DNA of 39,077 nt from Kiritimatiellota bacterium (GTDB lineage Bacteria; Verrucomicrobiota; Kiritimatiellia; CAIQIC01). Shown one piece after another: positions 1 through 39,077 of this stretch. The stretch lies in assembly GCA_026398385.1 (NCBI GenBank), contig JAPLSZ010000253.1, positions 1-39,077 on the forward strand. Reading direction: 5' to 3'. The notes beneath the pieces were generated by a model. That model did not search any database, had not been told where the DNA came from, and saw only the letters and a program-made list of their open reading frames with translations. Position 1 is the first letter of the stretch, and every line of letters starts with the position of its first letter. Both the position numbers and the translations under genes were made by a program.

Positions 1-200
1 GGCCAACGGCCCCCGTTGGGGGCCTCTCGGGTTGCGGTCTACCTTGCTGTGCACTGTGAATAGCATGTCGAATAACAACCAAAAAGTGTCAAACGCAAAT
101 CAGGACGTGACACTTCAGCCCCCCCGCATCCCCTCATTCCAAACTTGGCGATCTTCGCAGTGCTATCCACCCAAAGCTTGTTTTTCCGCGAAGATTTTTT

Positions 201-352
201 GACAGGATTAACAAGATTCTACAGGATTGAAATCATCGCCATGCCAGCCAATCCGTCCATAAACTTACCACTTTTCTGAAAATCCTGTTAATCCTGTCCA
301 AATATTCTTTGGTTGCGGCGCTGCCGCGCTAAGCCTTGGCGGTTAAATGCTT
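201..352 (-). repeat. Dispersed hairpin repeat, copy A (inverted relative to copy B at 12554-12703)
   Basis: Reverse complement reads gcatttaaccgccaaggcttagcgcggcagcgccgcaaccaaagaatatttggacaggattaacaggattttcag...caatcctgtagaatcttgttaatcctgtc and aligns along its length with 12554-12703. Core ends gacaggattaaca(g/a)gatt form terminal inverted repeats. Confidence 0.85.
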
Positions 353-1687
353 CGGTTGCGGCTTCACCGCCGCTCCCACGAGCGTGAACGGACCGGCCCA
401 TTCGATTTCGACGTCCGTCAACTGCCCGAGCAGATCTTCCGTGGCCGGGAAGTATACCAGCTTGTACTGGGGCGTGCGACCCCACCAGCGGTCGCGTTTT
501 TCGTCGCGGCCCTCGACCAGCACGCGGACGGTCCGGCCGACATACGCCTGGTGCTTTTCCGTCAGGATGCGCCGGTGCTGGTCTTCCAGCAGCAGGCGCC
601 GTCGCTCCTTTTCGTCGGCCGGCACATCGTCGGGCAGCCGGCGCGCGGCGTAGGTTTCCGGCCGCGGGGAGTAGGGCGCGATGTGCAGGAAGTCGAGGCG
701 CAGCTCTTCCAGCAGCCGGCAGGTGTCCATGAACTGCGCCTCGGTTTCGCCGGGAAAGCCGACGATGATGTCGCTGTTGATGCCGGCATCCGGAAGGCGC
801 TGCCGGATGCGCGCCACCAGTTCCCGGAATTGCCGGACCGTGTAGCCGCGGCGCATGGCCGCCAGCACGCCGTCGTGGCCGGACTGCAAGGGGACTTCCA
901 GATAGGGCTGGACCTTTTCAATCCGCGCGACGGCGTCGAGCAGGCGGTCGGTCACCCATTGGGGGTGGCTGGTGAGAAAGCGGATGCGCCAAATCCCCGC
1001 GATGTGCGCGGCGTCCGCCAGCAGGCCGGCGAGGTCAGCGCCGTCGCCCAGGTCGAGTCCGTAGCGGTCCACGATCTGGCCCAGCAGCGTCACCTCGCGC
1101 ACGCCCTGATCCGCCAGGCGGCGGATTTCCTCCAGGATGTCCTGCGGCGGCCGGCTGCGCTCCGGCCCGCGGCGGTAGGGGATGACGCAGAATGCGTAGG
1201 CGTGCGAGCAGCCCAGCACCGCCGGCACCTGCGCGGTGACGGTGCGGCCCTGCGCGGAGGGCGGCAGCGCGGGCGCGGCGTCGGCGTCCGGCGCGACGCG
1301 TCGCAAGGCTTGGCGGGCCGCCGCGTCGAGGTCGTGGGGGCGCAGTAACTCCAGCAACGCCGCGGGGTCGGACGGCGGGAGGAAGACATCCACGAAGGGC
1401 CATTGCGCGCGCAGGGCCGGGCCGGCCTGGCGGCCGACCAGGCAGCCCATCACGGTCAGGATCAGCTCCGGGCGCCGTTGTTTGAACGCCCGCCAGTTGT
1501 CCAGTACGCGGAGGATTTTATCCTCGGCCTGCTGGCGGATGACGCACGTGTTCATGACGAGCACGTCCGCCGCCTCGGCGCGATCGGTGGGCGTCAGGCC
1601 CAGGCTTTCGAGCTGCGCTGCCAGCCCGCGGGTGTCGGCCGCGTTCATCTGGCAGCCGATGGTCCACAGGTGGTAGGTGCGCGGCAT
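329..1687 (-). CDS. miaB: MiaB-family tRNA methylthiotransferase (radical SAM), with altered SAM-cluster motif
   Basis: Starts MPRTYHLWTIGCQMN; N-terminal Cys of the UPF0004 domain present (TIGCQMN, NTCVIRQQAEDK, VMGCLVGRQ); radical-SAM region VPAVLGCSHAYAFCVIPYRRGPERSRPP; GFPGETEAQF motif; C-terminal TRAM-like region. CAT at 1685-1687 is the likely start; the 519 aa ORF is over-extended upstream. Confidence 0.9.
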   Translation of the reverse strand: MPRTYHLWTIGCQMNAADTRGLAAQLESLGLTPTDRAEAADVLVMNTCVIRQQAEDKILRVLDNWRAFKQRRPELILTVMGCLVGRQAGPALRAQWPFVDVFLPPSDPAALLELLRPHDLDAAARQALRRVAPDADAAPALPPSAQGRTVTAQVPAVLGCSHAYAFCVIPYRRGPERSRPPQDILEEIRRLADQGVREVTLLGQIVDRYGLDLGDGADLAGLLADAAHIAGIWRIRFLTSHPQWVTDRLLDAVARIEKVQPYLEVPLQSGHDGVLAAMRRGYTVRQFRELVARIRQRLPDAGINSDIIVGFPGETEAQFMDTCRLLEELRLDFLHIAPYSPRPETYAARRLPDDVPADEKERRRLLLEDQHRRILTEKHQAYVGRTVRVLVEGRDEKRDRWWGRTPQYKLVYFPATEDLLGQLTDVEIEWAGPFTLVGAAVKPQPKHLTAKA

Positions 1688-1770
1688 CGCGCGGCAGTCT
1701 AACCCGCCCGGCCGCGTTTTCAAGGCCGGGCTGCGCCGGCCCTGCGCGGCGCCGGTGGCTCGGGCCCGCG

Positions 1771-2538
1771 TTATATATCCACCAGGCCCTTGCAATCGGG
1801 GTAGCCGGAGCAGCCCCAGAATTGTTTTCCGGCTCTTTGGCCCTTCTGGGCGGTGCGTAGCACCATGGCCTGGCCGCAGGCGGGGCACGCGGGAATGGAA
1901 TCCGGTCGCTCCGACCGATCGGTCGAATCCGACGGATGACCGTTCTTCTTGCGGTTACGTTCAGCGAGGCGGGCGGTGGCCAGTTGCTCGCTGTAGCCGC
2001 CGTCTGCGACAAACTGCGCCTCCAGCGCCGCGATCTGTTTGTCGAGCAGGTAGTTGGTCTGGTTGATCAGGCAGAGCAGGGCATTCGCCCGCAGGGCAGG
2101 GTCCTCATGATCGAGCCAAGGGGCGTAGAGCGCGTGGCGCTGTTCGTCGGAGAGATCCGACGTATCGGCCGGCTCCGTCGGATGGGCCGGATGCTGCTGC
2201 CCGATCCGGCGAACGGCCAGCGCCTCGGGGTCATCCGGTTCCCATTTTCTCAGATGGCGGTGCCGCAAAAAGTCTTCATAGTCGAGCAGCAGTTCCTCCA
2301 GGCTGGAGCGCGCGACGTTGACCAGCCGCAGCTCGGTCTGCGAGGAGGTGGCGGAAGCGCGGCTGCCCTCGGCGATATTTTGCCGGCCACTCCGCGCGGC
2401 TTGGACCATTTGATCGCTCATGCGCGAGCGCGGTTCCAGGTAACGCTCGCAGAACCAGTAGGTGGCATCGTAGATGATAGTGTCTGTTTGAAAGCTGCGC
2501 AACTCGCGATAGCCGCCGCTGGGCCTGAGCTTGGGCAT
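1771..2538 (-). CDS. Four-helix-bundle protein (S23/IVP-like) with C-terminal topoisomerase-type zinc ribbon ('four helix bundle suffix' type)
   Basis: MPKLRPSGGYRELRSFQTDTIIYDATYWFCERYL...QMVQAARSGRQNIAEGSRAS...SLEELLLDYEDFLRHR; C-terminus CPACGQAMVLRTAQKGQRAGKQFWGCSGYPDCKG. Confidence 0.75.
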   Translation of the reverse strand: MPKLRPSGGYRELRSFQTDTIIYDATYWFCERYLEPRSRMSDQMVQAARSGRQNIAEGSRASATSSQTELRLVNVARSSLEELLLDYEDFLRHRHLRKWEPDDPEALAVRRIGQQHPAHPTEPADTSDLSDEQRHALYAPWLDHEDPALRANALLCLINQTNYLLDKQIAALEAQFVADGGYSEQLATARLAERNRKKNGHPSDSTDRSERPDSIPACPACGQAMVLRTAQKGQRAGKQFWGCSGYPDCKGLVDI

Positions 2539-2548
2539 GGTTGGTCTC

Positions 2549-3606
2549 CTACGTTGCCGACAGGAAGTCGGCAAGCAGCGCGCGGACTTCGGCCGCGACC
2601 GGCCGGGCGAGCAGTTCGGCCACGCGGCGCTGCTGCGACTGAAGGATTTCCGCGCGCAGCGGCTGGTCGTCGAGCACGCGGTGGATCAGCTCGGCGAGTT
2701 CCGGGGCCTTGAGCTCCTCGTAGAGCACGCCGGCCTGGCCCAGCGCTTCGGGCGTGCCGCCGGCGTGGCGCGCGATCACGGGCACGCCGTGGTACATGGC
2801 CTCGACCAGCGGCGCTCCGTAGCCTTCGTGCGCGCTGGTGGAGACGAACACGTCCGCCTGCCGGTAGTACGCGATCAGGCCGGCGGGCGATTCGGCAGAT
2901 CCAGGTCGCCGACCAGCATCTTGAGCATGGTAAAATAACGCGGACAGCTCCGATTGGAACCGACGATGATCAGGCGGCTGAAGGGATTGATCCGGTAATG
3001 ATAAAACGCGAAGGCCCAGATCAAATCCTCCAGGCGCTTGTTCGGCGCGATGCGGCCGATGCACAACAGCGTTTTTAACGCCGCGCGGGCCAGGGCGGTC
3101 ACGCGGTAATCCGGGGTGATATCCATCGGCGCCCGGTCGAAAATCAGCGGGCAGACGCGCACGCCGGGCGTCCCCAGCGTGGTCAGGTCATCGGCATCGT
3201 ATTGCGACACGGCCCAGACCGCGTCGGTGCGCCGGGCGAGCGCGGCGACCTGCGCGTGGGCGTCGGCGAGCTGGCGGGCGACGTCGTCGTCGAACCCGCG
3301 GAAATACTCCGGCGGCGTGATGTTGTGATAGACTAGGATTTTGCGCGCGGCGACGGCGGCGAACGCGTCCGCCGCCGGCGAGGCCAGGCCATAGTGATGG
3401 AGGACCACGTCGCCGGCGCCGCCGGCGTATTCCGCCAGCGGCCGGCAGTCGCCGCGGAGCGTCGGCGAGACGTGCGCCGGATCGGCGAAGATGTCCGCGG
3501 CGTGGCCCCAGCGGCGGAAGAGGTCGCGCAGGATGACAGCCTGACGCGAAATGGCGTCGCCATCGGCATAGCCGGCGAGCAACTGGTCTAGGCGGGGCTG
3601 GTGCAT
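2549..3606 (-). pseudogene. Glycosyltransferase group 1 (GT4-like), disrupted by a frameshift/small deletion near 2880-2905
   Basis: N-terminal part in ORF 2875..3606 (MHQPRLDQLLAGYADGDAIS...LLCIGRIAPNKRLEDLIWAFAFY...LVGDLDLPN) and C-terminal part in another frame, ORF 2549..3064 (SPAGLIAYYRQADVFVSTSAHEGYGAPLVEAMYHGVPVIARHAGGTPEALGQAG). Confidence 0.8.
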
Positions 3607-3643
3607 AAATTGTTTCTTACCACAGAGGTTGCAGAGGAATTAT

Positions 3644-4075
3644 TCATTCTTTCTTTTGTTCCAGAGCGGCGAGACGCTGACGCAATTCGCGCAGTTCCGC
3701 ATCGCGCTGCCGATGTTCGAATTCCAGCGCGCTGGTGTAGAGATGGTTGATCATGTTCTGGCGGCCGGTGACGCGGTTGTGCTGGTAGCGCAGCACCTTC
3801 CACAGCACGGCCTTGATCTGCGCCGCGACAGCGCCGGCGGGCCCCGGTCGGCGCGGGATATCAAACGGCAGCGTGTCCACGTTGTCGCGGTAGCGCAGCA
3901 GCCGCAGCAGTTCGGCGAGGTAGTCGGCCTCGGAGGCCGATTCCCGCAGGCGCAGGGCGCTGATGCTCTCCGGCAGCACGGCGGGCTTCGGGCCGGCGGG
4001 CCGTCCGGCGGCGGCGGCCCGCAGGGCGGCGCCGAGGTCGGCGGTACGATCCTGGCCTGCGATGACGATTTTCAT
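3644..4075 (-). CDS. Small coiled-coil protein of polysaccharide/O-antigen locus, function unknown
   Basis: MKIVIAGQDRTADLGAALR...LLRYRDNVDTLPFDIPRRPG...KVLRYQHNRVTGRQNMINHLYTSALEFEHRQRDAELRELRQRLAALEQKKE; 4-bp overlap with upstream wzt (4072-4075). Confidence 0.6.
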   Translation of the reverse strand: MKIVIAGQDRTADLGAALRAAAAGRPAGPKPAVLPESISALRLRESASEADYLAELLRLLRYRDNVDTLPFDIPRRPGPAGAVAAQIKAVLWKVLRYQHNRVTGRQNMINHLYTSALEFEHRQRDAELRELRQRLAALEQKKE

Positions 4076-5256
4076 GGCGCGGGTTTTAGCTCCCAGGCGG
4101 TGTTGAGGTGAAAGACGCCCTTGTGTTCCGAGGCGTCCTTGACGATGAATGGATGCAGATCCTCCTGGCGATGGTATTGGACGGCATGATCCCACGAATG
4201 GATGGACAGGGACAGGAAAAACCGGCCCGCCATGAGCGTCAGCGGGTTGATGGTCAGGCGGATTACGCCGTCGCCCGCGACGGCCGCGATCGGATATTGG
4301 GCGATCTGGGTGTTCGAGCCGAAGACATAGAAGCCGTTGCCGGTCTTGAGATTGAACCCGAAGACCGGCTTTTCGACACGGCGCTGGGCGCGGTAGTACA
4401 CCTCGACGGTCAGCGGCTGGCCGGTGGCGAAGGTGACCGCCTCGCGGCCGTCGGCATCGAGCAGCCGCACCTGCCGGATCTCGACCTCCCGGGTGCCGTG
4501 CTCTTCGACATTGAGCTGGCCGAGGCGGACCATATAGGACCGCAGGTAGGCAAAGATCACCTCGCCCGGTTTGCCGCGCTGGATCAGGTGGCCGTCATGG
4601 ATGAGAAAGACCTCGTCGCAGAACTCCTCGACCAGGTCCAGCGCGTGGGACACGAACAGGATGGTCTTGCCGCGCTTCTGAAAGTCGCGGATGCGGTCGA
4701 GGCACTTCATCTGGAAGGCCATATCGCCGACGGCCAGCACCTCGTCAATCAGCAGGATATCCGGGTCCATCTCGATGGCGACGGAGAAGGCCAGGCGGAC
4801 GTACATGCCGCTGGAGTAATGCTTCACCGGCATGTCGATGAATTCGCGCAGGCCGGCGAAATTCACGATCGCGTCGAACCGCTGGCGGACATCCTCGCGC
4901 GGGATGCCGAGGATGGCGGCGTTGAGGAAGACGTTCTCGCGGCCGGAGAGATCGGGATGGAAGCCCGCGCCCAACTCGAGCAGGGAGGAAATCCGGCCCG
5001 TGGCGCGCACCGAGCCTTCCGTTGGCGTGATGGTGCCGGTGACCAGCCCGAGCAGCGAGCTCTTGCCCGAGCCGTTGGGGCCCACCACGCCGATGGTCTG
5101 GCCGCGCGCGACCGTGAAGTTCACGTCGCGCAGCGCCCAGAAGATCTCCGCCGCGCGCCGCACTTCCGCCCGCGACAGCGCGCCGAGCAGCGTGGGCAGG
5201 CCCAGGCTCTGCCGCCGGTAGCACTTGCCGAGATGTTGGGCTTCGATGGCGGTCAT
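4072..5256 (-). CDS. wzt: O-antigen/polysaccharide ABC transporter ATP-binding protein with C-terminal Wzt-type domain
   Basis: Walker A GPNGSGKSS, signature HYSSGMYVRLAFSVA, Walker B ILLIDEVLAVGD; long C-terminal beta-rich extension after ~250 aa. Confidence 0.88.
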   Translation of the reverse strand: MTAIEAQHLGKCYRRQSLGLPTLLGALSRAEVRRAAEIFWALRDVNFTVARGQTIGVVGPNGSGKSSLLGLVTGTITPTEGSVRATGRISSLLELGAGFHPDLSGRENVFLNAAILGIPREDVRQRFDAIVNFAGLREFIDMPVKHYSSGMYVRLAFSVAIEMDPDILLIDEVLAVGDMAFQMKCLDRIRDFQKRGKTILFVSHALDLVEEFCDEVFLIHDGHLIQRGKPGEVIFAYLRSYMVRLGQLNVEEHGTREVEIRQVRLLDADGREAVTFATGQPLTVEVYYRAQRRVEKPVFGFNLKTGNGFYVFGSNTQIAQYPIAAVAGDGVIRLTINPLTLMAGRFFLSLSIHSWDHAVQYHRQEDLHPFIVKDASEHKGVFHLNTAWELKPAP

Positions 5257-6053
5257 AACACGTCGGCGAAAAAGCGTTGCTTCCGTTCAAATACGCGCAG
5301 CACGATCACGCCCGCGAGCAGCGGCCAGAGCCAGCCCGCCACGGCCGCCGCCGTCATGGGCAGCGGCGCGCCGGGCACCTGCAGCGCGCGGTAGGCGGTG
5401 ATGATCAGCGCCATGGGGTTCAGCAGGTACAGGTCGCCGACCCACGGCATGTCCGCCGCCGCGCTGCGCACCAGCTCGAGCGGATACATCACCGGGCTCA
5501 TGAAGAACCACGCGCTCAGGATCAGGCCGGCGAGGTGCGACGTGTCGCGGTAATACACGTTGGCGGCAGAGACCACCAGCGCCAGTTCCAGGTTGAACAG
5601 CGTCTGGTAGAGTATCACGACCGGCAGGGCCAGCGTCCAGCCGCTCAGCAGGGTGTGCTTGTACCACAGGAACAGCGCCACCAGCGGCAGTTGCACAAGC
5701 AGGGTCAGCAGAAAGTTCACCAGCGATGCGAGCACCACGGTCGTCGGCAGGATGATCCGCGGGAAGAACACCTTCTTCACCAGCGTGGCATTGCCCGTAA
5801 AGGCGTGCAGGCCCCCGTTGACGCACTGCGTGGTGAACTGCCAGGCGAAGACGCCGATGATGATGTCCTCCAGGGCAATGCCGCGGCCGCCCAGCAGGCG
5901 CAGGAAGAAAATGTAGATCGCCGCCATGAACAGCGGATTCAGCACCGTCCAGAGGAAGCCCAGCGCCGAACCCTGGTAGCGGCTTTTGAGATCGCGGGCC
6001 ACCAGGTTGGCCACCAGGTCGCGATAGGCGGCTAGTGTGCGGATCAGGTTCAT
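5253..6053 (-). CDS. wzm: O-antigen/polysaccharide ABC transporter permease
   Basis: [54 protein letters not shown]..., six hydrophobic segments, ABC-2 family; 4-bp overlap with wzt. The annotated 1251 aa ORF is an in-frame antisense extension through clpB; an alternative start is at 6113. Confidence 0.87.
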
Positions 6054-6173
6054 CGGCGCATAGATATAGCGCAATGCGGGGCGGCGGACAAGGCATGGTT
6101 CGGCGTTGAACATTTGCTGTCGCCTCCCGGTCAAAACGCTATACTGCCCATCAGGGCGAAGGGAGCTGAGCGC

Positions 6174-8795
6174 ATGGCCTTGGACAAATTGACGATCAAA
6201 GCGCAGGAGGCGCTGCGGGCCGCGCAGCGTTTGGCGGAGCACCGCCGGCACAGCGAAGTGGACGTGGAGCACCTGCTGTTGGCCCTGATGGAACAAGCCG
6301 ACGGGGTGGTGCCGCCGCTGCTGGACAAGCTCGGCATACCGCCGGAGCCGCTGCGCCGGGCGCTCGACGAGGCGCTCACCGCCCGCGCGCAGGTGGAGGG
6401 CGCGACGGCGGAGCGTCCGCTCTCCGCCGCGCTGCGCCACGCGCTCGATGCGGCCGGCACGCTCGCGGCCAAGATGAAGGACGAGTATATCAGCGCCGAG
6501 CACCTGCTGCTGGCGGTCATCCAGTCGAAAGGCGCGGCGGCCGCCAAGCTGGCGGCGCAGGCGGGCCTGACGGCCGAGGCGGTGCTCCAGGCGCTGCAGA
6601 GCGTCCGCGGCCACCAGCGCGTCACCGACGCCAACCCGGAGGACAAGTACGAGACCCTGAAAAAATACGGCCGCGACCTGACTGCGGCGGCGCGGCAGGG
6701 CCAGCTCGATCCGGTGATCGGCCGTGACAACGAAATCCGGCGCGTGATCCAGGTGCTGTCGCGCCGCACGAAGAACAATCCGGTGCTGATCGGCGAGCCG
6801 GGCGTGGGCAAGACGGCGATCGCCGAGGGGCTGGCCCGGCGGATCGTCGCCGGCGATGTGCCGGAAGGGCTGAAAAACAAGCGCGTGATCGCGCTGGACC
6901 TGGGGGCGATGATCGCCGGCGCGAAATACCGCGGCGAATTCGAGGACCGCTTCAAGGCCTTCCTGAAGGAAGTCACCGGGGCCCAGGGCGAGATCATCCT
7001 GTTCATCGACGAACTGCACACGCTGGTCGGCGCCGGCGGCGCGGAAGGCGCGGTGGACGCCGCGAACATGATCAAGCCGCCGCTGGCGCGGGGCGAGTTG
7101 CGGTGCGTGGGCGCGACGACGCTGAACGAATACCGCAAGTACGTCGAAAAGGATGCGGCCCTGGAACGCCGCTTCCAGCCGGTGCGGGTGGAGGAGCCGA
7201 CCGTCGAGGCGACCGTGGCGATCCTGCGCGGCCTGAAGGAGCGCTACGAGGTGCATCACGGCGTGCGCATCCAGGACGGCGCGCTGGTGGCGGCGGCGAA
7301 GCTGTCGCAGCGCTACATCGCCGACCGCTTTCTGCCGGACAAGGCCATCGACCTGGTGGACGAGGCCGCCAGCCGGCTGCGCATGGAGATCGACAGCCTG
7401 CCGGTGGAAATCGACGAAGTGGAGCGCCGCATCCTGCAGCTCGACATCGAGCGCGCGGCGCTGAAGAAGGACCAGGATGCCGCCGCCCGGGAGCGCCTGG
7501 GCAAGCTGGAGCAGGAGCTCGCCGGGCTGCGCGCGCGCAGCCGGACAATGAAGCTGCACTGGCAGAAGGAGAAGTCCCACATCGCCGAAATCCGGAAGCA
7601 GACCGCCGCCTTGGACGCGCTGCGCGCCGCGGCCGAAAGCGCCAAGCGCACCAACCAGCTCGACCAGGCGGCGGAGATCGTGTATGGCCGCATCCCCCAG
7701 ACCGAGCGGGAGATCAAGCACGCGCAGGATCAGCTGGCGCAGCTGCAGGCGGGGCAGCGGATGCTCAAGGAGGAGGTGGATGCCGAGGACATTGCCGAGG
7801 TGGTTTCGGCTTGGGCCCATATTCCGGTCAGCCGCCTGCTGGAGTCCGAGAAGGAGAAACTGCTGCACATGGAGGAGCGCCTGCATCGCCGGGTGGTCGG
7901 CCAGGACGCCGCCGTGGAGTCCGTCGCCCGGGCCATCCGCCGCGCGCGCTCCGGCCTGCAGGATCCGTACCGGCCCATGGGTTCGTTCATCTTCCTCGGC
8001 CCGACCGGCGTCGGCAAAACCGAACTCGCCCGGGCGCTGGCGGAGTTCCTGTTCGACGATGAGCATGCCCTTATCCGGATCGACATGTCCGAATTCATGG
8101 AGAAGCACACGGTCAGCCGCCTGATCGGCGCGCCGCCGGGCTACGTGGGCTACGAGGAGGGCGGCTACCTCACCGAACACGTCCGCCGCAAACCCTATGC
8201 CGTCGTGCTCTTCGACGAGATCGAAAAGGCGCATGCCGACGTTTTCAACGTGCTGCTGCAGATCCTCGACGACGGCCGGCTGACCGACGGCCAGGGCCGA
8301 ACGGTGGACTTCACCAACACGCTCTGCATCATGACCAGCAATATCGGCGGCGGCGCGATCCACGACATGCTGGAAAAAAATCCGGAAACCTCCCGCGACA
8401 GCAGCGCCTACGAGCAGATGGAAGCCAAGGTCACCGAACTGCTCCGGCAGGTCTTCCGGCCGGAGTTTCTCAACCGGATCGACGAGATCATCATCTTCCA
8501 CAGTCTCCACCGCGCGCAGCTCCAGCAGATCGTGGAAATCCAGATGCAGCGGGTGGACCGCTATCTGGCGGATCGGAACATCACGCTGACGGTGACCGAC
8601 GGGGCCAAGGCGCTGCTGGCGAATGAAGGGTACGATCCAGCCTATGGCGCGCGGCCGCTCAAGCGGGTGATTCAGCGCCGGGTGCTCGACACGCTGGCGA
8701 CGGAAATCCTGAAGGGGACCGTCCGGGACGGCGACCACGTCACAGCCGACGTGGATTCGAAGCACCGCGCCGAACTGAAGATCAGCAGGACCTAG
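6174..8795 (+). CDS. clpB: ATP-dependent chaperone ClpB
   Basis: [18 protein letters not shown]...; Walker [16 protein letters not shown] and [27 protein letters not shown]; middle coiled-coil domain; [13 protein letters not shown]. Confidence 0.95.
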
Positions 8796-8817
8796 CTGCC
8801 GGTCGGACGCCGGTCCA

Positions 8818-9792
8818 TCAGGCGGATGGCGGTTTCGCCGCGCTATGTCGGGATCGGCTCTGTCGCGGCGGCCGCTCCCGGGCGCCGGGGAAAAGAAAGT
8901 CCAGGAAATGCCGGGCGACCTCGTCGCCCTCGGGCGGCGAGATGGCCAGGTCCGCGCTGATTTCGATGATCCAGTATTTCTTCCGCCGCCGGTCCACCAG
9001 GAAATCAATCCCCACCACCGGCAGCCGGAACAGGCGGGCGGCGCGCGCGGCCAGCCGGAGCAGCGCAGGGGCGATCGCGCCGGTGATGACCGCGCAGTCC
9101 CCGCCGGTGTGGACGTTACTGGTCAGCCGGACCTGCACGCGTTCGCCTGCGCGGGGCACCCCGGCCAGGCGGCGGCCCAGCAGGGCCAGCTGGCGCCGGG
9201 TCTCGGCGTCGAGCGGTATGCGATGGCCGGGATCGACGCGCGTGGTCCGCCGGTTCTGGCGGCGGATGAGCTGGGCCAGGGTGTGGCGTCCGTCGCCGGT
9301 GACCGCCGCGGGCGTGCGGCGGATGGCGGCCACGCAGTGCGCGTTGACCAGAATCAGCCGCTGGTCCTCGCCTGCGACGCATTGCTCGAGGATCACCGGT
9401 TCCCCGTAGCCGCGCGCGGCGCGCACGGCGCGGCGCAATTCCGCCGCCGTGCGGACATCCACGGCGACGCCGCGTCCGCCCCACTGCGCGGCGGGTTTGA
9501 CCACGAGGGCGCGGTGGCGGGCCAGAAAGCGCCGGGCCCGGGCGAAATCCACGAAAAGCTCCTGCGCCGGCACGGGAAACCCGTGACGGTGGAGCAGGCG
9601 GTTGGCGGCATGCTTGTTCTGGGCCAGGTGGAACGTGGCGGCGCCGACGCGATCGGTGAGCGCATTGTAGCAGCGGACCGACCGGCCGCCCTGCCGCAGC
9701 TCGAAAACGGGCAGCGTGTCGTCCAGCACGCGCACCCGGATGCCGCGGCGCCGGGCCGCGCGGGTGATCGTGGTGGTGTACACCGTGTGCAT
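8818..9792 (-). CDS. ATP-grasp domain protein (cyanophycin synthetase/RimK-like)
   Basis: NKHAANRLLHRHGFPVPAQELF...ALVVKPAAQWGGRGVAV...VILEQCVAGEDQRLILVNAHCVAAIRRTPAAVTGDGRHTLAQLI...GIDFLVD...WIIEISA. Confidence 0.75.
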   Translation of the reverse strand: MHTVYTTTITRAARRRGIRVRVLDDTLPVFELRQGGRSVRCYNALTDRVGAATFHLAQNKHAANRLLHRHGFPVPAQELFVDFARARRFLARHRALVVKPAAQWGGRGVAVDVRTAAELRRAVRAARGYGEPVILEQCVAGEDQRLILVNAHCVAAIRRTPAAVTGDGRHTLAQLIRRQNRRTTRVDPGHRIPLDAETRRQLALLGRRLAGVPRAGERVQVRLTSNVHTGGDCAVITGAIAPALLRLAARAARLFRLPVVGIDFLVDRRRKKYWIIEISADLAISPPEGDEVARHFLDFLFPGARERPPRQSRSRHSAAKPPSA

Positions 9793-9819
9793 ACGCCTCC
9801 GGCGTCCGCGGGATAACCC

Positions 9820-10269
9820 TCAGGCCCTGGCTTTGGGGATCTTGACGGTTTTCGGAATCGGCGGTGGCGGCGGGGCGCCCGGCGCCTCGAGGTCGTGGAC
9901 GATCTCGCGCAGGATGGTGCTGTAGCCCTTGCCGGCGGCCAGTTGCTGATCGGTTTCCAACAGGATCGTTTCCGTGCCCGCCTGGTAGCCGGTTTCGAAG
10001 GTCAGGACGGTGCCGCCGACGCGCAGGTGGTCCCCGGCCAGCAGCCGGACCACGTCGATGCGCTCTTCGTTGACCCAGGTGCCGTTGTGGGACTGGAGGT
10101 CCTTGAGATAGTAGGCGCCATCCCACCAGCGCAGGCCGCAGTGGATGCGCGAGACCTTCTCGTCCGGCAGCACGACGTCGTTTTCGTGGCCGCGCCCGAT
10201 GGTGATCGGCACCTCGGTCAGGGGCACCACGATAATTCTGCCGTCGGCCACGGTGTACTTCAGCCGCAT
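9820..10269 (-). CDS. FHA domain-containing protein
   Basis: ITIGRGHENDVVLPDEKVSRIHCGLRWWDGAYYLKDLQSHNGTWVNEERI: canonical FHA GR..S/NGT motifs. Confidence 0.85.
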   Translation of the reverse strand: MRLKYTVADGRIIVVPLTEVPITIGRGHENDVVLPDEKVSRIHCGLRWWDGAYYLKDLQSHNGTWVNEERIDVVRLLAGDHLRVGGTVLTFETGYQAGTETILLETDQQLAAGKGYSTILREIVHDLEAPGAPPPPPIPKTVKIPKARA

Positions 10270-10331
10270 AAAGCCCTCATGCTTACTAAGCAAGAAAGCT
10301 TAGCGCCGCGCGGGACGATGGGCAAGCCAAA

Positions 10332-11294
10332 TCAGAGCTGGCCCCGCGCCAGCAGGCCGCGAAAGTAGGCGATGGTCTTTTCCAGCCCCTCGTCGAGGCT
10401 GACGCGCGGCTCCCAGCCGAGCTGCTGCCGGGCCAGGGCGATGTTCGGCTGGCGCACCTTGGGGTCGTCCACCGGCAGCGGCCGGTGCACGATCTCGGCG
10501 CGGCTGCCGCAGAGCGCGCGGATGCGTTCGGCAAATTGCAGCACCGTCATTTCCTGCGGATTGCCGAGGTTCACCGGCTCATGATAATCGCATTGGGCCA
10601 GGCGGCCGATGCCTTCGATCAGGTCGGCCACGTAACAAAAGCTGCGCGTCTGATGGCCGTCGCCGAAGACGGTCAGCGGTTCGCCCTGGAGCGCCTGGGT
10701 GATGAAGGCCGGCACGACGCGGCCGTCGCGCGGGCGCATGCGCGGGCCATAGGTGTTGAAGATGCGCGCGATGTGCGTGTTCAAACCGTGGAACCGGTGG
10801 TAGGCCATGGTCAGGGCCTCGGCAAAGCGCTTGGCCTCGTCGTAGACGCCGCGCGGGCCGATGGGATTGACGTGGCCCCAGTACGTCTCCGGCTGCGGAT
10901 GCACCTCCGGATCGCCGTAGGTTTCCGAGGTCGAGGCCAGCAGGAAACAGGACTGCTTGGCCCGGGCCAGCCCGAGGGCCTTGTGCGTGCCCAGCGCGCC
11001 GACCTTCAAGGTTTGAATCGGGAACTCGAGGTAGTCAATCGGGCTGGCGGGCGAGGCGAAGTGGAAAATGTTGTCCACCGGTCCGCGGAGGTAGAGGTAA
11101 TCGGTCACGTCCTGATGGATGAACTGGAACCGGGAATGTCCCGCCAGGTGCTCGATGTTCGCCACGCTGCCCGTCAGCAGGTTGTCCAGGCAGACCACGC
11201 GGTGGCCCTGGCCGAGCAGCAGATCGCACAGGTGCGAGCCCAGAAATCCGGCGCCGCCGGTGACCACGGATACGATGTCCCGCTTCGCGCTCAT
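10332..11294 (-). CDS. UDP-glucuronate decarboxylase / NAD-dependent sugar epimerase (UXS type)
   Basis: [51 protein letters not shown] catalytic Yxxx[23 protein letters not shown]. Confidence 0.87.
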
Positions 11295-11417
11295 GTTATG
11301 CTCCAGCCGCAGCTTGGCAGAACCACCGCCCAAGAACCACAAAATAATCTTAGGGGCCGGGGGCGCAGGGCACTGCTGCGGGATGGTCGCCCTTCTCTGG
11401 CAACGGGCCAAACTCCA

Positions 11418-11444
11418 GCGCGGGGCTGGAAGCCCCGCCCACGC
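11418..11444 (-). repeat. Dispersed palindromic (REP-like) repeat, GTGGGCGGGGCTTCCAGCCCCGC family
   Basis: gcgcggggctggaagccccgcccacgc; same family at 12731-12753, 18992-19016, ~19035-19084, 22557-22627. Confidence 0.85.
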
Positions 11445-11638
11445 CAAATTCATCATGGCATGCACCACGCTGCTGGTCTCCCATGTGGCGGAGACCTTAC
11501 CGGCAGAACAGTTACACCGCAGCTTTAATGATTTTGCTGCCCGATCTGTGAAATCTGCGAAATCTGTGGATAAAGCTTTCCTTAGTCCGACCCTATCTCT
11601 GCTTCCCCGCGGCCGGGTGGTTTTGCTATAACGCCCGC

Positions 11639-12553
11639 ATGACGGACGCGCGCCCCACCATCGCCAGCCTGCAAAACCCGCGCGTCAAGCAGGTCGTCAA
11701 GCTGCGCGACCGCGGCGCGCGCGACGCGGCGGGGCTGCTGCTGATCGAGGGCTATCGCGAGGTCAAGCGCGCGTTGGACAACCGCTGGCCGTGCGCCACG
11801 CTCTTTCACTGTCCTGAGCTGTTCATGGGCGGCAACGAGCGCGCGCTGCTCGAACGCGCCGCGGCGGGCGGCACGGAACTGGTCGAATGCACGGAGCCGG
11901 TGTTCCGGAAGATGGCCTACCGCGACCGGCCCGAGGGCCTGCTCGCGCTCGCGCCGCAAGTCCGCCGGACGCTGGCCGACCTGCGGGTGCCCGCGCAGTC
12001 GCTGCTGATCGTCACCGAGGCCATCGAGAAGCCCGGCAACCTGGGCACCATCCTGCGCAGCGCCGACGCCGCCGGCGTGCAGGCCGTCATCGTCTGCGAC
12101 CGCGGCACGGATGTCAACAACCCCAACGTCGTGCGCGCCAGCCTGGGCACGCTGTTCAGCGTGCCGGTGGCCGAGGCCGGTTCGCCGGAGACGCTCGCCT
12201 GGCTGCGCGCGCGGGGCCTCCGGGTGCTGGCCGCGCCGCCGCACGCCGACCGGGAATACACCGACGCGGACCTCACCGGCGGCCTGGCCATCGTCGTCGG
12301 CGCGGAGCAGTACGGGCTCAGCTCGCTCTGGATGGAGCACGCGGACGTGCAGGTGAAGATTCCGATGCTGGGTCAGGGCGATTCCCTCAACGTCGCCGCC
12401 GCGACGACCATCCTGCTGTACGAGGCGGTGCGGCAGCGACGGGGACGGGGAAGGCTGAAGGCTGAAGGCGGGGGAGGCGGAACTTTATCCACAGATTCCA
12501 CCGATTACGCAGAACAGGAGGGGCGCCGGAAATTAACCACGGACCACGGATAA
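11639..12553 (+). CDS. TrmH/SpoU-family RNA methyltransferase
   Basis: [117 protein letters not shown]. Last ~35 aa are repeat-derived. Confidence 0.9.
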
Positions 12554-12703
12554 AGCGGTAAACGACAAGGCTTGGCGCGGCCGAGCCGCAGTCAAGAATG
12601 TTTGGACAGGATTAACAGGATTTTCAGAAAGGTTGTTAGTTTGTGGACGGACAGGCTGGCTTGGCGACAGCTTTCAATCCTGTAGAATCTTGTTAATCCT
12701 GTC
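12554..12703 (+). repeat. Dispersed hairpin repeat, copy B (inverted relative to 201-352)
   Basis: gcggtaaacgacaaggcttggcgcggccgagccgcagtcaagaatgtttggacaggattaacaggattttcag...caatcctgtagaatcttgttaatcctgtc; terminal inverted repeats at 12605 and 12703. Confidence 0.85.
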
Positions 12704-12730
12704 AAATCGTCTTGTGCGCTGGCCTATCCC

Positions 12731-12753
12731 GTGGGCGGGGCTTCCAGCCCCGC
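12731..12753 (+). repeat. Dispersed palindromic REP-like repeat
   Basis: gtgggcggggcttccagccccgc. Confidence 0.85.
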
Positions 12754-12888
12754 GGCCCCGCGTGCGGGGGAGCGCCGGGTCGCTCGTGCTTCGTCTTGTC
12801 CTGCATAGCTTCTCAGCGACGCAGGAAGCGAAGGGGCTTCGCCACTTCGCAGCAGAGACCCAGCCTATACCGTTGGGAAGGCGTCGCG

Positions 12889-14943
12889 CTATTCCGTCAG
12901 CCACTTGAAGAAGCGGACGAAGGCGGGATGCCGGCCGTTGGTGTCGGGATAGGGGTCGCGCCAGACCACGGCGACGGCGCGCTGCTCGGCCAACACGCCG
13001 CCGCTGCCGACCACCTGCGCCGCGAGAAGGATGGTGAAGAGCTGTTGCCGCGGACTCAGCAGGCGGTAGCTGTTGGCGACGAGCGATTCCCTGGCGCCAT
13101 CGTCGGCAAGGCTGGCAAAAACACTGGCATTGGTTACGGCCCGGCCCACCACCGCGAGGCTGTTGGTCCCATTGGCGCCGGTTTGGGTGAAGAGCCTCGT
13201 GGCGATCATCTGCGCATCGGCCGCGCTCACCGTGTTGGACGGACCGCCGGGGTAGTTCTGAATGGGGGCGTTCACAAAGGCCGTGGCCAGGGCGTTCGTG
13301 TTTTGCGAATTGATATTCACCAGCCCCCGCTGCACGGAGTTGGTCTGCGTGCTTGTGCCGAAGTAATCGAGCACCGGATGCAGGGGGTTGACGCCATCAT
13401 CATAAAGACTGATGGTGCGCCAGGGCAGGGTGGCATCGTAGAGCAAGAAGCCCAGTTCCGCCGCATTGGCGATAGTCCCGGTGGTGCGGGCGAACATATT
13501 AGTGCCTTCCGTGGAAGCAACGGAGACATTCATGGCACCTAACGTTATTTGTCCAAGGCTAGCGCTTTCCGCTTGCCAATCTTCCGGTCTCCAGTTGATC
13601 CGTGGATCAATAACGCCAAGGCCTCTCGGCGCGGACGTTAATGGTGTTATTTTATACGCAGAGAAAAAAGGAGGCGGCCCGGCCGGCATGTGATCCACAT
13701 GCTGGCCGGAGGCGTTGTCCACAAAGGCGGCCGGTAGAGTAACTGTCGCGTTGATCTGCCTGCCGCCGGGCCCCGAGGCGGCCAGGTTGTTGGTGGCAGC
13801 CGAGGTCTGTTGATAGGTGAACACACTCGTGTTGAATGAATAAGCTGCGGGTGTGAACGCCGCGGGCGCATTACTAACCAGAACGGGTGCCGTCCACGGC
13901 GCCGAAAGGGCTGTGAGCGTGATCGCGGGTGGATTGGCGAGTGTCACCTGGTAACTGCCCGCCGGGGCTATCGGGAAGGGATACCAGGTCTCATAGATCA
14001 CGGACGTGAGATTGGTCCAGTTGTTAGTTACCCCAGATACCACATTGGAGGCGATGACCTCGGTGAGCATGGGCACGGATTTCGTATAGAAGTTGGTGGT
14101 CCCGCCGGGCGGGACATCCGTAGACGTGTCGGCATAGGCCAGCAGATTGGAAAATGCATCCGCGGCTTGTGTCCCGGTGTTGAGACCACATTGCTGAAGG
14201 GCGACGACGATGTTCGCCTGGTTGGCGATCAGTGTGTTGGTAGGGACGTCCAGCATGATCAGGGCGTTGGTGAAATTCTGCTTGAAGGGCGGGAAGCGGG
14301 AGAAGGCGACAAAGTTCGAGGAATTGGCACCCAAGGCCCAGGTCTGCCGCAGCTCCGCCACGGATTCGAAGCGCTTCGCGCTGGCGCGGTTGTTGGTAAG
14401 ACTGGCCGAGTAGTCGGTCAATAACGCGTTGGTGAGCACGAGTTCGGCGGCGGACATGCCGGTGTTGCGCGTGCCGCCGCCGGCGACATTGGCATCCAGC
14501 AGACCGGAACAATTCACCGCGAGATAGGCGACTTGGCTCGTGGTTGTCAAACTGCTGATGACTACCCAGCCCGCGTTGGTTCCCGCGCTATAGCTTGCGC
14601 CCAAGGGGATGTAATTGGTCGCGGAACCGGAGTACAGGTTGGCGCTCGGCGTGTTCGTGGAGTAGATCGGGGCGTCCGCGTACAACATGTTGTTCGGCAT
14701 GGCAGCATCCATGGCGTCGAGCGCCCGGGTCAAGGCGGCGTGGGCGAGGTGGCGGGCTTTGACGCTGTCCAGGTAGCTGCGCCCGGCGATGCGCTCGGTG
14801 CGCATGGCGATGGCGAAGGCCACGGCCAGCACCACCAGCAGGCAGAGCATGCCGAGCACGGTGACCAGCGCAATGCCTTGCCGGCGCGTGTTCCGCGTCA
14901 CCCCCGTCCGCTCAGAAATGCTGAGCTTCGTGTTTTCGCTCAT
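12889..14943 (-). CDS. Large GspK-like / Verru_Chthon cassette protein A-like pilin-related protein
   Basis: RRQGIALVTVLGMLCLLVVLAVAFAIAMRTERIAG N-terminal prepilin-like helix lacking Glu+5; DPRINWRPEDW and ...GFLLYDATLPWRTISLYDD...VNINSQ segments; last gene of the pseudopilin operon. Confidence 0.65.
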   Translation of the reverse strand: MSENTKLSISERTGVTRNTRRQGIALVTVLGMLCLLVVLAVAFAIAMRTERIAGRSYLDSVKARHLAHAALTRALDAMDAAMPNNMLYADAPIYSTNTPSANLYSGSATNYIPLGASYSAGTNAGWVVISSLTTTSQVAYLAVNCSGLLDANVAGGGTRNTGMSAAELVLTNALLTDYSASLTNNRASAKRFESVAELRQTWALGANSSNFVAFSRFPPFKQNFTNALIMLDVPTNTLIANQANIVVALQQCGLNTGTQAADAFSNLLAYADTSTDVPPGGTTNFYTKSVPMLTEVIASNVVSGVTNNWTNLTSVIYETWYPFPIAPAGSYQVTLANPPAITLTALSAPWTAPVLVSNAPAAFTPAAYSFNTSVFTYQQTSAATNNLAASGPGGRQINATVTLPAAFVDNASGQHVDHMPAGPPPFFSAYKITPLTSAPRGLGVIDPRINWRPEDWQAESASLGQITLGAMNVSVASTEGTNMFARTTGTIANAAELGFLLYDATLPWRTISLYDDGVNPLHPVLDYFGTSTQTNSVQRGLVNINSQNTNALATAFVNAPIQNYPGGPSNTVSAADAQMIATRLFTQTGANGTNSLAVVGRAVTNASVFASLADDGARESLVANSYRLLSPRQQLFTILLAAQVVGSGGVLAEQRAVAVVWRDPYPDTNGRHPAFVRFFKWLTE

Positions 14944-14954
14944 GATGTTCTCCT

Positions 14955-14975
14955 GACGCGGCCAGAGGCCGCGTC
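14955..14975. repeat. Perfect 9-bp-stem hairpin (gacgcggcc-aga-ggccgcgtc), REP-like
   Basis: Inverted repeat just upstream of the AGGAG Shine-Dalgarno-like sequence of the 12889-14943 gene. Confidence 0.75.
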
Positions 14976-15031
14976 TACAGTTAAAACGCCTGGATTATTT
15001 TAGCAAACCTCACATTCGAATATTGACCATG

Positions 15032-15709
15032 CTATGGATATTGCTCGGCATAACCCTTCTGGTTCTGCAAAAAGACGCGGGTGGTGTAGCGCTTCTCGTA
15101 TTTTTCAGGTGCGGCCCACACGCCCGGCCGCTGCGCGTCGGCATCGCTCAGCACGCTCATAAAGATGTCCACGTAGCGCGGAAGACCGTTGGATGAACCA
15201 TACCCAGTCACATCAAAGGCGGCGACGTTCGCGGCCACGGCACCCGAACCGCCGCCACTGCCCAGACCGCCCGTATAGGCTGAATTAATAGTGGCGACAG
15301 CGGTAGCGACGGTGCGCATGAGTTGGTGAGAGGGATTGGTGGTGTATTCCACAATACGGCCTTCCCGGTGTGTGCCATCGGGCGTCTCGGCCAGCGTGAG
15401 AAAGCGCGGCGCGGTGTGCGGAGTGCTGTTGGAAAAATTCACCATGATTGCGCCGGAGAGGTCCCGCGCGATAAAATCCAGCACCGCGCGGGCGCTAATG
15501 TTCTGGTCCATGCGCCGGGTGCCGCTCTCCCACGCCTTGGTGCTGCCGCTGAACACCTGGCCGAGCATCAGCAGGATGAGGGCCAGCACGGTCATGGCGG
15601 CCAGCAGTTCGATCAGGGTGAAGCCCCGGCGGAAGGCTGAGGGCTGAGAGCTGAAGGCGGAAGGCGGCAAGCCCAGCGCCGTTGGCTGATTTTTTAGGTC
15701 ACGTTTCAT
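15032..15709 (-). CDS. Prepilin-type pseudopilin, GspJ-like / Verru_Chthon C-like
   Basis: MKRDLKNQPTALGLPPSAFSSQPSAFRRGFTLIELLAAMTVLALILLMLGQVFSGSTKAWESGTRRMDQNISARAVLDFIARDLSGAI. Confidence 0.8.
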   Translation of the reverse strand: MKRDLKNQPTALGLPPSAFSSQPSAFRRGFTLIELLAAMTVLALILLMLGQVFSGSTKAWESGTRRMDQNISARAVLDFIARDLSGAIMVNFSNSTPHTAPRFLTLAETPDGTHREGRIVEYTTNPSHQLMRTVATAVATINSAYTGGLGSGGGSGAVAANVAAFDVTGYGSSNGLPRYVDIFMSVLSDADAQRPGVWAAPEKYEKRYTTRVFLQNQKGYAEQYP

Positions 15710-15778
15710 AGTCGTACTTCCGCCCCTCGGCTGCTGACCACCGCTAACAGCCAACCGCCGGCAAAATTTCCGCCCACG

Positions 15779-16234
15779 TCACATGCCGAAGTTATAGACT
15801 TCCGTATAGAACACGTTGGTGGTGGTGCCCCCGATGCCGGGATAGACGGTCAGCGTGACGCCCTGCACATTCCCCATGGCGTTCGTCGAGAGCCCATACC
15901 GGTACGTGTAATCTGCTGTCACATTGTTGCTGTATTTATAGTCCCGCACATTTAGCACGCCATATGAAATATCGCGGGGGGTCTTCCAGATCTCCGGAAT
16001 GGTGATGTTGGGCTGGGCGGCCCACGCGTTGGTCAGCGCCGCAGCGCGAAAGCCGTTGAGCACCTCGTCGGCGAACAGGGCGGACTGGGTGTCTTCAATG
16101 GTCTTCTGGTTGGCACCCAGCCCGTCGGCGAACAGGCCGAACACCGCCAGCAGGCCGACGCTCAACACGAGAATCGCCAGCGCGACTTCGACCATCGAGA
16201 AGCCGGCCCGACGTTGGAGATGGTTCGCAGGCAT
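15779..16234 (-). CDS. Prepilin-type pseudopilin, GspI/PilV-like / Verru_Chthon B-like
   Basis: MPANHLQRRAGFSMVEVALAILVLSVGLLAVFGLFADGLGANQKTIEDTQSALFADEVLNGFR. Confidence 0.8.
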   Translation of the reverse strand: MPANHLQRRAGFSMVEVALAILVLSVGLLAVFGLFADGLGANQKTIEDTQSALFADEVLNGFRAAALTNAWAAQPNITIPEIWKTPRDISYGVLNVRDYKYSNNVTADYTYRYGLSTNAMGNVQGVTLTVYPGIGGTTTNVFYTEVYNFGM

Positions 16235-16237
16235 GAT

Positions 16238-16876
16238 TTATTCCACCTTTACGGTTCCGGTGAGTCCGTTGACCGTCAGTTGATTGGTAAAGGAATTGGA
16301 CTTGGTGGTCGGAGTGCCGTTGCTGGTGATATAGCCTTCGTTTAGGTTGATGTGTATGTAAAATTCTCCGCTCTGCACACTTCCGTCCGTTTTGAAGCGC
16401 AAAACCGGTACGCTGGAGGGAGAGAGCAATCCCTGATTGGCGGGGAAATTCGTGCACGTGTAGGCGGCTCCTCCGGGGTAGATGTCAGAATTGGTGTGGA
16501 TGATCACCCCCTGCGGCAGGAACGTCCAGTCGGTAAGGAAAAAGGGAATATTATTGCTGAGCGTACACATCGCATAGGCGTGGAAAGCCTTGGACCTGGA
16601 CGGATCGATAGGCTGCGAGTCGTTGGCCCATACCGGGAACAGCACATAGACCATCTGGCGGCGTGTGATGGCGTACTGGCGGGCGAGGCTCAGGCCGCTC
16701 TTGAGCTGGGCGGTGGCGCCGCGCAGGCTCGCGCCACGGCTCAGGCCGACGAGGGCCGGCGCGGCCACGGCGATCATGATGCCGACAATGGCCATCACCG
16801 CCAGCAGTTCGGCCAGCGTGAACGCCGCGCGCGGGCGCGGCCGGCGGCCGGTTCGGTCTGAATGGAGGGCGGGCAT
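16238..16876 (-). CDS. Prepilin-type pseudopilin, GspH-like / Verru_Chthon D-like
   Basis: MPALHSDRTGRRPRPRAAFTLAELLAVMAIVGIMIAVAAPALVGLSRGASLRGATAQLKSGLSLARQYAITRRQMVYVLF. Confidence 0.78.
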   Translation of the reverse strand: MPALHSDRTGRRPRPRAAFTLAELLAVMAIVGIMIAVAAPALVGLSRGASLRGATAQLKSGLSLARQYAITRRQMVYVLFPVWANDSQPIDPSRSKAFHAYAMCTLSNNIPFFLTDWTFLPQGVIIHTNSDIYPGGAAYTCTNFPANQGLLSPSSVPVLRFKTDGSVQSGEFYIHINLNEGYITSNGTPTTKSNSFTNQLTVNGLTGTVKVE

Positions 16877-16889
16877 AAATTCACACGTT

Positions 16890-17657
16890 TCAATAATAGA
16901 GGCGATCCTGGTCCGGCACGACGGTCGGACTGAGCGCTGCGCTGTAATTGGTCGGCGCCAACAGGGCATGGGTATCCATATAGCCCACCACGCCGCTGCG
17001 GGGGGTGGTGGTCGTGGTGTGCCAATTGCGCGAGTTCGCGGAACTCAGCGTGGGCTCGAAAATCACCGCCTTCTGACTGGGCGACCGGAAGATCGTCAGC
17101 TTCCGGCCGCCCATTCCGGCGACGCCGGCCGCCGCCACGTCGCTCTTGGCGTAACAATAGCTGGCCAGGCCGGCATTCGCGCTATAGCACGACTGGGCGC
17201 CGCCGGGGTACGCGGCCGCCCCGCTGTCGCTCGGGCAGCGGAGCAGGGTGACGTCCTTGAAGTAATTGGTCAGACTGTTATCCTGCGCGAACGCGTTGTC
17301 GTTGCCGGAGGTGTCGGGATAGACCAGCCGGAGATCCTGCACGGCCAGGTTGAGCAGCATGACGATCTGCCGCGCGTTGCCCATGCACTTGGCCAGCTTG
17401 CCCTTCCGCATGGCGCTTTGCGCGGCGGGCATCAGCATGGCCATGAGCACCGCGATCACGGCGATGACCACCAACAGCTCGATCAGCGTGAAGCCCCGGC
17501 GGAAGGCGGAAGGCTGAGGGCTGTAGGCGGAGGGTGGAAGGCTGAAGGCTGAAGGCTGAGGGTGGAAGGCCGCCGGCCAAAAACGCGAAACCGGCGGCGG
17601 GCAGCCCGCGCTACGCAAGCCAACGTTCGGCCTCTGGAACCTGGAACTCATCGTCAT
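16890..17657 (-). CDS. Prepilin-type N-terminal cleavage/methylation domain protein
   Basis: ...PSAFSLPPSAYSPQPSAFRRGFTLIELLVVIAVIAVLMAMLMPAAQSAMRKGKLAKCMGNARQI; 4-bp overlap with 17654-18175. Confidence 0.8.
   Translation of the reverse strand: MTMSSRFQRPNVGLRSAGCPPPVSRFWPAAFHPQPSAFSLPPSAYSPQPSAFRRGFTLIELLVVIAVIAVLMAMLMPAAQSAMRKGKLAKCMGNARQIVMLLNLAVQDLRLVYPDTSGNDNAFAQDNSLTNYFKDVTLLRCPSDSGAAAYPGGAQSCYSANAGLASYCYAKSDVAAAGVAGMGGRKLTIFRSPSQKAVIFEPTLSSANSRNWHTTTTTPRSGVVGYMDTHALLAPTNYSAALSPTVVPDQDRLYY
17501..17575. repeat. Low-complexity degenerate repeat (ggctgaaggctgaaggcgga-type)
   Basis: ggaaggcggaaggctgagggctgtaggcggagggtggaaggctgaaggctgaaggctgagggtggaaggc; related tracts at ~12453-12475 and ~15630-15665. 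Confidence 0.85.
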
Positions 17658-18175
17658 CTCCAGGAACGGATGTGAGTAGTGTCCGTTGAACTGTCGCTGG
17701 TGCTGCTGGGGCCCCAGGACCAGACGGCCACGCTGCGGCCCGCTACCGTTTCACCGTCCGCCGATACGGAGTTAACAGAATTCGTATCCACCGCGACTTT
17801 ATATGTGTGACCCCACGGGTCGTACAGTTGGCCGTCTACACCGCCGGGCACGGCATTCGTCCCGATGCTCTTTTCGCTGACGTCCAGATAACACACAGCT
17901 CGGAAATTGCCGGTATTGGTGGTAATGCCGCGCAGGACCTTGGTCAGGGTTACTTCCACCTCCTTATTCACCACGCTGGGGAAGGTGTTGTAATCGGTCA
18001 AATAGGCCTTGAGCGCGAGTTCGATCGCCCTGACCTCGGCGCGCGCCTGGGTTTTTTCCGCAGTGCTGATGGCTTTCATCACCGCCGGCAGCAACAGGGA
18101 GGCCAGCACGACAATGATGCCGATGACGACCAGCAGTTCGATCAGTGTAAAAGCTTTATTTCGTCGTGTTTTCAT
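17654..18175 (-). CDS. Type II secretion major pseudopilin-like protein (GspG-like)
   Basis: MKTRRNKAFTLIELLVVIGIIVVLASLLLPAVMKAISTAEKTQARAEVRAIELALKAYLTDYNTFPS...LYDPWGHTYKV. Confidence 0.82.
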   Translation of the reverse strand: MKTRRNKAFTLIELLVVIGIIVVLASLLLPAVMKAISTAEKTQARAEVRAIELALKAYLTDYNTFPSVVNKEVEVTLTKVLRGITTNTGNFRAVCYLDVSEKSIGTNAVPGGVDGQLYDPWGHTYKVAVDTNSVNSVSADGETVAGRSVAVWSWGPSSTSDSSTDTTHIRSWR

Positions 18176-18251
18176 AGCATCACCCCGCCAAGCCTTTCTC
18201 GTTCTTCACAACCTTCAACCCCTGCGTTCCAGGCAACCTGCGGCTACCTGT

Positions 18252-18602
18252 TCAATATATGATATCATCCGGCGTGTTGCTTGTCTTGTCCGGACCATAC
18301 GACCAGACGGATAGCAATCCATTGGTACTGGTAGTACATTGATAAGAAGTCCCCCACGGATCTGTGAGGCTAAGGACGGGGGTGCCAGTCAGCTGATTAT
18401 CCGCCACCGAATTCTTGATGCGCTCCATGTCCGCCCGGGCGCGGGCGATGTCCGCTGTGCGGGAGGCGACGCTCATGCCGGCCAGCGTCAACGCGGCGAG
18501 CAGCGCAATGATGATCATCACGGCCAGCATTTCCACGAGGGTGAAGCCAGCCGCCTTGGAACACAACCCAGCACGCCGTCCCGCTGGCTGATGGCTGTTC
18601 AT
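18252..18602 (-). CDS. GspG-like pseudopilin
   Basis: AAGFTLVEMLAVMIIIALLAALTLAGMSVASRTADIARARADMERIKNSVADNQLTGTPVLSLTDPWGTSYQC...GPDKTSNTPDDI. Confidence 0.8.
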   Translation of the reverse strand: MNSHQPAGRRAGLCSKAAGFTLVEMLAVMIIIALLAALTLAGMSVASRTADIARARADMERIKNSVADNQLTGTPVLSLTDPWGTSYQCTTSTNGLLSVWSYGPDKTSNTPDDIIY

Positions 18603-18642
18603 TGGCGCACCTCCACGTCAGACAATATACCTCCGTTTCCGG

Positions 18643-18681
18643 CCCGTGTCCACAAAATAGTTCGGTATATTTTGACACGGG
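18643..18681. promoter_or_regulatory. Imperfect inverted repeat upstream of pseudopilin operon (candidate operator or 5'UTR hairpin)
   Basis: cccgtgt(cca)caaaata-gttcggta-tattttg-acacggg: 7+7 bp stem with a 3-nt bulge, ~40 nt upstream of the 18602 start. Confidence 0.5.
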
Positions 18682-18709
18682 GCGCATAGCACTTCTGCGG
18701 GGGCATTCT

Positions 18710-18778
18710 CCGGGGTCACCGACCCCGGCTACAAGACGCCGCATTTGCTTCGCTGTAGCCGGGATCGGTGATCCCGGC
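18710..18778. repeat. Inverted pair of dispersed hairpins (CCGGGRTCACCGAYCCCGGCTAC family)
   Basis: ccggggtcaccgaccccggctac (18710-18732) and gtagccgggatcggtgatcccgg; related single copy gccgggtcagagacccggcctaca at 18877-18900. Confidence 0.8.
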
Positions 18779-18991
18779 CATTGCGGTTTTATTGGCCCAA
18801 CGTCGCGAGAAGCGCCATGCGCCCCTTGCTGCGCCCGCCTGCGGTGAGCTTGCCGAACCCGCGGGCGTCGCCCAGCGCCGGGTCAGAGACCCGGCCTACA
18901 GACGGGAAGCAGAGGGCGTGCTGCCGCCGGAGGCGGCGGGGCGCCGCTGCTGCGTTATGCGCAGCGCCAGCGCGCCGCCGGGCAAACCGCT

Positions 18992-19084
18992 GCGTAGGCG
19001 GGGCTTCCAGCCCCGCGTTGTGCTTGGGTGGCTAGCGCGGGGCCCCGACCCGGGGTTCGGGGCAGGCGTGGAAGCCCCGCCCAC
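18992..19084. repeat. Inverted pair of GGGGCTTCC(A)GCCCC REP-like repeats, one interrupted
   Basis: gcgtaggcggggcttccagccccgc and gcgcgggg[ccccgacccggggttcggggcaggcg]tggaagccccgcccac. Confidence 0.75.
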
Positions 19085-19118
19085 AAGGGCCTGGCCCAGC
19101 GTCATGCGGGCGCGGCGC

Positions 19119-20324
19119 TCAGACGGCCGCGAGCAGGGCGTCCACCTTGTCGGTGCGCTCCCAGGTGAAGGTGTCGAGGTGGCGGGTGCGGCCGAAGTGG
19201 CCATAGTTGGTGGTCGCCTGGTAGATCGGGCGCAGCAGGTCGAGCTGCGCGATGATCTGCGCCGGCTTGAGGCCGAACACCCGGCGGACGGCCCGCTCGA
19301 TCTTCTGATCGCTGGCGAGGCCGGTGCCGAAGGTGTCCACGAACACGCTGACCGGCTCGGGATGGCCGATGGCATAGGCCGCCTGGACCTCGCAACGGCG
19401 GGCGAGCCGGGCGGCGACGATGTTCTTGGCGATGTAGCGCAGCATGTAGGCCGCGCTGCGGTCCACCTTGCTCGGATCCTTGCCGGAGAAGGCGCCGCCG
19501 CCGTGGCGGCCCATGCCGCCGTAACTGTCCACGATGATCTTGCGCCCGGTCAGGCCGGTGTCGCCGGCCGGGCCGCCGACGACGAAGCGGCCGGTGGGAT
19601 TGACCAGGTATTGCGTTCGGGACGTGAGCAGTTTCTTCGGCAGCACCTTCCGGATGACCTCCTCGATGCAGAAGCGTTCGATCGCGGCATGCCCGACGTC
19701 CGCGGCGTGCTGCGTGGAGATGACCACGTTGGCGACGGCGACGGGCCGGTTGTTTTCGTAGACCACGGAGACCTGGCTCTTGGCGTCCGGGCGCAACCAC
19801 GGCACGCGGCCGGACTTGCGGATGCGGGTCAGCTCGCGGCCGAGGCGGTGGGCGAACATGATCGGGGCGGGCATGAGCTCCGGCGTCTCGTCGCAGGCGT
19901 AACCGAACATCAGGCCCTGGTCGCCGGCGCCCTGTTCGGCGGTCTTTTTGCCCTGGGCTTTGCGCGCGTCGACGCCCTGGGCGATGTCCGGCGACTGCGT
20001 GGTGAGGAGGTTGTTGACGAACACCTTGTCGGCGTGGAAGACGTCGTCGCTGTGGGTGTAGCCGATGTCGCGGATGGCTTCGCGGACGACGGCGGCGATG
20101 TTGATGGCGCTGTCGATGGGCCGCGGGCCGAGCTTCGGAATGGTGATCTCGCCGCCGACGATGACGATGTTGCACTTGGCATAGCTTTCGCAGGCCACGC
20201 GGCTGCGCCGGTCGAGGCGCAGGCAGGCGTCCAGCACGGCATCGGAAATCCGGTCGCAGACCTTGTCGGGATGGCCTTCGCCGACGGACTCGGAGGTGAA
20301 CATGAACGAACGCGCTTTAGTCAT
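19119..20324 (-). CDS. metK: S-adenosylmethionine synthetase
   Basis: [100 protein letters not shown]. Confidence 0.97.
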
Positions 20325-20367
20325 GAGGGTTTCCTTTGGTTGCAAAAACATCGCACACTATAGCGCT

Positions 20368-22146
20368 TCAGTCGAGGATTTCAAGGATTTCCGGCGCGGT
20401 TTGGCCGCAGAGCCGCCGGCAGGCCTCCACGATCTCCCCGGCGGAGCCGGAACGCAGGGCGGCCTGGGCCAGCTCCTCGGCCTGCGCGAAGCGCACGCTG
20501 CGGATGACGTCCTTGACCAGCGGCACGGCGGGCGGGTTGACGCTGAATTCATCCAAGCCCAGGCCGATGAGCAGCGGCGCCAGCAGCGGGTTGCCGCCCA
20601 TTTCGCCGCACACGCCGACCCAGAGGCCGTGCTCGTGGCCGACCGCCACGGTATGCTGGATGAGCCGGATGATCGCCGGGTTGGTGGGCTCGTACAAGCC
20701 GGCGACCAGCTCATTGACGCGGTCCACGGCCAGGGTGTATTGCACCAGGTCGTTGGTGCCGAGGCTGAAGAACTTGACGTGCGGGGCGATCAGGTCGGCG
20801 GTCAGGGCGGCCGAGGGCACCTCGATCATGACGCCCACTTCGATGTCCGGATCGAAGGGTACGCCGCGCTGCGCGAGCTCGGCCTGCGCCTCCGCCAGCA
20901 GTTGGTTGGCCGCGACGACTTCCCGCACGTGGCTGACCATGGGATACATGATCTTGACGTTCCCGCGAACGCTGGCGCGCAGGATGGCGCGCAACTGGGT
21001 TTTGAAGATATCGGGCTGCGCCAGGCAGAAGCGGATGGCGCGCCAGCCCATGAAGGGGTTGACCTGCTGCGGCATTTTCAGGTGCGAGAGGAACTTGTCG
21101 CCGCCGATGTCCATCGTGCGGATGATCACCGCGGCGGGGGCGACGCGGCGGGCCACCTCGGCGTAGACGGCGGTCTGTTCGTCCTCGTCGGGCAGCTTGT
21201 TCAGATACAAATACTCGGTGCGGAACAGGCCGACGCCCGTGGCGCCGTTGGCCAGCACGGCGTCCACGTCGCCGGGCAGGCCGATGTTTCCCGAGAGAAT
21301 CAGGCCGTAGCCGTCCCGGGTCATCGCCGGCTGGTCGTGGAGCACCGCCAGGCGGGACTGGATGGTGCGCCGGGCCTGGTCGCGGCGCGCATACCGGGCC
21401 AGGCGTTGCTGCGTGGGCCGCAGGTACAGCAGGCCCTGGGAGCCATCCGCGAGGACCGGATCGCCGGCGGCGAGGCGCAGGCTGACGTCGTGCATGCCCA
21501 CGACGGCGGGAATGCCCAGGGCCCGGGCCATGATGGCGGTGTGGGAGGTCGGGCTGCCCAGGTCGGTGACGAAGGCCAGCACCTTGTGCTTGTTCAGACC
21601 GGCCGTTTCCGAGGGCGCCAGGTCATGGGCCACGACAATGCACGGCGACTCCAGGTTGGCCAGCGTGCGGCCGCTGTGGCCGGTCAGGTTCCGCAGCAAG
21701 CGCCGCCCGATGTCGCGCACGTCCACCGCGCGCTCCCGGAGGTAATCGTCGTTCAACTCCGCCAGCGACTGCGCATAGCGGGCCGCCACGTCGCGGACCA
21801 CGGCCTCGATGTTGCGCCGCGTGGTGGCGATGGCGCGGGTGACCTCGTCCAGGAAGCCGCGGTCCTCCAGCACCAGCAGGTGCGCCTCGAAGATCTTCGC
21901 GCTTTCCGCGCCGAGGGTTTCTTTGACCCGCAGTTGGACTTCGCGGATCTGCTCGCGGGTGGCGGACAGGGCCTCCGTAAAGCGCTGGAGTTCGCGCGGG
22001 ACGTCCGCCGCGCCGATCTCCCGCTCGACCACGGTCTCGTCCTCGGAGGCCAGCAGGAACACCGGCCCGGTGGCGGCGCCGGGCGACACCCCGACGCCCT
22101 TGAGTTCCAGTTCGTCCGCGGCGGGGGCATGGGGTTTGGCCGTCAC
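20368..22146 (-). CDS. ptsI: Phosphoenolpyruvate-protein phosphotransferase (PTS enzyme I)
   Basis: LKGVGVSPGAATGPVFLL; GSPTSHTAIMARALGIPAVVG active-site His; GIGLFRTEYLYL-like; GVMIEVPSAAL; FFSLGTNDLVQYTLAVDR. Confidence 0.95.
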   Translation of the reverse strand: MTAKPHAPAADELELKGVGVSPGAATGPVFLLASEDETVVEREIGAADVPRELQRFTEALSATREQIREVQLRVKETLGAESAKIFEAHLLVLEDRGFLDEVTRAIATTRRNIEAVVRDVAARYAQSLAELNDDYLRERAVDVRDIGRRLLRNLTGHSGRTLANLESPCIVVAHDLAPSETAGLNKHKVLAFVTDLGSPTSHTAIMARALGIPAVVGMHDVSLRLAAGDPVLADGSQGLLYLRPTQQRLARYARRDQARRTIQSRLAVLHDQPAMTRDGYGLILSGNIGLPGDVDAVLANGATGVGLFRTEYLYLNKLPDEDEQTAVYAEVARRVAPAAVIIRTMDIGGDKFLSHLKMPQQVNPFMGWRAIRFCLAQPDIFKTQLRAILRASVRGNVKIMYPMVSHVREVVAANQLLAEAQAELAQRGVPFDPDIEVGVMIEVPSAALTADLIAPHVKFFSLGTNDLVQYTLAVDRVNELVAGLYEPTNPAIIRLIQHTVAVGHEHGLWVGVCGEMGGNPLLAPLLIGLGLDEFSVNPPAVPLVKDVIRSVRFAQAEELAQAALRSGSAGEIVEACRRLCGQTAPEILEILD

Positions 22147-22148
22147 GA

Positions 22149-22424
22149 TCAGTCCTCAAAAAACTTCTGCCGGACCAGGTCCTCCAGCGCGGCCAGCGCC
22201 TCGGCGGCATCCGGCCCCAGGGCCGTGACGCGGAGCACGGCGCCCTGATAACCCTCCAGCGTCATCAGGCCGATGATGCTCTTGCCGGAAACCTTGAGGC
22301 TGTCTTTTTCCACGGTGATCTCGCTTTGAAAACGGTTGGCCGTCTTGATAAACAGCGCCGCCGGCCGGGCATGGATGCCGAACCGGTTCAAAATAGTCAA
22401 ATTTGTCGTCAGGGGCAGCGTCAT
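22149..22424 (-). CDS. ptsH: HPr family phosphocarrier protein
   Basis: NRFGIHARPAALFIKTANRFQSEITVEKDSLKVSGKSIIGLMTL: active His and regulatory Ser region. Confidence 0.92.
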   Translation of the reverse strand: MTLPLTTNLTILNRFGIHARPAALFIKTANRFQSEITVEKDSLKVSGKSIIGLMTLEGYQGAVLRVTALGPDAAEALAALEDLVRQKFFED

Positions 22425-22556
22425 GGCTTGGCCGTCTTCGTCCTGGTTTGTCACGCCACGGGCGATTGTATATGAACGGCAACGGCTCAGCCAGCATTCT
22501 TTTAACCAGGCCACCCGCGCCAACCTCAGCCGGCGCAACGCCCGCGGCGGGCCGCC

Positions 22557-22627
22557 GCGTGGGCGGGGCTTCCCGCCCCGCGCCCGCAACCGCCACACAA
22601 CCGCGGGGCGGGAAGCCCCGCCCACGC
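22557..22627. repeat. Perfect inverted pair (26-nt arms) of REP-like repeats inside the lpt-hpf-pts operon
   Basis: gcgtgggcggggcttcccgccccgcg - 19 nt - cgcggggcgggaagccccgcccacgc. Confidence 0.9.
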
Positions 22628-22686
22628 AGAGGTTCGCGCTGGCCCTATCCGTGTAATCCGCCGGCCATTCCTTCCGCGCGGCGCCT

Positions 22687-23040
22687 TCAGCTTCCGGCGC
22701 TGCCGGCGTCCGTGCTGCGGGCCTCCAGGTGGGAGAGCGGTTCGCGGGCCTTGTGGTCCTGCCACTTGTCAAGCTGCCGCTCAATCTGCTTGGCGGTCTT
22801 GTCCACGGCGTCGGCAATGGACGCGTACATGTCGGGGCTCTCCGCCTTGGCTTCGACGCGCAAGTGGTGCGGCCCCTGTGCGACCAGCTCGGCGCTGTGG
22901 CGGTGCTTCTCGATGGCCAGGATGAGATGCGCGCCGACGATGCGGGGATAGGCGGCGAAGGCGTGCGCGATCCGATCGTGGGCATAATCCCGGAGGGCCT
23001 CCGTGACCACCATGTGCCGTCCTGTAACGCTAATCTGCAT
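22687..23040 (-). CDS. hpf: Ribosome hibernation-promoting factor (short HPF/RaiA family)
   Basis: MQISVTGRHMVVTEALRDYAHDRIAHAFAAYPRIVGAHLILAIEKHRHSAELVA...DMYASIADAVDKTAKQIERQLDKWQDH. Confidence 0.9.
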   Translation of the reverse strand: MQISVTGRHMVVTEALRDYAHDRIAHAFAAYPRIVGAHLILAIEKHRHSAELVAQGPHHLRVEAKAESPDMYASIADAVDKTAKQIERQLDKWQDHKAREPLSHLEARSTDAGSAGS

Positions 23041-23068
23041 CGTGTGTCTCCCTTGGTTGGTTTGTGGT

Positions 23069-23833
23069 TTACATGCTGAAGCGCGGGCCCAGGTACAGCT
23101 CGCGGCTCACGGCGTCGTGAATCAAAAAGGAACTGGTGCCCTCCCGGAGCACTTTGCCCTCGCACAGGAGGTAGGCGCGGTCCACCACGGCCAGGGTCTC
23201 GCGGACGTTATGGTCGGTGATGAGGATGCCCAGGCCCTTGGCCTTGAGGCTCATGATGATCTGCTGGACGTCGTAGACGGCCAGGGGGTCCACGCCGCTG
23301 AAGGGCTCGTCCAACAGGATCAGGGACGGCTGGGTGACGAGGGCGCGGGTGATTTCCAGCCGGCGGCGTTCGCCGCCGCTGAGGGTGTAGGCCTGCTGAT
23401 CCGCCAGGTAGCCGATCTTGAGCTCCGCGAGCAGGCTGTCGAGGCGCGCGCGGCGCTCGCGGGCGGAGAGCGGCAGGGTCTCAAGGATGGCCAGGACGTT
23501 TTCCCGGACCGTCAGGCGCCGGAAGATCGAAGGCTCCTGGGAGAGATAACCCATGCCCAGGCGGGCGCGGCGAAACATGGGCTCGGCGGTGACGTCGCGC
23601 CCCTGGAAGAAAACGTGGCCCGCCGTGGGCTTGATCAGGCCGACCATCATGTAGAAGCTGGTGGTCTTGCCCGCGCCGTTGGGCCCGAGCAGGCCGACGA
23701 TCTCGCCGCGCTGGACCTTGAGGTTGACGCCATTGACCACCTTGCGGCGGTGGTAGATCTTGACCAGCTCCCGCGTTTCGGCCAGGCAGGGGGCGGCGGT
23801 GTTTTCCTTACTTTCCAAATGGGAGCCGATCAC
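23069..23833 (-). CDS. lptB: LPS export ABC transporter ATP-binding protein
   Basis: LVKIYHRRKVVNGVNLKVQRGEIVGLLGPNGAGKTTSFYMMVGL; LSGGERRRLEITRAL; LILLDEPFSGVDPLAV; ILITDHNVRETL. Confidence 0.95.
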   Translation of the reverse strand: MIGSHLESKENTAAPCLAETRELVKIYHRRKVVNGVNLKVQRGEIVGLLGPNGAGKTTSFYMMVGLIKPTAGHVFFQGRDVTAEPMFRRARLGMGYLSQEPSIFRRLTVRENVLAILETLPLSARERRARLDSLLAELKIGYLADQQAYTLSGGERRRLEITRALVTQPSLILLDEPFSGVDPLAVYDVQQIIMSLKAKGLGILITDHNVRETLAVVDRAYLLCEGKVLREGTSSFLIHDAVSRELYLGPRFSM

Positions 23834-24338
23834 GTGTGCCGCCCTTCTCCGGATAAATCAACAGGCGCGCCTGGGGATACACCAGCATCCGGCTCTCGTT
23901 GCGCCAGAACGTGATGACCTCGCCTTCGAGCATGTTCTGGCCCTGCCAGGCGCGGGGTTGGCCCGCGAGCACGACTTTGCCGGACGCCACGTCGTAGGTG
24001 GCCACGTTGGCGGTGGCCCGCTTGTCGGCCTGCCGGATGGTGACGTGCCCCTCGGCCTTGAGCGACTGCACCGTGTCGTTCGTGCCGAAGATCGCCGTGA
24101 GCTTGTCGGACGTAAGCTGCAACTGGGGGTCCGTGACGACGACGTGCTCTTCGAACAGCGCGTATTTCTGTTTATAGTCGAAGGTCAGCTTGTCGGAGGT
24201 GATGACCGTGACGTCCTCGCCGGCGTCGGCTTTGGCCGCCGGAGCTTTGGCCGGGGGCTCCGCCGCGGCGGCCCCCGCGGCCGCCGGCAGGGCCAGCGCC
24301 AAGCCCAGCGCGAACAGGCGCGTGCGGATGTGTATCAT
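23808..24338 (-). CDS. lptA: LptA/OstA-like LPS transport periplasmic protein
   Basis: Signal peptide; VITSDKLTFDYKQKYALFEEHVVVTDPQLQLTSDKLTAIF...EGHVTIRQADKRATANVATYDVASGKVVLAGQPRAWQGQNMLEGEVITFWRNESRMLV; overlaps lptB start. Confidence 0.85.
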   Translation of the reverse strand: MIHIRTRLFALGLALALPAAAGAAAAEPPAKAPAAKADAGEDVTVITSDKLTFDYKQKYALFEEHVVVTDPQLQLTSDKLTAIFGTNDTVQSLKAEGHVTIRQADKRATANVATYDVASGKVVLAGQPRAWQGQNMLEGEVITFWRNESRMLVYPQARLLIYPEKGGTRDRLPFGK

Positions 24339-24856
24339 GGCTGCGTTCCTTTGCTGAGGCCCCGCTGGGTTTCCTTGAGCACCACCTTGGCCTGGCTCAA
24401 GATCTTAAACCGATCATCCTGTTTGTTGAACTGAAAACCGGTCCCGGTAATCACCATATTGTCCCGCGTGATCCGCACCGGGCCCTCCGACTGGGCCGTG
24501 TTGCGCGCGCGGTCGAACAGGCACAGCGGTGCCGTGACCCGCAGGTTCACCTGTGTGCCCTCGTAAAACTCGATTTTCAGCCCCGTGATCTCGATGTGGC
24601 CGTCGGGCAGGCTCTTCGCCAGGTCGCCGAACATCTGGCTCTTCAAACGCCCCTGCTCGTCGTACGACGGGATGCGGACGCCGGCGACGCTTTGAAAATC
24701 CGTGTTCTGCGCCCGCGCCAGCCACGCCGCCGCCCCCAGAGCCGTCGTCCAGAATAAGACCGCCGCCAGGCCGGTTCTGTTCATCATGCTCAAGCCTATC
24801 GCAAAACTCTTACGGACGCGATCCCGCTGCTTCCGAGAGATCGGGACGTCCCGCAC
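24335..24856 (-). CDS. lptC: LptC-like protein (start more likely near 24784)
   Basis: N-terminal TM segment; FQSVAGVRIPSYDEQGRLKSQMFGDLAKSLPDGHIEITGLKIEFYEGTQVNLRVTAPLCLFDRARNTAQSEGPVRITRDNMVITGTGFQFNKQDDRF. Confidence 0.7.
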   Translation of the reverse strand: MRDVPISRKQRDRVRKSFAIGLSMMNRTGLAAVLFWTTALGAAAWLARAQNTDFQSVAGVRIPSYDEQGRLKSQMFGDLAKSLPDGHIEITGLKIEFYEGTQVNLRVTAPLCLFDRARNTAQSEGPVRITRDNMVITGTGFQFNKQDDRFKILSQAKVVLKETQRGLSKGTQP

Positions 24857-25731
24857 CGCACGATCCGATCAATCGCGCGCAACTGCCGCCACAGCGGGCG
24901 CAGGGCGGCGAACGGGAGGGCGTTGGCCGCATCGGAGCGCGCCTGCGCCGGGCGCACGTGCGTCTCCACGAACACGCCGTCGCAGCCCGCGGCCGCCGCC
25001 GCGCGCGCCAGGTGCGGCGCCCAGCGCCCGTCGCCGCCCGAGCGGTCGCCCGCGCCGCCGGGCAGTTGCACGCTGTGCGTCGCGTCGAAAATCACCGGGT
25101 ACCCGAACGCGCGCAGGATCGGCAGGCTGCGCAGGTCCGCCACCAGGTTGTTGTAGCCGAAGCTCGCGCCGCGCTCGGTCACGATAATATTCCGGTTGCC
25201 CGTGCTCTCGAGCTTGGCGATCACGTGGCGGACGTCCCACGGCGCGAGAAACTGGCCCTTCTTGATGTTCACTACGCGGCCGCTCGCGCCCAGCGCCAGC
25301 ACGAGGTCCGTCTGCCGGCAGAGAAACGCGGGCAACTGGAGCACGTCGGCCACCTGCGCGGCGAGCGGCACCTCCGCTTCGCTGTGCACATCCGTCAGAA
25401 TGGGCAGGCCGTACCGCTCCTTGACTTCCCGCAGGATGTCCAGCCCCCGCGACAGTCCCGGCCCGCGGAAGGCGTGGAGCGCGGTCCGGTTCGCCTTGTC
25501 GTAGGACGCCTTGAAGATGAAAGGGATCCCTTCGTCGCGCGCCAGCCGGGCGAGCCGCGCCGCGAGCGCCAGGCAGCCCGCGCGGCTCTCGATCACGCAC
25601 GGTCCGGCGATCAGCGCCAGCGGGTGGCGGCCGCCGAGGCGCACCGTGCCGACGTGAATGACGCGGGTGGTGGGCAGGCGCGGGGACGTACCGGCCGCTG
25701 ATTCCACACGGCTGCTTCCGACCCTGACCAT
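24796..25731 (-). CDS. kdsA: 3-deoxy-8-phosphooctulonate synthase
   Basis: LALIAGPCVIESR; IPFIFKASYDKANRTALHAFRGPGLSRGLDIL; PAFLCRQTDLVLAL; VNIKKGQFLAPWD; TERGASFGYNNLVADLRSLPILR; VIFDATHSVQLPGG. Confidence 0.95.
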   Translation of the reverse strand: MVRVGSSRVESAAGTSPRLPTTRVIHVGTVRLGGRHPLALIAGPCVIESRAGCLALAARLARLARDEGIPFIFKASYDKANRTALHAFRGPGLSRGLDILREVKERYGLPILTDVHSEAEVPLAAQVADVLQLPAFLCRQTDLVLALGASGRVVNIKKGQFLAPWDVRHVIAKLESTGNRNIIVTERGASFGYNNLVADLRSLPILRAFGYPVIFDATHSVQLPGGAGDRSGGDGRWAPHLARAAAAAGCDGVFVETHVRPAQARSDAANALPFAALRPLWRQLRAIDRIVRCGTSRSLGSSGIASVRVLR

Positions 25732-26510
25732 TACGCCTGCGCTCCTTTTCTTTCCGCGCCGAGGCCCCGTTGCCGCATTTCCGCCTCCGCCCGCGCCACG
25801 TCCTCCGGCGTATCCACGCCGACGCCCGCGGCGCTGGTCGTCAACACCTGCAGGCGGCCGCCCAGCCAGAGAGCCCGGAGCTGCTCCAGCTTTTCGGCCT
25901 GCTCCAGCGCGCACGGCGGCGTCGCCACCAGCCGCTCCAGAAACGCCCGCTGGTAGGCGTAGATGCCGATGTGCCGGTAATATAAGCCATCCGGGCCTGC
26001 CGCGCCAGCGTCCTTTTCGCGGAGGCAGGGAACCGCGGCCCGCGAGAAATACAGCGCCTGTCCCGCCCGGCCCCGCACCACCTTCACCACCGACGGATTG
26101 GCGATGTCGCGCGGGTCGGTGAGCGGCGCGGCGGCGGTCGCCATGTCCCAGTCGGCGCAGCCGGCCAGCGCCCGGACCAGCTCGTCCATCAGCGCCGGAT
26201 CCGCCAGCGGCTCGTCGCCCTGGATGTTGAGCACCACGTCCGCCGGGATCGCGCGCACCGCTTCCGCGATCCGGTCCGTGCCCGAGGGGTGGTGCGGCGA
26301 CGTCATCACGACCTCCGCGCCAAGGTGCGCCGCCGCGGCGCGGATGCGCTCGTCGTCCGTCGCCACCAGCAGGCGGTCGAGCGTGCGCGCCTGGCGCGCC
26401 CGCTCGAGCACCCACGCCAGCAGCGGCCGGCCCAGCAACGGCTGCAGGCTCTTGCCGGGGAAGCGCGTGGAACCCCACCGCGCCGGTATCACGCCCACGC
26501 TCGTGCTCAT
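25731..26510 (-). CDS. kdsB: 3-deoxy-manno-octulosonate cytidylyltransferase
   Basis: GVIPARWGSTRFPGKSLQPLLGRPLLAWVLERA; VVMTSPHHPSGTDRIAEAV; NIQGDEPLADPALMDELV; HIGIYAYQRAFLERL; GVGVDTPEDVARAEA. Confidence 0.95.
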   Translation of the reverse strand: MSTSVGVIPARWGSTRFPGKSLQPLLGRPLLAWVLERARQARTLDRLLVATDDERIRAAAAHLGAEVVMTSPHHPSGTDRIAEAVRAIPADVVLNIQGDEPLADPALMDELVRALAGCADWDMATAAAPLTDPRDIANPSVVKVVRGRAGQALYFSRAAVPCLREKDAGAAGPDGLYYRHIGIYAYQRAFLERLVATPPCALEQAEKLEQLRALWLGGRLQVLTTSAAGVGVDTPEDVARAEAEMRQRGLGAERKGAQA

Positions 26511-26593
26511 CGTTCGCTCGCTTTCTCCGCCGGCATTTTGAAAGCCGCGCGCGGAAAGTCAAGCTCGGGCGCACAGCACGGGCTTTTCTTTTG

Positions 26594-26622
26594 TTGACAT
26601 CCATATGCCTTGCCCATATGTT
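26594..26622 (+). promoter_or_regulatory. Sigma70-like promoter of the toxin-antitoxin pair with twin CATATG operator-like boxes
   Basis: TTGACA (26594-26599), 17-nt spacer, TATGTT (26617-26622); CATATG at 26602-26607 and 26615-26620; antitoxin ATG at 26630. Confidence 0.6.
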
Positions 26623-26629
26623 TTGATGC

Positions 26630-26872
26630 ATGAGAACCACGTTGAGCTTGCCGGGGAACCTGTTGGAGTATGTCCGCCAGCGGGCGGCCGAGGAACATCG
26701 CACGATGGCCTCTATCATCGAAGACGCCTTGCGCGGGGAGCGTGCCCGGAAGGCGGCGCGTCCGAAACACCCGCCGCCACGGTTGCCGGTGTTCGGCGGG
26801 CGCGGCGTGCGACCGGGCGTGAATCTGGACAGCACCGGGGAATTGCTGGACCGCATGGAGGGGCGCTGGTGA
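26630..26872 (+). CDS. Ribbon-helix-helix antitoxin (VapB-like)
   Basis: MRTTLSLPGNLLEYVRQRAAEEHRTMASIIEDALR...: RHH-type N-terminus; overlaps downstream PIN toxin by 4 nt. Confidence 0.75.
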   Translation: MRTTLSLPGNLLEYVRQRAAEEHRTMASIIEDALRGERARKAARPKHPPPRLPVFGGRGVRPGVNLDSTGELLDRMEGRW

Positions 26873-27294
26873 TCCTGATGGACGTCAATGTGCTGGTGTA
26901 CGCGCATCGCAAGGACACGCAACGCCATGGGGAGTACCATCGCTGGCTGCAGGGCGTGCTGACGGGCGATGCCGGGTTTGGCGTGACGGATGTCGTTCTG
27001 TCCGGATTTGTGCGCATCGTGACCCATCCGCGCATCTTCGATCCGCCGACGCCGCTCCCGCAGGCGCTCGCCTTCGCCGAAGTTTTGCGGACGCACCCGG
27101 CCGCGACGTTGGTGCAACCCGGGCCGCGGCATTGGGAGTTGTTTAGCAAGCTGTGCCGAGAGGCGGGCGCCGCCGGCAACCTGATCGCGGACGCCTGGTT
27201 GGCCGCGCTCGCGATCGAATCCGGCTGCGAATGGATCACCACCGACCGCGATTTCGCACGCTTTCCCGGCTTGCGTTGGCGGGCGCCGCTGTAG
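26869..27294 (+). CDS. PIN-domain ribonuclease toxin (VapC-like), probable GTG start
   Basis: (V)ILMDVNVLVYAHRKDTQRH...VLSGFVRIVTHPRIFDPPTPLPQAL...GNLIADAWLAALAIESGCEWITTDRDFARFPGLRW. Confidence 0.88.
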   Translation: MILMDVNVLVYAHRKDTQRHGEYHRWLQGVLTGDAGFGVTDVVLSGFVRIVTHPRIFDPPTPLPQALAFAEVLRTHPAATLVQPGPRHWELFSKLCREAGAAGNLIADAWLAALAIESGCEWITTDRDFARFPGLRWRAPL

Positions 27295-27478
27295 CCGGGA
27301 TACGAAGGGACATTCTATGGTCGTGGAATTTCAAGCGCCGGGGCCATCGCCGCGCATTGCCAACCGTGCCCGTGGCAGGGCTCTGTGGACCCGGTCCAAA
27401 AAATCGCGCAGAAAGGATTGACAGCGGTCTCCGCGTCCGCTAAAGTCCGCCCCGCGATTCGACACGAGAAGGGCACGC

Positions 27479-27913
27479 ATGAAGACAACGATCATGAAGG
27501 TGGCGGACGTTCGGCGGGTGTGGCATCTGGTGGATGCCGCGGATCAGCCCGTCGGCCGGCTGGCGGTGAAAATTGCCAAACTTTTGCGCGGTAAAGACAA
27601 GCCGGTGTTCACGCCGCACGTGGACATGGGCGATTTTGTCGTGGTGATCAACGCGGCCAAAGTCAAGCTGACCGGCGCCAAGGAAGAACAGAAACTCTAC
27701 AAGAGCTATTCGCTCTATCCGGGCGGCTTGAAGGAAAAGACCGCCGCCGCGGTGCGGGCGAAGCACCCGGCCTTCCTGGTGGAGCACGCGGTGCACGGCA
27801 TGCTGCCCAAGAACCGGCTCAGCCGCACGCTGCTTGGGCGCCTGCACGTCTATGGCGGCGCCGCGCATCCGCACGCCGCCCAGCAGCCCCAGGCGCTGGC
27901 CTGGTCATTATAG
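27479..27913 (+). CDS. rplM: 50S ribosomal protein L13
   Basis: WHLVDAADQPVGRLAVKIAKLLRGKDKPVFTPHVDMGDFVVVINAAKVKLTG...GMLPKNRLSRTLLGRLHVYGGAAHPHAAQQP. Confidence 0.96.
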   Translation: MKTTIMKVADVRRVWHLVDAADQPVGRLAVKIAKLLRGKDKPVFTPHVDMGDFVVVINAAKVKLTGAKEEQKLYKSYSLYPGGLKEKTAAAVRAKHPAFLVEHAVHGMLPKNRLSRTLLGRLHVYGGAAHPHAAQQPQALAWSL

Positions 27914-27928
27914 TAAGGAGAACGGATC

Positions 27929-28327
<399 letters not shown>

Positions 28328-28400
28328 GCGCGCGAACGCGGCGGGTGGACCCGCGACCCCGCCGCCCGCCTCCGTTCCGCCGTCCGCCGGCGAGGAAAGT

Positions 28401-29609
28401 ATGAGCAAGCCGAAGATTGTCGTGCGCGAAACCATCCGATTGCCCCAGGGCTTCCGCGCCGCGGGCGTGGCGGCCGGCTTGAAAAAGAGCGGCCGCCCGG
28501 ATCTGGCCCTGTTCGTCTCCGACCTGCCGGCCGCCATCGCCGGCGTTTTTACCACCAACCAGGTGCAGTCCGCCACGGTCAAATTGGACCGCCGGCGGCT
28601 GGCCGGCGGGGTGGGGCGCGCGATCGTGGTCAACAGCGGCAATGCCAACGCCTGCAACGGTCCGGCCGGCTTGCGTGACGCGGACCGCATGACCGCGCTC
28701 ACGGCCGAATTGCTGAACCTTAGCAAGCGGCAGGTATTCGTCTGTTCCACGGGCCGGATCGGCCTGCCGATGCCGATGGAGATCATTGAGCCCGGCATCC
28801 GCCAGGCCGTCGCGGCCCTGTCGCCGCGCGGCGGCCGGGACGCCGCCACGGCGATCATGACCACCGACACGCGCATCAAGCACGCCACCGTAACGCTGCC
28901 GGTGGATGGCCGGACGGTGACGTTGACCGGCTGTGCCAAGGGCTCCGGCATGATCGAGCCAAAGATGGCGACCATGCTGGCGTTTCTGATGACCGACGCC
29001 CGCGTGTACCGGCCGGCGCTGCAGGCCAGCCTCGCGGCCGCGGCCGATGACAGTTTTAACCGCATTTCCGTGGATGGCGACCGCAGCACGAACGATACGG
29101 TGCTGATGTTGGCCAACGGCGCGGCGGCGAATGCGACACTGCAGCCGGGCCACCCGGACTGGCCCGCCTGGGTCGCCGCGGTTCGTCAACTGACGCTCAA
29201 CCTCGCCATCAAGATGGCGCGCGATGGCGAGGGCGCCACCAAACTCGTCACCGTCCGCGTCCGCGGCGCGCGGAACGACGCCGAGGCGGACCTGGCCGCG
29301 CGGGCGGTGGCCAATTCGCTGCTGGTCAAGACCTCCTGGGTCGGTGACTACCCGAACTGGGGCCGGATCATGGACGCCCTGGGTTACTCCGCGGCCAAAG
29401 TCGCCGAAGAGCGCGTGGATATCGGCTACGACGACCTGCCGGCAGCGCGGGGCGGCGTGTGGGCCGGCACGCCCCTGGCGCGGCTGAAGCGCATCCAGCG
29501 GCGCAAGGCCTTCACGCTGAACATCAACCTGCACCTCGGCGCGGGCGCAGCCGTGGTGTACACGTGCGACTGCACCGAGGCCTACGTGCGCATCAATTAC
29601 GGGGAGTGA
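28401..29609 (+). CDS. argJ: Bifunctional glutamate N-acetyltransferase/ornithine acetyltransferase
   Basis: GFRAAGVAAGLKKSGRPDLALFVSDLPAAIAGVFTTN; VVNSGNANACNGPAGLRDA; KGSGMIEPKMATMLAFLMTDA; SVDGDRSTNDTVLMLANG. Confidence 0.95.
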   Translation: MSKPKIVVRETIRLPQGFRAAGVAAGLKKSGRPDLALFVSDLPAAIAGVFTTNQVQSATVKLDRRRLAGGVGRAIVVNSGNANACNGPAGLRDADRMTALTAELLNLSKRQVFVCSTGRIGLPMPMEIIEPGIRQAVAALSPRGGRDAATAIMTTDTRIKHATVTLPVDGRTVTLTGCAKGSGMIEPKMATMLAFLMTDARVYRPALQASLAAAADDSFNRISVDGDRSTNDTVLMLANGAAANATLQPGHPDWPAWVAAVRQLTLNLAIKMARDGEGATKLVTVRVRGARNDAEADLAARAVANSLLVKTSWVGDYPNWGRIMDALGYSAAKVAEERVDIGYDDLPAARGGVWAGTPLARLKRIQRRKAFTLNINLHLGAGAAVVYTCDCTEAYVRINYGE

Positions 29610-29611
29610 GC

Positions 29612-30484
29612 ATGCAGCAGATCATCGCCAAGGCGGAAGTCTTGCTCGAGGCCTTGCCGTACATCCAGCGGTTTCGTGGCGACACCGTGGTGGTCAAGTT
29701 CGGCGGCAGCGCGATGGAAGACCGGGCGTGCGTGGAACGCGTGCTGCAGGACATCGCCTTCATGGAGTGCGTGGGGTTGCGCCCCGTGGTGGTGCACGGC
29801 GGCGGCCGGGCGATCAACGCGCGGATGAAGGACGCCGCGCTCCAGCCGCAGTTCGTCCAGGGCCTGCGCGTGACCGACGAGGCCTCCCTGCGGATCGTCG
29901 AGCACGTGCTCAACCAGGAGGTTAATCCGGACCTCGTGGCCACGCTGGAGGGGTTCGGCTGCAAGGCGCGCGGCATCCATGGCGAGGACATCCTGCAGGT
30001 CGTCAAACTGCAGCGGCCGGACGCGGCCACCGGCCGACTGCTGGACTGGGGCTACGTCGGCGAGGTCACCGGCCTGGACGCCGAGCCGATCAAGGCCTTC
30101 CTGCAGGCGGACATCACCCCGGTCATCACCCCGCTCGGCCGTGGACCGGACCGTCATCTCTATAACATCAATGCCGACGAGGCCGCCGCCGCCCTGGCCG
30201 AGCGGCTCCAGGCGCGCAAGCTGGTATTCCTGTCCGACGTGCCCGGCTTGCTGGCCAAACGGGACGATCCGACTTCGCTGATTTCGACCCTGCGCCTGAG
30301 CGAGGTGGAGGATTTGATCGCGCGCGGCGTGATTGGCGGCGGCATGCTGCCGAAGATCGGCGGCGCGCTCAAGGCGCTGCGGGCCGGCGTGCGCAAGACG
30401 CACATCATTGACGCCGGCCTGCCGCATTCGTTGCTGCTGGAATTGTTCACCGACCGGGGTGTCGGCACGGAAATCGTGCCGTAG
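29612..30484 (+). CDS. argB: Acetylglutamate kinase
   Basis: MQQIIAKAEVLLEALPYIQRFRGDTVVVKFGGSAM; LRPVVVHGGGRAINARM; NINADEAAAALAERLQARKLVFLSDVPGLL; GGGMLPKIGGALKALRAGVRKTHIID. Confidence 0.96.
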   Translation: MQQIIAKAEVLLEALPYIQRFRGDTVVVKFGGSAMEDRACVERVLQDIAFMECVGLRPVVVHGGGRAINARMKDAALQPQFVQGLRVTDEASLRIVEHVLNQEVNPDLVATLEGFGCKARGIHGEDILQVVKLQRPDAATGRLLDWGYVGEVTGLDAEPIKAFLQADITPVITPLGRGPDRHLYNINADEAAAALAERLQARKLVFLSDVPGLLAKRDDPTSLISTLRLSEVEDLIARGVIGGGMLPKIGGALKALRAGVRKTHIIDAGLPHSLLLELFTDRGVGTEIVP

Positions 30485-30767
30485 CGCGGCGGCGGGCGCG
30501 TCGGGCTGTGCGCCGCGGTGGTGTCGGTGGTAAAGGGCCCTAAAGATAAGCTCGCGGCGGTCGAGGCCGCCCGCCCTCCCGATGAGGCCGGCGTGCGTTG
30601 TCCCTGGAGGGCCGGGCTCCGTCCCGACCGTCTTGGCCCGATTTTTCACAGCTTCTGACCCTTTACACCGGCGCGGTCTGGCATGGACAGGCGCAGCGGC
30701 GGCTGGTACAGTACCCGCAGTGACCGGGGACCCGGTGCGGCGCCGGGGCCTTGGATAGGAGGACGAT

Positions 30768-31217
30768 ATGGACATGGAACAAATCCGGCAGGTGATTGAC
30801 TTGATGAAAGCCAACGACCTCTGCGAGTTCGAGATGGAGGAGGAGGGCTTTCGCATCGCGGTCAAGCGCCGGAACGGCGCGGAACCAGCGGTGGTGCTGT
30901 CGCCCGCGGCGCCGGCCGGAGTCAGCCTGGCGCCCGCAGCGCCCGCCGACGCGCCCGCGGCCGAAAGCGGCAAGAAAACGGTCGAAATCAAGTCGCCGAT
31001 CGTCGGCACGTTCTACCGCGCGCCGACGCCCGACACCGAGCCGTTCGTGGGCGTGGGCGCGCACCTTGACGCCGAAACGGTGGTGTGCCTGGTGGAGGCC
31101 ATGAAAGTCATGAATGAAATCAAAGCGGAGGTCAAAGGCACCATCCGCAAGGTCCTGGCGGAGAATGCCACGGCGGTGCAGTTCGGGCAGCCGCTGTTTC
31201 TCGTGGAGCTGGATTAG
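30768..31217 (+). CDS. accB: Acetyl-CoA carboxylase biotin carboxyl carrier protein
   Basis: Ala/Pro linker; [19 protein letters not shown]...[25 protein letters not shown]. Confidence 0.95.
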
Positions 31218-31222
31218 CGCCC

Positions 31223-32584
31223 ATGTTTGAACGTATCCTGATCGCTAATCGCGGTGAAATCGCCGTGCGGATCATCCGGACGTGCCGGGAAATGGGCCTC
31301 CACACCGTGGCGGTGTACTCCACGGCGGACGAGCAATCCCTGCACGTGCAGTTGGCCGACGAGGCCATCTGCATCGGCCCGCCCCCCGCGCGGGACAGCT
31401 ACCTGAAAATCGCCAACATCATCAGCGCCGCGGAGATCGCCGACGTGGACGCGATTCATCCGGGCTATGGTTTTCTGGCCGAGAACGCGCACTTCGCCGA
31501 GATCTGCAAGAACTGCAACATCGTCTTCATCGGCCCCACGGCGGAAAACATCCGGCTGATGGGCGACAAGATCCAGGCGCGGCAGACGATGCGGAAGGCC
31601 GGCGTGCCGATCACGCCCGGCAGCGACGCGGTGCAGAGCAAGGAGGAGGCGCTGAAGGTGGCCGAGCGGCTGGGTTATCCGGTGCTGATCAAGGCCGCGG
31701 CGGGCGGCGGCGGCAAGGGTATGCGGGTGGCGCGCAACGACGTGAGCCTGGTGCATGGCTTCATGACGGCCAGCTCGGAGGCGGAACGGGCCTTCAGCAA
31801 TCCCACCATGTATATCGAAAAGTACGTCGAGCAGGCCCGCCATATCGAAGTGCAGATCATCGCCGACCACCACCGCAACGTGCTGCACCTCGGCGAGCGC
31901 GATTGCAGCCTCCAGCGTCGCCACCAGAAGCTCGTCGAGGAATCGCCGAGCCCGGGGTTGACCCACGACCAGCGCAAGAAAATCCTGCGCGCCGCCGTGC
32001 GCGCCGCGGAGGCCGTGAACTACCAGAACGCTGGCACGATCGAGTTCCTGTTCGACCAGAAGAGCGGGCAATTCTATTTCATGGAAATGAACACCCGCAT
32101 CCAGGTGGAGCATCCCGTGACGGAGGAAATCACCGGTGTGGACCTGGTGCGCGAGCAAATCCGCGTGGCCGCCGGCGGGAAGCTCTCCTTCAGCGAGCGC
32201 GACCTGAAGTTCCAGGGGCACGCCATCGAGTTCCGCATCAACGCGGAGGATCCGGCGAAGAACTTCACGCCGAGCCCCGGCCTGGTCCGGGCCGTGCATT
32301 TCCCCGGCGGGCCCGGCGTGCGGGTGGATTCGCACGTGTACTGCGGCTACGAGATTCCCCCGTATTACGACAGCATGATCGGCAAGCTGATCGTCCATGC
32401 GCACACGCGGGCCGAGGCCATCGCCCGGATGGCCCGCGCGCTGGCCGAGTTCTCCATCGACGGGGTCGCCACCACCGTGTCGTTCGGGCAGGCGCTGCTG
32501 GGCGACGCCCGGTTCACGCGCGGGGAATACAACACCGCCTTTCTGGAAAATTTCATGAAGGAAGTGTTTCTGATCAACACCTGA
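31223..32584 (+). CDS. accC: Acetyl-CoA carboxylase biotin carboxylase subunit
   Basis: [80 protein letters not shown]. Confidence 0.97.
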
Positions 32585-32616
32585 GGCGGCCGGGCCGGGA
32601 AAGGAGCGGGGCGGAC

Positions 32617-33180
32617 ATGGATTGGGCGCGCATTGCACAGGATAGCCGGGCCGTCGCCGAGCAGGTGCTCGGCCCGCTGCGGCCGGAGATCGAGGCCGTG
32701 GGCGGCGAGCTGGCCGACCGGCTGCGGGCCGGCGGGAAGGTCCTGTTCTGCGGCAACGGCGGCAGCGCCGCCGACGCCCAGCATTTCGCCGGCGAGTTCG
32801 TCAACCGCTTCCTGCGGGAACGCCGCCCCTATGCCGGCCTGGCGCTGTCCACGGACACGTCGGTCATCACCGCCATCGGCAACGACTACGGGTATGACCA
32901 GATCTTCGAGAAACAAGTGCGGGCGCTGGGCCGGCCCGGCGACGCGCTGGTGGCGATTTCCACCAGCGGCAACGCGGCGAACGTCTGCCGCGCCGCGCAG
33001 GCGGCGCGCGCACTGGGCCTGCTGACGATCGGCCTGACCGGCGGCGCCGGCGGCCGGCTGGCGGCGCTGGTGGACCGGCGGCTGTCCATCGCCTGCGCCG
33101 CCAGCACACCGCGGATCCAGGAGGGGCACCAGCTCGTGATGCACCTGCTCTGCGAACGGGTGGAGGAGCTCCTGCAATAA
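32617..33180 (+). CDS. gmhA: SIS-domain phosphoheptose isomerase (GmhA-like)
   Basis: GKVLFCGNGGSAADAQHFAGEFVNRFLRERRPYAGLALSTDTSVITAIGNDYGYDQIFEKQVRALG...ISTSGNAANV...STPRIQEGHQLVMHLLCERVEE. Confidence 0.9.
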   Translation: MDWARIAQDSRAVAEQVLGPLRPEIEAVGGELADRLRAGGKVLFCGNGGSAADAQHFAGEFVNRFLRERRPYAGLALSTDTSVITAIGNDYGYDQIFEKQVRALGRPGDALVAISTSGNAANVCRAAQAARALGLLTIGLTGGAGGRLAALVDRRLSIACAASTPRIQEGHQLVMHLLCERVEELLQ

Positions 33181-33211
33181 GCCCGGCGGAAGCAAAACGG
33201 AGCCGGGAGAC

Positions 33212-33274
33212 CGTAATCAGTTATCAGTAATCAAGTAATCTGATCAGTTATCAGAATAATTGGTAATCAGAATG
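33212..33274. repeat. Degenerate AT-rich tandem repeat (atcagttatcagtaatcaagtaatc)
   Basis: taatcagttatcagtaatcaagtaatctgatcagttatcagaataattggtaatcag in a GC-rich window. Confidence 0.8.
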
Positions 33275-33346
33275 TGGATCAACTTCCGTTCGTTGCGTGG
33301 GGAGGATGCCGAAGACTTTGGCGCCAGCCCTCGTGGATTTCCTGCG

Positions 33347-33378
33347 ACCCTGAACCCTGAACCCTGAACGCAGAACCC
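33347..33378. repeat. Short tandem repeat (accctga)n
   Basis: accctgaaccctgaaccctgaacgcagaaccc. Confidence 0.85.
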
Positions 33379-33390
33379 CTCCCCTGTTCC

Positions 33391-34311
33391 ATGTCCTCCC
33401 CAAAGAACATCCCACTGGTCGTGGTCGGCTCCATCGGCCTGGATACCATCGCCACCCCGCGCGAACGCCGCACCGACCTCCTCGGCGGCTCGGCCAGCTA
33501 CGCCGGCGTCGCCGCTGCGTTCTTCACCCGCGTCGGCCTGGTGGGCGTGGTGGGGTCCGATTTTGACGCGGCCCACCTCGCCCTCTACCGCCGCTGCGGC
33601 TGCGACCTCGCCGGGCTGCAAATCCGGGACGGGCGCACGTTCCGCTGGTCCGGCGTCTACGAGGAGAACATGGACAACCGCCGGACGCTCAGCACGGAGC
33701 TCAATGTCTTCGCCGATTTCGCGCCGTGCCTGCCCCCGGCCTACCGCCGCGCGCCGTTCCTGTTCCTGGCCAATATCGCGCCGGCGCTGCAGTTGCACGT
33801 GCTCGACCAGATGCGGCCGCCGCGGTTCGTGATGGCCGACACCATGGACCTGTGGATCGAGACCGCGCGGCCGGCGCTGCAGCGGGTCATCCGGCGGGTG
33901 CATCTGTTGACGGTGAACGAGTCCGAGGCGCGCCATCTGACCGGTCAGCGGTCGCTGCTCGCGGCGGCCCACCGGCTGCTGGGCTGGGGGCCGCGCTACG
34001 TGCTGATCAAGAAAGGCGAGCACGGCTGCAGCCTGTTTTCCCGCCGCGGGGTGTTTCAACTGCCGGCCTATCCGGTGCCGGACGTCCGGGATCCCACCGG
34101 CGCGGGCGACACCTTCGCCGGCGGTTTCATCGGCGCCCTGGCCGCGGGCGGCCGCGTGCACGCGGCCGCCCTCCGCCGCGCCATGCTGTACGGCAGCGTG
34201 GTGGCCTCCTTTGGCGTCGAGGCCTTCAGCCTGGACCGCCTGCGCCGCCTCACCCGCCGCGCCATCGGGCAGCGCGCCCGCGTCTTTCACCGCATGCTCC
34301 GGGTGGACTGA
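33391..34311 (+). CDS. PfkB-family carbohydrate kinase
   Basis: VVVGSIGLDTIATPRERRTDLLGGSASYAGVAAAFF; VLIKKGEHG; DVRDPTGAGDTFAGGFIGALA. Confidence 0.92.
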   Translation: MSSPKNIPLVVVGSIGLDTIATPRERRTDLLGGSASYAGVAAAFFTRVGLVGVVGSDFDAAHLALYRRCGCDLAGLQIRDGRTFRWSGVYEENMDNRRTLSTELNVFADFAPCLPPAYRRAPFLFLANIAPALQLHVLDQMRPPRFVMADTMDLWIETARPALQRVIRRVHLLTVNESEARHLTGQRSLLAAAHRLLGWGPRYVLIKKGEHGCSLFSRRGVFQLPAYPVPDVRDPTGAGDTFAGGFIGALAAGGRVHAAALRRAMLYGSVVASFGVEAFSLDRLRRLTRRAIGQRARVFHRMLRVD

Positions 34312-34313
34312 TT

Positions 34314-35435
34314 ATGCAGCAGAGCTGGGTCGAAGTTGACGTGCGCGCGTTGGAGCATAACCTCCGGCTGTTGCGCCAGCGGCTGGCCCCGGGCGCCGCG
34401 CTGATGCCCGTGCTCAAGAGCGAGGCCTATGGCCACGGCCTGGTGGCCGTCGGCCGCCGTGCCCGGGCGGACGGCGTCAACTGGTTCGCCGTGGCCTATC
34501 TGCACGAGGCGCTGGCCTTGCGCCCGGTGGTCGGCGCGGCGCACATCCTGATCCTGGGCGCGGTGGAACCCGCCGACCTGCCGCTGCTCGTCCGGCACAA
34601 CCTGCTCCCGAGCGTGGTCGACGAGGAGCACGCGCGGGCGCTCGATGCCGCGGCCGGCGCGCTGGGCGTCCGGCTGCCCGTGCACCTCAAGCTGGATACC
34701 GGCATGGGGCGGCTGGGCTTTGTCTGGAGCGAGGCCGGGCAGGTGCTGCCCCGCGTGGCGCGCCTGCCGCATCTGGACCTCCAGGGCCTGGGCAGCCACT
34801 TTGCCGCCGTCGAGCCGGACGATCCGGACCGCGCGGGCCGCCAGCTCGAGCGTTTCCTCCAGGCCCGCGTCCTGCTGGAGCGGCAACTGGGCCGGCGCCT
34901 CTTCGCCCACATCTCCAGCAGCCGCGCCTTCCTGCACCTGCCCGGCGGGCAGCTCGACGGCGTCCGCATCGGCATCCTCCTCTTCGGCTACGGCGCCGGC
35001 GCCTTCGCCGAACAGCTCCCGCTCCAGCCCGCGTTGCAGTGGAAGACCCGCGTCATCCAGGTCAAAACCGTGCCGGCCGATTTCCCGGTCGGCTACTACA
35101 GCACGTGGCGCACGGCCGCGCCCACGGACCTCGCGACCATCGCCCTCGGCTATGCCGACGGCTACCTGCGCGTCCTGAGCAATAAGGGCTACGTCCTCAT
35201 CCGCGGCCGGCGCTGTCCGGTTGTCGGGCGCGTCAGCATGAACTGGATCACCGTGGACTGCGGGCCGGCCAGCGGCGTGCGCGCCGGCGACGAGGTCGTG
35301 CTGCTGGGCCGGCAGGGCGATGCGGAGGTCTGGGCCGACGAGCTGGCCGGCCTCTGCGGCACCATTGCCTACGAGATCCTCACCAGCATCGCTTCGCGTC
35401 TCGAACGCCGCTATCCCGGAGACAGCCAGATCTGA
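34314..35435 (+). CDS. alr: Alanine racemase
   Basis: WVEVDVRALEHNLRLLRQRL...MPVLKSEAYGHGLVAVG; LDTGMGRLGF; VGYYSTWRTAAPTDLATIALGYADGYLR; GRVSMNWITVD; EILTSIASRLERRY. Confidence 0.93.
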   Translation: MQQSWVEVDVRALEHNLRLLRQRLAPGAALMPVLKSEAYGHGLVAVGRRARADGVNWFAVAYLHEALALRPVVGAAHILILGAVEPADLPLLVRHNLLPSVVDEEHARALDAAAGALGVRLPVHLKLDTGMGRLGFVWSEAGQVLPRVARLPHLDLQGLGSHFAAVEPDDPDRAGRQLERFLQARVLLERQLGRRLFAHISSSRAFLHLPGGQLDGVRIGILLFGYGAGAFAEQLPLQPALQWKTRVIQVKTVPADFPVGYYSTWRTAAPTDLATIALGYADGYLRVLSNKGYVLIRGRRCPVVGRVSMNWITVDCGPASGVRAGDEVVLLGRQGDAEVWADELAGLCGTIAYEILTSIASRLERRYPGDSQI

Positions 35436-35441
35436 AACCTT

Positions 35442-37136
35442 ATGCGCCAGGACGCCACCCTCCATAGTGTTGGCCTGATGACCCGCTTGCATATTTCCAG
35501 GCCGGCAGGCCTTGCTCGACTCGTAACCGTCGGCGCGCTACTCGGAGCGCTCTCCGCCGCAGGCGCGTTGGTCATCGAGGCCGAGAAGGCCGCCACCAAA
35601 ACCACGGGCGCGGCGAACCATGGCGGGGGCTGGAATCTGTACAGCAACGGGGAAGTCGGCCAGATGGTCCGCATTGCAGCGGCTGGCAACTATCAGGTGG
35701 TCGTGCGCGCCTGGGGCAGCGTCGCCGGTGGCGTTTGGCCGGAGATGGCACTGCGGGTGGATGGCCACCCGGTCAAAACGGTCGCGGTGAACTCGACGAA
35801 CCAGGCCGATTACCACTTTACGGTTGATCTGCCGGCCGGGACGCGCGAGATCGCGGCGGCGTTCCTGAACGACGCCATGATCGGCAAGGAAGACCGCAAT
35901 CTTTATCTCGAACGCTTCACGATTATCCCGCCCGCCGACATACCGGGGCCCGCGTTGAGCGACGGCCGGGAGCTGGCGGAGCAAGCCGAGCGACGCGAAG
36001 GCGAAATCATCGTCGCGACCGCGGCCGCCATCGAAAAGAATCGCAAATCCGACGCGGTCGTCCGCGTGGTGGATGCCGCCGGCAAACCGGTGGCCGGCGC
36101 CCAGATCGCCGTCATACAAACAGCGCACGAATTCCTCTTCGGCTGCAACATCTACGAGTTCAAGAGTGGCGACCCCTACCGGCAACGGTTCGCGGAGTTG
36201 TTCAACTACGCCACGGTCGGGTTCTACTGGCGTTGGTACGAGCGGGAACACGGCCAGCCGAAATACGCCGACACCGACCCGGTCGTCGCGTGGTGCCTCG
36301 CGCACGACATCCGGATGAAGGGGCATCCATTGCTCTGGGGCCACGAAGCCGGCATACCACCGTGGTCCAAAGGCCAGCCCACGCCCGAGATCCAGCGGCA
36401 GCGGGTCGCCGATATCATGACCCGGTATCGCGACAAGATTTTTGCCTGGGAAGTCGTCAACGAACCAGCGCACCAGCCGATCCCGAAGATCGACGCGCCA
36501 TACCGCTGGGCGCGCGCCATCCACTCCAACGCCTACCTGATCGTCAACGACTACAACATCCTGGCCGACGGTTGTCCGCCGTTCTTCCAACTGCTGACGA
36601 CGGCCAAGCAGAGCGGCGTCCCGTTCGACGGCATCGGCATCCAGGCGCACGAGCCGCGCGCGCAACGCTTCCCGCTCGACCGCGTCCAGCGCATCCTCGA
36701 CCGCTACGCCACGCTCGGCAAGGAACTGCACATCACCGAATTCACTCCGGCGTCTAGCGGCGAGAAGATTACCGGCGCGCACGGTTGCGGCGTCTGGAAC
36801 GAAGCCGCGCAGGCGGATTACGCCGTGAAGTTCTACCGGGTTTGTTTCGCGCACCCCGCCGTGCGCGCCATTACGTGGTGGGACTTGAGCGACAAAGGGG
36901 CGTGGCGCAAAGGGGGCGGGCTGTTGCGCGCCGACATGTCACCGAAGCCGGTCTACGACGCACTGAAGCGGCTGATTCACACGGAGTGGAAAACCAACAG
37001 CGCCGGCCGCACGGATGCCGAAGGCCGATTCACCTTCCGTGGCTTCAGGGGTCGCTACCGGCTCGTAGTGAACGGCGTGGAGCAACCGTTCCAACTCGGG
37101 CCGGGTGCGACGGACGTCACGATCACAGTGCCGTAA
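35442..37136 (+). CDS. Secreted GH10-type endo-1,4-beta-xylanase with N-terminal carbohydrate-binding-like and C-terminal regulatory-like beta domain (start may be 35478)
   Basis: Signal-peptide-like N-terminus; VIEAEKAATKTTGAANHGGGWNLYSNGEVGQMVRI... CBM-like; GH10 core KGHPLLWGHEAGIPPW, WEVVNEP (acid/base), LHITEFTPAS (nucleophile), AITWWDLSDKGAW. Confidence 0.88.
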   Translation: MRQDATLHSVGLMTRLHISRPAGLARLVTVGALLGALSAAGALVIEAEKAATKTTGAANHGGGWNLYSNGEVGQMVRIAAAGNYQVVVRAWGSVAGGVWPEMALRVDGHPVKTVAVNSTNQADYHFTVDLPAGTREIAAAFLNDAMIGKEDRNLYLERFTIIPPADIPGPALSDGRELAEQAERREGEIIVATAAAIEKNRKSDAVVRVVDAAGKPVAGAQIAVIQTAHEFLFGCNIYEFKSGDPYRQRFAELFNYATVGFYWRWYEREHGQPKYADTDPVVAWCLAHDIRMKGHPLLWGHEAGIPPWSKGQPTPEIQRQRVADIMTRYRDKIFAWEVVNEPAHQPIPKIDAPYRWARAIHSNAYLIVNDYNILADGCPPFFQLLTTAKQSGVPFDGIGIQAHEPRAQRFPLDRVQRILDRYATLGKELHITEFTPASSGEKITGAHGCGVWNEAAQADYAVKFYRVCFAHPAVRAITWWDLSDKGAWRKGGGLLRADMSPKPVYDALKRLIHTEWKTNSAGRTDAEGRFTFRGFRGRYRLVVNGVEQPFQLGPGATDVTITVP

Positions 37137-37285
37137 CCCGACGCGGTGGGAACTCGACTGTTGGCGTCAAGCCCTTTATCCCGACCTCTCGGAGCGCCGG
37201 GACTTCTGCGGCATTCTTGGGCCCGAAAGCGCGCTCCGCATCCGCCGGATTGACACCCCCGATGCCGCCGACTATCGTCGGCGCC

Positions 37286-38254
37286 ATGACATATTGCACA
37301 GGACATCGGGAGCAGCGGCCGGTGGCCGGCGAGGCCGGACAGTCAGGGCGGAGGGGCCGGGTACGGCAGGGCGCCGCCCGGCTCCTCGTGATGTGGTTGG
37401 CGGCGGCTGGCGCGTCTCGTGCTGCTCCACCCCCGGCATCCAATCAGGTCGCCCGGCTCACAGACGCCAGCATATGGAAGGTGGTCAAAGCCGACGAGAT
37501 GGACACCACGGCCTGCCTGTCGCGGGACAAGACGTTGATCGAGGAGCCCGGAAACAAGTGGAAGCACGCCCAGACCGAGCACTTTGTCATCCACTACGAA
37601 ATGGAGCTGTTCGCCCTCAAGGTCGCCCACATGGCCGAATTCTTCTACAGCTACATTCCCCAGGATCTCCAGGGCTCGCGGGATCAGACGCAGGGCCGGT
37701 CGCACCTGTTCATCTTCCGCACCGAGCACCGGTGGAAGAACTTCCTGGAAAGCCAGTCCGATCAGAAAGCCTGGGTCTATTCCTTTGTCCACGGGCCCTC
37801 GCTCTACCTCCAGCAGGCCGATACCCGGAACAAAAGCGCCGATGTCCTGGCCCATGAGATGACGCACTTGGTGATCAACCGCTTTATCCATGGCGGACTG
37901 CCCCTCTGGCTGAACGAGGGCGTCGCCGAATACTACGGCGAATTCGCCAATGCCGCCTTCCGCGGCACCACCCGCAATCCGCGCCTGGCCTTCCGGTCGC
38001 TGCGCGAGGCGATGGACCTGCGCACCCTGCTCGCCACCGCGGCCTATCCCGGGGACAACCAGGCGGTCCATCGTTTCTACCAATCCTCCAAATACTTCGT
38101 CGGCTTTCTCCTCACCAAGAAGCCCCGTGACAAGTTCCCCGCCTTCCTCGCGGCGGTCGCGGCGGGCAAGGCCCCCGAGGAAGCCCTGCAGGAGCATTAC
38201 GGCTTCAGCGATCTGAAGGAAGTCGAGAAGGAATTCGCCCGCTTCACCCGCTGA
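37286..38254 (+). CDS. Secreted peptidase MA-like (gluzincin) protein
   Basis: Signal-like N-terminus; TEHFVIHYEMELFALKVAHMAEFFYSYIPQDL; DVLAHEMTHLVINRFIHGGLPLWLNEGVAEYYGE: HExxH with downstream Glu. Confidence 0.8.
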   Translation: MTYCTGHREQRPVAGEAGQSGRRGRVRQGAARLLVMWLAAAGASRAAPPPASNQVARLTDASIWKVVKADEMDTTACLSRDKTLIEEPGNKWKHAQTEHFVIHYEMELFALKVAHMAEFFYSYIPQDLQGSRDQTQGRSHLFIFRTEHRWKNFLESQSDQKAWVYSFVHGPSLYLQQADTRNKSADVLAHEMTHLVINRFIHGGLPLWLNEGVAEYYGEFANAAFRGTTRNPRLAFRSLREAMDLRTLLATAAYPGDNQAVHRFYQSSKYFVGFLLTKKPRDKFPAFLAAVAAGKAPEEALQEHYGFSDLKEVEKEFARFTR

Positions 38255-38283
38255 AAAAACACGGCGGCTGGCGCCGTGTTTTT
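38255..38283. terminator. Bidirectional Rho-independent terminator between convergent genes
   Basis: aaaaacacggc-ggctggc-gccgtgttttt: perfect 11-bp stem with A-tract/T-tract flanks. Confidence 0.88.
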
Positions 38284-39077
38284 CACCCGACGACGAGATT
38301 CAGCAGACGGCCGGGGACGAAGATCTGCTTGCGGATGGTCTGGCCGGCGAGATGGGCGGCGATGGTGGCGTCGGACTGCGCGGCGGCGACGATCTCGGCC
38401 TGTGCCGCGCCGGTCGGAACGGTGACCTTGCCGCGCAGCTTGCCGTTGACCTGCACCGGGATTTCCATCGTGTCCTGCACGAGGCAGGCGGCGTCGCAGG
38501 CCGGCCACGGCTCAAAGGCCAACGTGCCGGCATGGCCCAGCCGCTGCCACAGTTCCTCCGCCAGGTGCGGCGCAAAGGGGCTCAGCAGCAGGACAAAGGT
38601 TTCCAGCACCGCCCGGGGCCGCTGGGTCCAGCGTTGGCACGCGTTGACGAATTCCATCATCGTGGAAATCGCGGTGTTAAAGCGCAGGCCGTCGAGACCG
38701 GCGGTGACGTCTTTGATCGTCCGATGCAGCCAGCGCAACTGGTCGCGGGTCGGCGCGACGGCGACCAGCTCCGGCAGCAGCGTGTCGGCGCGATCGTCCA
38801 TGAACAGCCGCCAGACGCGATTGAGGAAACGATGCACGCCCTCGACGCCCTGCATGCTCCACGGTTTGACCTGCTCCAGCGGGCCCATGAACATCTCGTA
38901 GAGCCGGAGCGTGTCGGCGCCGTAGTCGCGGACCACGTCGTCCGGATTGATGACGTTGCCGCGGCTCTTCGACATCTTGAAACTGCGGGCGGCGATGCGG
39001 ATAGCGGGCTCCGGTTTCCAGACGAAGAGATCCCCGTGTTTGTCCACCTGCTCGCCCGTGATTTTTTCCGCCACCAG
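38283..39077 (-). CDS. leuS: Leucyl-tRNA synthetase, C-terminal part (5' end lies beyond the window)
   Basis: FKMSKSRGNVINPDDVVRDYGADTLRLYEMFMGPLEQVKPWSMQGVEGVHRFLNRVWRL...LLSPFAPHLAEELWQRLGH...VQVNGKLRGKV. Confidence 0.95.
   Translation of the reverse strand: MVAEKITGEQVDKHGDLFVWKPEPAIRIAARSFKMSKSRGNVINPDDVVRDYGADTLRLYEMFMGPLEQVKPWSMQGVEGVHRFLNRVWRLFMDDRADTLLPELVAVAPTRDQLRWLHRTIKDVTAGLDGLRFNTAISTMMEFVNACQRWTQRPRAVLETFVLLLSPFAPHLAEELWQRLGHAGTLAFEPWPACDAACLVQDTMEIPVQVNGKLRGKVTVPTGAAQAEIVAAAQSDATIAAHLAGQTIRKQIFVPGRLLNLVVG

Follow-up and report, generated by a model that had tools for sequence, protein, structure and literature searches.

A MiaB orthologue with tyrosine at the middle cysteine of its radical-SAM motif, and a broken miaA, in a Kiritimatiellota draft genome

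Radical-SAM enzymes that lose a motif cysteine generally lose their activity, and the tRNA i6A37 methylthiotransferase MiaB carries its motif cysteines as CxxxCxxC, which reads GCNNFCTYC in the solved structure 7MJV. The i6A substrate of MiaB is made by MiaA. According to a review (PMC10702137), MiaB normally needs this modification, although a Streptomyces MiaB is reported there to be active on unmodified A. Here we describe a miaB from a Kiritimatiellota draft genome in which the codon for the middle motif cysteine encodes tyrosine. The new observation is that the assembly's only miaA, whose product makes the substrate for MiaB, is broken as well. The window analyzed is the stretch of 39,077 nucleotides of contig JAPLSZ010000253.1 that contains miaB.

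The miaB reading frame spans positions 332..1687 of the minus strand and encodes 452 amino acids with the initiator methionine, which is omitted from the residue numbering used here for the product (P0001). The protein matches TIGR00089, the MiaB/RimO subfamily model, at 401 bits and possesses the full MiaB architecture with all three domains intact: an N-terminal UPF0004 domain for the auxiliary cluster (1382..1675), a Radical_SAM core (PF04055; 710..1213) and a TRAM domain (368..550), all on the minus strand. The auxiliary-cluster cysteines Cys11 (codon 1654-1652), Cys47 (1546-1544) and Cys81 (1444-1442) are in place. The intact auxiliary cysteines, core and TRAM-like region had been recognized in the original prediction, and domain matching and alignment bear this out. 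Judged by homology and architecture, the window gene is a MiaB orthologue.

The same prediction had pointed to a CxxxYxxC motif reachable from the canonical one by a single TGC>TAC change, and both parts hold. The motif (1187..1210, minus strand) reads CSHAYAFC and thus departs from CxxxCxxC, with C159 encoded at 1210-1208, Tyr163 by TAC at 1198-1196 and C166 at 1189-1187; the minus-strand frame around it is VPAVLGCSHAYAFCVIPYRRG. The orthologue of a same-genus genome (G001) is 88% identical, carries the motif CSHACTFC and has TGC at this codon, the differing base being 1197. Tyr163 also aligns with the middle motif cysteine of 7MJV. As encoded, the protein is not expected to hold the [4Fe-4S] cluster that binds SAM, and with a cluster ligand missing it should not methylthiolate i6A37.

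An alignment of 95 distinct orthologous sequences, the comparison proposed originally, placed cysteine at the Tyr163 column in 94, so a motif misread in the wrong register was ruled out; the remaining five cluster cysteines are invariant in 95/95. A degenerate Tyr pattern occurred in this assembly only among 346 genomes of the class, 64 of which contained the matching Cys pattern, and a looser CxxxYxxC pattern was likewise confined to this assembly among 388 genomes of the phylum. Tyr163 is therefore private to this assembly, and an alternative motif at the level of the clade was rejected. The original prediction had also considered that the clade might place a compensating cysteine elsewhere. 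The alignment revealed none in a suitable position, the sole extra cysteine being C322, at a variable column 156 residues past the motif. Just one near-invariant position of the 95-sequence alignment is violated in this miaB, and one or two such violations are seen in ~30% of the aligned sequences, many of them milder than Tyr163.

No second MiaB or MtaB was found in the assembled genome (~88% complete). The only other UPF0004 gene, located on contig C197 by the proposed search for a further MiaB, MtaB or RimO, encodes an intact RimO (401 bits against a cut-off of 357). Adjoining rimO on this contig is an ORF (L002 1965-3251) that resembles, by eye, a reverse transcriptase/maturase of the group II intron type.

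For miaA, the genome contains a single match, on contig C105, as part of an in-frame fusion (L113 970-2340, equal to C105:3047-4417). The frame starts as the lipoprotein signal peptidase gene lspA and continues as miaA from position 12 of TIGR00174, and the MiaA P-loop, GPTxxGK(S/T), is absent from it. In G001, lspA (163 aa) and miaA (320 aa) are separate genes and the P-loop is present as GPTAAGKT; it is also kept in the other relatives inspected. Coordinate arithmetic places LspA Leu151 137 nt from the P-loop lysine in G001 and 9 nt from it here, a net loss of ~128 nt; the junction lies near base 3484 of C105. A functional MiaA co-occurring with MiaB, which is a matter of genomic context and not a property of the protein, is thus missing from this assembly. 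The broken miaA lay outside the view of the original prediction and matters for deciding whether inactivation or error is at work. Since miaA was examined only because of miaB, the coincidence weighs moderately, not decisively.

Comparison of miaB with its G001 orthologue gave a dN of 0.067 and a dS of 0.315 (NG86), or 0.056 and 0.80 (YN00). When the changes were polarized with four family outgroups, 10 fell on the branch of this genome and 10 on that of G001, with 34 unresolved. These data indicate that purifying selection acted on miaB up to the very recent past, with no acceleration on its branch, so the Tyr change is either very recent or an artefact. What remains of miaA is still constrained as well (dN 0.19, dS 0.64) and hardly accelerated (23 changes vs 18). 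Long-term pseudogene decay of the two genes was rejected by the dN/dS values together with the relative-rate counts. The nucleotide differences from G001 at 1193, 1195 and 1197 form a cluster that is not unusual for miaB (P about 0.3), and an odd local clustering of differences near the codon was rejected accordingly.

We favour, at a probability just short of even, a very recent true loss of MiaB function in the strain alongside the loss of MiaA. Provided that the sequence is correct, ms2i6A37 synthesis has two consecutive enzymes disabled. A MiaA that lacks the P-loop would make no i6A, MiaB would then have no normal substrate, and the Cys-to-Tyr change could be tolerated. Because MiaB normally requires i6A, the loss of MiaA would remove most of the selection on MiaB, which makes a real and recent loss of the pathway coherent; given the activity reported for the Streptomyces enzyme, that loss need not remove every substrate. 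The null state of the protein, the presence of both lesions in the cell and the order in which they arose are inferred. Against a real loss stands the absence of any independent sign of relaxation in the relative-rate counts of either gene.

An error of consensus or assembly is a serious possibility that we also place below even. In that case, the cell would have TGC and an intact miaA, and the draft would have this base, the lspA-miaA junction and a nearby glycosyltransferase gene wrong. That gene (2549..3606, minus strand), ~1 kb from miaB, is split by a frameshift, with a deletion of 22 nt relative to G001 near 2890. The draft itself is scaffolded and fragmented (376 contigs, with N runs on C105 and C79), and miaB lies ~330 nt from a contig end. 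With such a draft, a frameshifted neighbour and a contig end close by, all the lesions could be artefacts, and the confinement of Tyr to one genome and the strong past constraint on miaB and miaA without relaxation also suit an error. However, the three differences around the codon are no more clustered than elsewhere in miaB, the single near-invariant violation is matched in many other sequences, a single frame suffices to align most of the remaining window genes for which G001 has a counterpart, and an error would need to strike the catalytic codon by chance. Real loss and assembly error are split close to even.

Several other features of the window were recorded. In a gene that appears ptsI-like by translation (20368-22146, minus strand), the stretch that corresponds to residues 51-113 of the ORF in G001 lies in another frame here, which suggests that one genome or the other has undergone compensating frameshifts. 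The ORF at 1771-2574 (minus strand) seems, by eye, to have a topoisomerase-type zinc-ribbon-like C-terminus behind an apparent four-helix-bundle domain. The segment at about 22559-22626 has several 80-87% identical copies on other G001 contigs and is apparently a dispersed repeat.

Some activity might be kept by a labile cluster held by two cysteines and another ligand or water. The rest of the MiaB protein is intact, in favour of such a hypomorph; however, the position of Tyr163 is effectively invariant in orthologues and the loss of a motif cysteine is generally known to abolish radical-SAM activity, which makes residual activity improbable. Still less probable is a repurposed radical-SAM enzyme in which Tyr functionally replaces Cys: the open, full-length frame has a history of constraint, but Tyr occurs in no relative or clade, no near-invariant position was found to have changed along with it, and the only new cysteine is the distant C322. 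A natural Tyr-ligated radical-SAM enzyme was absent from the titles and abstracts searched, a partial coverage of the literature. An enzyme that works with its SAM cluster ligated by Cys2-Tyr or Cys2-other, and so lacks the third cysteine of the canonical motif, is hardly to be expected, and Tyr ligation in a repurposed enzyme is very unlikely. The original prediction had offered error, recent inactivation and, as the least likely, repurposing: the first two fit the private Tyr, the prior constraint and the lack of a compensating cysteine or second MiaB, and the third finds no support, since relatives do not share the Tyr and no further catalytic residue changed together with it. The likelihoods attached to real loss, to error and, jointly, to residual and altered activity, which together receive a small share, are judgements and not computed values.

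Overall, we hold with high confidence that the encoded protein is either a dead copy or an error and not new chemistry, to which the data contain no pointer. We suggest that the gene be annotated as a MiaB that is probably non-functional and whose sequence needs verification. Should the lesions be real, the strain has only just lost both ms2i6A37 enzymes and would offer a natural case of decay of a tRNA hypermodification pathway; if they are artefacts, the locus illustrates that a draft genome with point and deletion errors can mimic enzyme inactivation.

Among known systems, the window protein is closest to MiaB (TIGR01574; 7MJV-7MJZ), with which it shares a full-length match, the three domains, the auxiliary cysteines and the outer two radical-SAM cysteines. 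It differs in the middle cysteine, replaced by Tyr, and scores 352.5 bits against a TIGR01574 cut-off of 355.3, which the G001 orthologue passes at 356.8. RimO (TIGR01125) belongs to the same superfamily and has the same domain order, but the window protein reaches only 245 bits against the cut-off of 357, and the genome has its own RimO on C197. Radical-SAM enzymes such as ThiC and Dph1-Dph2 likewise depart from the CxxxCxxC motif. These enzymes nevertheless rely on three cysteines, spaced differently or set in another fold, whereas the window protein simply has one ligand fewer.
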